Shown here piece after piece: positions 1 through 64,000 of a stretch of DNA of 64,000 bases. Source of the DNA: an uncultured Lachnospiraceae bacterium (GTDB lineage: Bacteria; Bacillota; Clostridia; Lachnospirales; Lachnospiraceae); contig CANOEC010000009.1 in the NCBI GenBank assembly GCA_947564735.1, positions 1-64,000 on the forward strand, in the 5' to 3' direction. Both the position numbers and the translations under genes were made by a program. The notes below the pieces were generated by a model. The model was not told the origin of the DNA, searched no databases, and saw only the letters and a program-made list of their open reading frames with translations. Position 1 is the first letter of the stretch; every line of letters starts with the position of its first letter.

Positions 1-11
1 CCAAGAACAAC

Positions 12-55
12 AACGAAAGCCCCTGTAACTGTTACTGGCTACAGGGGCTTTCGTT
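12..55. terminator. Long perfect hairpin at the left edge
   Basis: The arms at 12-27 and 40-55 are perfectly complementary over 16 bp and enclose a 12-nt loop. It lies 80 bp past the stop codon of the leftward LysM gene, so it could end that transcript or one entering from the left. Neither flank has a strong T-run, so its use as an intrinsic terminator is inferred from stem strength and position. Confidence 0.6.
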
Positions 56-134
56 CTCTCCTTCTATCATATAATAACTATCTAACAGCCAACCAATTGA
101 CGATGAGAACTAGTACTCAGATTCCAGTCCTATA

Positions 135-551
135 TCATCCGAAAAATTCACTGTCATAATAGGGAATCACCAAATGTTCTCCGTAATGAATCACGTCATC
201 TGTCATGGAATTCATGCTCTTAACTTCATTGATATAATCGGTAATGGAAGCATAGTGCTCGGCATCCATATATTCTGACGCAATGGACCAAAGCGTATCA
301 TCATTTTCCACCACAATGCTTTTATAATACTTATAAGAAGCGGCAGCCGAATCATCTTTTGCATTGGAACGAAAAGTATTCATTGAAAAAGAACCTGCAA
401 CGATTAGACATACCGTCATAACTACTATCAGAAAATTCTTCTTCATCTCTTGTTGTCTTCTGATTCTGTTCTTCATAATTCTTCGTTCACTTCTGATATC
501 TTCTACCCGCATGGAGTTCCTCATCGTTGTATGTCTGTTATATGCCTTCAT
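135..551 (-). CDS. yneA: YneA-like SOS cell-division inhibitor with LysM domain
   Basis: The 138-residue protein has a basic N-terminus, one membrane segment at about residues 39-57, and an extracytoplasmic LysM domain at about 77-131 (DDTLWSIASEYM core). It is transcribed divergently from lexA, the same arrangement as Bacillus subtilis yneA, whose product delays septation during the SOS response. The start was set at 551. This ATG follows a strong ribosome site (GGGGGAGG, within 561-570) at 9-nt spacing; the longer frame from a TTG at 605 starts inside an SOS-box-like site. The promoter is covered by LexA sites, so expression should be DNA-damage induced. The division-inhibitor role is inferred from synteny and domain layout. 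Confidence 0.82.
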   Translation of the reverse strand: MKAYNRHTTMRNSMRVEDIRSERRIMKNRIRRQQEMKKNFLIVVMTVCLIVAGSFSMNTFRSNAKDDSAAASYKYYKSIVVENDDTLWSIASEYMDAEHYASITDYINEVKSMNSMTDDVIHYGEHLVIPYYDSEFFG

Positions 552-586
552 ACGTTCTTCCACCTCCCCCGTCTCTATTTTCATCC

Positions 587-682
587 GAACAAATGTTGCG
601 AACAAGTGTTCTTTATGTTTTTATTATATCGAACGTACTTTCGCATGTCAACACTTTTTTAAAAAATACCGAACAAATATTC
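587..682. promoter_or_regulatory. Cluster of four LexA (SOS) boxes
   Basis: The Gram-positive SOS box core is GAAC-N4-GTTC. The site at 600-611 matches perfectly (GAACAAGTGTTC). Three more have one mismatch in the core: 587-598, 631-642 and 671-682. The 631-642 site lies in the spacer of the leftward promoter, and 671-682 lies just upstream of the candidate lexA promoter. LexA bound here should therefore repress both its own gene and the yneA-like gene. Confidence 0.88.
623..651 (-). promoter_or_regulatory. Promoter of the yneA-like gene
   Basis: On the minus strand the sequence reads TTGACA (646-651), a 17-nt spacer, then TATAAT (623-628), a perfect sigma-A consensus. An SOS box sits in the spacer and a perfect one lies just downstream at 600-611. 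This is the expected layout for a strong promoter held off by LexA. Confidence 0.9.
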
Positions 683-693
683 TGAATATACGT

Positions 694-722
694 TTGCTTT
701 TTTATGGCTGGTATGTTATGCT
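694..722 (+). promoter_or_regulatory. Candidate lexA promoter with extended -10
   Basis: TTGCTT (694-699), 17 nt, then TATGCT (717-722) preceded by TG at 714-715, giving an extended -10. An SOS box at 671-682 lies 11 nt upstream of the -35, consistent with autorepression. A TTGACA at 768-773 has no convincing -10 at the right distance and was considered less likely. Confidence 0.5.
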
Positions 723-817
723 GATAATAGTTATAAATTTGACGCATTACTTTCGGATTTATAAATTTTGACAACGTTTAAAATATATGTTTTTAGGAAA
801 GGATAAGGTTATTACTT

Positions 818-1438
818 ATGGGATATGGTAAGATTACCGCGAAGCAGCAACAGATTCTTGATTATATTAAGGATGAAATTTTAAAGAGAGGATATCCGCC
901 TGCAGTCCGCGAAATCTGTGAAGCTGTTAATCTGAAATCGACCTCTTCCGTACACTCTCATCTGGAAACCCTTGAGAAGAACGGATACATCAGACGTGAC
1001 CCTACGAAACCGCGTGCCATCGAAATTTGTGACGATAATTTCCAGATGGTCCGCACGGAGATGGTTTCCATTCCGGTAATCGGTCAGGTTGCCGCCGGGC
1101 AGCCGATTCTTGCGGAACAGAATATCGAGAGCTATTTTCCCGTTCCGGCTGACATGGTGCCAACCGGTGAATCTTTTGCCTTAAAAGTAAAGGGTGACTC
1201 CATGATTAACGCAGGTATCTTTAATGGCGACCAGATTTTTGTCAAATGCTGCCAGACTGCAAACAACGGTGATACCGTCGTTGCGCTTATTGATGACTCT
1301 GCCACTGTTAAGACTTTTTATAAAGAAGACGGTCATATTCGTCTTCAACCGGAAAATGATTCGATGGATCCGATTATTGTTGATAATTGCCAGATTTTAG
1401 GAAAAGTATTTGGTGTGTTCAGATTATACCGCCAATGA
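818..1438 (+). CDS. lexA: LexA SOS repressor
   Basis: The 206-residue protein has the full LexA layout. An N-terminal winged helix (1-70, with [12 protein letters not shown]) binds DNA, and a C-terminal S24-type self-cleavage domain follows. The scissile Ala-Gly is at residues 93-94 (VAAGQP), the catalytic serine is Ser128 (GDSM) and the catalytic lysine is Lys165 (ATVKTF). RecA filaments trigger cleavage, which releases SOS genes such as the divergent yneA-like gene. An AAGG-type ribosome site precedes the ATG. Length and all catalytic residues are normal. Confidence 0.98.
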
Positions 1439-1533
1439 ATACGTTCAGAATTTTTTTTCGTAAAGATTACAATTGATTTGATCATTTTTGTTGTTTTATT
1501 TTCCAGTATATCAAATCTGTCACAAGACATAAT

Positions 1534-1610
1534 AATAGTAACTGTCTTATATGCTGTTTACGCTTCGGGATGTGGAGCAGCATACAGCTAACGGACAGTT
1601 ACTATTTTTG
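1534..1610 (+). terminator. Compound terminator after lexA
   Basis: A 13-bp perfect outer stem (1534-1546 with 1594-1606) encloses a second stem (1550-1556 with 1578-1584) and a large loop, and a T-run follows on the plus strand. It lies about 95 bp past the lexA stop and before the next gene. Confidence 0.85.
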
Positions 1611-1670
1611 ATTATCAGTCAAATTTTTAAGCTTGAAGGTTTTTGCTTTTTGTGAAGGGGGAAAAGAAAC

Positions 1671-1892
1671 ATGAAAAATAAAGGTTTGGATTGCCTTGCC
1701 CTGACGATTGCCATTATCGGTGCTATCAACTGGGGATTGATTGGTCTTTTCAGTTTTGACCTTGTAGCATTTGTATTCGGTAATATGTCATGGCTTTCAA
1801 GAATTGTTTATGCTTTAGTCGGTATCGCGGGACTTTATATCATCACATTCTATATGTATGCAGGTGGTACGGCACGGGAAGCCGAGTCGTAG
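1671..1892 (+). CDS. DUF378 family small membrane protein
   Basis: The 73-residue protein has two hydrophobic segments (about 8-32 and 42-63) and the conserved AINWGLIGLFSFDLVA stretch typical of DUF378 (YuzA-like) proteins. Its function is unknown in the family. A purine-rich ribosome site (GGGGG) lies 9 nt before the ATG. It stands alone between the lexA terminator and the terminator at 1930-1975, so it is probably a single-gene unit. Confidence 0.85.
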   Translation: MKNKGLDCLALTIAIIGAINWGLIGLFSFDLVAFVFGNMSWLSRIVYALVGIAGLYIITFYMYAGGTAREAES

Positions 1893-1929
1893 ACTGAATT
1901 TCCACGTATGCCAAACAGCTAAAGAAAAG

Positions 1930-1975
1930 AGAAGCCGGCAGCTATGTCTTTTGACATCATACCGGCTTCTTTTTA
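1930..1975. terminator. Terminator between convergent genes
   Basis: The arms AGAAGCCGG (1930-1938) and CCGGCTTCT (1962-1970) pair, with an inner stem at 1944-1948/1953-1957. A T-run follows on the plus side and a T-rich stretch on the minus side. It can serve both the DUF378 gene and the leftward rsfS transcript. Confidence 0.85.
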
Positions 1976-2001
1976 ATCTTTCTCTTTTTATTCTTCTTTT
2001 T

Positions 2002-2361
2002 TTATTCCTTCTCTTTCAACTGCTCTATTCCAATCATTTTTCCGTCCCGCCAGATACGCTCTAAATCATAGAATAAGCGGTTTTCTTTATCAAAAATATG
2101 GATAATCACATCTTGAAAATCCAAGAGCACCCAGTTGGCGTTATCATAGCCTTCCACCTGTCTAAGCGGAACCTGCGCTCTACCCAGAACCTCTTCAACA
2201 TTGTCGGAAAGCGCCTGTATCTGGCTACGGTTCGTACCGTTCGCAATAATAAAATAATCTGCGATAACAGATACCTCACTGATATCGATTACTTTGATAT
2301 CTTCCGCTTTTTTATCTTCCAACGCTGTTATGGCAAGTTTTGCAATTTCTTCACTGTTCAT
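2002..2361 (-). CDS. rsfS: Ribosome silencing factor RsfS
   Basis: The 119-residue protein is a full-length RsfS/YbeB/Iojap homologue. It has the family core VIADYFIIANGTNRSQIQAL and the C-terminal WVLLDFQDVIIHIF region. The family binds ribosomal protein L14 and blocks joining of the subunits when nutrients run short. It is the last gene of the leftward block obgE-yhbY-nadD-yqeK-rsfS. The yqeK-rsfS association is typical of Firmicutes. Confidence 0.95.
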   Translation of the reverse strand: MNSEEIAKLAITALEDKKAEDIKVIDISEVSVIADYFIIANGTNRSQIQALSDNVEEVLGRAQVPLRQVEGYDNANWVLLDFQDVIIHIFDKENRLFYDLERIWRDGKMIGIEQLKEKE

Positions 2362-2420
2362 AAACCATTTCCCTTTCTGATTTTCTCACTGCTTTTCTTG
2401 TCGATTTTTGTTGTTTCCTG

Positions 2421-3038
2421 TTACGCCTGCTTGTTGTGCATATAATATACATATGTCTTTTGTGTCATCTCGTCTACTCTTCCGCCCTTTTTTTGCAGAT
2501 ACTCCAGCGTATCGCTTAAAATACGGCAAAGCGCTTTATCCAAGTCTTCATAGGCAAGTTTGCGTGCCTGCGAAAGATTGTACAGATACTGATTGGATAC
2601 GTCTGCATTTCTTTTGGCGTGTTTGCGTCCCGGCTCAATATAGTCGGCAATGTATATTATTTTCTCCAAAACGCTCATACCGGGTCTGCCGGTTGTATGA
2701 TAGCAGATTGCATTTATAATATCCTCATCCTCGATTCCGTATGACTCTTTTGCCAGAATGCTGCCTGCCTTGGCATGTACGAGCGGTGAATTGTCTTCCC
2801 GTTCGATTTCCGAAAGCGGCATATGTTTTTTATCACAGACTGCAAGCTGTTTATGATGACTCAGACATTTTGCACAGTCATGCAGCATCCCTGCAATCAG
2901 CGCCTTCTCAATATCGGCATCGTGCACCATGGCAAGATTTGCTGCTGTATAAGCGACACTCAGCGTATGTTCATAGCGTTTTGGATCCAGTGCCTTCTCC
3001 ATTTTTTTCCTAAGTTTTGCGAGGCTTGGCATTTTCAT
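2421..3038 (-). CDS. yqeK: YqeK HD-domain hydrolase (Ap4A hydrolase)
   Basis: The 205-residue HD-superfamily protein has the metal-binding motif HTLSVAYTA followed by GMLHDCAK and a downstream HAKAGS histidine. This matches YqeK proteins, which hydrolyse diadenosine tetraphosphate symmetrically to ADP. Its ATG overlaps the nadD stop in an ATGA arrangement, so the two are translationally coupled. The C-terminal tail beyond about residue 190 is lysine and tyrosine rich and not obviously catalytic. Confidence 0.93.
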   Translation of the reverse strand: MKMPSLAKLRKKMEKALDPKRYEHTLSVAYTAANLAMVHDADIEKALIAGMLHDCAKCLSHHKQLAVCDKKHMPLSEIEREDNSPLVHAKAGSILAKESYGIEDEDIINAICYHTTGRPGMSVLEKIIYIADYIEPGRKHAKRNADVSNQYLYNLSQARKLAYEDLDKALCRILSDTLEYLQKKGGRVDEMTQKTYVYYMHNKQA

Positions 3039-3637
3039 CGGTATAATCCCTTCCTCTCAATATAATCTCTTACCGCCTTCGGCACATCTCCTGCCACTGA
3101 CTCTCCTAAGCTTACTTTACGACGGATAGCGGAAGAAGAAATATCCATGCATGGTATCTGCAAGAGTCGGATATCCGCATGATAATCTTTCTGAAGCCGC
3201 GCCATCTGCCGTTCCATGTCAGCATACGACTTATCATCCCGCACTGCGGCAAGAACACAGCAGTTTGCAAAGATGCGTTCCGGAAACTTCCACTGCGTCA
3301 TATGGAAAAAACTGTCTGCCCCCACGATGAAATAATATTCTGTATCCGGGTTTGTTTTTTTCAGATATTCCAAAGTCTCATAAGTATAAGTATTTCCCTG
3401 CTGTTCGATTTCTATAGTGGACAGGCGAAATTCCGGTATATCCTGAATTGCCAATGCTGTCATCTCGGCACGAATCTGTCCGGATTCCACTTTTTGGTCA
3501 ACCTTCATATAAGGCACGCCGCAGGGCATAAATAATACTTCTTCCAATTCAAACTGCTTTAATGCCTCTGTGGCAAGTATAAGATGCCCATTATGAATCG
3601 GGTTAAAGGTACCGCCCATGATTCCTGCTTTTCTCAC
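3035..3637 (-). CDS. nadD: Nicotinate-nucleotide adenylyltransferase NadD
   Basis: The enzyme makes deamido-NAD from nicotinate mononucleotide and ATP, a required step of NAD synthesis. The 200-residue protein starts with the nucleotidyltransferase signature GGTFNPIHNGH (residues 9-19) and keeps the C-terminal ISSSAIRRKV motif that binds ATP phosphates. Translation begins at a GTG at 3637, with GGAGG at 6-nt spacing. It overlaps yqeK by 4 bp. Confidence 0.96.
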   Translation of the reverse strand: MRKAGIMGGTFNPIHNGHLILATEALKQFELEEVLFMPCGVPYMKVDQKVESGQIRAEMTALAIQDIPEFRLSTIEIEQQGNTYTYETLEYLKKTNPDTEYYFIVGADSFFHMTQWKFPERIFANCCVLAAVRDDKSYADMERQMARLQKDYHADIRLLQIPCMDISSSAIRRKVSLGESVAGDVPKAVRDYIERKGLYR

Positions 3638-3684
3638 ATCAGACCTCCCATGTACCTAAGACAAGATATTTCTTCGCCAAACAC

Positions 3685-3990
3685 TTATTTTTTCGGATTC
3701 TCCTTTGGCAGCACAATCTTCGGATTTTTCTTATCCGGTTTGTATAATACAATCTTCTTACCGATTACCTGTACGACCTGTGAATGTGTCCGCTCTGCAA
3801 TCGTCTGTGCAATTTCCTCCGGATCATCCATACAATTCTTCAAAACGGCAATCTTCAACAGTTCCCTCCTGTTGAATGCCTCATCGATTCCCTCGATAAA
3901 TTCCGGTGTCAGACTTGCTTTTCCCACTTGGAAAATGGGATTTATCGTACTTGCCAGACTCTTTAAATAGGCTCTCTGTTTGCTTGTCAT
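3685..3990 (-). CDS. yhbY: YhbY-type CRM-domain RNA-binding protein
   Basis: This small single-domain CRM/YhbY protein binds RNA and in known cases associates with the pre-50S ribosome. The motifs present are LKSLA, the loop QVGKASLTPEF (a variant of the family GKxG loop), and KIVLYKP near the C-terminus. The start was set at the ATG at 3990 (101 residues), because the upstream GTG at 4002 is part of its GAGG ribosome site. It sits between obgE and nadD, a standard ribosome-assembly context. Confidence 0.93.
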   Translation of the reverse strand: MTSKQRAYLKSLASTINPIFQVGKASLTPEFIEGIDEAFNRRELLKIAVLKNCMDDPEEIAQTIAERTHSQVVQVIGKKIVLYKPDKKNPKIVLPKENPKK

Positions 3991-4057
3991 AATATACCTC
4001 ACTGTCTCATCAAAGTAAACATTTTGTCAATCGTGGATTCTGCCCTTGTGACAGAAA

Positions 4058-5359
<1,302 letters not shown>

Positions 5360-5405
5360 TTACATTTTTCAAAATATGATTCCTATGATTTATTGGTATT
5401 ACCAG

Positions 5406-5440
5406 AAAAAAAGGCTCCAAACACCTAAATGTCTGAAGCC
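5406..5440 (-). terminator. Terminator after rplU-prp-rpmA
   Basis: On the minus strand an 11-bp stem (5413-5423 with 5430-5440, two G-U pairs) is followed directly by seven T residues (5406-5412). It lies 14 bp past the rpmA stop and separates the ribosomal protein operon from obgE. Confidence 0.92.
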
Positions 5441-5453
5441 CGAACCAATCGTC

Positions 5454-5738
5454 TTATTTCTCTACAGGATATACGGAAGCCTGTTTCTTGTCTCTTCCTT
5501 TTCTCTCGAAACGAAGCACGCCGTCAACCAATGCAAATAATGTATCGTCTCCGCCGATACCAACATTCACACCGGGATGAATCTTGGTTCCGCGCTGTCT
5601 GTACAAGATATTTCCTGCCTTAACGAATTGTCCGTCGGCTCTCTTCGCACCTAATCTCTTAGACTCGGAATCTCTACCGTTCTTGGTAGAACCGACACCT
5701 TTCTTATGTGCAAAAAATTGAAGGTTCATATTTAACAT
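5454..5738 (-). CDS. rpmA: 50S ribosomal protein L27, precursor with cleavable leader
   Basis: The 94-residue L27 begins with a short leader ending NLQFF before [15 protein letters not shown]. In Firmicutes the protease Prp cuts between the second Phe and Ala, here Phe9/Ala10, exposing the L27 N-terminus that reaches the peptidyl transferase centre. The start is the ATG at 5738. A more upstream ATG at 5756 is followed immediately by AGGAGGT, the ribosome site for 5738. Its translation signal lies inside the end of prp, which codes for its processing enzyme. Confidence 0.96.
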
Positions 5739-5742
5739 GGTA

Positions 5743-6075
5743 TTACACCTCCTCAAATGTCAATTTACAATAGCTCTTCCCATATTGCTTCTCAATCCGG
5801 GTAAGTCCCAGCACGAGAGAATCCATAAGCGCCTTAGAAGTCTCCTTCAATGGCTGATTCCTTAACTGACATCGAATGCTTCCGCTCTTCTCGTCAGCCT
5901 CCACATCCATCTGTTCGCCTGTAATCTGCTCAAGGGAATTAATGGTATTAATCACGAGTACTGAGATGGACGCGCATACAATGTCTTCGCCATAATCAGC
6001 GTATCCTGCATGTCCGTCACAGACAAATCCCTGATAATCTCCTGCTGTTGTCCTATAAAATGTGATTTTTGTCAT
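5743..6075 (-). CDS. prp: Ribosomal-processing cysteine protease Prp
   Basis: The 110-residue protein carries the paired active-site motifs of Prp: [16 protein letters not shown], with catalytic His22 and Cys34. Prp removes the N-terminal leader of L27 in Firmicutes and related phyla. It lies between rplU and rpmA, the usual place, and starts 11 bp after the rplU stop with an AGGG ribosome site. It is expected to be essential wherever the L27 leader is present, as it is here. Confidence 0.96.
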
Positions 6076-6086
6076 CTCACACCCTG

Positions 6087-6392
6087 TTATACATTGATTT
6101 TGTCAATCTTAACCTGAGTGTATGCTTGTCTATGACCGTTTTTCTTATGATAGCCTGTTTTTCTCTTGTACTTGTAAACGATAACTTTACGGTGCTTACC
6201 CTGATCCATAACGGTTCCGGTAACAGTTGCGTTCTCGACATCGCCGGCAACCTTAAGTTCCTTATCGCTGACAGCTATCACTTGGTCAAATGTTACAGAA
6301 GCTCCGACTTCAACGTCTAATTTCTCAATCTTGATGACGTCCCCTTCGGAAACTTTGTACTGCTTTCCACCTGTTGCAATAATTGCGTACAT
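6087..6392 (-). CDS. rplU: 50S ribosomal protein L21
   Basis: The 101-residue protein begins MYAIIATGGKQYKV and contains YKRKTGYHKKNGHRQ, both diagnostic of L21, which binds 23S rRNA. The start was placed at 6392, with AGGAGGTG immediately upstream; the ATG at 6410 lies ahead of that ribosome site and is unlikely. It is the first gene of the rplU-prp-rpmA operon, behind a consensus promoter and a structured leader of about 120 nt. Confidence 0.97.
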   Translation of the reverse strand: MYAIIATGGKQYKVSEGDVIKIEKLDVEVGASVTFDQVIAVSDKELKVAGDVENATVTGTVMDQGKHRKVIVYKYKRKTGYHKKNGHRQAYTQVKIDKINV

Positions 6393-6514
6393 ATGGCACC
6401 TCCTATTCATGAACCGAAGTCCATTTTACTCGCTAGCTTCGGTGATGTCCGATTGTAAAATACCGTGCCGGCATCCCATAAACAGACACACTTATACCTC
6501 ACTATGCGGCATAC
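6393..6514 (-). ncRNA. Structured rplU leader (L21-leader candidate)
   Basis: About 120 nt of transcribed leader lie between the predicted transcription start near 6514 and rplU. The leader contains a 7-bp stem (6437-6443 with 6413-6419) next to the ribosome site and GC-rich complementary segments further upstream. Firmicutes commonly carry an autoregulatory L21 leader here. Assignment to that RNA family is by position and hairpin content only and has not been tested against a covariance model. Confidence 0.55.
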
Positions 6515-6520
6515 TCGATT

Positions 6521-6549
6521 ATCATACCCGTTTCTTAGATATTTGTCAA
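6521..6549 (-). promoter_or_regulatory. Promoter of rplU-prp-rpmA
   Basis: Minus strand: TTGACA (6544-6549), 17-nt spacer, TATGAT (6521-6526). This near-consensus sigma-A promoter is suitable for a highly expressed ribosomal protein operon. Confidence 0.88.
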
Positions 6550-6576
6550 TGGATTATTTAAAATTTCTGATATTTT

Positions 6577-8154
6577 CTAATATTTATGCTGTATCAATAC
6601 ATCACATATGCTGCCCTTAGGCGGGGAACTAAGCAGCCCTCTTTCTTTTGCCATATCACAGATATCGGTGGCATAAAGCGTCAGGAACATATAGTTGCAG
6701 GCACGTGCCACATCGTCCTTTAGGTGCTCCGGAAACAGCTTCTGATAGCCGTCAACATACCTGCGCACCGCATCGGAATATGCATCAATCGAACTATGAA
6801 ATGCCCTATCTGCAAGCAAATCAAACTGTTGCTTCTGTTCCCTTGTAAATACCGGAACCGTGACAAATAATTTCCGCCCTTCTTTTCTGTCAATAAATCC
6901 ATTTGCAATCGCCGAAGAAGCCGAATCCATATCCTCAGTCTCTTTTCCAAGCAGAATGTCCTCACAAACGTTCACTTCGTTGGCAAACATCATCCGGCGG
7001 TATGAAAAATCGCCAAAATGATACGACACATGCTTATAACGCCCCTTGGTGCCAAGATTCGAAGACTCCTCCCGTCCAAGTCCCCGTATCGGAATCTGGT
7101 TATCACTCATTAAATGGGCATGATAACTCCAGCGGTACCCATCGTACCGCACGGGATGTTCCACCCACTTTACCGGATTATATTTTTCACTCAGATGTTC
7201 CATTGCCAGCATACCGTAAAGATAGACAAGCTCCTCTTTTTTCTTTCCAGCAGTATATATCCCAAGGTCGTCTGCCAAGTCTGCAAGGACTTTCATGGAG
7301 GAAACGAAGCTGCTGGCGACAGGATCCAAGATAGCTTGTGCCTTTTCGCCGTATTTGCTTGTTTTATCCGAGTAAATCATGAAATTGGTCCGGTATTTCC
7401 CTTTTGGCAGCTCTAATACAGCTTCACGCTTTGTAAGATTGCTCAGACAATCTTCAATATAATAAGCCGGGACACCACATGATTTTGCGAGTTCTTCTAT
7501 TGTTTTGGGCTTCTCATAACAATGATACAGAATATTTTGTGACAGTGCATCCTCAATGTAAACATGTGGAAACGGGCTTATCGGGTCTTTATAATTACCA
7601 TCGCCGTTGATACGAATCATTAATTTCATTGGTCTCAATGCTGTTTCATTCATTTCTGCACACTCCTTTTTCAACCTTTTACGCGCTTCCGAAAGCCGCC
7701 ATGTAACTGTCCCTTCCGGAAGATTCAGCTTTTCGGAAATCTGTTTTGTTGAAAGACCGTCATAATAATAAAGAATAATGATATTGCGGTATACCTTTGA
7801 AAGCATAGCGATTTTTGTACGAAGTATATCGTACAGTTCCTCGTTTTCATTGTCGTATTCGTCTTCATAGGATAAAGTTGCAAGCGTATCATAGGAGTAC
7901 ATCGCGCGCTGTTTTCCCATGTAGCGTCTGAAGGCTTTGGTAACATTATTTGCAATCCCCCAAAGCCACGGCTCGAATTTACTGTCATCTTTTAGTTTTG
8001 GCAGCTCCCGCACAGCTGTAAATAAAATTTCCTGCGAAAGATCATCCGCTTCTTCCCTTGAAAATGTATGATTGACAGCATATCCGTATACTCTTTCAAC
8101 ATAGTCCTCAAGCCTATCCGCATTCATCGTCTTTCTAAATTCCAATCTTATCAC
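6577..8154 (-). CDS. ECF-like sigma factor with long C-terminal extension
   Basis: Residues about 12-85 match sigma-70 region 2 (DDLSQEILFTAV, FEPWLWGIANNV). Residues about 108-162 match region 4, with a helix-turn-helix (LSTKQISEKLNLPEGTVTWRLSEARKRL). The protein then continues for about 350 residues, whereas ordinary ECF factors end near residue 170-190. The extension begins with a possible winged-helix stretch (TIEELAKSCGVPAYYIEDCLSNL, about 215-245) and is soluble, without membrane segments. It may sense a signal or act as a built-in anti-sigma domain; that is inference. No separate anti-sigma gene adjoins it. The start is uncertain: GTG at 8154 or ATG at 8127. Confidence 0.85.
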   Translation of the reverse strand: MIRLEFRKTMNADRLEDYVERVYGYAVNHTFSREEADDLSQEILFTAVRELPKLKDDSKFEPWLWGIANNVTKAFRRYMGKQRAMYSYDTLATLSYEDEYDNENEELYDILRTKIAMLSKVYRNIIILYYYDGLSTKQISEKLNLPEGTVTWRLSEARKRLKKECAEMNETALRPMKLMIRINGDGNYKDPISPFPHVYIEDALSQNILYHCYEKPKTIEELAKSCGVPAYYIEDCLSNLTKREAVLELPKGKYRTNFMIYSDKTSKYGEKAQAILDPVASSFVSSMKVLADLADDLGIYTAGKKKEELVYLYGMLAMEHLSEKYNPVKWVEHPVRYDGYRWSYHAHLMSDNQIPIRGLGREESSNLGTKGRYKHVSYHFGDFSYRRMMFANEVNVCEDILLGKETEDMDSASSAIANGFIDRKEGRKLFVTVPVFTREQKQQFDLLADRAFHSSIDAYSDAVRRYVDGYQKLFPEHLKDDVARACNYMFLTLYATDICDMAKERGLLSSPPKGSICDVLIQHKY

Positions 8155-8218
8155 CCGTCTTTCAACTGTAAAGTGTCAGAAATTGTTCCCTCATTGGGTA
8201 TTTAGAAGATTTTTTACA

Positions 8219-8245
8219 CCAAAACGAGACAGCCGAAACTGTCCC
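8219..8245 (-). terminator. Terminator after the radical SAM gene
   Basis: Minus strand: a 7-bp stem with one G-U pair (8239-8245 with 8226-8232) is followed by GTTTTGG. It lies 20 bp past the stop of the 8265-9713 gene and closes the cluster that starts at the UbiA promoter. Confidence 0.75.
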
Positions 8246-8264
8246 GCATTACACTCCTGTCCGC

Positions 8265-9713
8265 TTACTTAAAAAGATTTACCACCAGCTTAATCCCGTA
8301 TTTCACATACTGTACAAATACGCCCGGCTGTGTGACGCACTCCTTCATCTTCCGGAAAATATATTTTGGTCTTAAATAGAATCCAAGCAAAATATTTTTG
8401 CGCAGCTTCATGACTTCTTCGATGGAAAGGTGCATGGTTCCCTTCGCGCTGGAATGGAAGAAATCACTGCCAAGCACCGATTTGGCAAGGAGATTCTCCT
8501 GCTTACACGTCTCATACATCGGCGTTCCGTAGAATGGCAGCGCAACCGTTACTTCGATAAAATCGGGATCCGTCTCCATGACAAGCTTTTTCGTCAATAA
8601 AATGTCTTCCCTCGTCTCCCACGGGAAACCAATCACAAAATATCCCCAGAACGGAAGCCCGATTTCATGACACCATCTTGCCGCCTGCCTGTTTTCCTCG
8701 ACGGTCGTGCCCTTTCGCATCTTCTGTAAAATCTCATCGCTTCCCGATTCAAATCCAAACGCCACGAGGAAGCAGCCCGCCTCCTTCATGAGCTGAAGCG
8801 TTTCCTTTTTAAGCGGACGCACACGGGAATTTGCCGTAAACTGTATCTTTCCGTACAATTTGGAATGAATGAGCAGGTTACACATCTCCTTCACCCATTC
8901 CGGATTAATGGTAAATGTATCTGCCTTGAAGAAGAAGTTTTTAATCCCGAATTTCTCATAACACTCAATCATCTCGTCAAGCACATTCTGCGGGCTGCGG
9001 AACCGGACCTTCTTACCGGAAATCTCCGGCGTTAAACAGAATACGCACTGGCTCGGACAGCCTCTTGCCGTCTGGATTGTTGCCATCGGCTCTTTCGTAT
9101 CCGGACGGATATAGAGAGCATTGTTCATAAGCTGTCTTGCCGGGAAGGGCTGGGCATCCAAGTCTTCGTCCCATACATGGAACTTGGTCGGAACAATCTT
9201 TCCTTCCGCATCTTTATACAAAATATTATTGATTTCTTCTGGCTTCCCGATGCCTTTGAAGCAATAATCCGCAATTTTGCCGATGCAGAAATCAATCTCG
9301 CCGCCAATCATATAATCCACATTCGCTAAATCAAGCATGTCAAGCATTGCCTGCTCCGGGTCGAAGAACAGCGCGCCTTTTAAGACAACGATTGGATTGT
9401 AACGGGATTTTAATTCATTGACCACCTTCAAATCATCAAAAATCGTCGTGTTGGTGATACTCATCATAATCATATCGGGGGCAAAGTTATCCATATCCTT
9501 TAACAGCACGTCAAAGGTATCGCCCTGCGTCTGATAATCCTGAAGCTTTACCTCGTAACCGTCTCTTAACAGGATTGCCGCCGCATACCCTAAGTCATTG
9601 CAGGCGCGCATCGCCTGTGCGGATCCATCGTCGATATTCTGCTGGCATCTGTCCTCTCCTCTCTGGAACAATGCGCCCGGCGGATAAAATAATAATACTT
9701 TTTTCTTACTCAT
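8265..9713 (-). CDS. B12-binding-domain radical SAM protein
   Basis: The 482-residue protein has an N-terminal Rossmann-type cobalamin-binding fold (about 5-150) without the DxHxxG loop, as is common in this class. The radical SAM core carries Cys219, Cys223 and Cys226 (CPSQCVFC) for the 4Fe-4S cluster. Relatives (BchE/HpnJ-type) act on hydrophobic or unactivated carbons and often methylate. The start was set at ATG 9713, preceded by AAAGGA; the TTG at 9737 overlaps that site. A basic, hydrophobic C-terminus suggests membrane association. It lies downstream of the large membrane protein in the UbiA cluster, so lipid or lipid-linked substrates are plausible but unproven. Confidence 0.85.
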   Translation of the reverse strand: MSKKKVLLFYPPGALFQRGEDRCQQNIDDGSAQAMRACNDLGYAAAILLRDGYEVKLQDYQTQGDTFDVLLKDMDNFAPDMIMMSITNTTIFDDLKVVNELKSRYNPIVVLKGALFFDPEQAMLDMLDLANVDYMIGGEIDFCIGKIADYCFKGIGKPEEINNILYKDAEGKIVPTKFHVWDEDLDAQPFPARQLMNNALYIRPDTKEPMATIQTARGCPSQCVFCLTPEISGKKVRFRSPQNVLDEMIECYEKFGIKNFFFKADTFTINPEWVKEMCNLLIHSKLYGKIQFTANSRVRPLKKETLQLMKEAGCFLVAFGFESGSDEILQKMRKGTTVEENRQAARWCHEIGLPFWGYFVIGFPWETREDILLTKKLVMETDPDFIEVTVALPFYGTPMYETCKQENLLAKSVLGSDFFHSSAKGTMHLSIEEVMKLRKNILLGFYLRPKYIFRKMKECVTQPGVFVQYVKYGIKLVVNLFK

Positions 9714-9838
9714 CTGTATATTTCCTTTCTTTTCCAACCATAATCACCCTATCATAAATTTCGGCGTTTTATTTATAGGCATAAGTATGTGGTCGGTAAA
9801 TCATCCAACTGCAAACCATTTTACATATTAACATCAAT

Positions 9839-11557
9839 TTATAGGCGGTACAGATAAACACTGTAGGGGATGCTGTCCACACGATATTCTTTCACAAACG
9901 TAAGCGCCATCTCTTCCGCATTCGATATCTGCGTTCGGGAAAAGATATAACTGCATCCCAGATTCTTAAGTGCATCCGTATCAATCAGAATCTCCTGCGG
10001 CGAACTGTCGGCATTCTCTCCGAAATGATAAGTATTTTCACCCGATGCCGAGAACAGATATGCCCGACACGCCCACTCATCATAATACACCCGCCAATTT
10101 TCATTTTTCTCTAAAGTCGGTGCAATCACTTCTCTGAAGGTATCTTTATACTCCTGACTATAATAGCCGCAATAGCCGTCAATCGTCGTGATTCCGTTAT
10201 AAGACAGCATCGCCGGATGAAAACCGTAAGCGCAGGCACCCTGCTTTGGCTGATAATCAATATCGGCTTTGATGCTGTCCATCAGCTCTTTACCATAAAA
10301 TTCACCATAGCTTAACTGGTTTGTCTGCGCATGTCTGACAGCCTTATAGAGATTACAGTACACCGTATTATAGAAATCACTAAATTCCGTCTGCTTTCCG
10401 CCAACGACTAAGATTGCAGCCAATCCGAACACGTATGCGGCAGATTTTTTCTTATGATAAACAGCCTTCAGCACAAAGAAAAAAGCAAAATACCACGCAA
10501 AGGTATTGAAATACACCGTCCTATTATACTGGAATCCTTTTAGCGGCGGCAGAACCGTCTCCACCAGACTGCGCAGCGGCTCCCAGAAATAAAGCGCATA
10601 CACGACACAATTAAAGAGAATAAACAAAATCGTCAGATTAAAAGGATCCCTTATGATTTGCCGTGCCTGCCGTTTCTTAATATAATTTACGTTGAGTAAG
10701 ACAAAGTAAACCGCGCATAAAGGCAGTACAAAATAACCATGTACGGGCTGCGCATGGATAACCCCATACGTAAACGCCTCCCAAAAGCTTTTAAGCAGTC
10801 CGCCAAAGCTAAGATTTGCCGTGACCATCGTCTCCCGGATTGTCACCACATCGGAAAAAAGCATAATCCCAAACAACCGGTATTCAAAACAGAAAAACCC
10901 TGCAAAAAGCGCCGCAAATCCGCCAAGCAGTCTCCAAGGAACCTTTTTATCCCGGACGGCAAGAATGACGACGGCGATGAAAAGATATCCTAAGATGAAT
11001 GCACCGAAGAACGTAAAGTAGGATACAAGCGGATAGAAAAACAACAACATATAAAGATGCCATTTCGGTTCTCTATACAATCGTATCAAAAGATATAAAA
11101 CAAAGGGCAGCGATGCAAAACAAAATGCATACATCGGATAGACCGGAAGCAGCGCAAATGCAACTGACAGCAATGTCACTATTTTGGCATACTCTTGATA
11201 TTTGTCCTGCAAAATCAGCTTGGCAAGCACAATACAAGAAAAAAAAGCCATCAGAAGCTTCAAAAGATAACCGACAATGTACGCATACAAGTCCGGCAGT
11301 AAGAAAAACAGAATATTATATAGGGAAAACTCCGAGGGAAAATAATTCCGGTCGATGCTCTGCAGAATAGGCATCATCTGCCCATGTGCAAAAAAAGCGT
11401 CATTGTCCCGCAGCATTTTAAGCTGCGTAATAAACAAATCAAGATTGTCAAGGATTCCAACATAAATATTCTCGCGAAACGCAAAAAAAACGACTGCCTC
11501 AACTATGAAAATGCCTGCGGCTATCAATAAATGCCAGTATTTTTTGATGATGTTCAT
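9839..11557 (-). CDS. Large polytopic membrane protein, DUF6044/GT-C-like
   Basis: The 572-residue protein has roughly a dozen hydrophobic segments over residues 5-400, then a soluble C-terminal domain of about 170 residues. An early loop carries acidic residues (ILDNLDLFITQ, about 36-46). This resembles the first-loop Asp of GT-C glycosyltransferases that use polyprenyl-phosphate sugars. I recall the DUF6044 type only from general appearance; a GT-C role is inferred. It follows the HAD phosphatase by 84 bp and precedes the radical SAM gene by 125 bp, with no terminator seen between. Confidence 0.65.
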   Translation of the reverse strand: MNIIKKYWHLLIAAGIFIVEAVVFFAFRENIYVGILDNLDLFITQLKMLRDNDAFFAHGQMMPILQSIDRNYFPSEFSLYNILFFLLPDLYAYIVGYLLKLLMAFFSCIVLAKLILQDKYQEYAKIVTLLSVAFALLPVYPMYAFCFASLPFVLYLLIRLYREPKWHLYMLLFFYPLVSYFTFFGAFILGYLFIAVVILAVRDKKVPWRLLGGFAALFAGFFCFEYRLFGIMLFSDVVTIRETMVTANLSFGGLLKSFWEAFTYGVIHAQPVHGYFVLPLCAVYFVLLNVNYIKKRQARQIIRDPFNLTILFILFNCVVYALYFWEPLRSLVETVLPPLKGFQYNRTVYFNTFAWYFAFFFVLKAVYHKKKSAAYVFGLAAILVVGGKQTEFSDFYNTVYCNLYKAVRHAQTNQLSYGEFYGKELMDSIKADIDYQPKQGACAYGFHPAMLSYNGITTIDGYCGYYSQEYKDTFREVIAPTLEKNENWRVYYDEWACRAYLFSASGENTYHFGENADSSPQEILIDTDALKNLGCSYIFSRTQISNAEEMALTFVKEYRVDSIPYSVYLYRL

Positions 11558-11641
11558 CCTAATTAACCATATCCTTCTTTTCAGAATATATTCTTCTTTT
11601 CAGAGCGTCGGGTTCCTATGCCACGCTCTTTCGTATCACAT

Positions 11642-12340
11642 CTACGATATCAAGAGATTTTTCAGCTTCTCCCTCTCTTTTTTTGAGGAAGAAACAATCA
11701 GATAATCCATCTGATTCCCAATCGCTGCAAGTCCGTCCTTCTCATAACGGTCTCCGACCATGACGGCATCCGCCGCCCGAAGTCCAAGCGTTTCCAGAAT
11801 AACTTTCAATCCTTTAGGATCCGGTTTCATACAGTTAATCCGCTCGTCCGCAGAAGTAAAACTCGCGTCAGCTTTGATTCCCAACGCACGCAGTTTCCCC
11901 TCTACCGGATAATCCGAATAAACGACTACCTGAACGCCCTTTTGCCGAAGCGCCTCAATTGTGCCCGCTAACATTTCATCTTGATAGTCCGGCAATAATG
12001 CAAGCGGAGCCTCCTGCATGTAAAAGCGCACCGCATCTGCTACCCGCCTTGCCGATACTTTTTTCTGTGCGGCAACAAATTCATACTGTCTCTCCTCCAA
12101 CGGCATATCCGCCGGGAAAGACATCGTTTGTTCATAATCCTCCCACTTTTCACGAACTTCTCTGTATCTCTTGAGCAGCAAAATATCGCCTAGCGCCAAA
12201 GGATGCCGAAGCATACGCCCCAGCAGATAACATACCATCCTTATCCGGAAGGGCTTCTGATAATATAAGGTTCCGTCCATATCAAAAATGACGGCTCTGT
12301 ACTCTGACAGAGCTTTTTTTCTCATAACAGACTGATTCAT
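11642..12340 (-). CDS. HAD-family phosphatase next to UbiA
   Basis: The 232-residue HAD hydrolase has motif I FDMDGTLYY (nucleophile Asp20, acid Asp22), motif II VVYSDY, a lysine region MKPDPKG, and motif IV VMVGDRYEKDG. The start was set at ATG 12340, because AGGAG lies 5 nt upstream; an upstream frame to 12379 would run into ubiA. The stop of the UbiA gene is only 10 bp away. In decaprenyl-phosphoribose pathways a phosphatase follows the UbiA-type phosphoribosyltransferase, and this gene would fit that step. The substrate is inferred, not shown. Confidence 0.82.
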   Translation of the reverse strand: MNQSVMRKKALSEYRAVIFDMDGTLYYQKPFRIRMVCYLLGRMLRHPLALGDILLLKRYREVREKWEDYEQTMSFPADMPLEERQYEFVAAQKKVSARRVADAVRFYMQEAPLALLPDYQDEMLAGTIEALRQKGVQVVVYSDYPVEGKLRALGIKADASFTSADERINCMKPDPKGLKVILETLGLRAADAVMVGDRYEKDGLAAIGNQMDYLIVSSSKKEREKLKNLLIS

Positions 12341-12350
12341 GTGTGCTCCT

Positions 12351-13331
12351 TTATCTTCCGGTCGGAATGAAAAATGCATTTTCCCACGCCTTCATCACCG
12401 GAATATCCACGAATGTCAGCACTGCAAACATGACCACCAGCACGCCTACCAGTATCATCAGCTTCTTTTCACGGAATAACTTTTCGGGTTTCTGTGCCGC
12501 CGAATCCGGTTTGTAGGCAATATAGAGATAATAGCAGAACAGGAAAAACAGTACCGGAATCGCTACAATATATTCAATCCTGTATTTTAACAGGAAGATT
12601 CCTATCAGAAATGTGGCGCATAAACCGTAGTAAAAAGAGGAGCACAAAAGGGATGCTTCCGTATATTTTGCAAAGGATTTCCGATACGCACCAGCCAGTT
12701 TCGGGTCGCCTATCATACGGTACTCCGCATATCTTTTCACTGCCATAAGGAACGCGCCTGCCATCCAATATCCTACCAGAATACTGGAAGGTGGATAAAT
12801 ATTGTCACAGACAATAAACCAGCCAAGCAAAAGTCGTATCATATTGTTGATGGATTCCGACAATACATCAAGATAAACAATATCCTTCGTCCGGATTGGT
12901 TTCACATTATATAATACACCCATAATAAGCAGCCAGACTTCCGTCAGAAGAAACGGGAGGTTGACCGGCAGGGAAAGTAATAAGCCGATTATGATACAGA
13001 CTGCATATTCTGCCATCACCAGCGAAAACTTCATATTCTGACTAACCACCGGGCGGTACTTCTTCGTCGGATGATACTTATCAAACTCCGCATCCAGCCA
13101 TTCATTGATTACGTAATTTGCAGAGGCAATAAAACAAGTTGCGAAAAAACCGGCAAATAATTTGAGGAACACGTCCAAAGCACTGTATGTCTTATCGCTT
13201 AATATCACTGCCAGTACAAGTCCCGGCATAATAAAAACATTTTTTATCCAGTGATCCGGTCTTGCGATTTTGATATAACTCATAATCTGTGGACGGGATT
13301 GATTTTCTGAAGTTTTTTTATTCTGCGTCAT
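12351..13331 (-). CDS. UbiA-family prenyltransferase (DPPR-synthase-like)
   Basis: The 326-residue polytopic protein has the sequence RPDHWIKNVF (residues 24-33), close to the RPxxWxKN motif of decaprenyl-phosphate phosphoribosyltransferases. The Mg-binding stretch NEWLDAEFDKYHPTKKYRP (76-94) keeps Asp80, Asp84, His87, Lys90 and Arg93. That subfamily transfers phosphoribose to polyprenyl phosphate rather than prenylating quinones. The start codon has AGGAG upstream. It is the first gene after the promoter at 13387-13415, followed by the HAD, membrane and radical SAM genes. The exact acceptor and donor are inferred. Confidence 0.85.
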   Translation of the reverse strand: MTQNKKTSENQSRPQIMSYIKIARPDHWIKNVFIMPGLVLAVILSDKTYSALDVFLKLFAGFFATCFIASANYVINEWLDAEFDKYHPTKKYRPVVSQNMKFSLVMAEYAVCIIIGLLLSLPVNLPFLLTEVWLLIMGVLYNVKPIRTKDIVYLDVLSESINNMIRLLLGWFIVCDNIYPPSSILVGYWMAGAFLMAVKRYAEYRMIGDPKLAGAYRKSFAKYTEASLLCSSFYYGLCATFLIGIFLLKYRIEYIVAIPVLFFLFCYYLYIAYKPDSAAQKPEKLFREKKLMILVGVLVVMFAVLTFVDIPVMKAWENAFFIPTGR

Positions 13332-13386
13332 CTGTTTTGCTCCTATGATCGTATGTTTCTTTCTATGATGATATTATTATTGTACT

Positions 13387-13415
13387 ATATTAACACAATA
13401 TAAAAACATTATCAA
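13387..13415 (-). promoter_or_regulatory. Promoter of the UbiA cluster
   Basis: Minus strand: TTGATA (13410-13415), 17 nt, TAATAT (13387-13392), in an AT-rich gap between the NUDIX stop and the UbiA gene. The predicted transcription start is about 50 nt before the ATG. Confidence 0.7.
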
Positions 13416-13432
13416 AAATTATTTATCTCTTG

Positions 13433-13993
13433 CTACCAGAATAAGTCTGACGCCGTAAAGAAATATGCCGCTATCTGTGCTCTGGAACTGAATTCTTCCG
13501 TCTCCAACAGTTCACGCACCTCTTCCCTATTATAAAAACATGCCGTAATCTGCTCATTCTCCGACGTATGATCTTCAAAGCTGCCTTCCACATCCACAAA
13601 TGCAATCTGTGTCTTCACATCAGAAAATGCCACTGCTGCAAAAGAAGGCGGCAGAATACACCGGATTTTCTTGACATGTAATCCAGTTTCCTCATATAGT
13701 TCCCTCTGAATACATTCTTCTAAGGACTCCCCATCATTAATCATCCCTGCACATAAATTATAGACAAGCCGGTTGACTCCCATGCGGAATTCCCTGAGTA
13801 AAAGCATTTTATCCCCATGATACGCCACGATGGAAACACCGCTCATACGCTGTCCAATCGCCTCGGGTCCCGCTATTTCACTGCGGCTTACAATCTCATA
13901 TTTCTTTTCTTTTCCGGCTTTATTCAGGTAGGTCAGCTCATAGTTTTTTAAATAGGTTCCATCCTTTACTTTCTTGATGCCCAGAAGTTTCAT
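13433..13993 (-). CDS. NUDIX hydrolase, ADP-ribose pyrophosphatase type
   Basis: The 186-residue protein has a complete NUDIX box (G-x5-E-x7-REL-x-EE-x-G-L) at about residues 82-104 (REFRMGVNRLVYNLCAG just before it). The preceding LLLREFR and YNLCAGMI segments fit ADP-ribose pyrophosphatases, which cut ADP-ribose to AMP and ribose 5-phosphate. Its ATG overlaps the stop of the RNase G gene (ATGA), so the two are coupled. Substrate preference cannot be settled from sequence. Confidence 0.88.
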   Translation of the reverse strand: MKLLGIKKVKDGTYLKNYELTYLNKAGKEKKYEIVSRSEIAGPEAIGQRMSGVSIVAYHGDKMLLLREFRMGVNRLVYNLCAGMINDGESLEECIQRELYEETGLHVKKIRCILPPSFAAVAFSDVKTQIAFVDVEGSFEDHTSENEQITACFYNREEVRELLETEEFSSRAQIAAYFFTASDLFW

Positions 13994-15213
13994 ACGCTTT
14001 CGCTCCTTTCTGCGTTGTTATTGCTGCCTTGATATTGCTCCCGAAAGCTGGGATTAACTTTCTTTCTTGTGATTTCCATCAACCCAAGCCCTGTCATATC
14101 CACCACATTCGCCGTGACGCTGTCTTTCTTAAGCAGGCTCCGCATATATTCCACAAGCTGCAGCTCATGCTCTTTGTTCTTAAAATTGATGAAATCAACC
14201 ATAATAATTCCGGACAGATTCCTTGCACGCAGGTGCACCGCAATCATCTGTGCGGCTTCCATATTGATTTTGAGAATGGTTTCCTCTTGATTCTTTCCTT
14301 TTTCGTATTTTCCGCTGTTCACGTCAATGGAAACAAGCGCCTCTGTCGGTTCAATAACGAGATAACCGCCGGATTTGAGCCACACGGTCTTAGAAAGGAG
14401 TTCCTTGACCCGCACCTCGATGGCATATAGTTTATAGAGCGGAAGCATCTGATCTTCATATAACCGGATGGAAATGCCTGTTCCGAAAAGCTGCGCCTTC
14501 AATTGCTCATAAACTTCTGCCAGATCCGTGATAACTTCATCGTACTCTGACGTATATGTATTCTCCACAAAAGAAATATAATCGGGTTTGACACGGTACA
14601 GACAACTGTAACAGGTACGCTTGTCCGCAATCTGTATGATATGCTCCAGCTGTTCTGCCATCTTGTGCGCATCCGTAAGAAGCGGCTCGTCATCAAAAAG
14701 CTCGCCGGCATTGGTACGGACAATCAACTGGTATCGCCCGGCAAGCTTTTGCAAAGCCTCTATCTCACGAAACCGGTTCTGCACCTTCCTGCTAAGTTTT
14801 GAGGACACCTGCACGCCGCCGGCTTGTTTCGCCTTCCGCATCCCGACGACTGCATATTTCCCCGAAAGGGAAAGGAACGTGGTCACTCCTGCAAGTTTTG
14901 TTTTTATGGGTTCTTTGATGATTTGAACGGGAAGCTCGTCGCCAACCTTAATCTTTCCGTCGGATTTCCGGTTCATGACATACGCATATTGTGCCTCCGC
15001 AAGTGGCAAAAAGGTGAGATATCCCTGCCCCAGATCCACAAATGCGGCTCCAATATTCTCAGAGATATTCTTCACCTTGCCAACATATATATTTCCCACG
15101 GCATATTCGTCCTGTTTCTGTACCTGTACTGACAGAATCTGATTATCCTGTATCAGCACAGAGAGTAACTTCCCGTTCAGTTTTAGAATTAAAATCTTGC
15201 CTTTAGACGTCAT
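13990..15213 (-). CDS. rng: Ribonuclease E/G family protein
   Basis: The 407-residue protein matches RNase G and the catalytic half of RNase E. It has an S1-like RNA-binding insertion near the N-terminus (VGNIYVGKVKNISENIGAAFVDLG), and the catalytic aspartates lie in VSIDVNSGK and GIIMVDFINF. It lacks the long C-terminal scaffold of RNase E. The start was set at ATG 15213, with AGGA upstream, rather than the GTG at 15243. The family processes rRNA and decays mRNA from 5' monophosphate ends. It is transcribed with the NUDIX gene. Confidence 0.93.
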   Translation of the reverse strand: MTSKGKILILKLNGKLLSVLIQDNQILSVQVQKQDEYAVGNIYVGKVKNISENIGAAFVDLGQGYLTFLPLAEAQYAYVMNRKSDGKIKVGDELPVQIIKEPIKTKLAGVTTFLSLSGKYAVVGMRKAKQAGGVQVSSKLSRKVQNRFREIEALQKLAGRYQLIVRTNAGELFDDEPLLTDAHKMAEQLEHIIQIADKRTCYSCLYRVKPDYISFVENTYTSEYDEVITDLAEVYEQLKAQLFGTGISIRLYEDQMLPLYKLYAIEVRVKELLSKTVWLKSGGYLVIEPTEALVSIDVNSGKYEKGKNQEETILKINMEAAQMIAVHLRARNLSGIIMVDFINFKNKEHELQLVEYMRSLLKKDSVTANVVDMTGLGLMEITRKKVNPSFREQYQGSNNNAERSESV

Positions 15214-15270
15214 GGTTATCCTGCTTTCGTTGAAAAAGTACACTGATTACCGCAATGTAAATCTGTGTCC

Positions 15271-15299
15271 AGTATACCATAAAGCAGGAGAAATGCCAA
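15271..15299 (-). promoter_or_regulatory. Promoter of the RNase G/NUDIX unit
   Basis: Minus strand: TTGGCA (15294-15299), 17 nt, TATACT (15271-15276). The predicted start lies about 50 nt upstream of the RNase G ATG. Confidence 0.72.
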
Positions 15300-15350
15300 A
15301 AAGTTTGATACTTGTGCAACCCCCTTCTATAACGTTCCCTTTCATCTGTC

Positions 15351-16223
15351 CTACAATGCTTCTTTTTTGATTCTGTGCAAAAAATAAAATCCAAACAGAA
15401 TGGTCGGCAGAAACGGAATGAGCCCCGCATATGTCGGACCCAAAAGCGTATTGTATGCACTTGTATTGGCAAACAAAAGCCCGTTTGCCGCCAGTCCGTT
15501 GACTGCGCTGTGACAGATTGCCGCCGGAAGAACGCTGTCTGTGCGAAGTGTAAGATAGCTTTCGATGATGCCGATAAATACACAGAAAACTACCATCATC
15601 AAAATACCGGCAAACGGATAACCGAGATAGTCTGTTCCGTAATTATGTCCCATGGCAATCATCGGTGCATGCCATAATCCCCAGATAATGCCCGTAAACA
15701 AAACGGCTTTCACACTCCCACATGTATTCTTTAATCCATACAGTAAATACCCACGCCAGCCGATTTCTTCCCCAAGCGTCGGTATGATATTGATAACCGG
15801 TGAAATTGCCGTGGATACAAGGAGATTGATTATCAGCATAAGCTGCATATTTTCTACGGGAACCGCCGACTGATACAGGATACCTCCCGTCAAGGCAAAC
15901 TGTTCCCTGTATATCAGGTAATAGACCACGACGCCCAGATAAATCAGAATGATAAAGCCAAAATATGCAAGCAGATAATTCTTTCCGTTACCCCTAAATT
16001 TGGGAGCCAGCTTAAAGTCTGAAAATCCCTGTCCCGTCACAAGTCTGGTCAGCACGTTGCCAGCCGCCGGCATAAACATACATGCCGATACAATAAACAT
16101 TGAACCAAGGCTTTCTCCATATGCCATCCCGGTAAGCGGAATGACAGACACAAGCGCCCATGTCAGCCCAAAAGTGATGACGCAGAATATCACAATGCGT
16201 TTTGATGTGATGCTGTTTTCCAT
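15351..16223 (-). CDS. CPBP-family intramembrane metalloprotease
   Basis: The 290-residue polytopic protein contains the three CPBP (CAAX protease and bacteriocin-processing) motifs: EEIGWRGYLLYGL with the EExxxR signature, GLWHAP with the metal-binding His, and CHSAVNGL. Such enzymes process or degrade membrane substrates, and some give bacteriocin self-immunity. GGAGG and AGGA stretches precede the ATG. The nearest genes encode the MerR regulator and YbjQ on one side and RNase G on the other, so no substrate can be named. Confidence 0.9.
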   Translation of the reverse strand: MENSITSKRIVIFCVITFGLTWALVSVIPLTGMAYGESLGSMFIVSACMFMPAAGNVLTRLVTGQGFSDFKLAPKFRGNGKNYLLAYFGFIILIYLGVVVYYLIYREQFALTGGILYQSAVPVENMQLMLIINLLVSTAISPVINIIPTLGEEIGWRGYLLYGLKNTCGSVKAVLFTGIIWGLWHAPMIAMGHNYGTDYLGYPFAGILMMVVFCVFIGIIESYLTLRTDSVLPAAICHSAVNGLAANGLLFANTSAYNTLLGPTYAGLIPFLPTILFGFYFLHRIKKEAL

Positions 16224-16316
16224 ATCCTGTTTCCTCCATATCCTGTTTCCTAATATAATGATAAAGAAGATGCCGGTGCTGAAGCCCTGACATCCTCTCG
16301 TAACTGCTATTTGTTG

Positions 16317-16631
16317 TTAATTTCTGTATTTTACTGCCGTGCCGTATGCAATCACTTCCGCCGCACCCTGCATAACGGAAGAAGATGCGTATCTTACGTT
16401 GACGACAGCGTCGGCGCCCAATTCCTGTGCTTCATCCACCATACGTTTTACGGCAATCTGCCGCGCCTGATTGAGCATCTGTGTATATTCCTTCACTTCG
16501 CCGCCGACAAGCGTTTTGATGCCTGCCATGAAGTCTTTGCCGAAGTTTTTCGTCTGGACAATACTTCCCTTTACGATTCCTAACATTTCCAATTCTTTTC
16601 CTGTAATATAATCAGTATTTACGAGCAACAT
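16317..16631 (-). CDS. YbjQ/UPF0145 family protein
   Basis: The 104-residue protein has the YbjQ fold signature (GKELEMLGIVKGSIVQTKNFGKDF and GADAVVNVRY). The family forms oligomeric rings, and a heavy-metal role has been suggested but is not established. The start was set at ATG 16631, because GGGGGAG lies about 7 nt upstream. It overlaps the end of the MerR gene by 20 bp, so the two are co-translated and probably share the MerR-type promoter. Confidence 0.9.
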   Translation of the reverse strand: MLLVNTDYITGKELEMLGIVKGSIVQTKNFGKDFMAGIKTLVGGEVKEYTQMLNQARQIAVKRMVDEAQELGADAVVNVRYASSSVMQGAAEVIAYGTAVKYRN

Positions 16632-17250
16632 CCTCTTCTCCCCCTTCAATCTCCTTAATACGCTGTGTTAATGCAATGATTACCATGATGATCACCGCAA
16701 CCGGTATCAAAATGAATACACCCAGCATCCAAAGTGGAATCGGGTCGGTCACATAGCCCCATATCATGACGCAGACTAAAAACAACATGAACAGGATAAA
16801 TGTTCCAGCCGCAATGACCGAACCGCGCTTTTTTTGAATGATATCATTGCCCACATTCACAAATTTGGTTCCTTCCTTCTCCATTTCTACCATCCTTTCC
16901 AAATATTCATCAGGAACAAGACTTGGATATTGACACTGGTCTTCCATCAGACTATGGCAAAGCCCGAACGTCTCCTGTAAATTGATTTTCTCCCGTTCCA
17001 GAACAATCAGCTGTCTGTGCAGGGCATCTTCGAGGAGCAGATCGCCATGCTGTATCTTGCGAATCTCATCAATTGGAAGTGAAAGCTTTCTGAGCAGCTT
17101 GATTTTCTTCAGCTCGACAATATCTTCCGGTGCATAGTCACGATAACCGTTTTCCATATTCCTCTTGGGATTTAAAAGTCCCTGCTGTTCATAGAAGCGG
17201 ATATTCTTCTTGGTAATGCCTACCTGCTGTTCGACCTCGTTGATTTTCAT
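16612..17250 (-). CDS. MerR-family regulator with membrane anchor
   Basis: Residues 1-70 form a MerR winged helix (MKINEVEQQVGITKKNIRFY and GYRDYAPEDI), followed by the usual dimerisation coiled coil at about 75-110. Unlike ordinary MerR proteins, the C-terminal part holds two membrane segments (about 143-165 and 172-193) and no cysteine metal site. The regulator is thus predicted to sit in the membrane with its DNA-binding end inside. The promoter ahead of it has the 19-nt spacer and dyad typical of MerR control, indicating autoregulation. The inducer is unknown. Confidence 0.88.
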   Translation of the reverse strand: MKINEVEQQVGITKKNIRFYEQQGLLNPKRNMENGYRDYAPEDIVELKKIKLLRKLSLPIDEIRKIQHGDLLLEDALHRQLIVLEREKINLQETFGLCHSLMEDQCQYPSLVPDEYLERMVEMEKEGTKFVNVGNDIIQKKRGSVIAAGTFILFMLFLVCVMIWGYVTDPIPLWMLGVFILIPVAVIIMVIIALTQRIKEIEGGEEDVARKY

Positions 17251-17286
17251 GGTCTACATCCCTTTCTTATCTCTCCTGATGTGGTT

Positions 17287-17317
17287 ATCATAAGGCTTCC
17301 ATAAGGTGGAAGGTCAA
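17287..17317 (-). promoter_or_regulatory. MerR-type promoter with 19-nt spacer and dyad operator
   Basis: Minus strand: TTGACC (17312-17317), a 19-nt spacer, TATGAT (17287-17292). Between and overlapping the -35 lies the dyad CTTCCA-N5-TGGAAG (17296-17312). An over-long spacer with a central dyad is the hallmark of promoters that MerR-family activators untwist. Confidence 0.87.
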
Positions 17318-17361
17318 TCATTATTATAAAATTTCTTAAAAAATATCTCAAAAATATGGAA

Positions 17362-17399
17362 AGGGAACCTTTCTTGCATGGATTTCAAAAAAGTTCCCT
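17362..17399 (-). terminator. Hairpin after the DUF2344 gene
   Basis: Arms at 17362-17368 and 17393-17399 (AGGGAAC/GTTCCCT) pair around an A/T-rich loop that can extend the stem. A T-rich stretch follows on the minus strand. It separates the DUF2344 gene from the MerR promoter. Confidence 0.55.
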
Positions 17400-17432
17400 C
17401 TGTTTGTGCAAACAGGATTACTCTCCGTTGTC

Positions 17433-18131
17433 TTATCCCACATCCGCAAGTGGAATAAAAACATGTTCTTCACCCGCTTTTGCAATATCCGTATAAGTTT
17501 CCAGTCGGGTCACCTGATAAGACAACTGCGGAATTTCCAAGTTTACGAACTGACACAGCTTCTCAAATACCACCGTAGGTTTTATGTTGCCACTACTGCT
17601 TGCATTGACAAGCATCATGATTGCCCCATCCGAGTCAACTCCGATTTCGTAGATTCCTTGTTTCAAATCCACTTCTACAACACTTTTTTTTGTCTCTTTC
17701 GTATAGGGGATGGATTCTTCACCGTAAAAAGCCTTTACTTTATCTTCCAGATGGTCGATTGGAAACGCCCCTTCCTTCATCTGTAAGCGATAAGAAGCCG
17801 CTGCAACACTCGCCATCGCATTTTTTGCCTGTTCCGGCAGTACCGTGACGGAAAGCACCTCCACCCCGTCCACCATCACCCGATTGAGCGCATCTTTTAT
17901 ATCCTGTGTGGAAGTCATGGACAGCACCTCAATATCCATATATTCTCCACAGCTCTCGATTCCCACACCGAGCGGCGCCGCAAAGGACATAATCTGGTGG
18001 GGACTGAAGCCTTCCGAATATTTGATGTCAATACCAGCACGTCTGATTGCTTTCTGGAAAAAACGCATCATATCCAGATGCCCGATAAATTTCATTGTGC
18101 CGTATTTGGCAAATTTGATTCTGATTTTCAT
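17433..18131 (-). CDS. DUF2344 (TIGR03936) radical-SAM-linked protein
   Basis: The 232-residue protein begins KIRIKFAKYGTMKFIGHLDMMRFFQKAIRRA and contains YSEGFSPHQIMSFAAPLGVG, both characteristic of DUF2344. It follows the TIGR03960 radical SAM gene by about 60 bp. In many bacteria the two domains are fused or adjacent, often near rng and ribosomal L21/L27 genes, as here. Function is not established; a tRNA or RNA modification role is a guess from this context. GAGGA lies before the ATG. Confidence 0.9.
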   Translation of the reverse strand: MKIRIKFAKYGTMKFIGHLDMMRFFQKAIRRAGIDIKYSEGFSPHQIMSFAAPLGVGIESCGEYMDIEVLSMTSTQDIKDALNRVMVDGVEVLSVTVLPEQAKNAMASVAAASYRLQMKEGAFPIDHLEDKVKAFYGEESIPYTKETKKSVVEVDLKQGIYEIGVDSDGAIMMLVNASSSGNIKPTVVFEKLCQFVNLEIPQLSYQVTRLETYTDIAKAGEEHVFIPLADVG

Positions 18132-18193
18132 TGGATTCCTCTTTCACTCATTTGTCAACTCATATCTTCCTTGAAAAAAGCTATAATGGGCAT

Positions 18194-20062
18194 TTACCTG
18201 TTTTCATAACAGATTCCGCCGCCAAACCGGTTCGCCCCGCAGCCCTGACACTGTACTTTACAGTTTGAAGATACGGTTTCGTCCTGTGCTTTCTTCCACT
18301 CACGCAAAAGAAATTCCTTCGTCACGCCGCAATCGATAAAATCCCAAGGGAACCTCTCGTCATCCGGCCGCTCTCTCGTCGTGTAAAAGCCGATATCTAC
18401 GCCGCAGTCTTCAAAGCACTGCATCCACACGTCATTATGGAAATACTCGCTCCAAGCGTCAAAGATACAGCCCCTCTTGTAAGCCTCCAAGATTACCTGT
18501 GAAATCTTGCGGTCGCCTCTGGCAAACACGCCCTCTAACACGCTCACATCGGCTTCATGCCAGTTATATTTGATGCTCTTTTGATTGAGCTGTTCCATAA
18601 TGCCCTGTTTTGTCTGGTATGCTTTTTCCAGAAATTCTTCTTTCGTGCACATCGTCGCCCACTGAAATGGTGTAAACGGCTTGGGTATAAAAAAGGAAGT
18701 GCTTGTGACAATCTGCACCTTGCCGTTGACACGTTTATCCTTCGGCACGGTATCAAAGAAGGTCGCCGCAATTTTATTGGATAAATCGCCGATGCCCTTG
18801 ATATCCTCTTCCGTCTCTGTTGGAAGCCCCAGCATAAAATAAAGCTTTACCCTTGTCCAGCCGCCTTCAAAGGCAAGCGCTGCTCCTTTTAAGATTACTT
18901 CCTCGGTCAGTCCCTTGTTAATGACATCCCGAAGCCTCTGACTGCCCGCCTCCGGTGCAAAGGTAAGACTGCTTTTTTTCACATCCTGCACTTTGCTCAT
19001 TACATCCAGAGAAAAGGCGTCTATACGCAGGGACGGCAGGGAGATATTCGTATGCTTCTGACTACAGTCTTCTATCAGAAAATCCAGCAGTTCGTCCAAG
19101 TGGGAATAATCGCTGGAGCTTAAAGAACTTAAGGATATTTCTTCATGTCCCGTATTCTTGAGCATCTGTACCGCATAACTTTTCAGCTTGTCCACATTTC
19201 GTTCGCGCACGGGACGGTAGAGCTGTCCCGCCTGACAAAACCTGCACCCGCGGATACATCCCCGTTGGATTTCAAGTACCACTCTGTCCTGCGTCACTTT
19301 GATAAAGGGCACTACCGGTTTAAGCGGATAATGTGCGTCTGTCACATCCATGACAATTTCTTTTAGAATCGTGTCGGGGATATCGTCGTATTGCTTCCTT
19401 CGTCCCTTAACCGTTCCGTCTTCATTGTAGAGTTCCTCATAAAACTGCGGCACATAGATACCCGGAATCTTCGCGGCGCCTCTGAGAAAGTCCTCGCGTG
19501 TGCCGCCCTTTGCCCGATTCTCAATATACCAGTCAAACAACTTACGGTACTGGGTTTCTCCCTCGCCGATATAAAATAAATCAAAGAAATCCGCAATCGG
19601 CTCCGGATTATAGGTGCAGGGACCGCCGCCGATCACAATGGGCATCCCTTCCCCGCGTTCCGCTGCCAGAAGCGGTATCTGTGCCAGATCCAGCACCTGC
19701 AAGATATTGGTATAACACATTTCATATTGGATGGTAATGCCGAGAAAATCCATATCTTTCACCGGCTCCTGAGATTCAAGCCCAAACAGTGGAATATGCT
19801 TTTCGCGCATGATTTTATCCAAGTCAACCCACGGGGAATAGACCCGCTCGCACCACACATCCTCCCATTCGTTTAACATACTGTAGATAATCTGAATGCC
19901 AAGATGTGACATGCCAATCTCATATACATCGGGAAAACACATGGCAAACCGGACTGCCACCTGTGTCTTGTCCTTTATGACAGAGTTCACTTCATTGCCT
20001 ATATATCTTGCAGGCTTCTCCACCTGCATTAAAATATCGTCGTTTAATGCCAGTTTTCTCAT
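18194..20062 (-). CDS. TIGR03960 family B12-binding radical SAM protein
   Basis: The 622-residue protein has an N-terminal cobalamin-binding-like domain (about 20-170) and a radical SAM core with the cluster motif CIRGCRFC (about residue 256). It has the long C-terminal half found in TIGR03960 proteins and ends in a cysteine-rich tail (CKVQCQGCGANRFGGGICYENR) that could hold an auxiliary cluster or zinc. The start has AAGGA 8 nt upstream. Pairing with DUF2344 downstream is conserved. Substrate unknown. Confidence 0.92.
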   Translation of the reverse strand: MRKLALNDDILMQVEKPARYIGNEVNSVIKDKTQVAVRFAMCFPDVYEIGMSHLGIQIIYSMLNEWEDVWCERVYSPWVDLDKIMREKHIPLFGLESQEPVKDMDFLGITIQYEMCYTNILQVLDLAQIPLLAAERGEGMPIVIGGGPCTYNPEPIADFFDLFYIGEGETQYRKLFDWYIENRAKGGTREDFLRGAAKIPGIYVPQFYEELYNEDGTVKGRRKQYDDIPDTILKEIVMDVTDAHYPLKPVVPFIKVTQDRVVLEIQRGCIRGCRFCQAGQLYRPVRERNVDKLKSYAVQMLKNTGHEEISLSSLSSSDYSHLDELLDFLIEDCSQKHTNISLPSLRIDAFSLDVMSKVQDVKKSSLTFAPEAGSQRLRDVINKGLTEEVILKGAALAFEGGWTRVKLYFMLGLPTETEEDIKGIGDLSNKIAATFFDTVPKDKRVNGKVQIVTSTSFFIPKPFTPFQWATMCTKEEFLEKAYQTKQGIMEQLNQKSIKYNWHEADVSVLEGVFARGDRKISQVILEAYKRGCIFDAWSEYFHNDVWMQCFEDCGVDIGFYTTRERPDDERFPWDFIDCGVTKEFLLREWKKAQDETVSSNCKVQCQGCGANRFGGGICYENR

Positions 20063-20136
20063 CTATTTTTTCCTTGTTCTTTGTCATCCTGTATCGTTAC
20101 AACTGCCGGAAAATGTATACAATCGCACTCTTCCGG

Positions 20137-20166
20137 ACAATAAGGCCTGTTCACAAGCCTTATTGT
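20137..20166 (-). terminator. Perfect 10-bp hairpin between genes
   Basis: Arms ACAATAAGGC (20137-20146) and GCCTTATTGT (20157-20166) pair perfectly around a 10-nt loop. It lies 18 bp past the stop of the 20185-20598 gene and upstream of the TIGR03960 gene. A second complementary pair (CCGGAA near 20106, TTCCGG at 20131) adjoins it. No T-run follows on the minus strand, so termination is inferred. Confidence 0.5.
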
Positions 20167-20184
20167 CATAGTATATAAGAAATA

Positions 20185-20598
20185 TCACTCAAAATCAAGC
20201 AATGACGCCAATGCCTCCATCGTGTCGTTGCCCTCCCCGTCATAAAGATGGAATGTATCCGCCATAATCATCTCATGAATATCGCTTGTCGTATAGTTGC
20301 CGATTTTATCACCGCCGGTATCACAAAGTAAAAATCCCACAAACAAAACAATCGCAATCATCATACGATATTTAAAAGTACTGACCGAAAACGGCTGGAG
20401 CATCCCGCTTTCCTCCTGACTGCCCTCATATTGCTGCTCAACCGGCTGTAATCTGCCCCTATCAAAGAGCGGCGGCTGTGTGTTTACGCCATAAAGAATA
20501 TTCTCCCGTTGTCTGATTTTCATACGATTTCCATGATTTTCCGCCCTTATGTATTGTGCCAATGCCATTTTCTTTTCCACAGGAATGTTTCGTTCCAT
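20185..20598 (-). CDS. Uncharacterised single-pass membrane protein
   Basis: I do not recognise a named family. The 137-residue protein has a charged N-terminal region (ALAQYIRAENHGNRMKIRQRENILYG), one membrane segment at about 78-92 (MMIAIVLFVGFLLCD) and an acidic extracytoplasmic tail. The N-terminal stretch looks like a short conserved block in Clostridia orphans, but that is an impression. It has its own downstream hairpin and a gap of over 400 bp upstream, so it is probably transcribed alone. The ATG at 20568 is an alternative start. Confidence 0.7.
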   Translation of the reverse strand: MERNIPVEKKMALAQYIRAENHGNRMKIRQRENILYGVNTQPPLFDRGRLQPVEQQYEGSQEESGMLQPFSVSTFKYRMMIAIVLFVGFLLCDTGGDKIGNYTTSDIHEMIMADTFHLYDGEGNDTMEALASLLDFE

Positions 20599-20989
20599 AA
20601 ATAACTTGCCTATCCGCTATCATTTATTTGCTTCATTTTATGATTTTCCCCGTCAAAAAAGAACGTCCATGAGAGATAGTTACCCACTGTATACCAGATA
20701 TTGTATTATGCAAATTAACAAAGGCAGGCGTTATTTATTTGTATATCAGCCCTGTATAATTACAATACACTTGTTATTATTTGCCAAATTATTTTTTTGC
20801 AATAAAGGAATCATTTTTGACTTGCAGGAAATCTTGTAAACGCTGTTTGTCAGCCCAAAAATAAGTGAAAAAATAAAAGAAAATGCAATTTTTATGAAAT
20901 TCAAGTCATTTCGTGTCAAAAGACGCGATATTTCTCCTTCGCTACATAAAGGCTTGTCAAATTTCGTCAAAATGCCTAACAAGATGAAT
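20599..20989. other. AT-rich intergenic region, no gene seen
   Basis: This stretch lies between the his operon terminator and the orphan membrane protein gene. Two open frames cross it (minus 20746-21018, plus 20549-20839), but neither has a plausible ribosome site or recognisable protein, and one runs through the terminator hairpin. It presumably holds the promoter of the 20185-20598 gene, which I could not place confidently. Confidence 0.6.
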
Positions 20990-21011
20990 CCGGCGTGAAG
21001 TCTCACGCCGG
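20990..21011 (-). terminator. Terminator of the his operon
   Basis: A 9-bp perfect GC-rich stem (CCGGCGTGA/TCACGCCGG) with a 4-nt loop lies 15 bp past the hisIE stop. The T-tract on the minus strand is short and interrupted. Confidence 0.7.
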
Positions 21012-21025
21012 TCAGCAAACTAGTT

Positions 21026-22309
21026 CTAGCGTTGTGCCAGTTCTGCGGTAATCTCTTCCCATGTCACGTTCTTTTCCGCCATCAGCACCATCATATGATA
21101 CAGGAAATCAGAAATCTCGTATTTCACCTCATTGGCATTCGGATTTTTTGCTGCAATTACAATTTCCGTTGCTTCCTCTCCTAACTTCTTCAGAATCTTG
21201 TCAATGCCTTTGTCAAACAGATAGTTGGTGTAGGAGCCTTCTTTCGGATGCACTTTTCTGTCCTTGATCACATCAAACACCTGTTCAAACACTTTCAGCG
21301 GATTCGTCTCTTCGTATTCTTTTGCCATAATCTCATTGAAGAAACAGGAATGTGCGCCCGTATGACATGCCGCGCCAATCTGGGATACCTTTGCCAGAAT
21401 CGTATCTTTGTCACAGTCCGCCGTCAGAGACTTCACGTACTGATAATGACCACTCGTATCGCCCTTTATCCACAACTCCTGACGACTTCTGCTGTAATAA
21501 GTCATTTTACCGGTCTTCAGCGTCATATTGTAGGCTTCTTCATTCATATAAGCCACCATCAGCACTTCGTCCGTCTTATAGTCCTGCACCACAACGGTCA
21601 CATGTCCGTCAGAATTTAGTTTAAATTCTTCCCACTTGATTGCCGGCTCGAAGGTGTTGACTGCAATGCCGTTATTCTGGCAAAGGGATTTGATCGCCAG
21701 CAGTTCTTTGGCGTTCTCATTGATTGCATAACCGGAAATACCGCAGATATTGTCCTTTGACAGCAGTTCCAGTATTTTATCGAGAGAAACTTCGGGAACC
21801 GAAGCGATCATCGGGAATCTGGAGACGGAAATCGCCTCTTTTAATTCCTTTTCCTTCACTAAAATAATCTCTTCCACATAATTGTCTAAAAGCTCCTCAT
21901 TTTCCCTGATAACGGCGGCTTCCGTCACACATGCCACGATTTTATCTTTCCCGAACTTCTTGGAAACTTCTTCCGTGATTGCTATGTTGTCCGCCTTGGA
22001 ATAATTGAGCGCAGCCTTCTTGCATCCGGCATAGAGCAGTTTCTTGATATCTTCCATGCGTTTCACATTGCCAGCGCCGATGACCGGAACTTCCGCCTCG
22101 CTGCATATCGCTTTTAAAATATCAAGCGCCTCCTCATGCTCCGTGTCACCCTCAGACATATCATAAACAATCAGTTCATCCGCATTGTTATCGCTGTAGA
22201 ACTTGGCAAGCGCCACAGGATTCGTGTCGATAATCGTACTGTCTGAAAATCCCTTTATGGCATTTCCTTTATATAAATAGATACATGGTATAAATTTTTT
22301 ATATATCAT
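21026..22309 (-). CDS. hisIE: HisIE with N-terminal degenerate HisF-like domain
   Basis: The 427-residue protein has three parts. Residues about 1-215 align with HisF (IPCIYLYKG, NPVALAKFYSDNNADEL, VPVIGAGNV), but both HisF catalytic aspartates are replaced (Tyr11 and Thr129). Residues about 223-325 are HisI, phosphoribosyl-AMP cyclohydrolase, with metal ligands in DCDKD (298-302), Cys315 and Cys322. Residues about 335-425 are HisE, phosphoribosyl-ATP pyrophosphohydrolase (LGEEATEIVIA). HisI and HisE carry out steps 3 and 2 of histidine synthesis. The front domain is predicted to be inactive as a synthase and may serve scaffolding or regulation. It is the last gene of the operon. Confidence 0.93.
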   Translation of the reverse strand: MIYKKFIPCIYLYKGNAIKGFSDSTIIDTNPVALAKFYSDNNADELIVYDMSEGDTEHEEALDILKAICSEAEVPVIGAGNVKRMEDIKKLLYAGCKKAALNYSKADNIAITEEVSKKFGKDKIVACVTEAAVIRENEELLDNYVEEIILVKEKELKEAISVSRFPMIASVPEVSLDKILELLSKDNICGISGYAINENAKELLAIKSLCQNNGIAVNTFEPAIKWEEFKLNSDGHVTVVVQDYKTDEVLMVAYMNEEAYNMTLKTGKMTYYSRSRQELWIKGDTSGHYQYVKSLTADCDKDTILAKVSQIGAACHTGAHSCFFNEIMAKEYEETNPLKVFEQVFDVIKDRKVHPKEGSYTNYLFDKGIDKILKKLGEEATEIVIAAKNPNANEVKYEISDFLYHMMVLMAEKNVTWEEITAELAQR

Positions 22310-22365
22310 AATCGTACAGTATGCCTTTCTTGCATGTTATAATGATTCATTATGATTCTTGTACA

Positions 22366-22956
22366 TTACGCCAGCGCGCCTTTGGTACTGAGAACTCCCT
22401 TTAACCTCTCGTCGTAAGAAGTCGCTTCATCTAATGCCTTGCCAAATGCCTTAAACATCGCCTCAATCATGTGATGCGCGTTGCAGCCGTCCAGCATTTT
22501 GATATGCAGATTCATACCCGCGCTGTAACAAACCGCATAAAAAAATTCTTTTACAAGCTCGGTGTCTAATTCTCCCACCCTTGGCGTGGCGAACTCACAG
22601 TCGTAGGCAAAATAAGGTCTTCCGCATAAGTCTATGGCGCACAGACAGAGTGCGTCATCCATCGGCAGGATAAAAGAACCATAGCGTTTCATACCAGCCT
22701 TATCCCCGATTGCCTCGCGGATTGCCGTGCCTAACACAATACCGGTATCTTCCACCGTATGATGTCCGTCCACTTCCAAATCGCCGTTGACTTGCAGCGT
22801 TAAGTCAAAAAATCCATGTTTGGCAAATCCAGACAGCATATGGTCAAAAAAACCGATTCCGGTATGGATTTTGCTGTCCCCGCTCCCGTCGATGGCAAGC
22901 ATCAGCGAGATAGCCGTTTCTTTTGTCTTTCTATTAACATTTGCTGTTCTGGTCAT
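22366..22956 (-). CDS. hisB: Imidazoleglycerol-phosphate dehydratase HisB
   Basis: The 196-residue monofunctional enzyme removes water from imidazoleglycerol phosphate. It has the manganese-binding motifs GFFDHML, DGHHTVEDTG and CNAHHMIE. There is no HisN-type phosphatase domain, so histidinol-phosphate phosphatase must be encoded elsewhere. The start is ATG 22956, preceded by AAGGA; the longer frame to 22989 lacks a ribosome site. Confidence 0.97.
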   Translation of the reverse strand: MTRTANVNRKTKETAISLMLAIDGSGDSKIHTGIGFFDHMLSGFAKHGFFDLTLQVNGDLEVDGHHTVEDTGIVLGTAIREAIGDKAGMKRYGSFILPMDDALCLCAIDLCGRPYFAYDCEFATPRVGELDTELVKEFFYAVCYSAGMNLHIKMLDGCNAHHMIEAMFKAFGKALDEATSYDERLKGVLSTKGALA

Positions 22957-23037
22957 GTATATCCTTCTTTCCCTTAAGATACAAAACAAATTGCCTCATT
23001 TTCAAGTTCTCATCTGCACCCGGCATAAGAGGCAGAC

Positions 23038-24333
23038 TCAATCCATGTCAAACCGAACCTTAATGGAGTTTGCGTGCGCCGTCAGCCCCTCTTTTTCGGC
23101 AAACAGCTCAATATCCTGATGTGCCCGCTCAAGCGCTTCTTTAGAGTAAGAAATAATACTTGTCTTTTTCACAAAATCATCCACGCTAAGCGGTGAGAAA
23201 AATCTTGCCGTGCCGTTGGTCGGCAGAATATGATTTGGTCCTGCATAGTAATCCCCAAGCGGTTCAGAGGAATACTCCCCTAAGAATATCGCGCCTGCAT
23301 TCTGAATCTTTGTCATGACATTGTACGGATCCTTCGTCAGAATCTCCAAATGTTCCGAGGCGATAGCGTTTGCAGCAGCTATCGCATCTTCCATAGAATC
23401 CGCCAATAAAATATACCCGTAATTATCCAGTGATTTTCGGATAATCTCCGCCCTTGATAGCTTTTTCACAAATTCTTCTATTTCATGATTGACTGCTTCC
23501 GCTACCCGCTCATCTGTCGTAATAAGGATTGCGCTTGCAAGCTCGTCGTGCTCCGCCTGTGACAATAAATCCGCCGCCACATAGCGGGGATTCGCAGTTT
23601 CATCCGCGAGCACCAGTATTTCACTCGGCCCTGCAATGGAATCGATGCTCACATAGCCGAAACATGCTTTCTTGGCGAGCGCCACAAAGATATTTCCCGG
23701 TCCGGTAATCTTATCGACTTTCGGAATACACCCGGTGCCGAATGCCATAGCCGCAATCGCCTGTGCACCGCCTACCTTATAAATTTCGTCCACACCCGCT
23801 ATCCTCGCCGCCACCAAAGTGCCGGGATTTACTTTGCCGTCCGCGCCTGCCGGCGTTGTCATGATAATCTTCGGCACGCCCGCCACCTTTGCCGGAATCA
23901 CATTCATCAGAAGGCTGCTCGGATAAGCAGCTTTTCCGCCGGGTACATATACACCCGATATCGCGACGGGCAGGATGCGCTGTCCGAGAATGCTGCCGTC
24001 CGGTTTCGTGTCAATCCAGCTGTTACGAAGCTGTTTCTTATGAAACGCCTCAATATTTGCGGCAGATTTCTTCATCGCTTCCACAAAACGGCTGTCAATC
24101 TCTTTGTACGCCTCGTCTATCTCCGTCTCGGTCACACGGATATTTTCGGCGTTGATGTCCCATTTATCAAATTTCTTCGTATAATCAAAAACCGCTTCGT
24201 CACCGCGCTCTCTCACGTTTGTAATAATATCGGCAACAACCTTTTCATATTCGGAATAATTGTTAGGGCTCCTCTTTAACAGGGTTCCCAAGATATCATT
24301 CTGCGTATCCGCAGTTAATCTGACTGTTCTCAT
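23038..24333 (-). CDS. hisD: Histidinol dehydrogenase HisD
   Basis: The enzyme performs the last two steps of histidine synthesis with NAD and zinc. The sequence covers the whole family length (431 residues), with VYVPGGKAAYPSSLLMN, DSIAGPSEILVLAD and the zinc-binding SQAEHDE and NHILPTNG regions. The start was set at ATG 24333, where the reading agrees with the family N-terminus and purine-rich GGAGAGGAG lies upstream, though about 13 nt away. An in-frame ATG at 24357 has no ribosome site but cannot be excluded. Confidence 0.96.
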   Translation of the reverse strand: MRTVRLTADTQNDILGTLLKRSPNNYSEYEKVVADIITNVRERGDEAVFDYTKKFDKWDINAENIRVTETEIDEAYKEIDSRFVEAMKKSAANIEAFHKKQLRNSWIDTKPDGSILGQRILPVAISGVYVPGGKAAYPSSLLMNVIPAKVAGVPKIIMTTPAGADGKVNPGTLVAARIAGVDEIYKVGGAQAIAAMAFGTGCIPKVDKITGPGNIFVALAKKACFGYVSIDSIAGPSEILVLADETANPRYVAADLLSQAEHDELASAILITTDERVAEAVNHEIEEFVKKLSRAEIIRKSLDNYGYILLADSMEDAIAAANAIASEHLEILTKDPYNVMTKIQNAGAIFLGEYSSEPLGDYYAGPNHILPTNGTARFFSPLSVDDFVKKTSIISYSKEALERAHQDIELFAEKEGLTAHANSIKVRFDMD

Positions 24334-24381
24334 ACTACTCTCTATGCTCCTCTCCATAGCTTGCGAATATCCGGCTTTTCC

Positions 24382-25026
24382 CTATAAATGACTTCTCAAA
24401 TCCTGAATCAGCTTCTTAATCCGCTCCGGCTCCATCTGCATACTGACCTGATTGACAATCATTCTTGCTGAAAGCGGACAGATTTCTTCCAAAACCTTCA
24501 AGCCATTTTCCTTTAATGTAGAACCGGTCTCCACAATATCCACAATCACATCGGCAAGCTTTACGATCGGTCCAAGCTCCACAGAACCGTTTAACTTGAT
24601 AATATCTACCGTCTGATGCTTTTTATTATAAAAATAATCCTTGGCAATATTCGGATATTTACTGGCAACGCGAATCATCTCATGATGCCGCAAAAGTTCT
24701 TCCGCGCTCTCAGGTCCGCATACGCACATCCTGCATTTGCCGTATTTTAAATCCAGCACCTCGTAGATACGTCTGTTTTCCTCCATAATAGTATCCTTGC
24801 CGACTACACCGATATCTGCTGCACCGTACTCCACATAAGTAGGCACATCGGGACCTTTCGCAAGGAAAAACTTCAACTTCAATTCCTCATTCACAAAAAT
24901 CAGCTTGCGGGAATCTTTATCCTTCATCTCCTCGCAGGTGATGCCGACTTTCTCAAACAAATCCATTGTTTTGTTGGCAAGCCGCCCTTTTCCGAGGGCA
25001 AACGTTAAATATCTGTCTTCACTCAT
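24382..25026 (-). CDS. hisG: ATP phosphoribosyltransferase HisG, short form
   Basis: At about 214 residues this is the short HisG form, which lacks the C-terminal histidine-sensing domain and needs the HisZ subunit, encoded just upstream. Motifs include ALGKGRLANKT near the N-terminus and DIVETGSTLKENGL for PRPP binding. It commits ATP and PRPP to the pathway. The start is either ATG 25026 or GTG 25038; neither has a strong ribosome site. Confidence 0.95.
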   Translation of the reverse strand: MSEDRYLTFALGKGRLANKTMDLFEKVGITCEEMKDKDSRKLIFVNEELKLKFFLAKGPDVPTYVEYGAADIGVVGKDTIMEENRRIYEVLDLKYGKCRMCVCGPESAEELLRHHEMIRVASKYPNIAKDYFYNKKHQTVDIIKLNGSVELGPIVKLADVIVDIVETGSTLKENGLKVLEEICPLSARMIVNQVSMQMEPERIKKLIQDLRSHL

Positions 25027-25098
25027 CTTACTAGACACTCTTTCTTTCTCTTTTTATCCTTCAAACAGCTCAATTATGATTTCTTTCCTAAATATTTT

Positions 25099-26223
25099 TT
25101 ACCGCTCCATGCATGAGCGCGGAAGCAATTCCACATTCTTTCCTGATGCGCGAAGCTGCCTGCATTCCTGAAGCTTTTCCTTAAAATCTGCTTCCGTATA
25201 ATAGAGCTTCTTATAACTTTCCATGCCGGAAATGATTGCTCCCTGTCTGTTCATTGCCGCAAGCAAATCGTCCACCACAATGACAAAACCAATTGCGGCA
25301 GCCTCCTTGCCGAAGCGTCTAAGCAGGTTATCATAGCGTCCGCCCTTCACAATGGCATCACCCACACCATAAGTATATCCCTTGAAAATAATACCCGTAT
25401 AATAATTATACTTACTAAGCATTCCAAGGTCAAAGGAAACATATTTCTCAACGCCGTAGTCACACAATACTTCATATACTTTCCAAAGACGTTCTATCGC
25501 CTTCTTGGAACGTTCATTAGAAACGGCCCTCCCAGCGTCCGCCAGAATCGCTTCTGTGCCAAACAAATCGCTCACCTTCAGAAGCTGTTCTTTACTTTTA
25601 TGGTTTACATGAATCGAATCCAGCAGTTCTTCCGCGCCAAAATAATTTTTACCCGAAATGTATTCCCGCAGCTCCAGCTGCGTCTCTTCGTTCAGCCCGG
25701 CCTCAGCGCAGATTCCCTTGAAGTACTCCAGATTTCCGACGCTTATCTGAAAATCGGATAAGCCTGCATGATACAGCGCTTCAATCGTCATGGCAATCAT
25801 TTCTGCGTCCGCCTGCACGGAACCGTCTCCGATCAGCTCTGCCCCCATCTGCGTCACTTCTTTCAGTTTGCCTTGCAGCTCTGAGGTATTGGTAAAGGTG
25901 TTCCCCTGATAGCAGAAACGAATCGGCACATTCTCCTCCATAAAATACTTCGCCGCGCATCTGGCGATGGACGGTGTGAAATCCGGTCTAAGAACAAGCG
26001 TATTTCCTTCTTTGTCAAAAAATTTATACAGCTCCTTAGAGGGCGTTGTCCCTACCTCCTTGGAAAAAACATCAAAAAACTCAAAGGTCGGCGTCTGGAT
26101 GTCCCGATAGCCGTACCCTGTGATCTTCTCGTGCAAAAGTCGTTCTACAACCGTCTTTTTTGCTTTCTCATCACCGTAAATATCCCTCACACCCTCCGGT
26201 GTATGTACTAATTTCTTGCTCAT
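25099..26223 (-). CDS. hisZ: ATP phosphoribosyltransferase regulatory subunit HisZ
   Basis: The 374-residue class II aminoacyl-tRNA synthetase paralogue resembles HisRS (TPEGVRDIYGDE, PTFEFFDVF, LRPDFTPSIARCAA, GGRYDNLLRRFG) but lacks the anticodon-binding domain. It partners short-form HisG, supplying activation and histidine feedback. The start is ATG 26223, preceded by GAGGG. It is the first gene of hisZ-G-D-B-IE. No hisA, hisC, hisF or hisH is in the window. Confidence 0.95.
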   Translation of the reverse strand: MSKKLVHTPEGVRDIYGDEKAKKTVVERLLHEKITGYGYRDIQTPTFEFFDVFSKEVGTTPSKELYKFFDKEGNTLVLRPDFTPSIARCAAKYFMEENVPIRFCYQGNTFTNTSELQGKLKEVTQMGAELIGDGSVQADAEMIAMTIEALYHAGLSDFQISVGNLEYFKGICAEAGLNEETQLELREYISGKNYFGAEELLDSIHVNHKSKEQLLKVSDLFGTEAILADAGRAVSNERSKKAIERLWKVYEVLCDYGVEKYVSFDLGMLSKYNYYTGIIFKGYTYGVGDAIVKGGRYDNLLRRFGKEAAAIGFVIVVDDLLAAMNRQGAIISGMESYKKLYYTEADFKEKLQECRQLRASGKNVELLPRSCMER

Positions 26224-26354
26224 AATGCCCTCACAATTTATCAGATTTTTCATATTATAGATTACTTATACTTATTCTGTTCTTGCTGCTCCACCAGCGC
26301 TTTATCGCTTTAAAGTGCTAATTCGCTAATTTGGTAGCGCATTAAACTTTATAC

Positions 26355-26383
26355 AATATATCCTAATTTCATCGGTTTGTCAA
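26355..26383 (-). promoter_or_regulatory. Promoter of the his operon
   Basis: Minus strand: TTGACA (26378-26383), 17 nt, TATATT (26355-26360). The predicted leader is about 125 nt and includes an imperfect hairpin around 26297-26320 (AGCGCTTTA/TAAAGTGCT). I see no T-box core and no His-rich leader peptide, so the mode of histidine control is unresolved. Confidence 0.82.
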
Positions 26384-26405
26384 TCTATTTTCACATTTAA
26401 TACTA

Positions 26406-26942
26406 TCATTCAATCCTGTCGTCTAAATCCTTTTGCAGCATATCCAGATACGGTACCAAAATCCCATGCTTCTTTGGCAGAATATATTCCGGATTCAGCT
26501 CGTCGTAGCGAAAACTTTTTCTGCCACCCTCCTGTGCCCTGTCCCAGAAAAAACGGAGCATCTCATAGGGCAGATAGTAGAAAATATCCTTATGGGAATA
26601 ATATATTAGAAAAAAAGCGATTCCCTTCTGCTTCTCAAACTGTCCCATAAACGTTACCTGATGTTCATGAATATTCTGAAGGGAAAACGTATCTACTGCA
26701 CATTCCTTTGCATCGAAACAGACCGGTATCCCCTGCACCACACCGATATAATCCACCGTACTCTTCTGGTCGAAATAGGCAAGCGTAATGTGTCTGCTCT
26801 CTTTATCGATATTAATAGGCGTGATAGGGGTCGGCACTTTCTGGATGAGCGCCAGACCGTTTTCCAGATATTTTTCATTTGTTCTGTTAATTAAATCTTC
26901 CAGAGTTGAACCGCGCAGACCGCGGGAATTCCATGTCGCCAT
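26406..26942 (-). CDS. recU: Holliday junction resolvase RecU
   Basis: The 178-residue protein matches RecU from end to end: NSRGLRGSTLEDLINRTN at the N-terminus, QKVPTPITPI, STVDYIGVVQG with the catalytic Asp, and FDAKE with the Glu-x-Lys-type active site. RecU cuts Holliday junctions in recombination and chromosome segregation. The start is ATG 26942, preceded by GAGGA; the GTG at 26957 is part of that site. Only 24 bp separate the start from the repeat array. The protein is somewhat short, lacking an N-terminal extension seen in Bacillus. Confidence 0.92.
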   Translation of the reverse strand: MATWNSRGLRGSTLEDLINRTNEKYLENGLALIQKVPTPITPINIDKESRHITLAYFDQKSTVDYIGVVQGIPVCFDAKECAVDTFSLQNIHEHQVTFMGQFEKQKGIAFFLIYYSHKDIFYYLPYEMLRFFWDRAQEGGRKSFRYDELNPEYILPKKHGILVPYLDMLQKDLDDRIE

Positions 26943-26966
26943 GTCAGTGTTCCTCACATACTATAA

Positions 26967-27194
26967 GAAAATCTGCTTCGCAGATTATCTTGGGAAGAAC
27001 CTTTGGTTCTTCCGCGCTTTGGCGGAATTTCCTATTATACAGGAAAATCTGCTTCGCAGATTATCTTGGGAAGAACCTTCGGTTCTTCCGCGCTTTGGCG
27101 GAATTTCCTATTATACAAGAAAATCTGCTTCGCAGATTATCTTGAGAAGAACCTTCGGTTCTTCCACATTTGTCGAAATTTCCTATACTAGAGC
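26967..27194. repeat. Three tandem 76-bp structured repeat units
   Basis: Units start at 26967, 27043 and 27119. Each holds hairpin 1 (arms AATCTGC and GCAGATT, loop TTC), hairpin 2 (arms GAAGAACC and GGTTCTTC), a weaker CCGC/GCGG hairpin, and the tail TTTCCTATTATA. Units 1 and 2 are nearly identical; unit 3 is eroded in its last third. The array fills the gap between the pseudouridine synthase stop and recU. Another junction-like fragment (27204-27226) lies inside the 3' end of the synthase gene. A single copy occurs at 53223-53297. There are no spacers, so it is not CRISPR. Confidence 0.95.
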
Positions 27195-28276
27195 ATAATG
27201 CCGGGATTTCCTATTATGTGGAAAATATCGGGCAATTTGGCATAAAATGTTTTTTCGCTGATATCTTCAAAAGGCGCGGAAAGCCGTGGAAACACCACTT
27301 TATAGGCATGTAAAAGCTGGTATTTCACATGATATTTCTGCCGATACTCATCATTCCACGCCTTATCGCCGTATTTATAATCCCCCAGCAGCGGATGACC
27401 GATACTGGCAAGATGGGCACGTATCTGATGCGGCTTTCCGGTGATAAGTTCTACTTCAAGAAGCGTCTTATCATGCATTATCTCAAGCGGTCTGTAGCAA
27501 GTCCGGATATACGCCTTTTCTGCGTCCGCCGTCTTTTGCAAAAGAGCATTTCCCTCACTGGCAGTCTTTTCAGTCAGCGTAACGGATACTTTATTATGAT
27601 TCTCATCCTTGGAAAGATACCCTTCGACAAGCCTTTCTGTTCTGACCGCACCTTTTACATAGGTCTGATAATACTTGTGAAGCGTTCTGTTTTTTAAAAG
27701 TTCTCCTAAAAGCTGCGCACCCTGAAGCGACTTTGCGCATAACACGATACCGCTCGTATTGCGGTCAAGACGGTTACATACGGACGGTTTAAAAAAGGCA
27801 AGCTCGTCTTCCTTTATATAGCCGCTGTCAAGTAGGTATCCGATCAGCCACTCATTCAAAGAAGCATCCGTCCTCTCAGCCTTTTGTGATAAGACGCCCG
27901 CCGGTTTATCTGCAAGAAGAATGTGTTTGTTTTCATAGAGAACCTGTACCCCGGATAGTTTCCGATATGCCGCAAGATAGTCTGTTGTACTGCTTTTCCT
28001 TTCCCGCATCATCCCATTATCCTGCTCTACATCATTCAGACTGCCTGCAGCCGCCAATCCTCTGAACTTTAAGAGCGTCTCCCTAGCAAAATAAATCTTC
28101 ACACTGTCTCCGACGGCAACCTTCTCACTGCCATCAGCCTTCCTGTCATTAAGAGTAATGTTTTTTTTGCGCAGCATCTTATATAAAAAGCTGCTTCCGG
28201 CATTGGGTAATATCCGGTGCAGATATTTGTCAAAGCGCTGTCCGGCTTCTTTTTCCGTTATACTTGTCTGATACAT
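27188..28276 (-). CDS. RluA-family 23S rRNA/tRNA pseudouridine synthase
   Basis: The 362-residue protein has an N-terminal S4 RNA-binding domain (RFDKYLHRILPNAGSSFLYKMLRKKNI) and an RluA-type catalytic domain with the nucleophile Asp in CNRLDRNTSGIVL. Later motifs are GKPHQIRAHLASIGHPLLGD. It is closest to RluC/RluD in layout. The start is ATG 28276, with GAGG 6-7 nt upstream. An acidic and basic insert (about residues 78-110) separates the S4 and catalytic domains. The final dozen residues appear to be encoded by repeat-derived DNA. Confidence 0.92.
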   Translation of the reverse strand: MYQTSITEKEAGQRFDKYLHRILPNAGSSFLYKMLRKKNITLNDRKADGSEKVAVGDSVKIYFARETLLKFRGLAAAGSLNDVEQDNGMMRERKSSTTDYLAAYRKLSGVQVLYENKHILLADKPAGVLSQKAERTDASLNEWLIGYLLDSGYIKEDELAFFKPSVCNRLDRNTSGIVLCAKSLQGAQLLGELLKNRTLHKYYQTYVKGAVRTERLVEGYLSKDENHNKVSVTLTEKTASEGNALLQKTADAEKAYIRTCYRPLEIMHDKTLLEVELITGKPHQIRAHLASIGHPLLGDYKYGDKAWNDEYRQKYHVKYQLLHAYKVVFPRLSAPFEDISEKTFYAKLPDIFHIIGNPGIML

Positions 28277-28406
28277 TCCAATCCTCATTACAAAGCGTAG
28301 GCGTGAAAACACGCAGGCCATTTCCAGCCTGTTCCCAGATTCTGTTTATTTTTGCTCAGAACCAAACAGACCTTGTGACAAATCAGCACATCAGTATGCT
28401 GCTTTG

Positions 28407-28979
28407 TCAGATAGAGATGGCATACAATAAACTGATGATTCCATCCTTGTTCTTGTGTTCTTCTGCGGACAATGCAATTAACTGACTGAGTCGGTCAGTA
28501 TATTTGTCAGTCTGAGAAAAAATCTTAACCGTCATATTTTTAATCCCTTCCTGTTTAAGCATCTGTTCCAGATGTTTCTGCGCCTCATTACAGTCACATT
28601 TGGGTGTTTCAGTAATCCCGCACAGTACATTCCCTTTTAACGCCATGTGGCTGATGGGGAAATTCTTCTGATAGGAAGTAAAATACATATCATAAAATGT
28701 GGTGAGTTCCCCATCATAAACAGAAACCTTCTCTTTAAGCGCTTCACTGCACCCCTTTGCCTTCAAAAACATAATCAGGTTCACCGCGCTTTTGCAGGCA
28801 GGCAGACAGCCCAGCACCGCCACTATTGTCAGCAGGTTCCTGCTCGTTCCCGTGGTAAAATATCCCATAAGATACAATCCGACGCATACCGCAAAAAAAA
28901 GGAAGGTTCTGATTGCCGTCACCGCCTTATGATTTTCGATATAGCCGTAAGAACCTTTTTTGATTATTATGTTCCTCAT
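28407..28979 (-). CDS. Uncharacterised membrane protein
   Basis: I do not recognise the family. The 190-residue protein has a short basic N-terminus, two adjacent membrane segments (about 22-42 and 48-72) and a soluble C-terminal domain with three cysteines (GITETPKCDCNEAQKHLEQML). It starts 33 bp after the stop of the upstream YbaK-type gene and may be co-transcribed with it. Codon use looks like its neighbours. Confidence 0.75.
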   Translation of the reverse strand: MRNIIIKKGSYGYIENHKAVTAIRTFLFFAVCVGLYLMGYFTTGTSRNLLTIVAVLGCLPACKSAVNLIMFLKAKGCSEALKEKVSVYDGELTTFYDMYFTSYQKNFPISHMALKGNVLCGITETPKCDCNEAQKHLEQMLKQEGIKNMTVKIFSQTDKYTDRLSQLIALSAEEHKNKDGIISLLYAISI

Positions 28980-29012
28980 GATAAAATCTCCATAATTTCG
29001 CTGGGCGAAATC

Positions 29013-29486
29013 TCACTCTGTGCGCATCTTACAGACATCCACCCACTCCACATAACCAGAATACCGCTCCAGCTCCGGAATCGTCAGTTCGATTGCACTG
29101 TTGCCGCTGCCACACGCCGGAAATACCGTAGTAAATCTTTGTAATGATTTATCCAGATATACCGTAACCCCTTCGTTGATTCCGAAAGGACAGACGCCGC
29201 CTACGGCATGACCGACCAAGTCTTCCGCCTGTTTTGCTGTAAGCATCTTTGCTTTCACAGCGAATTTCGCCTTATATTTGGCATTGTCCACCTTCACGTC
29301 ACCGGCACAGATAACCAGAATGGGCTTCTCGTCTACCATAAAAGACAGCGATTTTGCAATCCGCGCCGGCTCGCAGCCAAGCGCCTGCGCAGCAAGTTCC
29401 ACGGTTGCGCTGGATTCTGCAAGTTCAATGATACGATCCTCCATGCCATATTGTCTGAAATATTCTTTTACCCGTTCAATTGCCAA
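29013..29486 (-). CDS. YbaK/ProX-type aminoacyl-tRNA deacylase
   Basis: The 157-residue protein matches the YbaK/EbsC superfamily, which hydrolyses mischarged tRNAs such as Cys-tRNA(Pro). The features are AAQALGCEPARIAKSLSFMV, the substrate lysine region, GGVCPFGI and the closing VFPACGSGNSAIELT. The start was set at a TTG (29486). The sequence around it reads as the family N-terminus and GAGGAG lies 6 nt upstream; the open frame further upstream carries no homology. Confidence 0.88.
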   Translation of the reverse strand: MAIERVKEYFRQYGMEDRIIELAESSATVELAAQALGCEPARIAKSLSFMVDEKPILVICAGDVKVDNAKYKAKFAVKAKMLTAKQAEDLVGHAVGGVCPFGINEGVTVYLDKSLQRFTTVFPACGSGNSAIELTIPELERYSGYVEWVDVCKMRTE

Positions 29487-29586
29487 GATTTTCTCCTCAC
29501 CTTCCGTATTTATGTATTCCCTATTTATGCCTTCCGCGCATTCGCCGCCGACAGCGTCCATGTATCCAAAACACTTTACGGAATCA

Positions 29587-30336
29587 TCACATCAATATCT
29601 GCATCACATTCTGCACACCCTGCGTCAACAGATATAACGCCTTCATTGGCAGCCCGCACACGGAAACCGACTTTCCCATTTTACAGTCTGCAATCGCCTT
29701 TGCCACCACACATTCCGTCTTCGCCATCGTCAGCTTTTTGAGTCTGCCCATGTGAGACGCGTCCCCGTAGGCATGCGCTAAAAAGGGCGTATTGACGGGA
29801 CCGGGGCAGACTGCGGTCACACTGATTCCCTTTGCCTGTAATTCCTTTGACAAAGCCCTGCTCAAAGAGTATACATAGGATTTTGTTGCCGCATAGACCG
29901 CAAAAGCCGCCTGCGGTACAAACGCCGCTCCCGAAGAAAACTGTATGATTCTGCTTCCACGGCGCATATATGGCAGACAAATCTCCGTCATTTGTGTCAA
30001 TGCCATAATATTCAAGCGAATCATTCCGGAGATATCTGCACTGCTCTGCTTCACAAATTCACCGTAGCTTCCCACGCCCGCACAATTAACCAGCACCGTA
30101 ATCTTAGGATTGCTGATTGCCAGCACTTCCGCAAACTGCGCCATCTCCCGCTCATTTGTCATGTCGATCACAATGGTTTTTGCCCTCGTCCGCATTGTTC
30201 CCGCCAGCTGCTCCATAGGTTCTCTTCTGCGGGCAAGCAGCCAGATTTCATCGGTTTTTCCTATATTACGGTCTAGTTGCCTTGCAAATTCCATCCCCAT
30301 GCCGGAGGATGCGCCTGTGATAATTGCAATATTCAT
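29587..30336 (-). CDS. Short-chain dehydrogenase/reductase
   Basis: The 249-residue SDR has the NAD(P)-binding GASSGMG motif near the N-terminus, NCAG, the catalytic serine in QFSSGAA and the YAATK catalytic Tyr-Lys pair. It has arginines (LARRR) after the second strand that favour NADP. A C-terminal hydrophobic helix (MKALYLLTQGVQNVM) resembles the DltE/YqjQ-like SDR group, which often sits at membranes. The start is ATG 30336, with AAGG upstream. Substrate unknown. Confidence 0.9.
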   Translation of the reverse strand: MNIAIITGASSGMGMEFARQLDRNIGKTDEIWLLARRREPMEQLAGTMRTRAKTIVIDMTNEREMAQFAEVLAISNPKITVLVNCAGVGSYGEFVKQSSADISGMIRLNIMALTQMTEICLPYMRRGSRIIQFSSGAAFVPQAAFAVYAATKSYVYSLSRALSKELQAKGISVTAVCPGPVNTPFLAHAYGDASHMGRLKKLTMAKTECVVAKAIADCKMGKSVSVCGLPMKALYLLTQGVQNVMQILM

Positions 30337-30436
30337 CCGCCTTAATCCTTCCCTCTGTCCGTAAAACTGCTCATGTAACATAAGTTAGACGCAAGCTTTC
30401 TTTGCCTGCGCCCATTTTATCACGTTAACTATGATT

Positions 30437-32344
30437 TTACACTAAAATTGCATTTTGTAAAGGGTTTCCATCCGAATCTTTATAATACTGTGCCTGTGCA
30501 TTCCACAATTCATAATACTTTCCGTTCTTATCAGCCACCAGTTCTTTGTGGCTTCCAAGCTGTACCAGTTCCCCTTCATGAAAAACCGCTATTTTCTCAC
30601 AGAATCGGCAGGAAGAAAGTCTATGGGAAATGTACACTGCCGTTTTCGTTCCTGTTATCCTGCCAAAGTTGGCGTAAATCTCATATTCGGCAAGCGGGTC
30701 GAGCGCCGCCGTCGGCTCATCTAGCAGGATAAAAGGCGCTTCTTTATAAATCGCCCTTGCAATCGCGATCTTCTGTGCTTCACCGCCGGAAATCTCGATG
30801 CCCGAATCATCATAATCTTTATAAAGATACGTAAAAAGTCCTTCCTCCAATGTCTCAAGACGCGCCCCGAAACCGGCATCTTCCAGACATTTTCTGACCA
30901 GCGCACTGTCATAGGTGCGTGATACTGCAATATTTTCCGCAAGCAGAAACGGATATAATGTGTAATCCTGAAAGACGACGGAAAACAGCCTGCAATACTC
31001 TTCCTGTTTGAATTTTTTGATATCCACGCCGTTTAACAGAATCTCACCTTCCTGCGGGTCATACAGTCTGCACAGAAGCTTAATCATTGTCGTCTTGCCG
31101 GAACCGTTCATGCCGACAATTGCCAGTTTCTCGCCGACTGTCAGCTTCATGGTTAAATTTTTCAAGACATACTGCTCCGTTCCCGGATATTTGAAGGACA
31201 CATTCTTAAATTCGATGCTGTATTCACCGTCGCTGCGCTTCTCAACGGGAATTTTTCCTTTATACATTTCGTCCTGCAGATGAATCAGTTCCAGCGTGCT
31301 CAACTGCTTTCTCGCTATCAGCGCCAGAGCGGACCAGCCGTTAATAAGTCCTGTCGCCGCTTCGAGAAATCTGCCAAGGCATCCGGCAAACCGCACTACA
31401 TTTCCAATCGTAATCGTACCTGCCAAGGCTATCACTGCCACAATCAAGTAGGATGCACCGCTTACTGCACCGCTCATCATGGCTGCAAAAAAGCCCGCCA
31501 TGCCGTCGCCAAAGGAAGATTTTAATAACATCTTACGGAAACCTGTATGCTGCAGCACTTCCGTAGTCCAGCGCTTCATCAAATCATAGCTTTCGTAGAT
31601 ACGGACATCTTTACCATTTTTATAGTTGAATGTTTCCTGCCCTGCAAAATCCCATGCAAAACAAAACATTTCTTCTTTTTCTTCCACCGTTTTTTCTTCA
31701 TGATAACGCAGGTAATCGCCCTGCTTGCGATAATGAACCTGCAGACACATGGAGACGGTCAGCACAACAATCAAAACAATAAGAATCCCCCAGCCTGCAG
31801 GCGCCTTGGATTTTACCAGATATCCTGCTGCAGGCAGACCGACGATTGCCGCCCCGATAAGATGAAAGATATGCTCCATGATCCTGTTGACTTCCCAAAA
31901 AAGGCTGTTGATTCCCGCGCCCCAATTTCTGTCTTTTCTGATGCGGTCTTTCAAACGTTTTACTTCCGGGCTGTCAATCCTCGCATAATCCATCTCAAGT
32001 ATTTTCGCATAAGATTCACTTTCGTACCTATAATATATTTCCTCTCTGTGCACCTCCATCCTGTTGCGAATTGTGCCCGAAAGAAATTGCACCAACAAAA
32101 TCACAGACACCGCCGCCATGATAACCGTAAATAATTCCCTGTTATCCATATGCATACTGATTCCGTCCAGAATATAGGCTGACAACATCAGCTCCATGTA
32201 AGGCACCGCTGTCTTAAGTAACAGCGAAATTCCCATCACCGGAAAATAGGATTTGTCCATTTCATACCCGTATTTCAGAACCTTTACAATATTTTTCAAA
32301 TGTTCGCGAAACGAAAGCTTCGCCATCAAATAATCTGTCTCCAT
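30437..32344 (-). CDS. ABC exporter half-transporter (second of pair)
   Basis: This 635-residue fused permease-ATPase has six membrane segments in residues 30-345. Its ATPase domain has Walker A GMNGSGKTT (411-419), signature SGGEAQK (519-525) and Walker B FILLDEP (538-544). The signature departs slightly from LSGGQ. Its start overlaps the end of the upstream ABC gene by 19 bp, with AGGAGG just before the ATG, so the two are coupled and likely form a heterodimeric exporter. Candidate cargo includes peptides, lipids or drugs; nothing here decides it. Confidence 0.92.
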   Translation of the reverse strand: METDYLMAKLSFREHLKNIVKVLKYGYEMDKSYFPVMGISLLLKTAVPYMELMLSAYILDGISMHMDNRELFTVIMAAVSVILLVQFLSGTIRNRMEVHREEIYYRYESESYAKILEMDYARIDSPEVKRLKDRIRKDRNWGAGINSLFWEVNRIMEHIFHLIGAAIVGLPAAGYLVKSKAPAGWGILIVLIVVLTVSMCLQVHYRKQGDYLRYHEEKTVEEKEEMFCFAWDFAGQETFNYKNGKDVRIYESYDLMKRWTTEVLQHTGFRKMLLKSSFGDGMAGFFAAMMSGAVSGASYLIVAVIALAGTITIGNVVRFAGCLGRFLEAATGLINGWSALALIARKQLSTLELIHLQDEMYKGKIPVEKRSDGEYSIEFKNVSFKYPGTEQYVLKNLTMKLTVGEKLAIVGMNGSGKTTMIKLLCRLYDPQEGEILLNGVDIKKFKQEEYCRLFSVVFQDYTLYPFLLAENIAVSRTYDSALVRKCLEDAGFGARLETLEEGLFTYLYKDYDDSGIEISGGEAQKIAIARAIYKEAPFILLDEPTAALDPLAEYEIYANFGRITGTKTAVYISHRLSSCRFCEKIAVFHEGELVQLGSHKELVADKNGKYYELWNAQAQYYKDSDGNPLQNAILV

Positions 32345-34179
32345 GACTCCTCCTGTTGATAATAACTGCTCTGTATTTCAAACATTTCAGCATACTTCCC
32401 GCCTGCCGCCATCAGTTCATCATGGGTGCCATCCTCGATGATTTTACCATTCTCCAGCAGCACGACTCTGTCAGAGAATCTGGTACTGGCAAGCCTGTGG
32501 GAAATAAAGATTGCCGTTTTCCCCTGACTGTACTGACTATAATGTTCATAAATTTCACTCTCGGCAATCGGGTCGAGCGCCGCCGTCGGCTCGTCTAATA
32601 TCATAACCGGTGCGTCTTTGTAGAGCGCCCTTGCAAGCAGAAACCTCTGCTTTTGCCCGCCTGAAAGTTCCACACCGTCTTCCATCATAATCTTTGTCAT
32701 ATAACTATGCAGCCCGATTCCCTTTTCCAAAAAAGTATGTTTTAATCCCGCCTGTTCAAGCGCCTCCCACGCTTTTTTCCCATCCGCCCGCTCTATACGG
32801 TCCATTGCCAGATTCTCCAAAACCGTAAACGGAAAAATGATGGTCTCCTGAAAAATTGCTGAAAAAAGCCGATACAGCTCTTTTCGCGGAAACTCATTCC
32901 GGTCAATCCCGTTTATGAGAATCTGTCCCGCATCCGGCTCATACATGCCGCACAAAAGCTTTACAAGTGTCGTCTTACCCGCACCATTCACCCCCACAAG
33001 CGCAAGTTTCTCGCCCTTATGGATTGTCAGATTCAAATCCCGAAAGATTGTTCTGTCTTCCTCCCCGTCACTCCCCTTATAAGAAAAATCCACATGCCGG
33101 AATGTAATTTCTATGGGAAAAGAAAACTGGTCAATGTGTCTTTTACCGCTCTTTCTGTTTTCTTCCGGAAGCTTCAGATACTGTCTGATATAATCCGTAT
33201 CGTTTGCCGCCCTGCGCAGCGCAGCAAAAGAGCCCATAATACTGTTGATAAACCCCGAAAATCCTGTAACCGCACCGAAATACAGCACAAACTCCCCAAC
33301 GCTCACACTGCCTGCCGCAGTCTGATATAAAAGATATGCATAAGCGCCCAGATTACGCACTGCGGCAAGTACAAGCCCCACTTTCTCATAGAAGTCATCC
33401 CTCCTTTTGGATTTCTGTGCCAAGCTCCTCAATTCCCCAATCGCCTGATTGCGAAGTGCAAGCATCCAGCTTTTCATACCATAAATGCGGATATCCTTTG
33501 CGCCATACACATTGCCCATGGTATTCTGTACACAATAGAAATGTTTCTGCGCTGCAGCTCTTTCATCCCTGAGCGATTCTTCGTATCTGATATGGCACAT
33601 GCTGATTCCATAATTGATAAACGCAAGCACCGACAGGATGAGAAACATAGACACACTCAGATAGGCAAGCACTGTGGAATACAAGAGAAAGCTTAACAGA
33701 TTAATGCATAAATCAACGGTACCATTCACCATCTGGGAACTTGCTGACCAGTCCCCGCCCTGCACCGTGTTACATGCTTTCCAGTACAGCTTCTTGAGTT
33801 CACCAGCCTCCTGATCCGAATATTTCAGACGCAGACTTTTCAAGAAAAAAATGCCCAGTATATTTGTTCTCTGTATATTGTAAAGATTATATTTTCCCGC
33901 TTGAATGCCGTTTTTTAGACCAAGAGCGGTCATCATGAGCAGACTGTAGCCACCCAGTATAATCACCACCCGCCCTGTGTCTGCTCTCTGTTCCACCAAG
34001 TCTATGGCAAGCTTCGGCAGGTAAATGGTAAGTAAAGGAATACACGCGCCGAGTATGATTTCTGCCCCACAGAAAAACAGCACAAGCGGCTCTTCCCGTT
34101 TGTAAAACCGGACAAAAAACCAGATGTCGCTTAGAATAGAATAATGTTTCAATGCCCTTTGTTTCTTTTCCGCTTCCAT
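32326..34179 (-). CDS. ABC exporter half-transporter (first of pair)
   Basis: The 617-residue protein has membrane segments over about residues 33-320 and an ATPase domain with Walker A GVNGAGKTT (396-404), canonical LSGGQKQRFLLARAL, Walker B MILDEPTAALD and the H-loop FISHRLAS. It has the standard signature that its partner lacks, as is frequent in heterodimeric exporters with one degenerate site. It lies downstream of a two-component system but beyond a terminator, so it probably has its own promoter between 34180 and 34300. Confidence 0.92.
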   Translation of the reverse strand: MEAEKKQRALKHYSILSDIWFFVRFYKREEPLVLFFCGAEIILGACIPLLTIYLPKLAIDLVEQRADTGRVVIILGGYSLLMMTALGLKNGIQAGKYNLYNIQRTNILGIFFLKSLRLKYSDQEAGELKKLYWKACNTVQGGDWSASSQMVNGTVDLCINLLSFLLYSTVLAYLSVSMFLILSVLAFINYGISMCHIRYEESLRDERAAAQKHFYCVQNTMGNVYGAKDIRIYGMKSWMLALRNQAIGELRSLAQKSKRRDDFYEKVGLVLAAVRNLGAYAYLLYQTAAGSVSVGEFVLYFGAVTGFSGFINSIMGSFAALRRAANDTDYIRQYLKLPEENRKSGKRHIDQFSFPIEITFRHVDFSYKGSDGEEDRTIFRDLNLTIHKGEKLALVGVNGAGKTTLVKLLCGMYEPDAGQILINGIDRNEFPRKELYRLFSAIFQETIIFPFTVLENLAMDRIERADGKKAWEALEQAGLKHTFLEKGIGLHSYMTKIMMEDGVELSGGQKQRFLLARALYKDAPVMILDEPTAALDPIAESEIYEHYSQYSQGKTAIFISHRLASTRFSDRVVLLENGKIIEDGTHDELMAAGGKYAEMFEIQSSYYQQEESWRQII

Positions 34180-34300
34180 AATTGCCCATCCTTTTTATGA
34201 ATTTTTACTTTGATTGCACGCCAGCCGGCATTCGCCTTAAATGATTTATGCTTCCGCAATTTCCTATGACATAAAATATAACACAGGAAGCTTCATGATA

Positions 34301-34334
34301 TAAAAAATGTGCACGAGCGGTCATGCCCATGCAC
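34301..34334 (-). terminator. Terminator between sensor kinase and ABC genes
   Basis: Minus strand: a 10-bp stem with two G-U pairs (34325-34334 with 34309-34318), 6-nt loop, then ATTTTTTA (34301-34308). It lies about 40 bp past the kinase stop and separates the regulatory pair from the exporter pair. Confidence 0.82.
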
Positions 34335-34371
34335 GAATGGTATTTGTATCTTCTAAAAGTACTATCCTTCT

Positions 34372-35151
34372 TTATAATGAAGCGTTCCCATATACGGGCG
34401 CTGCGAGAGGAAGCATAATTTCTGTGGCAAATACCCCCTCCTCATGCTGACGCTCCAGATAACCGTGATATTTATCCACTACCTTATCAATACGCATCAG
34501 CCCGAAACCGTGATGCTCCCTATTCTTGGTGGAAATATAGACGCCGCCAGCCTTTTTCGGACTGTCTCCTACCGCATTCATAATGTAGATATAAAGCTGC
34601 CCCTTCAGGATATCCATATAAACGCGGATAAACCGCCTTCCTTCCTGCTGTATCTTCATACACGCCTCTATGGCATTATCCATCAGATTTCCTACAATCA
34701 GACAGACATCCACTTCCGTAAACGAAGCCGCTAAATCCTTCGGCACGATTGCTTTTGCCTCCACGACAATTCCCTTCGACGCTGCCACGGAAATCTTGCT
34801 GTTAAGAATTGCATCCACCATCACATTCCCCGTTTTAATGACAGTGTCAACCGTAGTCAAATCCGTATCCAGCTTATTCAGATAATCTTCCAGCTCCTTA
34901 ATCCTTCCCATTGTCAGATATGCCTTCATGGTCTGTATATGATTGTGGTAATCATGCCGCCAGCCCCTCGTCTGCCGGTACATATTCTGTACTTCCTCGC
35001 AGTGCTTCTCTAACAGGTCGCTCTGGTAACGCAGCGTGCGCCTGTCCACAAGCCCATAGACCAGATACCTCAGAAAAAGAAGAAACCCGGCAAATATAAC
35101 CGCGATTCCGCCAAAAGTCAATATCCATATCAGTAGTGTTTCATTTTTCAT
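34372..35151 (-). CDS. GHKL-type sensor histidine kinase (AgrC-like)
   Basis: The 259-residue protein has one N-terminal membrane helix (about 8-30), a coiled region, the phosphoacceptor RHDYHNH, the N-box NLMDNAIEAC and the G-box HHGFGLMRI. AgrC-type kinases usually have six or seven membrane helices; this one has only one, so it senses through a short external stretch or an internal signal. It is encoded 91 bp after the LytTR response regulator gene, its likely partner. Confidence 0.9.
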   Translation of the reverse strand: MKNETLLIWILTFGGIAVIFAGFLLFLRYLVYGLVDRRTLRYQSDLLEKHCEEVQNMYRQTRGWRHDYHNHIQTMKAYLTMGRIKELEDYLNKLDTDLTTVDTVIKTGNVMVDAILNSKISVAASKGIVVEAKAIVPKDLAASFTEVDVCLIVGNLMDNAIEACMKIQQEGRRFIRVYMDILKGQLYIYIMNAVGDSPKKAGGVYISTKNREHHGFGLMRIDKVVDKYHGYLERQHEEGVFATEIMLPLAAPVYGNASL

Positions 35152-35242
35152 GCCAGTCTCCTTATCCTGTTACAACATCATATCCTGTCCATTAATTCGT
35201 TAATCATTTATATCCTGCACAGTCATCGTTTCCTATCAATGC

Positions 35243-35971
35243 TCAGAACGCACGAAAATGCTGAATGAACGCCCGGTTTATCTCCGCATACAGCCGTCTG
35301 CTTACCGGAATGACACTTCCGCTGTCAAGCGTAATCTCCATCCTGCCAATTCGCCGGATGCTGCCGATGCTGCACAGATAAGAGCGGTGACATCTGGCGA
35401 AATCATACATTGCCAGCAGCTTCTCCATTTCGGAAATGCCTTCCATTATCTCAATTTGTATCCATTTTCCAGTATCCGCATTCTCGCACACTTCCATGAG
35501 GCTGCCGTGTCCCCTCGCCTCGACATAAGAAATCCGATCAACCAAAATCCGGATAACCTCTTCTCTGCCATGCACAAGTACATATTCCCGCTTAAGGCTG
35601 CGCCGCAGCACCTTATCCATGCACTGTCCGATTTTCTCCATGCTGATTGGTTTTAACAGATAATGAAGCGCCTCTACCTCATAACCATCTTCCATGTAAT
35701 CCGTGATGCCCGTCGTAAATACGATGGCGATATCTTCATTTTTCTTTCTGATGCTCCTCGCCATCTCCATACCATTCATTCCCTCCATCTGGATATCTAC
35801 GAACAGCACGTCGAAATCTTTCGTTTCCGCCCATACAAATAAAAAGCTTTCGGCATTGGGAAACTCCCGTATGAAAACCTCCTGCCCATGTTTCCTGCCC
35901 CATGTATGAAGATATTCTGCTAACAGGTCCGTATGAATTTGTTCGTCCTCGATAATGGCAATGTGCAGCAT
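35243..35971 (-). CDS. LytTR-family response regulator
   Basis: The 242-residue protein has a receiver domain with acidic pocket IIEDEQ and phosphoacceptor Asp in LFVDIQMEG, the threonine in FTTGI, and the lysine in LLKPI. A LytTR DNA-binding domain follows (about 135-235, FARCHRSYLCSIGSI). The start is ATG 35971, with AAGGGA upstream. It is the first gene of the regulator-kinase unit and divergent from xpaC. The targets are probably the ABC exporter genes downstream, by proximity only. Confidence 0.93.
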   Translation of the reverse strand: MLHIAIIEDEQIHTDLLAEYLHTWGRKHGQEVFIREFPNAESFLFVWAETKDFDVLFVDIQMEGMNGMEMARSIRKKNEDIAIVFTTGITDYMEDGYEVEALHYLLKPISMEKIGQCMDKVLRRSLKREYVLVHGREEVIRILVDRISYVEARGHGSLMEVCENADTGKWIQIEIMEGISEMEKLLAMYDFARCHRSYLCSIGSIRRIGRMEITLDSGSVIPVSRRLYAEINRAFIQHFRAF

Positions 35972-36020
35972 GACGTCCCTTTTTTCATCTGATTTACTTA
36001 TAATCATGTTTTCCGTCTAT

Positions 36021-36049
36021 ATTATAAAATCATAATAAGCAAACCGCAA
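36021..36049 (-). promoter_or_regulatory. Promoter of the response regulator/kinase unit
   Basis: Minus strand: TTGCGG (36044-36049), 17 nt, TATAAT (36021-36026). The -10 is perfect and the -35 partial, which suits a regulated promoter. Confidence 0.7.
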
Positions 36050-36071
36050 CATAAATGAAACAAGGAAATTT

Positions 36072-36101
36072 ATTGCGAAGCAAAGCGCAATGTGAGATAA
36101 T
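36072..36101 (+). promoter_or_regulatory. Candidate xpaC-telA promoter with dyad
   Basis: Plus strand: TTGCGA (36073-36078), 17 nt, GATAAT (36096-36101). The dyad ATTGCG-N8-CGCAAT (36072-36091) overlaps the -35 and spacer and could be an operator. Confidence 0.5.
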
Positions 36102-36171
36102 AGCGTGAGAAGAACTTCTAAAGCTCATTTGGAATACCTAATATTTTTACATGACGAGGTTTTATTTGTAG

Positions 36172-37533
36172 ATGAAAGACAATCAGAATGAACGCAACAT
36201 GGGAGAACAGATTATGGATGCGCTGTCGGATGCCCTGCAGGGCGGAGATTTCAGTAACTTGAACAGACTGGTTTCCCAGAGCGTGAACAATGTCATAAAC
36301 GAAGTCGGCAGGCAGGCGCAGGAACAGATTCGAAAACAGACGCGGGAACAGGAACGGCGTCAGGAAAAGGCACAACGGCAGGAAGAAGCCCGCAGACAGG
36401 CACAACAGATGTATTATCAGCGTGCAGAGGCTGCCAGACGACAGGATATTTCCAGACAACAAGGATCTCCTTTCCACAACATGCCGCAGACAAATTTATG
36501 GCAGAATGCTCCCTCAGTTCCCCAACAATCAAATAATACCGCTCTCCGCCCCTTTCAGTTCAAGAAGGTTGGAAACGTGTCCAATGTGCTGTATCAGGTA
36601 TTCGGCGGTATCGGATTTGGTGTTACCATGCTCATAACCTTTCTTCATCTCTTCGCAACGGTGTTTGAAGGCACTGCAAGCATGGCGGGATGGATTGTCA
36701 ATTTCCTCTTCCTTGCACTGTTCGGCGGTATGATTCGGTTAGGCATCGGACAGCGCAGACGTCTCAAACTGGCGGAACGTTATATTGGGCTGTGCGGTCG
36801 TAATCTGTACGGAGAAATTGAACATCTTGCAAGAAGCACGGGGCGCAAAGCCCGCCGTGTCATTAAGGATTTACAGAAAATGATGCAGATTGGCATGTTT
36901 CCCGAAGGACATCTGGATGAGAAGAAGACCTGCTTTATGTTAAACGACAATATCTACAGACAGTATCTGGAAACAGAAAACAACCGTCGTTTGCGGGAGG
37001 CAGAAAGTCAAACGCTCTCCGCTGCGCAGGGTATACAGGATGCGGATAGGTCGAAGCCAGAACCCGGACAGACATCAACACTTTCAGAACAGGAAGCAGA
37101 ATTAAACACCATGATTGCTGAGGGAATGGAATGTACCGGCAAACTCCGCGCCCTAAACGAAAAGATTCCCGGTGAAGTAATCTCAGCGAAACTTTCCCGT
37201 CTGGAAAATCTGTTAAAAAATCTTTTCAACAGTGTGCGGGAACATCCGGAGCAGATGCACCGGATGCATAAATTAATGGACTACTATCTCCCCACTACCT
37301 TGAAATTAGTCGAGGCATATGAGGAATTTGACCGGATAAGCGTTCCGGGTGACGATATCATCGCCGCCAAGGCTGAAATTGAAAATACACTTGATATGAT
37401 TAACGAGGCATTTACGGAACTTTTGAACAATCTTTTTCAAGACACGGTATTAGATGTTACGACCGACGCGCAGGTATTAAAAACCATGCTTGCCAGAGAA
37501 GGTCTGATGAATGAGATGGAACATATAAAATGA
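36172..37533 (+). CDS. xpaC: XpaC-like protein
   Basis: The 453-residue protein begins with a long Gln/Arg/Glu-rich coiled region (about 40-110), then two membrane segments (about 142-165 and 172-190) and a C-terminal helical domain. It is assigned to the XpaC family (5-bromo-4-chloroindolyl phosphate hydrolysis protein) mainly because telA follows directly, the usual pairing. Biochemical function is unknown; despite the name it is unlikely to be a phosphatase. The N-terminal extension is longer than in the Bacillus protein. Confidence 0.8.
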   Translation: MKDNQNERNMGEQIMDALSDALQGGDFSNLNRLVSQSVNNVINEVGRQAQEQIRKQTREQERRQEKAQRQEEARRQAQQMYYQRAEAARRQDISRQQGSPFHNMPQTNLWQNAPSVPQQSNNTALRPFQFKKVGNVSNVLYQVFGGIGFGVTMLITFLHLFATVFEGTASMAGWIVNFLFLALFGGMIRLGIGQRRRLKLAERYIGLCGRNLYGEIEHLARSTGRKARRVIKDLQKMMQIGMFPEGHLDEKKTCFMLNDNIYRQYLETENNRRLREAESQTLSAAQGIQDADRSKPEPGQTSTLSEQEAELNTMIAEGMECTGKLRALNEKIPGEVISAKLSRLENLLKNLFNSVREHPEQMHRMHKLMDYYLPTTLKLVEAYEEFDRISVPGDDIIAAKAEIENTLDMINEAFTELLNNLFQDTVLDVTTDAQVLKTMLAREGLMNEMEHIK

Positions 37534-37562
37534 ACTGAAACATATAGATGGAGGAACATAAA

Positions 37563-38738
37563 ATGAACGATAATAGAATGGACAATACGCTGGATGAAAT
37601 GTTAAAAGAAGCGCCTTCGTTGACGCTTGATCCATTTGAGCCGGCAGAAATTGTAGAAAAATCCCCTCTCCTCGTACCGGATGAGGAGCCTAAAATTCCC
37701 GAAGTCGTTTTAACACCGCAGGAACAAAAAATGGTGGATGATTTTGCCGCGCAGATTGACATCACCAACACACAGATGGTAATGCAGTACGGCGCCGGCA
37801 GTCAGAAAAAGATTGCTGATTTCTCTGAAAGCGCCCTAAACAACGTGCGCACCAAGGATATGGGCGAAATCGGTCAGATGTTAGCAGACGTAGTCACAGA
37901 ACTTAAGGACTTTGGCGAAGAAGAAGAGAAAGGCTTTTTCGGGCTGTTCAAAAAAGGCGGTAACAAACTGGAAAGTCTGAAGATTAAATACGACAAGGCG
38001 GAAACCAATATCAACAAAATCTGCAAGGTCATGGAAGAACATCAGGTAACTTTACTAAAAGATGCCGCCATGCTGGACAAGATGTATGAACTGAACCTCA
38101 ATTATTTCAAAGAGCTGTCCATGTATATCCTAGCCGGTAAGCAGAAACTGCATCATGCAAGAAGTGTGGAGCTTGCCGCCCTTTTGCAGAAGGCGGAGCA
38201 AAGTTCACTTCCGGAAGATACGCAGGCAGCAAACGATTATGCCGCAATGTGCGAGCGTTTTGAAAAGAAAATCTACGACCTCGAACTGACCAGAACAATC
38301 GCCATGCAGATGGCGCCCCAGATTCGGCTGATTCAGAGTAACGACACCGCCATGTCTGAGAAAATACAGTCTACGCTGGTGAATACAATCCCTCTCTGGA
38401 AAAGCCAGATGGTGATTGCAATCGGCTTAAACCACTCCAGCGAAGCCGCTAGGGCACAGAAAGAAGTGACCGATATGACCAATGCCCTTCTTAAGAAAAA
38501 TGCGGAGGCACTAAAGGTTGCAACCATCGAAACTGCAAGGGAGAGCGAACGGGGTATCGTAGATATTGAGACACTTACCGCCACCAATCAGACATTAATC
38601 AGTACCTTGGATGAAGTCATGAAAATTCAGGAGGACGGACGCGCCAAACGGCAAAACGCGGAGAACGAGCTTGTGCGGATTGAGGATGAAATGCGCCAGA
38701 AGCTGCTTGCCGTCAGCCGCTCTTCCCGCACATCGTAA
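37563..38738 (+). CDS. telA: TelA/KlaA toxic-anion-resistance family protein
   Basis: The 391-residue helical protein matches TelA, with the core FAAQIDITNTQMVMQYGAGSQKKIADFSESAL and the late VVTEL and WKSQMVIAIGLNHSSEAA segments. Despite its name, the family is more generally linked to envelope stress and lantibiotic or antibiotic tolerance. The start was set at ATG 37563, which has GGAGG 8 nt upstream. It follows xpaC by 29 bp and ends before a strong terminator. Confidence 0.93.
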   Translation: MNDNRMDNTLDEMLKEAPSLTLDPFEPAEIVEKSPLLVPDEEPKIPEVVLTPQEQKMVDDFAAQIDITNTQMVMQYGAGSQKKIADFSESALNNVRTKDMGEIGQMLADVVTELKDFGEEEEKGFFGLFKKGGNKLESLKIKYDKAETNINKICKVMEEHQVTLLKDAAMLDKMYELNLNYFKELSMYILAGKQKLHHARSVELAALLQKAEQSSLPEDTQAANDYAAMCERFEKKIYDLELTRTIAMQMAPQIRLIQSNDTAMSEKIQSTLVNTIPLWKSQMVIAIGLNHSSEAARAQKEVTDMTNALLKKNAEALKVATIETARESERGIVDIETLTATNQTLISTLDEVMKIQEDGRAKRQNAENELVRIEDEMRQKLLAVSRSSRTS

Positions 38739-38773
38739 AAAATCGTCGATGATGCAATTTTCTATACCAACTG

Positions 38774-38818
38774 GAAAGCGTGTAAGCTCCGTTACCTGAA
38801 ACTTACACGCTTTCTTCT
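38774..38818 (+). terminator. Terminator of xpaC-telA
   Basis: A perfect 13-bp stem (38774-38786 with 38802-38814) carries a 15-nt loop and is followed by a T/C-rich tract. It lies 35 bp past the telA stop and before the convergent YgiQ gene. Confidence 0.85.
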
Positions 38819-38833
38819 TAACTTCCCCACACC

Positions 38834-40816
38834 TTATTTCTTCTTATGCACGTTGCGAATCGTCTTTTTCTTGCCGGTATCCTTCCTCTGTACCCTTCCG
38901 CCGTCTGCCTTCTGCATTCGCTCCGATTTCCCCACCCTCTGCGAATGCTTCTGATTTGCTGTTTTCTGCAAATGATTCGGAACGCCCATCTGTTGCGGCT
39001 GCTTCTGCTTTCCCATTTTCCGCGGTCTGATCAGACAATTCTTTTCAAACCCGATCAAATCCTCCCGTCCGCCCTTCACAAGCGCTTCCCTGACCAAATC
39101 ATAATTATTGGGATTGCGGTACTGGATAAGCGCCCGCTGCATCGCCTTCTCATGGGGATTGCGGCAGACGTAGACCTTCTTCCCGTTTCGCGGGTCGATA
39201 CCCGTATAGTACATGACCGTGGATACCGTGGACGGCGTCGGATAGAAATCCTGCACCTGTTCCGGCATATACCCCAAGTCACGTAAATACTCTGCCAGCT
39301 CAATCGCTTCCTTCAGCGTGGAACCCGGATGGGACGACATCAGATACGGCACAAGAAACTGCTTTTTGCCTAATTGTTCGTTCAGCCTGTTATATTTTTT
39401 CACAAACCGTTCGTAGACTTCCTTCTTCGGCTTCCCAAGCAAAGTAAGCACCGTATCTGAGATATGTTCAGGCGCCACCTTGAGCTGTCCGCTCACATGG
39501 TGCTCTACCAGTTCCCTGAAAAACGTATCGTCAGGGTCCGCCATCAGATAATCGAACCGGATTCCCGAACGGATAAACACCTTTTTAACACCCGGAAGCG
39601 CCCGCAGTTTGCGGAGTAACGATAAATAATCGGAATGGTCGGCTTCCAGATTGGGACACGGCTCAGGAAAAAGGCACTGTCTGTTCTTACATACCCCCTG
39701 TGTCATCTGTTTTTGACAGGACGGCTGCCTGAAATTCGCCGTGGGACCTCCCACATCGTGGATATAACCCTTGAAGTCTTTGTCATGTATCATCAACTCT
39801 GCTTCCTTGAGGATAGATGCATGGCTTCTGACCTGCACCGTCCTTCCCTGATGGAATGTGAGCGCACAGAAATTACAGCCGCCAAAACACCCCCTGTTGC
39901 TGACAAGCGAAAACTTCACCTCTGCAATCGCAGGAACGCCGCCCGCCTCTTCATAGGACGGATGGTAGGTGCGCATATAGGGCAAATCGTAGACTTCGTC
40001 CATCTCCTTCATTGTAAGCGGCGGCTGGGGCGGATTCTGCACCACATAGACGCCGTTCGGGTACGCCTCTATCAGCGTTTTTCCCGTAAACGGGTCTGTA
40101 TTGCAATATTGTATCTGAAAGCTCTCTGCATATCGACGCGGCTCCTCCTTCATCACATCATACGAGGGAAGGTTTATGCCGTCATAGACTCCGGAGATAT
40201 CTTTCGTCTTGTAAACCGTACCCGGAATAAAGGTAATGTCCTGCACCGCAATGCCGCTTGCCAGTGCGTCTGCAATTTCCACAATAGATTTTTCACCCAT
40301 ACCGTAAGAAATCAAATCCGCCTGACTGTCCAGCAGAATAGAACGCTTAAAGCTGTCTGACCAGTAATCATAGTGCGCCAGCCGTCGAAGACTCGCCTCA
40401 ATCCCGCCGATAATGACCGGACTGTCTTTATAGACCCTGCGAATCAAATTCCCGTAAACCACCGTGGCATGATCCGGTCTTTTGTACGGCTTTCCGCCGG
40501 GCGTATAGGCATCCGTCGGACGGTGTCTGCCGGAAACAAAATAGTGATTCACCATAGAATCCATATTTCCACCAGAAACAAGGAACCCAAACTTCGGTCT
40601 GCCAAGTCTTGTGATACTGCTTTCATCTTTCCAGTCGGGCTGGGAAATGATTCCCACACTGTATCCATGCGCCTGCAGTACTCTGCTGATAATGGCATGT
40701 CCAAAGGAAGGGTGATCCACATAAGCGTCTCCGATGATATAGACAAAATCAAGCTGCTCTATGCCCTGCGCTTCCATATCCTGTTTGGAAATCGGTAAAA
40801 AAGCCATTTCTTTCAT
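38834..40816 (-). CDS. YgiQ-family radical SAM protein
   Basis: The roughly 660-residue protein has the YgiQ N-terminal block ([19 protein letters not shown]), a radical SAM cluster motif [18 protein letters not shown] with several further cysteines, and a C-terminal DUF3362-type region ([17 protein letters not shown]). The last 60 residues form a Lys/Gln-rich low-complexity tail. The reaction is unknown. Starts at 40819 (GTG), 40816 or 40807 are possible; the first overlaps the HAD gene stop. It belongs to the rsuA-HAD-ygiQ unit. Confidence 0.92.
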
Positions 40817-41496
40817 CACTCCCGTATTGTCTTGTTATCCGTTCCCGCAAGAACGCCTTTTTCTATTAATTCCTTAAAATGATATGTATAATAATCCGCT
40901 AATCTGTGCTTTTCTTCATCCTGATGCTCCGAGTACTTATCATAGACAGCACAGACCTTCATGCCCGCCGCCTTTCCGGACAAGATACCCGCAATAATAT
41001 CCTCAAAAACAAGACAGTTTTCCGGCTTGACCCGAAGCCTGTCCGCGACTGCAAGATAAATATCCGGCGCCGGTTTTCCCTTCGCCACATCGCACCCAGT
41101 CATGATACAGCTAAAATACTGCTCTATCTTGCGCATTTTCACTACATTTTCCACCAGTTCTCTGGAATTGCTGGTGGCAATGCCCGCTTTGATTCCGTTA
41201 TCCATGCAATATTGCAGTAACTCTATGACCCCTTCTTTCACGGGCACCTCATAGGCATACTTATCCCATGCCATCCGGTTCCATTCTGCCTTTATGGTAT
41301 CTAAATCGTCGGGAAGCTGAAACCGCTCCTTAAAATAAACCGCTGTCTCGCTAAAACTCATTCCCTCAATACACGCCTGCAGATTCTCAGGCAGGGAAAT
41401 CCCGAATCTGCCCAGATACTCTATATCAATGGCTTTCCACAACCACATGGAATCTACCATGGAACCGTCCAAATCAAAAATAACCGCCTCTATCAT
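40816..41496 (-). CDS. HAD hydrolase, beta-phosphoglucomutase-like
   Basis: The 226-residue protein has HAD motif [11 protein letters not shown], motif II ATSNS, the motif III lysine in KGKPAPDIY and motif IV FEDIIAG. The cap domain lies between residues 15 and 85. It fits the large group of phosphatases and phosphoglucomutase-like enzymes acting on sugar phosphates. The start (ATGA) overlaps the rsuA-type gene's stop, and its own stop overlaps ygiQ, so the three are tightly coupled. Confidence 0.9.
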
Positions 41497-42212
41497 TTGT
41501 TCCTCCGAAATAATGATTCATGCAAGATGCCTTCTATTTCTTCCGCCGTCAGTCTGCGGTAATGTCCTTTCGAAAGCTTTAAATCCAATGCAAGACTTCC
41601 CATACGCAGTCTTTTTAGATAAACCACTTCGTTACCGACGGCATGAAGCATCCGCTTTACTTGGTGAAATTTTCCCTCCGTAATCGTCAGTGTAATCTTT
41701 TGACTGTCTATTCTGTGTACCACCGCCGGCTTCGTCAGCGCCTTTTCACCAATATCCACCCCTTGTTCGAGCCGTATTTTCTGTTCTTCCTCAAGGGGCT
41801 TTGCCAGATGGCACTCATATTCCTTCTCCACATGTTTTGCCGGGGACAACAGTTCATGCGCCAGTGCACCGTCATTCGTAATCAGAAGCAGCCCCTCCGT
41901 GTCCTTATCGAGCCTTCCCACCGGAAACAGGTCCTCCCGCCTCTCATCCCCCAACAGGTCGAGCACCGTCCGCTCCCGTTCATCCTCCGTAGCAGACACG
42001 ACGCCAGCCGGCTTATGAAGCATATAATAAACAAGTTTCTCATAGACACAGGTCTGTCCTTTATAACAGATTTTGTCCAGATTCTCGTCAATATGCTGCT
42101 CCGGCTTTCGCACAGCCGCACCATTAACCGTCACCTGTCCGGCTTTGATTTCTTTTTTGAGCTGGCTTCTTGTCCCCAGCATACAATCACATAGAAATTT
42201 ATCTAACCGCAT
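41493..42212 (-). CDS. RsuA/RluB-type rRNA pseudouridine synthase
   Basis: The 239-residue protein has an S4 domain at the N-terminus (MRLDKFLCDC and VTVNGAAVRKPEQHI) and the catalytic motif FPVGRLDKDTEGLLL with its nucleophile Asp. GKFHQVKRML follows. Length and the LHKPAGVVSA segment favour the RsuA type, which modifies U516 of 16S rRNA. AGAGGA precedes the ATG. It is divergent from ylbJ across 58 bp. Confidence 0.92.
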   Translation of the reverse strand: MRLDKFLCDCMLGTRSQLKKEIKAGQVTVNGAAVRKPEQHIDENLDKICYKGQTCVYEKLVYYMLHKPAGVVSATEDERERTVLDLLGDERREDLFPVGRLDKDTEGLLLITNDGALAHELLSPAKHVEKEYECHLAKPLEEEQKIRLEQGVDIGEKALTKPAVVHRIDSQKITLTITEGKFHQVKRMLHAVGNEVVYLKRLRMGSLALDLKLSKGHYRRLTAEEIEGILHESLFRRNK

Positions 42213-42270
42213 AATCGTCCTCTTTTAAGAATATATATAAAACAACCCTTCCGAAAGGAAATTTTATCCC

Positions 42271-43254
42271 GTGAACAGCAAAATTGACACCTGCTACCGT
42301 TTTCTCTTCACCGCCCTCGCCCTATATCTGGTTATCCTGCTCCTTCGCTATCCTGCACTTTCCTTGGAGTACGCTTCTACCGGATTAAATTTATGGCTTA
42401 CGAAAATGGTTCCGACGCTCCTGCCGTTTATGATTTTGTCCGGTATTATGATTCGCATGAATCTGACAGAAGGCTTCGTCAGTCTGCTGCATCCGCTTCT
42501 GCACCGTATTTTTGGCACGTCCAAAAACGGCTCCTACACGATTATCATGGGATTCTTATGCGGTTTCCCGATGGGTGCGCGGATTGTCGGCGAACTGTAT
42601 GAAGCGGGAAAATTATCCCACAAAGAAGCTTCCCGCCTCTTATACTTCTGCAATAATATCGGTCCCATTTATTTTCTAAGTTATGTGGTTCCGACGCTTT
42701 CCTTAAAAAATCCCCTCGGACCGCTATTTCTTATGTACGGAATCCCCTTTCTATACGGAATCCTGCTTTGCCGTGCGCCGCTTCTTCACCGCCTGCCGGC
42801 GCTGTTTACCAGACATAGTGCTCCGAAGCAGTCTGCCGCTCGCATTTACATAGGAAACACCAATCCCCTGCCTGAGAATCAGCCGCAGCCCATGTCTCTC
42901 CTTGCCGCCATTGACACATCCGTATTATCCGGCTTACTCGGCATCGCCAAATTGGGCGGTTATATGGTGTTTTTTAATCTGCTCAATATTGTTTTTATGC
43001 CCTTTCACAATACTAATAAGGCGCTGCTTGGCGTCTACCGCTGCATCCTAGAAATCACAAGCGGTATTGACTATTCTGGTCAGTCACTTTTTTACCCAAT
43101 CCTGATTCTTCTGCCCTTCGGCGGATTCTCATGCATCGCACAAACCTACAGCATGATTCGCCAGACCTCCCTGTCAATCCGTCCGTATATTTTTCATAAA
43201 ATCATCCAGACAGCGATTACGGCGGTGTGTTATCTGCTTTTCTATATTCTCTGA
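42271..43254 (+). CDS. ylbJ: Sporulation membrane protein YlbJ-like
   Basis: The 327-residue polytopic protein has nucleoside-recognition (Gate)-type repeats: GLNLWLTKMVPTLLPFMILSG and GFLCGFPMGARIVGELYEAG near the N-terminus, and the mirrored CNNIGPIYFLSYV. This pattern is typical of YlbJ, a forespore-engulfment-stage membrane protein. It starts with GTG. Its presence supports a spore-forming lineage. It is convergent with the amidase gene across only 22 bp. Confidence 0.88.
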   Translation: MNSKIDTCYRFLFTALALYLVILLLRYPALSLEYASTGLNLWLTKMVPTLLPFMILSGIMIRMNLTEGFVSLLHPLLHRIFGTSKNGSYTIIMGFLCGFPMGARIVGELYEAGKLSHKEASRLLYFCNNIGPIYFLSYVVPTLSLKNPLGPLFLMYGIPFLYGILLCRAPLLHRLPALFTRHSAPKQSAARIYIGNTNPLPENQPQPMSLLAAIDTSVLSGLLGIAKLGGYMVFFNLLNIVFMPFHNTNKALLGVYRCILEITSGIDYSGQSLFYPILILLPFGGFSCIAQTYSMIRQTSLSIRPYIFHKIIQTAITAVCYLLFYIL

Positions 43255-43276
43255 CATGCTCAGCCGCTGTCCGGTA

Positions 43277-44674
43277 TCAGCGCTTTTTCCTCTTTCGCCG
43301 GCGTTTACGCTTTCTGCCGCCAAGAATCAATATCATGGATATGGTCATGCCAAGCACGAGCAGGGCACAGACGATGCATACTGTCATAAAATACTGGAAG
43401 GACAGCGGTTTTTTTACCTGCGCTATGGACACTTCTCTGGTAATAATCCTTGACCGTTCCTTAGCCGCCACAAGTGTTTGGGAGATACTCTCCAGCGCCT
43501 CTTTTCCTTCCATCTGCGCTGCTATCTCCTCCGCCGTCTTATAATCCATGGACGGCAGGGAAACCATATTGCTTGTCGTATACAAATCATAGCCGTTGTA
43601 TCCGTTTACAACAATCCGAGGTACAACATGGGGCGGAACCTGCATTGTAAACACAAACGTATCCACAGATTTGTCCTGCCATCTCTGCAAGGGGGAAAAG
43701 TTCTGTCCGCCATCATAGCTGTATGTGTAATAGAGCATTCCACTGTCGTAATCGGCGGCGGACACCTGTACGCTCACTTCCCCGTTCGACATATTCTGGT
43801 CAACTACCTCGATCATACAGATATCCGGTTCCGTCCTGTCAGGCGAAACCACATTCGCAGGCACATCGACCTGCACATTCCGGTAATTACTGTAATCTAC
43901 GTTCAATTCTTCCGAGCTTAGATGAAAATATTTTGCCACGGCAGTCGCGTCCAATATACCAAATTCTATCAGTTTTTCATCATGGTCATAAAAGGGCTGA
44001 TCGTTCTCCTGATCCAGATGGCAGTGCTCTATCAGTACACAGGGGATATCCCGTTCAACGGAATGGCGTATAATCCCGTAATAATCAATTCCTCTGTCAT
44101 TCAGCCTTGTCTTGATTCCTCTGGAATACAGCCCAAGATCCTGCAGCAGATCCATCTCCACGCTGGCAAAGCTGTATCCCTTGCTATAATTTTCTCCGAA
44201 TGCCGACACCCAGCACTCTGCACCAAACAGTGTATGCTCCCCGGACATATTAAAATGCAGGCAGAACAGAAAATCAGCGTTTACACGCTCGGCATACTCG
44301 CACCGCTCAACCAAAGAAAGCTCCCGGTCGTCATCTCTGGTCATATAAACCGTAATCCCTTCATACTTTTCCAATTCCTCTCTCATGGAGTCTGCCACAA
44401 TCAGAGTCATTTCCTTCTCGGTATAATCTTCGTATTCTCCGCCGAGATTCTCACCGCCGTGACCGGGGTCAATCACCACGACTATCTGTCCGGACTCTGC
44501 CTCCTCTATCCCATCCGTCATTTCCCCCGATATTCCATCCTCCTGCGCATAAACAGAAGCGGAAAGCATGCCAGACACGACAAATAAAAGTGCCATGCCA
44601 AATAATCCGTTGCGAAAACGAAGCCATATAAAGTTATCCCATCTAAATATCCTTCTGTTTCTCTGTCTTTTCAA
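43277..44674 (-). CDS. N-acetylmuramoyl-L-alanine amidase, membrane-anchored
   Basis: The 465-residue protein has a signal or anchor segment (about 22-44) and an Amidase_3 domain at about 65-250 (VIDPGHGGENLGGEYEDYTEKEMTL with zinc ligands His and Glu, CLHFNMS). A middle region of beta-sandwich appearance follows, then a second membrane helix near residue 430 and a very basic tail. It cleaves the amide bond between MurNAc and the stem peptide. Two membrane spans place the catalytic part outside. A TTG start with AAGGA upstream is likely. Confidence 0.9.
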   Translation of the reverse strand: MKRQRNRRIFRWDNFIWLRFRNGLFGMALLFVVSGMLSASVYAQEDGISGEMTDGIEEAESGQIVVVIDPGHGGENLGGEYEDYTEKEMTLIVADSMREELEKYEGITVYMTRDDDRELSLVERCEYAERVNADFLFCLHFNMSGEHTLFGAECWVSAFGENYSKGYSFASVEMDLLQDLGLYSRGIKTRLNDRGIDYYGIIRHSVERDIPCVLIEHCHLDQENDQPFYDHDEKLIEFGILDATAVAKYFHLSSEELNVDYSNYRNVQVDVPANVVSPDRTEPDICMIEVVDQNMSNGEVSVQVSAADYDSGMLYYTYSYDGGQNFSPLQRWQDKSVDTFVFTMQVPPHVVPRIVVNGYNGYDLYTTSNMVSLPSMDYKTAEEIAAQMEGKEALESISQTLVAAKERSRIITREVSIAQVKKPLSFQYFMTVCIVCALLVLGMTISMILILGGRKRKRRRKRKKR

Positions 44675-44746
44675 AATGCATATTCCTTACCGACTCAGTC
44701 AGTCAAAATTTTAACTTCTTATTCGTATCTTTTCATATATGAAACA

Positions 44747-44770
44747 AGCCGGCTTCTTAAGAAACCGGCT
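44747..44770 (-). terminator. Palindromic terminator
   Basis: AGCCGG (44747-44752) and CCGGCT (44765-44770) flank a second palindrome TTCTTAAGAA. A T-rich stretch follows on the minus strand. It lies 47 bp past the stop of the coiled-coil gene. Confidence 0.65.
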
Positions 44771-44817
44771 CATAATGATTTCAGTATATTATATTCCGTA
44801 TACCGCTATGTAATACA

Positions 44818-45420
44818 TCACATCAAATTTAATTCCGTCGTTTCCGAATCCCCTTCGGCTTCCTTCAGCATCTGCTCCACCTGCGCCGGTCTAAGCTCTG
44901 CACGGTTCGCCTTGACAGTTTCATTATAGCCATTGATGGTGTTATAGAAACTCTGATAATGCTCGGTCGTCGTCGCTAACGTCGCCGTCATGGCGCTCTC
45001 AAGATTTGCCAGCATATCATCCAGATACTGCATCGCCGACGTCCTGACGCCATTTGCCTCCGCAGTCGCAGTATTTAAAATTTCCTGTGCCTGCATCGTC
45101 GCCATCTTAACCACTTCATTAGCCTGTGCGTAAGCCTGCTGCATAATCTCATGCTCATTAATCAGTTCGGTGGTCTGCACCGTCGCATCTTTAATCAGCG
45201 CTTCCGCTTTTGCCCGCGCGTCGTTAAGGATTGCCTCCTTATTGGTGATAATCTTCTGGTAACGCTTAATCTCATCGGGAGTCTTCATGCGCAGTTCACG
45301 TAAAAGCTCATCAATCTCTTCTTTATTCACAATAATATTTGTCTTCGATAGAGGCTGGTATTTACAGCCGTCAATGTAGTCTTCGATTTCATCGATCAGT
45401 TGTTCGATTCTGCTGCTCAT
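44818..45420 (-). CDS. Coiled-coil protein, ATPase-subunit-like
   Basis: The 200-residue protein is predominantly alpha-helical with long coiled-coil stretches (about 55-150) and conserved short motifs (VNKEEIDELLRELR, ANEVVKMATMQAQEIL). Proteins of this kind are often labelled ATPase or DivIVA-like in Clostridia, but no catalytic residues are visible. It lies directly after coaD with an 8-bp gap, so it belongs to the rsmD-coaD unit. Function unknown. Confidence 0.78.
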   Translation of the reverse strand: MSSRIEQLIDEIEDYIDGCKYQPLSKTNIIVNKEEIDELLRELRMKTPDEIKRYQKIITNKEAILNDARAKAEALIKDATVQTTELINEHEIMQQAYAQANEVVKMATMQAQEILNTATAEANGVRTSAMQYLDDMLANLESAMTATLATTTEHYQSFYNTINGYNETVKANRAELRPAQVEQMLKEAEGDSETTELNLM

Positions 45421-45428
45421 CTTTACTC

Positions 45429-45917
45429 CTACCTGTCATATCCATATTTTTCATAGATTAATTTGCCCACAAACTCGGGTACGCATTGGGAAATATCGCC
45501 ATTGAAGCTTGCCACTTCCTTGACGGTCGATGAACTTAAATACGCGTATTCCAAGCTGGTTGTCAAAAACATCGTATCAAGCGCACCGCCGGAAAATTTT
45601 CTGTTCGTCTGGGCAATCTGCAATTCATATTCAAAGTCCGTAAATGCGCGAAGTCCTCTGATTGCCACATGAATGTTCTGCTCTTTGGCATAATCAATCA
45701 ACAGACCACTAAAGGAATCAATCTTGACATTGGGTAAATCCTTCGTAGCCTCTTCTAACATCTTAACACGTTCTTCTACAGAAAACAATGGAGTCTTTGT
45801 TTTATTATTCAACACGCTGACCGTCAATTCATCAAAAATTTCAGCCGCACGCCTAATAATATCCAGATGCCCAAAAGTAACAGGGTCGAAGCTCCCCGGA
45901 TAAATTGCTGCTTTCAT
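45429..45917 (-). CDS. coaD: Phosphopantetheine adenylyltransferase CoaD
   Basis: The enzyme makes dephospho-CoA from 4'-phosphopantetheine and ATP. The protein has the nucleotidyltransferase signature [16 protein letters not shown] near the N-terminus, [13 protein letters not shown] in the middle and SSSTVKE before the C-terminus. The start at 45917 gives 162 residues and agrees with family length. A TTG at 45923 has better ribosome-site spacing (AGGAAGG at 6 nt) and would add two residues. Confidence 0.96.
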
Positions 45918-46052
45918 AGCCAAGTTATGCCTTCCTCTCACATTTATTGCTTTTTATTCATCATAAATCACTTTTTGAAAAATGTCTTCCCTTTTTTGGG
46001 AATTTTTTTATATTTTTGTAATTTTTTTAAATGTTTGCAAAAACATATGCAA

Positions 46053-46601
46053 TTACGCCCTGCACAGAAAAACATGTTTATTCGTCTTATAGCATTTCTC
46101 TTTTGTGATCCGAAACCCCAACCGTTCCAAATCCGAACAATCATTTTCCTGAGACGTCTCTATGACAATCAATGTATTTTCTGTCACATAAGGACATGTG
46201 GCAAGCATTTGAAGCGCCTGTCTTTCATAATCTTTATCGTAAGGCGGATCCATGAAAATCACATCAGCCTCCTTTTCATGAATCCCTGACAAAGCGCTTA
46301 TGGCATCCTGCCTTATGATTGTTGCCCGGTCCGCAAGCCTTGTAAACTGCAGATTCTCCGTGATACATGCCAGAGCGTTTTTGTTATTCTCTACAAAATA
46401 AGCATGTCTTGCGCCTCTGCTTAACGCCTCGATGCCGATGCCGCCGCTGCCGCTGTATACGTCGATAAAAACCGCATCGCTTAGGTACGGCTGCAGCATA
46501 TTAAAAAGTGTTTCCTTGATTCTGTCTGTCGTAGGTCTTGTATCCATCCCCTCCGGCGTCTTTAACCGCAGGCTTCTCGCAGTTCCCGCAATGACTCTCA
46601 T
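46053..46601 (-). CDS. rsmD: 16S rRNA (guanine(966)-N(2))-methyltransferase RsmD
   Basis: The 182-residue protein has the RsmD N-terminal block MRVIAGTARSLRLKTPEG, the SAM-binding VYSGSGGIGIEALSRGA and the catalytic DPPY motif (MDPPYDKDY). It methylates G966 of 16S rRNA. The start was set at ATG 46601; the open frame extends 24 codons further but into the end of the topoisomerase gene and without homology. The rsmD-coaD pairing is typical of Firmicutes. Confidence 0.96.
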   Translation of the reverse strand: MRVIAGTARSLRLKTPEGMDTRPTTDRIKETLFNMLQPYLSDAVFIDVYSGSGGIGIEALSRGARHAYFVENNKNALACITENLQFTRLADRATIIRQDAISALSGIHEKEADVIFMDPPYDKDYERQALQMLATCPYVTENTLIVIETSQENDCSDLERLGFRITKEKCYKTNKHVFLCRA

Positions 46602-46632
46602 ACTTCCGTTTACCTTTCTTCCGTTTTCCTTA

Positions 46633-48876
46633 TCAGACTCTGACCTTAACGCCTTTGGAATCCCGTTTACCAAGTTTCAGCTTGTTTAATTCCAGCGTCT
46701 TACCGCCATACTCAATTGTCTGTTCCACCGCGTTCTGTGTATAATAGACTGCCTCCACACTGTCCTTTGCGCCCAGCTTCATACCGCGCACCCCGATGGC
46801 GCCCTTTTTCTTTTCCGGAATCTCGTCCAGCGCAAACCGCAGGAAATATCCGTCTTTGGACTGCAAAACAATGTTGCGTTGTTCTTTATATGTCACGACG
46901 CTTATGACTTCGTCGTCTTCTAGCAGCTTGGTGGCTGCCACCGTGCGTTTTGCCACATCAAATTCTCCGCCGTCCACCACCTTGAGCATCGCCTGCTTCG
47001 TGGCAAAAATAACCCTGTACAGATTTAAATCGCTCTGACTCGCTGCAAATACAATATTCTCTCTGGAGGAATCATAGTTGCTGACATTGTCTATCGGAAC
47101 TCCTTTGTCTCGGAACTTGCCCATCGGCAAATCCATTGCCTTTACCGTATGAAGCTGTCCTGTATTGGTAAAAAGACATATTTTTCCGGTATTTTTACAG
47201 ACAAAAGCATACTTGTTCTCGGCATCAGCCGCCTCTTTGTTCCGCTCATATGTGGCTGTGTCGATGGTCTTCGCATAACCGAAACGATCCATCAGGAATA
47301 CAATATCCATCTCTTCGACTTTTTTCTCCACATATACGGCTTCGCTCTGTGTCGTAATCTGTGTTCTTCTCTTTCGTTGATACTGTTCCTTGATTTCATC
47401 TAACTCATTGATAATCACCTGCGCCATGGAATCTCTTCTTGCAAGGATATCTTCGTAGCGGTAGATATTTGCCATCGTGTCTTCATGTTCATTGATTAAC
47501 GCCTCTATTTCCAACCCGATCAGCTTATACAGACGCATATCCAAGATGGCATTTGCCTGCTTTTCTGTAAACATTAACTGGGCTGCCATAATCTTTGACT
47601 CTTTGGACTTAAACTTAATGCCGTCAATCTTCCCCTCTGTCAGACACGCTTTCGCCATCGCACGATCCTTGGAGCCGCGCAGTATCTCGATAATCAAATC
47701 AATGACATTGCAGGCTTTGATAAGTCCTTCCTGAATCTCCTTGCGTTCCAGTTCTTTTGTCAGCAGGTTGGTATATTTTCTCGTCGCAACCTCATACTGG
47801 AATTTTACACTTTCCCTAATAATCTGCTTTAAGCCCATTGTCTCCGGTCTGCCGCCTACAATTGCCAGCATGTTGACGCCGAAGGTGTCCTCCAGACGCG
47901 TTTTTTTATAAAGCAGATTTTTGAAGTTCTCTACATCGGCATCCTTGCGCAGTTCAATCACAATACGGATGCCTTCCTTGGATGACTGGTTCGTAATATC
48001 CACAATATCCTGTGTCTTCTTAGTCTCTGCAAGTGATGCCACATCCATAAGAAACTTGCCAATGTTGGCGCCTATCATCGTATAGGGTATTTCGGTAATG
48101 ACCAGATTTGTCTTTCCGCCCTTTGCCTTCTCGATCTCAACCTTACCCCGAATCTTAATCTTGCCGGTTCCCGTCTCATAGATTTCTAACAGCTCATCCT
48201 CATTGATGACAATGCCGCCCGTGGGAAAATCCGGACCTTTTACATAGCGCATCAGCTCTCTCGTCGTGATATTCTCGTCCAGCATATAAGCCTTCGTTGC
48301 CTCAATCACTTCCGCAAGATTATGCGGAGGTGTACTGGTTGCCATGCCAACTGCAATTCCCTCCGAACCGTTGACAAGCAGATTGGGAATCTTAACGGGC
48401 AGAACACTCGGCTCCTTCTCCGTTTCATCGAAGTTCGGAATAAAATCCACAACATCCTTATCTAAATCCGAAAGAAATGCCTCCTGCGTAATCTGCTCAA
48501 GACGCGCCTCCGTATAACGCATTGCCGCAGCCCCGTCTCCCTCGATGTTGCCGAAATTGCCGTGTCCGTCTATGAGCGGCAGTCCTTTCTTAAAATCCTG
48601 CGCCATAACGACAAGCGCTTCATAGATGGAACTGTCGCCATGCGGATGATATTTACCCATCGTATCGCCAACGATACGCGCCGATTTACGGTAGGGTCTG
48701 TCGTAGCGTATTCCTAATTCATACATGTCATACAGCGTTCTTCTCTGCACCGGCTTCAATCCGTCCCTTACATCGGGCAATGCCCTTGCAATGATCACAC
48801 TCATTGCATAGTCGATAAAAGATTTCTGCATAACTTCCGAATATTCCGTTTTTATGATTCTGTCGTTCACACTCAT
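46633..48876 (-). CDS. Type IIA topoisomerase subunit A (ParC/GyrA-like)
   Basis: The 747-residue subunit has the breakage-reunion domain with catalytic Tyr121 (AMRYTEARL). Its quinolone-region motif is [12 protein letters not shown], with Ser82 and Glu86 at the usual resistance positions. A six-bladed C-terminal beta-pinwheel follows. It lacks a canonical GyrA box (QRRGGKG) and is shorter than GyrA proteins of 800 or more residues. Topoisomerase IV is therefore more likely, though a second gyrase-like enzyme is possible. It starts 55 bp after its partner's stop. Confidence 0.9.
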
Positions 48877-48931
48877 TGAATCGTTCCTCTCTCCTCCGGT
48901 TTCCTAGGTCTGCCAAGCAAAATTATCTTAT

Positions 48932-50863
48932 TTAGATATCAAGCTCCGCATCCTGCGCGTGCCGGTAGATAAATTCCTTTCGCGGCGGCACCTCCGTACC
49001 CATCAGAAGTTCCGTTACTTCGGAAGCCATACGCGCATCCTCGATTTCCACCAGTTTTAACATTCTTGTGTCCGGGTCAAGGGTTGTCTCCCATAACTGC
49101 TGGGCGTCCATCTCGCCAAGCCCCTTATATCTTTGTAACGTGAACGGTCCCTTATGTCTCTTGCGATACCTTTCGAGCGCTTTGTCATCATAAAGATACT
49201 CTTCCGCCCCTTTTGACGGCATCGCCTTATAGAGCGGCGGCATCGCAATATAGACATGTCCCTCAAAAATCAACTCCGGCATGAAACGGTAAAACAATGT
49301 CAGAAGCAGATTGGAAATGTGTGCGCCGTCCACATCCGCATCCGCCATGATAATAATCTTGTCGTAGCGCAGCCTGCTGATATCAAAGTCATTGCCGTAG
49401 CCTTCGGAAAATCCACAGCCGAAAGCATTGATCATCGTCTTAATCTCAGCATTCGCCAAAACTTTATCAATACTCGCCTTCTCCACATTCAGAATCTTAC
49501 CCCGAATCGGCAGTATTGCCTGAAACATCCTGTTACGCGCCATCTTCGCGCTGCCGCCCGCAGAATCCCCCTCCACGATAAAAATTTCGCATTTCGCCGC
49601 ATCCTTTGACTCGCAGTTTGCCAGTTTACCGTTAGAATCAAACGAAAACTTCTGTTTCGTCAGCATATTCGTCTTTGCTTTTTCTTCCGTCTTACGGATT
49701 TTCGCCGCTTTCTCCGCACATCCGATAACGCTTTTTAACGTTTCAAGATTACGGTCGAAATATCTTACGATTTCCTCGCCGGTTACCTTACTCACAATCT
49801 TTGCAGCATCCTGATTATCCAGTTTTGTCTTGGTCTGTCCCTCGAATCTTGGATCCGGATGTTTGATTGACACAACCGCCGTCATACCGTTACGCACGTC
49901 GGCGCCGGTGAAATTAACGTCTTTTTCTTTTAAAATATTGAGTCCTCTGGCATACGTATTGATCACATTGGTAAACATGGTTTTAAACCCTGTTAAATGC
50001 GTGCCGCCCTCCGCGTTATAAATATTATTACAGAAGCCAAGTACATTTTCATGAAACTCGTTTACATATTGGAAAGCAACCTCAACCGTGATGCCCTCAG
50101 ACTCTCCTTTATAATAAATCACATCATGTACCGCTTCTTTGGACTTGTTCATATCCTTGATGAACCCCACGATTCCTTCCGGTTCATGATACTCTATATG
50201 CTCTGTTTCTTCGCCTCTCTTATCTTCATAGACAATTGTCAGTTCCGGATTCAGATAGGCAGTCTCATGCAAACGGCTCTTGACTTCATCTTCTTTAAAC
50301 CTTGTCTTGTCAAAAATCGTATCGTCCGGCAGAAAATTGATGGTCGTTCCCGTTTCTTTTGTTTTCCCTACCACCGGAAGCAGTCCTTTGTCAAGTTCCA
50401 TCGTCGGGATGCCTCTCTCATAGTGGTCTTCGTAGATAAACCCTCCTGTCTTCACCGTCACATGCATGTATGTAGATAATGCATTGACGACGGAAGAACC
50501 AACGCCATGCAGTCCGCCGCTCGTCTTATACGCCTCATTATCAAATTTGCCGCCTGCGTGAAGCGTCGTAAATACAAGCCGCTCCGCGCTCATACCTTTC
50601 TCATGCATTCCCACCGGAATTCCCCGTCCGTTATCCGTTACAGTTGCCGAACCGTCCGCCTCCAGCGTTACCCGTATGGTAGAACAATATCCCGCAAGGT
50701 GCTCATCTACCGCATTGTCCACAATCTCATATATCAGATGATTCAGTCCCTTGGTAGATACACTGCCAATATACATTCCCGGTCTTACACGAACCGCCTC
50801 TAGTCCTTCCAGCACCGTGATGCTGGACGCATCATAATTATTTGCCGCATTTATCTTCGCCAT
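48932..50863 (-). CDS. Type IIA topoisomerase subunit B (ParE/GyrB-like)
   Basis: The 643-residue protein has a GHKL ATPase domain (NAVDEHLAGY, DNGRGIPVG, GGLHGVGSSVVNALS), a transducer domain, and a TOPRIM domain with EGDSAGGSA and DADVDGAH. The closing block is QRYKGLGEMDAQQLWETT. The long GyrB insertion of Gram-negatives is absent. ATP use by this subunit drives strand passage by the A subunit encoded next. GAGGT precedes the ATG. ParE is inferred because gyrB usually lies near the origin beside recF and gyrA. Confidence 0.92.
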   Translation of the reverse strand: MAKINAANNYDASSITVLEGLEAVRVRPGMYIGSVSTKGLNHLIYEIVDNAVDEHLAGYCSTIRVTLEADGSATVTDNGRGIPVGMHEKGMSAERLVFTTLHAGGKFDNEAYKTSGGLHGVGSSVVNALSTYMHVTVKTGGFIYEDHYERGIPTMELDKGLLPVVGKTKETGTTINFLPDDTIFDKTRFKEDEVKSRLHETAYLNPELTIVYEDKRGEETEHIEYHEPEGIVGFIKDMNKSKEAVHDVIYYKGESEGITVEVAFQYVNEFHENVLGFCNNIYNAEGGTHLTGFKTMFTNVINTYARGLNILKEKDVNFTGADVRNGMTAVVSIKHPDPRFEGQTKTKLDNQDAAKIVSKVTGEEIVRYFDRNLETLKSVIGCAEKAAKIRKTEEKAKTNMLTKQKFSFDSNGKLANCESKDAAKCEIFIVEGDSAGGSAKMARNRMFQAILPIRGKILNVEKASIDKVLANAEIKTMINAFGCGFSEGYGNDFDISRLRYDKIIIMADADVDGAHISNLLLTLFYRFMPELIFEGHVYIAMPPLYKAMPSKGAEEYLYDDKALERYRKRHKGPFTLQRYKGLGEMDAQQLWETTLDPDTRMLKLVEIEDARMASEVTELLMGTEVPPRKEFIYRHAQDAELDI

Positions 50864-50948
50864 TTATCTGCACCTCATATTTTCGATTATCGGGATTTTT
50901 TTTACGCAAAAAGAACATGATTCCAGAATTTCTCACGAATCATATTTT

Positions 50949-50977
50949 ATCATACATTTTGTACTTTGCAAAGCCAA
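50949..50977 (-). promoter_or_regulatory. Promoter of the topoisomerase pair
   Basis: Minus strand: TTGGCT (50972-50977), 17 nt, TATGAT (50949-50954), in the 132-bp gap ahead of the B-subunit gene. Confidence 0.65.
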
Positions 50978-50995
50978 ATTACTACATATAGTATT

Positions 50996-53197
50996 TTAAT
51001 ATTCTGTATACTCTATCAACTCCGGCGCAAGATAACGACTGACCAGTTCCTCCAAGCGCGCAGAATCAATCGGTTTCGATAGATAATCCACGAATCCGGC
51101 ATTCAGATAGTCCTCTTTAACTCCCACAATCGCATTTGCCGTAAGTGCAATCACAACCGGCGGATTCTGCATATACTCCTCCATGCGGCGCATATTCTGT
51201 AATGTTTCCATTCCATCCATCTCCGGCATCATATGATCCAGAAAAATAATATCATAGTGTTTCTGTCTGACCTTATCCAGACATTCCTGACCGCTGAGCG
51301 CCGAGTCAAACTGAACTTTCAGACGCTTCAAAAGCCCCTTTACTACTGTAATATTGACACGGTTATCGTCAACTGCCAGTATGTTCGCCTGTGGGGCAAC
51401 AAAGTGCTTTTGTATCACGGTATTTTGTACATCGGCGTCATCCGCCGCCTTCCTGTAATCTCCCAGCATTTCCGTTCCTGCTATCCGCTGCGGAATCACG
51501 AAGGAAAACGCACTTCCCCGTCCATATTCACTCTCCACCGACAGCTCACCATGCATCATTTCAACCAGCCGCTTTGTAATACTTAACCCTAAACCAGTTC
51601 CCTCCACACTCCTGTTGCGCATCAGATCGAGTCTTGTAAAGGGGTCAAAGAGCATATGCAGTTCCTCCTCCTTAATCCCAATCCCCGTATCAGACACGAT
51701 TACCCGAAGCCAGACGGTCTCCTCTTTCCTATCTTCACATTTTACTTCCAACAATACCGTTCCTTCATGGGTGTACTTGACCGAATTAGTCAACAGGTTG
51801 ACAATGCTCTGCTTTATCCGTTTCTCATCCCCATAGAGTACCCTCGGAAGTTTCCTATCTGCGATAATTCTTAGGTTAAGATTTTTCTCCTCTGCTCTCA
51901 TCGAAATCATATTTTCAATATCAACAAGCAGACTACCAAGATGATACTCGCTTTCCGTAATCTCCATTTTGCTTGATTCAATCTTGGACAAGTCAAGGAT
52001 ATCATTAATGATTGATAATAATGTCTTACCTGCGCTCTGTATATGGAAAGCATACTCTCTGATCGTGTCGGATTTCTCCTCACGCAGAATCATTTCGTTC
52101 ATACCAAGCACCGCATTGATTGGCGTTCTGATTTCATGGGACATTCGTGCAAGAAAGGAGCTTTTCGCCTCATTGGCGCGTTCTGCATCTTCCTTTAATT
52201 CTATCAACTGACGTGTATAAAGATACCTGTCTGTTATATCAAAGATACGGTATAATATGCCAGCTCTACGCTGATAATCATCAAATATTTCGCTTCTCTG
52301 CCATTCATAAAAGCGATCCCTTTTCATAAAACCATCGGCATTTTTCTCCATAAATTCAAAAATCTGCTCTCTGACCTCTTCCTTATTATTCCAGTCAATA
52401 TCTGAAAATATCTTACTGCTTTCCGCATTAAAATAAATGACACTGCCAAGTTCATCCGTCACAAGAATTCCTTCTTTAATTTCATCGACAATCCGATCTT
52501 TAGCGCCTCCTACCGTATCAAACAAACGATAACGGTACATTACAAACACAAGAAACAGCTCTGTAAGTATCATGGAGAACGGATAAGAATCATAATGTCC
52601 CCATATTCCTGCAAGACGCAGTATCCAGAATCCGATTGGAAGCAGGGACGCTCCAAAAATCAATAATAATTCCGGACGCTTCTCCCCCTTATGCTCCACT
52701 ACAGTCTGTATCATTATCAAAGCAATCACCACGCCCAGAACCGCCGTAGTAAAAGCCCACCAGTAATAAAAGATTCCGGGTTCATATATCCATAAGCACA
52801 GACCATTTTCCATTGTGTAATCAATGCTTTTATAATACAGCGTGTGATAGTCTATAGTGAACACGACAAACAAAATAAAAAGATGGTCAACCGTATAAAA
52901 TCCCTTGACGATTTTCATCCACTTATCATTCCGGTGATTGCTGTATAAACAGGCAAAATACAAGAAACTGAGCAATCCCATTGTAGTGCCGATATACTGC
53001 ATTTTTACCGCAAGACGCGTCACATCCAAGCTTCTGCTTTGAAGTTCAAAAAAGTACCCTGCTACATCCATAAGGGTAAATAGTGCTCCGGCAAACAAAA
53101 TTTTCTGTTGTTCTGAGGGCTTTGCCACATAAATTAACGTAATCATAAGAAAACACACTATGATTCCCACGCCATGCAGTACCAACATTACATTCAT
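50996..53197 (-). CDS. Hybrid histidine kinase with 7TM sensor and receiver
   Basis: The 733-residue protein has seven membrane segments in about residues 5-225 (a 7TM-type sensor), a PAS-like domain (IKEGILVTDELGSVIYFNAE), and a HisKA dimerisation domain with phosphoacceptor His in RMSHEIRTPINAVLG. An ATPase domain (DTGIGIKEEEL, GTGLGLSI) and a C-terminal receiver with Asp in IIFLDHMMPEMDG follow. No HPt or output domain is attached, so phosphate must pass to a separate protein. GAGG lies 7 nt before the ATG. The structured repeat copy lies 25 bp upstream. Confidence 0.93.
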   Translation of the reverse strand: MNVMLVLHGVGIIVCFLMITLIYVAKPSEQQKILFAGALFTLMDVAGYFFELQSRSLDVTRLAVKMQYIGTTMGLLSFLYFACLYSNHRNDKWMKIVKGFYTVDHLFILFVVFTIDYHTLYYKSIDYTMENGLCLWIYEPGIFYYWWAFTTAVLGVVIALIMIQTVVEHKGEKRPELLLIFGASLLPIGFWILRLAGIWGHYDSYPFSMILTELFLVFVMYRYRLFDTVGGAKDRIVDEIKEGILVTDELGSVIYFNAESSKIFSDIDWNNKEEVREQIFEFMEKNADGFMKRDRFYEWQRSEIFDDYQRRAGILYRIFDITDRYLYTRQLIELKEDAERANEAKSSFLARMSHEIRTPINAVLGMNEMILREEKSDTIREYAFHIQSAGKTLLSIINDILDLSKIESSKMEITESEYHLGSLLVDIENMISMRAEEKNLNLRIIADRKLPRVLYGDEKRIKQSIVNLLTNSVKYTHEGTVLLEVKCEDRKEETVWLRVIVSDTGIGIKEEELHMLFDPFTRLDLMRNRSVEGTGLGLSITKRLVEMMHGELSVESEYGRGSAFSFVIPQRIAGTEMLGDYRKAADDADVQNTVIQKHFVAPQANILAVDDNRVNITVVKGLLKRLKVQFDSALSGQECLDKVRQKHYDIIFLDHMMPEMDGMETLQNMRRMEEYMQNPPVVIALTANAIVGVKEDYLNAGFVDYLSKPIDSARLEELVSRYLAPELIEYTEY

Positions 53198-53222
53198 TGT
53201 AAGACCTCTTTCATCTCTGTTC

Positions 53223-53297
53223 TATAATAGGAAATTCCTCCAAAGCGTGGAAGAATGCTCTGCATTCTTCCCAAGATAATCGCGAAGCGATTTTCTT
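53223..53297. repeat. Dispersed single copy of the structured repeat
   Basis: Read on the minus strand this 75-nt element matches the 26967 unit nearly base for base outside the stems. Hairpin 1 is one pair shorter (AATCGC, loop TTC, GCGATT). Hairpin 2 is one pair longer, with arms GAAGAATGC and GCATTCTTC and loop AGA. The CCTATTATA tail is identical. Stem changes occur on both arms together. It lies between the hybrid kinase gene and the stop codon of the gene at 53301, in inverted orientation to the array. Confidence 0.93.
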
Positions 53298-53300
53298 GTC

Positions 53301-54056
53301 TCATCTGTAGGCTTCTGTCATCTCATACAGATACTCCCTGCCACGCTTGCCGTTGCGCTCAAGAATCCCCATATGCACAAGAAGCGGCAGTATCACACCT
53401 GCCAGATCCCTGTGAATCCCTGCTGTCTGTGCAAACTCCTTGGTTGTAAACGGCTCTGCAAGCTCATAGGGCACAAATTGTATAAAATCTTCTGTCCGTT
53501 CAATCAACACCTCATCAAAAAGCGTAAGAGGCATTCTGTCATAGCGGCTGGAACCGCGTTTCTTATTCTTACTCCATCCGTTTAACAGACGGTATTCATC
53601 CATATCCACTAATGGAAATGCAAAGGACAGATTCGGATGTCCTAAATATTGTTTGATTTTATACAATTCCGGAAAGGCATGGTACGCCGTGCCGGTTATC
53701 GGAGATTTATGTTTCTTTGATAATTCCCCCGACTCCTCATCCATCCAGATGACCCATTTATGATGCGGGATAGGCAGCACCACTGTGACCGGGTATGACG
53801 GTAAAAAAACCGCTAATTTTGGCCGCAGCTTGTTAAAATTACCGTTCTGTATCTCTATGATACGCTCCCCGGTATAAATATCAGCAATGTATCCCTCAAT
53901 CGGCACTTCGTGATAATCTTCATCCGGTTCATAATACAGCTTCATTACCGCATGAACGGTCTTTTCCCGGAGCGTCCCAAAACCATGCGGATCATTCTGT
54001 TTTAAAAGAACTTTCAGTTTTGCCTGCTCAAAGGCATCTTTATCCATACATCTCAA
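53301..54056 (-). CDS. Uncharacterised protein, possible PD-(D/E)xK nuclease
   Basis: I do not recognise a named family. The 251-residue soluble protein has the stretch EGYIADIYTGERIIEIQNG (about 54-72), spaced like a PD-(D/E)xK nuclease core with an Asp followed by Glu-x-Gln. An N-terminal helix carries a conserved Glu (TLREKTVHAVM). The C-terminal 60 residues look like a winged helix (FTTKEFAQTAGIHRDLAGVILPLL). It could be a nuclease with a DNA-binding tail; this is inference. A TTG at 54056 has GAGGG at good spacing; ATG 54047 is the alternative. Confidence 0.72.
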   Translation of the reverse strand: MRCMDKDAFEQAKLKVLLKQNDPHGFGTLREKTVHAVMKLYYEPDEDYHEVPIEGYIADIYTGERIIEIQNGNFNKLRPKLAVFLPSYPVTVVLPIPHHKWVIWMDEESGELSKKHKSPITGTAYHAFPELYKIKQYLGHPNLSFAFPLVDMDEYRLLNGWSKNKKRGSSRYDRMPLTLFDEVLIERTEDFIQFVPYELAEPFTTKEFAQTAGIHRDLAGVILPLLVHMGILERNGKRGREYLYEMTEAYR

Positions 54057-54223
54057 AATGCATCCCTCAACAATCTGCGTAAGATAACCTTAATTATCCA
54101 TCCGCCGGATTCGTTTAAAATATGTGAAAAGATTTACTTTTATATGCTTATATTATATAATAATATAGAATATTAAGCTATTTGCATCTTACAGGAAAGA
54201 AAATCATTGATAGGATAACTACC

Positions 54224-55309
54224 ATGAAACACGATACCACATATATCAAAAAAATACTGACGGGCAAAGCCCGCATCACAGATAAACAAAAGTTCAGCTG
54301 TATTATTTTTTCAGTGGCTTTTGTCCATCTTTTTTTGTCCATCACCTTTGGATACTTTAAAGTTGTTCCGCTGTTTATTTTTAACGTCATCAGTATGCTT
54401 ACCTATCTGTCCTGCACACAGCTCATCCGCCGGGAACACTTCTGGTCCGTATACTGTATCACATATTTTGAAATTATTCTGCACTCTTTTGTTACAACCA
54501 TCTGTATCGGCTGGAAATTCGGCTTCGCCCAATATATTATTGCACTGATTCCCGTAGGATTCTATATCTGTTATACCATGAACACCGGACATCGTAAAAT
54601 AGTGATTGCCACCGCTTCTGCTCTCGTTGCCACGGCGTCTTTTTTAAGCTGCAAAGTACTGTCGTTTTTCACTACGCCGGCATATGAGCATCGGATTCAT
54701 ACTTGGGAGTTAAGATTATACATCTTTAATTCAATATGTACCTTTTTGTTCCTGATTGTATTTTCACTGATTTTTATCTCTGAAATAAGGCTGTCCAATG
54801 CGCAGCTGCGTCACCAGAATGAGATACTGGACAAACTTGCAAGCACCGATCCGCTGACTGGTCTGTATAACCGCAGAAGCATGGAAGTATTTTTGAATCA
54901 GGCGCTGAAGTCTGAATCCGGTTTCTCTCTGATTATGTGTGATATTGACAATTTCAAGCATATAAACGATACTTACGGACATGATTTCGGTGATGTTGTA
55001 CTGAAAGAAATCTCACACATCACCATAAAGCAAGTCGGTTCCAATGGCTATGTCTGCCGCTGGGGTGGTGAGGAAATCTTAATCCTTGTCAGCAGCTCTG
55101 CTAAGGAAACCGCCGGACGTATCGCCGAGAATATCCGCCGCAACGTCGCCAACCATGTCTTTGAGTTGAATAATAAATGGATTCACTGCACCCTGACCCT
55201 CGGCATTTCCGCATACAAAGATGGAGATACCGCCGAAGAAACAATAACCAATGCCGATTACAATCTCTATCAAGGAAAACGAAGCGGAAAAAACAAAGTT
55301 GTCGCGTAA
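54224..55309 (+). CDS. Membrane-bound diguanylate cyclase
   Basis: The 361-residue protein has about five or six membrane segments in residues 25-190 and a GGDEF domain at about 205-360. The active-site loop is GGEEI (281-285), a functional variant of GGDEF. The metal-binding Asp is in CDIDNFKHINDTYGH. No RxxD inhibitory site precedes the loop. It should make cyclic di-GMP from GTP under control of a membrane signal. The start is ATG 54224, with AGGA upstream. It is divergent from the possible nuclease gene. Confidence 0.92.
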   Translation: MKHDTTYIKKILTGKARITDKQKFSCIIFSVAFVHLFLSITFGYFKVVPLFIFNVISMLTYLSCTQLIRREHFWSVYCITYFEIILHSFVTTICIGWKFGFAQYIIALIPVGFYICYTMNTGHRKIVIATASALVATASFLSCKVLSFFTTPAYEHRIHTWELRLYIFNSICTFLFLIVFSLIFISEIRLSNAQLRHQNEILDKLASTDPLTGLYNRRSMEVFLNQALKSESGFSLIMCDIDNFKHINDTYGHDFGDVVLKEISHITIKQVGSNGYVCRWGGEEILILVSSSAKETAGRIAENIRRNVANHVFELNNKWIHCTLTLGISAYKDGDTAEETITNADYNLYQGKRSGKNKVVA

Positions 55310-55335
55310 TACATTTCTTAACACAAAACATATGG

Positions 55336-56145
55336 CTATAATTTCTTGACGTTTCTATCTCCGTGCAGGATACGCTCCTGATCGGATGCGCTGAGCGGTA
55401 TAATCCTGCCGGTTCTGTCATAATATGTCAAAAGCGTTGAGTTCTTCGCCATCGTTTTTTGACCATTCTGTGTAACAAGATTCATCACCTGTTCCAGATT
55501 CCCCGTTCGTAAATACTGCCGTATTTCTTTATCCTGCTCTGCACGGCGCTGCATCTGCTGTCTTGCGGCATCCTCCGGATTCCTGAGACTTTCCAACCGG
55601 TTCAATGTAAGATATTCTTCAGTCAGCCTCTCCGGCGCTCTCGCATCATCACCCGTCTCTTCAACAGTTACCGGCGTTTGCTCCTGCCTCGCATCAGCAT
55701 CCCCTGCCCCGACGGGATTCTGCATTCCATCATCGTTTTCCACAGATTCGACATCCTGTTTTGAAGTGTCATCATTCCATATTTTATAGAAAACATCTTT
55801 CACTGCCTGCACAAATGCAGTCACCCACGAACGGAACACATCAAAAATTCCCGCACCCGTCTCCTGCGCCTGTATTTTACTCTTTTCTGTCAGGGAAGCC
55901 GGGGCGTTGCCGGATAACTCCAGCCTGACACCGCTTTGCAGCATTGTGCGCCCTTTGCCGATACCGGCTGCAGTTATCTCTTTGCCTTCCCCGGTCTTTT
56001 CTTTCTTATCCTTATCCTCTTCTTCCCCCTGCGCACGCTGATAATTCAGGCTGAACTTTTCGCCGTTTCCCATCTTATCCGCCGCATCGGGCATTTTCAG
56101 TTTTGAATAATCATAATAATCATTTCCGTTTACTTTATTGACCAT
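55336..56145 (-). CDS. Uncharacterised protein at the end of the leu genes
   Basis: I do not recognise the family. The 269-residue protein is hydrophilic and charged, with a disordered middle (Gly/Glu/Asp/Lys rich). A short block near 100-122 (FDVFRSWVTAFVQAVKDVFYKIWND) could be an amphipathic helix. The C-terminal block (EYLTLNRLESLRNPEDAA; LTYYDRTGRIIPLSASDQERIL) looks conserved. There is no signal peptide or membrane helix. It starts 13 bp after leuD and so may be transcribed with it, though no leucine role is suggested by sequence. Confidence 0.72.
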   Translation of the reverse strand: MVNKVNGNDYYDYSKLKMPDAADKMGNGEKFSLNYQRAQGEEEDKDKKEKTGEGKEITAAGIGKGRTMLQSGVRLELSGNAPASLTEKSKIQAQETGAGIFDVFRSWVTAFVQAVKDVFYKIWNDDTSKQDVESVENDDGMQNPVGAGDADARQEQTPVTVEETGDDARAPERLTEEYLTLNRLESLRNPEDAARQQMQRRAEQDKEIRQYLRTGNLEQVMNLVTQNGQKTMAKNSTLLTYYDRTGRIIPLSASDQERILHGDRNVKKL

Positions 56146-56158
56146 ACCGCCTCAAATA

Positions 56159-56647
56159 TTACTTCTGGTTAATATAATTTACAAGACCTTCCGCCGCGAT
56201 AATTTTCTGCATAAATTCCGGAAAAGCCTGCCCTGTATACGTTGTATTCTTCGTCACATCGGTGATCACGCCCGTATCAAAGTTAACTTCCACAACATCA
56301 CCTTCTTCTATCTCCTGCGCCGCCTTCGGGCACTCGATAATCGGAAGTCCGATATTGATTGCGTTGCGATAAAAAATCCTAGCGAACGTCTCGGCGATTA
56401 CGCAGCTCACCCCCGCCGCCTTAATGGCAATCGGAGCATGTTCTCTGGAGGAACCGCATCCAAAATTCTTTGCCGCCACAATAATATCACCTTTGTTCAC
56501 TCTGTGTATAAACTCCTTATCAATATCCTCCATACAGTGTGTCGCCAGTTCTGCAGGGTCTGATGAATTTAAGTAACGCGCCGGAATAATCACATCCGTA
56601 TCTACATTATCTCCATATTTAAAAACAATTCCCTTTGCTGATTGCAT
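56159..56647 (-). CDS. leuD: 3-isopropylmalate dehydratase small subunit LeuD
   Basis: The 162-residue protein is the short aconitase-swivel form: [36 protein letters not shown], and [12 protein letters not shown]. With LeuC it isomerises 2- to 3-isopropylmalate in leucine synthesis. The short form is shared with homoaconitase- and methylmalate-type enzymes, so the natural substrate is inferred from the ilv/leu context. GGAGG precedes the ATG. It follows leuC by 18 bp. Confidence 0.94.
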
Positions 56648-56665
56648 GATATATCCTCCTATCTT

Positions 56666-57934
56666 TTATGATACAAGCTGACATGGGCAGGAAATCTTCC
56701 CTGTTACTGCACTCGCCGCCGCCACTGCCGGACTGGCAAGATATATTTCCGAATTTACATGTCCCATACGCCCTACAAAATTACGGTTTGTCGTGGACAC
56801 GCACCTTTCCCCTTCTGCAAGAATACCCATATAGCCGCCAAGACAAGGTCCGCAGGTAGGTGTGCTGACAATCGCACCCGCTTCAATAAACGTCTTTAAC
56901 AGTCCCTCTTCCATTGCCTGCAGATAGATTGCCTGTGTTGCCGGAATGACAATACATCTCATTCCTTCCGCCACATGTCTTCCCTCCAATACTTTTGCTG
57001 CCGTCCTAAGGTCATCCAGTCTGCCGTTTGTACAGGAGCCAATCACGACCTGATCGATTTTGATATCCTCTTTAATTTCATCAATGGTTTTTGTATTCTC
57101 CGGCAGATGCGGGAACGCCACCGTTGGTCTTAAGCTTGCCAGATCGATGGTATATTCCTCATCGTACACGGCATCTTCATCCGCCTCGTAAATCTGATAC
57201 GCCCGTGTGGAATGCTCTTTCATATATGCCACTGCCAAATCGTCTACCGGGAAAATACCGTTCTTGCCGCCCGCCTCAATCGCCATATTTGCTATCGTAA
57301 AGCGGTCGTCCATAGACAGATTCTGAATACCGTCCCCCACAAACTCCATCGACTTGTACAAGGCGCCATCTACGCCAATCATACCGATAATATGCAAAAT
57401 TACATCCTTACCGCTCACCCACTCTGCCGGTTTCCCCGTCAGGTTAAATCTGATTGCGGAAGGAACCTTAAACCATGCCTTGCCGGTTGCCATTCCAGCA
57501 GCCATGTCCGTGCTTCCCACACCTGTGGAAAATGCCCCCAGCGCACCATAAGTACATGTATGGGAATCTGCGCCGATAATCACGTCACCGGCTACCGTGA
57601 GTCCTTTTTCCGGTAAGAGCGCATGTTCAATTCCCATCTGTCCTACCTCGAAATAATTGGTAATTTCATTACGGCGGGCAAACTCACGCACACATTTGCA
57701 GTGCTCTGCCGATTTAATATCTTTATTCGGCACAAAATGATCCGGAACCAGCGCAATTTTATCCTTATCAAATACGCCATCCACTTTCATTTTTTCCATT
57801 TCCTTGATTGCAACCGGACTCGTAATATCATTTCCCAATACCAAATCCAAATCCGCCTCAATCAACTGACCGGCTTCCACATAGTCAAGACCGGCATGTG
57901 CCGCCAGAATTTTCTGTGTCATTGTCATTCCCAT
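56666..57934 (-). CDS. leuC: 3-isopropylmalate dehydratase large subunit LeuC
   Basis: The 422-residue aconitase-family subunit has the 4Fe-4S ligands in [11 protein letters not shown] and [13 protein letters not shown], the [15 protein letters not shown] motif, and a length matching the HacA-like LeuC group. The start at ATG 57934 has AGGAGG 7 nt upstream. The gene follows a TetR regulator gene and a hairpin. No leuA or leuB is in the window. Confidence 0.95.
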
Positions 57935-57980
57935 ATATATTCCTCCTTTATGACGCTGCCATCCTATCTTCTACAAGCAA

Positions 57981-58013
57981 CAGGGTCTGTCCCAAAAATC
58001 CGGACAAACCCTG
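57981..58013 (-). terminator. Hairpin between the TetR gene and leuC
   Basis: Minus strand: ACCCTG/CAGGGT and TGTCC/GGACA segments pair into a stem of about 11 bp with one mismatch, enclosing an 8- to 10-nt loop. It lies right past the TetR-family stop. A weak T-rich flank follows, so it could act as a partial terminator, an attenuator or a processing site between ilvC-tetR and leuCD. Confidence 0.5.
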
Positions 58014-58017
58014 CCAA

Positions 58018-58581
58018 TCACTTCATTTCAACGATTACCTCGTCCATGGAATGCGTCGTAATATATTCAAAAAGCTCCGCCATCTGTTCCGGTGCGATAC
58101 TCATATCCAGCTTTATCCACTGTATCACAAGAAACGCAACGGACTGGGCATAATACTCCGCCATCAGGCTCGTTGTCAATCCTCTCTTCGCCAATTTCTT
58201 TTCACTGGTCTGTTCATTGATAAAAGTGTACAATATTTCTTTAATAAACTGCCTTGCAATATTCTCACAGGAATGCTGTCCTTCCAGTCTGACAACTTTT
58301 TTATAAAATTTCTTATTCTCCTGCAGCCTTTCAAAAATCCGAAGCAGGCTCTCTTTAATCTGTCCTTTCATCATCAAAGGAATAATCGGTTCCAGAATCT
58401 CTCGGTGAATCACCCATTCCAGCAGTTCATACTTATCTCTGAAATGATTATAAAAGGTCGGACGTATCACTCCCGCACCGTCAGTAATTTCTTTGATTGT
58501 AATCTTATCAATCGGCATCTTGAGCGCGAGCGCCTTAAAGCTCTCAGCCAGCATCTCATCTATATTGGTTTTGGATTGCAT
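58018..58581 (-). CDS. TetR/AcrR-family transcriptional regulator
   Basis: The 187-residue protein has an N-terminal helix-turn-helix (ITIKEITDGAGVIRPTFYNHFRDKYELLEWV) of the TetR type, and the C-terminal domain resembles the DhaS-like group. It begins 12 bp after the ilvC stop, inside the branched-chain amino acid gene run, and precedes leuC. GGAG lies before the ATG. A role in controlling these genes is inferred from position; TetR regulators inside ilv/leu operons are unusual. Confidence 0.9.
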   Translation of the reverse strand: MQSKTNIDEMLAESFKALALKMPIDKITIKEITDGAGVIRPTFYNHFRDKYELLEWVIHREILEPIIPLMMKGQIKESLLRIFERLQENKKFYKKVVRLEGQHSCENIARQFIKEILYTFINEQTSEKKLAKRGLTTSLMAEYYAQSVAFLVIQWIKLDMSIAPEQMAELFEYITTHSMDEVIVEMK

Positions 58582-58593
58582 AACGACTCCATA

Positions 58594-59685
<1,092 letters not shown>

Positions 59686-59764
59686 TCATTACCGTTACCA
59701 TTTCCAGACATGAGAAAGCAGCCTGCAGACATCACTCTTCGTTGCCTCTGCAAAGCTTCACGTC

Positions 59765-60265
59765 TTATTCAAGATACGTGACATTCTCAATGCCCCGCCC
59801 AAGACCTGCAATACCCGTTCTGGCAAGCTCCAGTATCTCATAACCGTCCAGCATTCTGATGAACGCCTCAATTTTATCCTGATCACCGGTAAGTTCAATC
59901 ATCAAGCTCTCCGGTGTTACATCTATGACGTTGGCACGGAACAGATTTGCAACCGCAATAACGTCCTGCCGCTGTGCCATGGAAACTCTGACCTTAATCA
60001 TGGCAAGTTCCCGATACACGCTTTCCCCCGGACGAAGCTCCTTTAAGTCCCTGACGTCAATCAGCTTTGCCACCTGCTTCTCTATCTGATCCAGAATCTC
60101 ATCGTCTCCCGAAGTCACAATGGTAATTCGTGTAAATCTCGGGTCGGCAGTCACACCTGCCGTAATACTGTCAATATTGTAGCCGCGTCTGGAAAAAAGT
60201 CCCGCAATACGACTCAATACACCCGATGTATTATCTACTAATAACTGCAATACTTTCTTCTGCAT
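59765..60265 (-). CDS. ilvN: Acetolactate synthase small subunit, copy 1
   Basis: The 166-residue regulatory subunit has an N-terminal ACT domain (VLQLLVDNTSGVLSRIAGLFSRRGYNIDSITAG) and a C-terminal ACT-like domain. It has the standard IlvN length and keeps the glycine-rich turn NIDSITAGVT that binds valine in this family. The start is ATG 60265, with AAAGG upstream. A second, more divergent copy lies directly upstream. Confidence 0.95.
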   Translation of the reverse strand: MQKKVLQLLVDNTSGVLSRIAGLFSRRGYNIDSITAGVTADPRFTRITIVTSGDDEILDQIEKQVAKLIDVRDLKELRPGESVYRELAMIKVRVSMAQRQDVIAVANLFRANVIDVTPESLMIELTGDQDKIEAFIRMLDGYEILELARTGIAGLGRGIENVTYLE

Positions 60266-60380
60266 ATGACAACCTTTCTGCATCCGGCGCTTTCCGCACC
60301 ACACACCGACAATTATTGTATCAATTCAACTAACAAAAGTCAACCTCACCTGTCGTTATCCGGCATATCAAAAAACAGTT

Positions 60381-60869
60381 CTAAACGTCTGTCTCCATGC
60401 ATTTTTGTAACGCGAGTGTTCCTGTCCTCGCGACTTCCACGATACTAATCGACTGCATCATACCGATAAAAAGCTGTATTTTTTCCGGCACATCGCATAT
60501 CTGGATAATCATCGTTTTCTTCGACATATCTACGATTTGCGCCTTCATGATCTCGCAAGTTTCCATGATATCTCTTCTGTTTCCTTTGTTATACTTCACT
60601 TTCATTAGCATCAATTCTCTGCTGATGCTGGCTGTCTCGTCAAATGTCTTCACCTTGATAACATCCAGCTTCTTATTGAGCTGTTTCTCAATCTGCTCTA
60701 TGGTACGCTCATCTCCGCTGCTGACAATCGTCATACAGGAGGTCGCCGCATCGTCCGTCTCCCCCACTGCAAGGCTGTCTATATTAAAGCATCTTCTGGA
60801 GAAAAGCCCCGCAACCTTACACAGCACACCAGATCTGTTTTCCACCAAAACCGAATATATCCTTTTCAT
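60381..60869 (-). CDS. Acetolactate synthase small subunit, copy 2 (divergent)
   Basis: The 162-residue ACT-domain protein resembles IlvN (YSVLVENRSGVLCKVAGLFSRRCFNIDSLAVGETDD) with lower conservation. Differences include Cys in place of the usual Gly after SRR and an altered C-terminal part (KGNRRDIMETCEIMKAQ). It lies between ilvB and the conventional ilvN. Two small subunits could give separate feedback responses or form a mixed complex; that is inference. Confidence 0.9.
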   Translation of the reverse strand: MKRIYSVLVENRSGVLCKVAGLFSRRCFNIDSLAVGETDDAATSCMTIVSSGDERTIEQIEKQLNKKLDVIKVKTFDETASISRELMLMKVKYNKGNRRDIMETCEIMKAQIVDMSKKTMIIQICDVPEKIQLFIGMMQSISIVEVARTGTLALQKCMETDV

Positions 60870-60991
60870 CTTAAACCCCGTTTCTGCGCCTGCTATCTAT
60901 CACCGTTCACTGCGCATGTTTCTGCATGCACCATTACTGGCACATCTTATACTGAATCGAAATATCCGCCTGTCATGGGCGGTTTATCTGT

Positions 60992-62608
60992 TTACTTTAC
61001 CAGATCCATCGGGTCTATGAGACATTCCAGCAAAACTGACTCATTTCCCATAAGAAATTCATCAATGGTCTCCTGCGCCCGCTCCATCGTGCAAAGTCTC
61101 ATAAACTTCATATCATAAGCCGACGACAGTTTCTCTAAATCGGGACTGCCCGACAAATCGACCACCGAATAATTGTCTTTATAAGTGTAATGCTGGTATT
61201 CTCTTACCATGCCCAGATAATTGTTTTTGAGTACGATAATTTTCACCGGAATATCAAACTGCCGCATAGTTGCAAGCTCCATCATGGACATCTGGAAGGA
61301 ACCATCGCCGCACACGGCAACCACCTGCCTGTTCTTGTCCGCAAGCTTTGCACCCATCGCCGCCGGAATGGAATATCCCATCGTCCCCATACCGCCCGTC
61401 GTCAAAAACCTTCCGTCCTTAACAATATGATAGTTACACGACCATATCTGGTTTTGTCCGACGTCCGCCACATAAACGGCATTCTCCGCCATGGCTTCGG
61501 ACAACATACGTATAAATTCTGCCGGATCCACAAAATCCGGATTGGGCTTTCTGATGCGTCCCATCGTCTCACGGTAGCCGTTCAACGTCTGAATCCATTC
61601 TTCATGCTCACAGACGAACTCTTCTTCCATAAAGTCCGCAATGATATGCTTTGCATCCCCCACAAGCGGAATCGTCGGTCCCACATTCTTACCGATTTCC
61701 GCCGGATCCACGTCAATATGTACCAGTACCTTGTTCTCCGTAATCAGGTCCGGCTGGCTCACCGCACGGTCCGCCACTCTGGCACCCACCATGATGAGCA
61801 GATCCGATTCGTTCATCGCCCGGTTTGCATACGGATTGCCGTTATTCCCGACCATACCGTAGTACATCGGATGCCTGGTGGGCATCACGCCGATTCCCAT
61901 CATCGTTGATACCACAGGCACACGATGTTTTTGCGCAAAAGCACGAAGCTCCTGCTCCGCATCGCTTAAAAGCACACCGCCTCCGGCACATATGATAGGA
62001 CGTTTCGCCTTCGACAGTTCCTTGACTACTTTCTTAATCTGCACTGCATGACCCTTCACCGTAGGCTTATAAGTCCGCATCGTAACCTCTTCGGGATATT
62101 TGAATCTATTTATCACAGCATTCTGGATATCAATCGGCACATCAATCAATACCGGACCCTTTCTCCCGGAATTTGCAATATAAAAGGCTTCCTTGAAGAT
62201 TCTTGGAATTTCATCCGCATTCCTTACCAGATAGCTATACTTCACGAAGGACTCCACTGCCCCGGTAATATCTGCTTCCTGAAAGACATCCGACCCTAAC
62301 AGCTCACTATTCACCTGTCCTGTAATACATACAAGCGGTATACTGTCCGCAAAAGCCGTTGCAATCCCGGTAATCACATTGGTTGCGCCGGGACCGGACG
62401 TCACCGCGCACACTCCCACCTGCCCCGTCACACGCGCAAGACCACTCGCTGCGTGTGCTGCATTCTGCTCCGTCCGAATCAATATCGTATGAATATCGGA
62501 ATCCAGAATACTGTTGTAAAAGGGGCATATTGCCACTCCGGGATAACCGAATACATATTTTACGCCTTCTTCTTCAAGGCATTTTACCATAGCGTCCGCA
62601 CCTAACAT
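60992..62608 (-). CDS. ilvB: Acetolactate synthase large subunit IlvB
   Basis: The 538-residue thiamine-diphosphate enzyme has catalytic Glu47 (RTEQNAAHAASGLAR), the ThDP motif GDGSFQMSMMELAT...NNN-type region (LKNNYLGMVREYQ), and FAD-binding segments. The usual GYPGGAV appears as GYPGVAI (21-27). It makes acetolactate from two pyruvates, or acetohydroxybutyrate. Its ATG starts 2 bp after the methionine synthase stop and its GAGGGAG ribosome site lies in that gene's end, so translation is coupled. Confidence 0.94.
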   Translation of the reverse strand: MLGADAMVKCLEEEGVKYVFGYPGVAICPFYNSILDSDIHTILIRTEQNAAHAASGLARVTGQVGVCAVTSGPGATNVITGIATAFADSIPLVCITGQVNSELLGSDVFQEADITGAVESFVKYSYLVRNADEIPRIFKEAFYIANSGRKGPVLIDVPIDIQNAVINRFKYPEEVTMRTYKPTVKGHAVQIKKVVKELSKAKRPIICAGGGVLLSDAEQELRAFAQKHRVPVVSTMMGIGVMPTRHPMYYGMVGNNGNPYANRAMNESDLLIMVGARVADRAVSQPDLITENKVLVHIDVDPAEIGKNVGPTIPLVGDAKHIIADFMEEEFVCEHEEWIQTLNGYRETMGRIRKPNPDFVDPAEFIRMLSEAMAENAVYVADVGQNQIWSCNYHIVKDGRFLTTGGMGTMGYSIPAAMGAKLADKNRQVVAVCGDGSFQMSMMELATMRQFDIPVKIIVLKNNYLGMVREYQHYTYKDNYSVVDLSGSPDLEKLSSAYDMKFMRLCTMERAQETIDEFLMGNESVLLECLIDPMDLVK

Positions 62609-62610
62609 CG

Positions 62611-64000
62611 TTATTCTCCCTCTATATTTAAAATTCTTTTCGTCAGCTTCACCGCATCCGCCGCATCCTTGGAATAACCGTCTGCGCCGATTTCATCTGC
62701 GTATTCCTGTGTGATAACCGCTCCGCCGATAATAACTTTGGCGGATACATCACTTTCTTTTGCATAAGCAATCACTTGCCGCATCTGCTGCATTGTGGTG
62801 GTCATGAGCGCAGACAATGCAATCACCTGCGCATGATGCTCCTTTGCCGCCTGTATGATTTTTTCTTTGGGCACATCTTTGCCAAGGTCAATGACTTTAA
62901 ATCCGTAATTTTTCAACATGAGCGCCACCAGATTCTTGCCGATATCATGGATGTCCCCCTCTACCGTGGCAATCACCACCGTCGGCATCTCCCGGACAGA
63001 CTGCCCGGAAGCAAGCAGGGGTTCCAGATACTCGATGGAGGCTTTCATTGCCTCCGCACTGGCAATAAGCTGCGGCAGGAAATATTTTCCTTTATCAAAT
63101 AGTTCGCCCACTTCGTTGATTGCAGGCAGCAGAACGTTATCCAGAAGCTCCTTCGCATCATGTCCTTCTTCGAGCGCCTTCTTCGTATCTTCCACGATTA
63201 CAGCGCCATTTCCCTTAAGCACGTCCGCGTGGAGCTTTCCCGTCGCGGTCACATCTTTGCTGTCCGCCTTCTTAGACTGTGCTTGAATGTGAATGCCGGT
63301 GTTTGCCACCGGTACATTTCCTGTCTCTTCCCGCTTTGCTTTCACCGCGTCCATCAGCTCAATATACCTTAAGTCCGCACCATCTTTATTCAAAAGCAGA
63401 TCCGATGCAAAAGCACAGCTGACCAATAGTTCCTGTGAAGGATTCGCAATCGCCATCGTAAGTCCCGCTTGGATTGCCATCGTAAGAAATGCAGCGTTGA
63501 CAAAACTTCTCTCCGGTAACCCAAAGGAAATATTGGACAGCCCGCAGATGGTCGCAAGCCCCTTTTCTTTACAATAACGGATTGTCTGCAGCGTCTCCAT
63601 CGCTGCAGTTTTATTTGCCCCAACGGTCGTCACCAGACCATCCACGATAATATCTTCCCTGCGCATACCAATTGCATAGGCACGCGCCTGTACTTTCTCA
63701 ATGATATCTATCTTTTCTTCCAGACTGTCGGGCAGTCCCTTGTCCGACAGCGGAAGGAGAACAAACATCGCGCCGTATTTCTTGGCAATTGGCAGTAAAT
63801 TATCAATTTTTTCTTTTTCGTAAGAAATGGAATTGATGAGCGCCCTGCCCGGATATCTGCGCAAAGCCTCCTCCAGCACATCCACATGACTGGAATCCAA
63901 GGACAGCGGCAGACTCGTGATTCCTCCCACCGTCTCAATCGCTTTTAGCATCATTGCCTTCTCGTCAATACCGCTCATGCCCATATTGACATCCAGAATA
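62611..64000 (-). CDS. metH: Cobalamin-dependent methionine synthase, C-terminal part (5' end outside window)
   Basis: The frame is open to the right edge and reads ILDVN just before the first internal Met, a pterin-domain motif, so the gene starts beyond 64000. The visible part has the remainder of the methyltetrahydrofolate-binding domain, a four-helix cap (GKLHADVLKGN to QLIASAEAM), and a B12-binding domain with EGDIHDIGKN, whose His coordinates cobalt. There is no reactivation (AdoMet) domain at the end, as in short MetH forms of Clostridia. The homocysteine domain would be upstream, outside the window. Confidence 0.9.
   Translation of the reverse strand, partial: ILDVNMGMSGIDEKAMMLKAIETVGGITSLPLSLDSSHVDVLEEALRRYPGRALINSISYEKEKIDNLLPIAKKYGAMFVLLPLSDKGLPDSLEEKIDIIEKVQARAYAIGMRREDIIVDGLVTTVGANKTAAMETLQTIRYCKEKGLATICGLSNISFGLPERSFVNAAFLTMAIQAGLTMAIANPSQELLVSCAFASDLLLNKDGADLRYIELMDAVKAKREETGNVPVANTGIHIQAQSKKADSKDVTATGKLHADVLKGNGAVIVEDTKKALEEGHDAKELLDNVLLPAINEVGELFDKGKYFLPQLIASAEAMKASIEYLEPLLASGQSVREMPTVVIATVEGDIHDIGKNLVALMLKNYGFKVIDLGKDVPKEKIIQAAKEHHAQVIALSALMTTTMQQMRQVIAYAKESDVSAKVIIGGAVITQEYADEIGADGYSKDAADAVKLTKRILNIEGE

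Follow-up and report, generated by a model that had tools for sequence, protein, structure and literature searches.

The window, the whole 64,000-nucleotide stretch of DNA analysed here, comes from an uncultured Lachnospiraceae bacterium and carries an array of three short repeated units of 76 nt, in tandem at 26962-27189 on the forward strand (26962-27037, 27038-27113 and 27114-27189; slightly shifted boundaries are given in the list below). A further unit of 76 nt lies at 53223-53299 on the minus strand and is an inverted match to this array, as a sequence-only reading of the DNA had already noted. Read along its own strand, the dispersed unit opens with hairpin 1 (CAAGA-A-AATCGC.TTC.GCGATT-A-TCTTG), whose loop on the plus strand is a GNA sequence (GAA), continues with hairpin 2, which is absent from some other units, and closes with a short tail. 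The features, with the evidence for each, are as follows.

53223..53299, minus strand: dispersed unit, probably a non-autonomous element (array match; covariance-model match at 53224-53299, 91.7 bits; empty site in genome G001)
53272..53298, minus strand: hairpin 1, proposed termination end, terIS-like (sequence, fold, covariation)
53249..53271, minus strand: hairpin 2, GGAAGAATGC.AGA.GCATTCTTCC (sequence, fold, alleles)
53223..53238, minus strand: tail GGAATTTCCTATTATA, proposed origin end, oriIS-like (same sequence as at the right end of IS91-family copies L238 and L241)
53219..53222, minus strand: GAAC adjoining the tail, a target-like tetranucleotide or the remnant of a lost neighbour unit (sequence and flank statistics)
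26964..27039, plus strand: array unit 1, starting TAAG (repeat match)
27040..27115, plus strand: array unit 2, starting CAGG (repeat match)
27116..27190, plus strand: array unit 3, starting CAAG (repeat match)
27191..27218, plus strand: decayed fourth unit, GAGCATAATGCC..GGGATTTCCTATTATG (sequence, tail scan)

The final codons and stop (IIGNPGIML-stop) of a 377-aa ORF on the minus strand (27188..28321) derive from the decayed fourth unit (27188-27217); judged from these codons, the C-terminus of a host protein seems to have been supplied by the element.

The unit is a repeat with many copies in its host and not a chance resemblance. The genome of origin (4.52 Mb in 102 contigs) has at least 61 unit matches, a lower bound in that 40 of 108 first-look candidates were scored, and 79 stretches of it, covering 298 kb including the window, hold 94 non-overlapping units. 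These stand as 40 singles, 21 pairs and four triples. A covariance model (R1, built on alignment A1 with a partial structure) finds at least 62 units in the same genome, again a lower bound (62 of 4319 first-look candidates scored), and 39 in G040, 18 in G017, 17 in G035, 15 in G006 and 13 in G067, all of the same genus, with 14 weak matches in G014. Some match at E <= 0.001 occurs in 51 of 78 genus genomes, many of them weak. A species-level collection (84,980 species, one genome apiece), in which the genome of the window itself may be missing, contains an exact core pattern in 65 stretches; these belong to seven metagenome assemblies whose taxon labels are mixed. Contigs C73, C38 and C34 of the genome of origin (G000) start, and C28 ends, inside units, which implies that the assembly was broken by arrays and that the arrays are probably longer than seen.

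Pairing in the hairpins

Two differences between the array and the dispersed copy that the sequence-only reading had described as changes on both arms of a stem proved correct. In hairpin 1, AATCTGC.TTC.GCAGATT of the array corresponds to AATCGC.TTC.GCGATT at 53223, a loss of one pair from both arms; in hairpin 2, CC/GG becomes TGC/GCA (GGAAGAACC.TTC.GGTTCTTCC in the array versus GGAAGAATGC.AGA.GCATTCTTCC), and there the loop differs as well. The covariation check that was proposed with these observations came out unevenly once further copies had been collected: hairpin 1 pairs far above shuffled expectation, whereas hairpin 2 offers little beyond one class of change, most of its pairs being nearly invariant and the variation amounting in essence to C-G in some copies and T-A plus an extra G-C in others. 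A single uncompensated change reported for a third hairpin is also real, but this hairpin is not supported as a conserved stem: of 62 linkers listed, 26 fit the pattern [AG]C[GT]CTTTGG[AC]G, and in these the middle pair is standard in seven (four G-C, three T-A) and non-standard in 19.

Hairpin 1 is present in 152 of 159 units, 94 from the genome of origin and 65 from named relatives. Stems were parsed in 147, leaving out the seven units without hairpin 1 and five with another stem length or a bulge. The lower stem is CAAGA/TCTTG in 106 cases, TAAGA/TCTTG in 18 and GAACA/TGTTC in 15, other forms being rare, and the upper stem is AATCGC/GCGATT (47), AATCTGC/GCAGATT (40), AATTGC/GCAATT (18), AATGCC/GGCATT (16) or AATTTGC/GCAAATT (7); mismatched upper stems exist, the commonest being AATCGC/GCAATT (6). 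The A.A internal loop between the two stems is kept in 141 of the 147, and on the opposite, G-rich strand the apical loop is GNA in 113 and GNRA in 17 (130 of 147). Among relatives, hairpin 1 often occurs twice, as a 26-28-nt tandem at the start of the element (loci L092, L093, L095, L097-L099, L101 and L102).

Pairs were counted on a pairing-maximising parse and on the ungapped alignment A3, because apical pairs are misplaced in the MAFFT alignments A1 and A2. The 58 distinct stem combinations, counted on the parse and hence with a bias towards pairing, have 98.2% paired cells against 91.1% in shuffles that ignore relatedness (0 of 1000 reach it). By the same shuffles, cells with a two-sided change number 71, as against 18.2 (0 of 1000). 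The pairs that show such a change number 8, compared with 5.3 in the shuffles, 3 of 1000 of which attain this count; for further pair types the figures are 22 and 19.4, with 40 of 1000 attaining the count. A set of 21 distinct 27-nt hairpin-1 sequences, taken from the 71 units that combine an upper stem of 6 bp with a triloop, and likewise shuffled without regard to relatedness, gives 97.0% paired cells versus 81.9% (sd 1.8) and a covariation score of 0.343 versus 0.089, neither of which is reached in 500 shuffles; slid controls attain at most 50.6% pairing and a score of 0.066. Two other measures for these 21 sequences do not rise above the shuffles: the count of pairs with a two-sided change is reached in 420 of 500, that of further pair types in 174.

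Hairpin-templated correction or gene conversion, to which palindromic single-stranded DNA is prone, might have produced the paired changes in place of selection on the fold, an explanation that is compatible with a mobile element. Of eight flank pairs compared, one was left out because it lay inside a single locus and another because it had a single flank; among the remaining six orthologous insertions five hairpins have changed. One (L132/L133) differs on both arms in a compensating manner, which supports correction because selection for mobility does not explain a change at a fixed site. The other four, few as they are, speak against it, three having changed on one arm and the last combining a substitution on one arm with an extra base on the other; so do unrelated stems that nevertheless pair in the left ends of insertion sequences and in other mini families. 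We consider correction as the whole explanation rather unlikely, with perhaps a minority chance, and as the source of part of the pairing possible. Selection is the likely, though unproven, cause of the pairing.

Insertion sites and strand orientation

The unit is a mobile element, and a related species lacks it at the 53223 site: in G001, which has both flanking genes, the matching blocks are separated by 18 nt as against 101 in the window. To the sequence-only reading, the paired changes had indicated a fold rather than a simple duplicated sequence. The paired changes stand and the contrast falls, for the unit is a duplicated, mobile sequence, one end of which seems to need the fold. A second case is found at C12:94327 (L025 1501-1575), where a 75-nt unit sits in frame inside an ORF and adds 25 codons, and G013 carries the gene without the unit. 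As for a possible target duplication, ACAAGAAAA occurs on both sides of this unit, but it is also the usual start of the unit itself.

Units start with CAAG, TAAG or GAAC (CAAGA, TAAGA, GAACA). Flanks were counted behind 70 tails, comprising 44 terminal copies and 26 with another element next. In the terminal copies, the tetranucleotide after the tail is TAAA in 11, CAAG in eight, GAAC in six and another in 19; A occupies position 4 in 39, position 6 in 35 and position 7 in 40, and T is absent from position 8 in all 44. The flank consensus, mostly N-N-N-A and then [T/C/G]AA[A/G/C]AAA, follows the pattern of the unit starts, so that units sit directly 5' of a site resembling their own start. 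A guide model, whereby the lower stem of a unit sets its target, is not supported, as none of seven terminal GAACA units adjoins GAAC (29 of the 94 units had no readable tail or hairpin 1 for this comparison). A DDE-type MITE, for which clear terminal inverted repeats and a fixed target duplication would be expected, fits poorly: by eye the two ends agree at eight of 11 positions, and no regular duplication is evident next to about 15 copies inspected.

Orientation is strongly biased. GC skew serves here as a proxy for replication direction, to which the direction of genes also contributes. By this measure, the C-rich strand coincides with the array strand, and the G-rich strand with the GNA-loop strand, at 54 of 59 loci in the genome of origin (p=1.9e-11), the 53223 copy being one of the five exceptions. 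The same orientation is seen at 60 of 65 loci in relatives, or 55 of 59 (p=1.7e-12) when one of each orthologous pair is dropped. Orientation follows skew between convergent neighbours (nine of nine loci) and divergent neighbours (nine of ten), the genes being taken from a crude ORF picker that reads across masked units, for which reason its assignments of units to gene interiors were left aside. In most bacteria the G-rich strand is the leading strand; on this basis the GNA-loop strand is probably the lagging-strand template. A second mini family of the same genome, TAAAAAAACGAGC.NNN.GCTCGTT..TGCGAGATTCGCTTCGCGAACTCGTG..GGAATTTCCTAT, is oriented likewise at 15 of 19 loci (p=0.019).

These data bear on what kind of molecule folds, a choice between RNA and DNA that the sequence-only reading had left open. 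Whole units fold better than all 200 shuffles under RNA parameters (z -4.7 to -5.7 in five folds), and a structured RNA kept by selection in transcripts, as a processing signal, stabiliser or terminator, would fit such stable folds, the GNRA-like loops, the many units near gene ends and starts, and the comparable modules of two hairpins that relatives carry close to tRNA-like sequence. It is at odds with the orientation, which tracks GC skew at 18 of 19 loci without a common direction of the neighbouring genes, with the copy in frame inside an ORF and with the empty sites; moreover, no Rfam family reaches its gathering score within the window. We regard it as very unlikely. On balance the evidence favours single-stranded DNA over RNA as the folding molecule, and the fold is likely to be under selection in that form at a transposon end.

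Lagging-strand bias also brings to mind REP/RAYT and IS200/IS605-type palindromic elements, which would be moved by a Y1 HUH transposase reading hairpins in the lagging-strand template. Like these, the units are short imperfect hairpins with internal mismatches, present in many copies; passages of PMC6006769 and PMC5371812 describe the lagging-strand template as the target of IS200/IS605 elements, with IS608 and ISDra2 as known cases. In contrast to such elements, three element-rich draft genomes (G006, G017 and G040) yield no match to Y1_Tnp (PF01797), with one partial match in a fourth draft (G035). The only sizeable match to a Y1 transposase in the genome of origin is an IS200-like tnpA split over two frames (L031, G000:C1:125109-125464), and no unit was seen in the surrounding 1.2 kb that were read. 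A GTAG or GTGG tag lies near hairpin 1 in one of 94 units on the array strand and in none on the other strand where hairpin starts could be located, and the shared right end of the unit points to IS91. An origin of this kind was rejected, mainly on the presence and absence of Y1_Tnp, and is about as unlikely as a structured RNA.

A probable IS91-family partner

The tail of the unit is also the right end of two IS91-family copies in the genus, which read GGAGGAATTTCCTATTATA/CAAAAAG in G034 (L238) and /CGAAAAAA in G049 (L241), the slash marking the junction; the counterpart in the window is GGAATTTCCTATTATACAAG. The two insertion sequences have 1.57 kb in common at 99% identity, ending within a few bases after GGAGGAATTTCCTATTATA in an A-rich flank. 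Matches to the Y2 transposase model PF04986 (Y2_Tnp) occur in eight of 78 genus genomes, and the tail lies beside the transposase at two of nine such places (L238; L241/L244). L239 stops at a contig end, and at L237, L240, L242, L243/L245, L266 and L267 a right end of this type was not recognised. At L238, L239, L240 and L243 the left end consists of an A-rich run followed by a TTC-loop hairpin, and all of the stems are paired (TAGGC/GCCTA twice, GTGTC/GACAC, TGTC/GACA). At L264 (G049 contig C15) an element-like tail is joined directly to such a left end. In the three partner proteins scanned, PF04986 stands behind the zinc-binding domain PF14319, and the motifs PHIHC and RYYGIY are, by eye, presumably the HUH and Y2 motifs.

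We therefore regard the unit as probably a miniature, non-autonomous form of an IS91-family (Y2 HUH, rolling-circle) transposon. Several findings count against this, among them that the left ends of the insertion sequences begin TAAA or AAAA and not CAAG or GAAC, that the first-hairpin loops of the second mini family are variable, that the shared right end is seen at two of nine PF04986 places and that the 53223 copy is itself an exception in orientation. PF04986 was found neither in the genome of origin nor in G006, G017, G035, G040 or G067, all drafts that are 86-99% complete. A search with the partner proteins against the genome of origin and 11 others, not including G067, gave matches down to 5e-10 in G017 and G040 and nothing convincing in the genome of origin. 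The G040 and G017 matches were considered as repeated pieces of transposase and judged to be a host gene family, because the first residues of the query read through host flank. The stretch L258 (G040:C32:1-8000) contains some four tandem repeats, roughly 90% identical, of a host gene region about 1.45 kb long. Tail-only sites at C6:31685, C18:46589, C2:210350 and C1:151413 have no nearby transposase recognised in their ORF lists.

Related structures occur elsewhere in the genus. L268-L270 and L272 are mini-elements in which a further lower stem, AAAGT/ACTTT, encloses the A.A loop already described; their tail matches that of the units or resembles it. At L274, L275, L276 and L109, two-hairpin modules with a like internal loop and no tail lie beside tRNA-like sequence.

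The units resemble the IS91 family (IS91, IS801, ISCR) in their right end, in their start and target tetranucleotides CAAG and GAAC, in a left-end stem-loop and in that no long inverted repeats were seen in them. Unlike members of that family they are about 50-77 nt long, gene-less, present in more than 90 copies, arranged head to tail and furnished with a second hairpin, and the transposase was not found in the element-rich genomes searched. For IS801, passages of PMC3189936 give GAAC, GGAC, CAAG and CGAC as targets and describe transposition as starting at the right end and proceeding to the left, where there is a potential stem-loop. Also described there are one-ended miniature IS801 fragments of Pseudomonas syringae, which likewise have an intact right end and GAAC/CAAG-like starts. 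Those fragments are 229-679 nt long and lack the left stem-loop, which the same passages suggest might be irrelevant, whereas the units form a dedicated structured family.

A proposed transposition cycle and its significance

On the GNA-loop strand, the order would be a target (CTTG, GTTC or TTTA, for example), immediately followed by TATAATAGGAAATTCC as the origin end, then the linker, the optional hairpin 2 and hairpin 1, which closes with TCTTG or TGTTC and would act as the termination end at the 3' side. A Y2 transposase supplied in trans may nick the junction between tetranucleotide and origin, rolling-circle replication would peel off one strand, and hairpin 1 with its tetranucleotide would stop the process. 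The freed strand would then be joined 3' of a CTTG-, GTTC- or TTTA-like site in single-stranded DNA, mostly the lagging-strand template. In such a cycle the stems would be free to change as long as pairing is kept.

Each copy opens with a target-like tetranucleotide and so offers new copies a place to insert next to it; missed termination may be an additional route to head-to-tail arrays. Both alleles could be read in 27 of 29 adjacent pairs; 11 carry the same hairpin-1 allele (0.41 versus 0.15 for random pairs), and in six of the 27 a CAAG-type unit is joined to a GAAC-type unit. Neither local duplication (or re-replication) nor new insertion next to a resident unit accounts for these counts by itself; both are needed.

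Such a cycle recalls the non-autonomous Helitrons and Helentrons (HINE, DINE-1), with which the units share the absence of genes, high copy number, a 3' terminal hairpin on the transferred strand and arrays. Passages of PMC4067079 state that HINEs prefer T-rich sites, as the units do, and that tandem arrays of Helitrons are thought to result from bypassed termination. For Helraiser, passages of PMC4778049 describe the 3' hairpin as a terminator that is helpful but not essential, a swapped stem retaining about 90% of activity and a changed loop acting much like deletion of the hairpin; some truncated Helraiser insertions have CTTG ends, a further likeness to the units. Unlike eukaryotic Helitrons, the units are bacterial, and the partner proteins have no helicase domain in Pfam. 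In the comparison with non-autonomous Helitrons, the units are about twenty times shorter than the 1.57-kb insertion sequence. We put the chance somewhat short of even that the units are a bacterial counterpart of non-autonomous Helitrons, with a terminator read by its pairing and loop as the stem drifts, insertion tied to the lagging strand, and termination ends that serve as targets and so grow arrays.

To our knowledge, end and target choice of IS91-family elements are poorly understood, and a literature search, mostly of journals outside subscription, returned no title or abstract on a bacterial non-autonomous, hairpin-ended IS91 family. On a lagging-strand orientation bias of IS91 elements, it returned a single review. 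Natural variation provides upwards of 100 copies of a minimal substrate in which the stems vary, the loops mostly do not and the flanks are known; the rules of termination and targeting thereby become directly testable. The matter has wider reach in that elements of this family have been associated, in other bacteria, with the dissemination of resistance and virulence genes, according to passages of PMC6218425 (on ISCR) and PMC3189936. Paired changes in a repeat need not imply RNA. The strand bias suggests coupling of Y2 transposition to the replication fork and, if the units are indeed the counterpart of Helitrons, would be evidence for fork-coupled Y2 rolling-circle transposition, as is known for Y1 elements.
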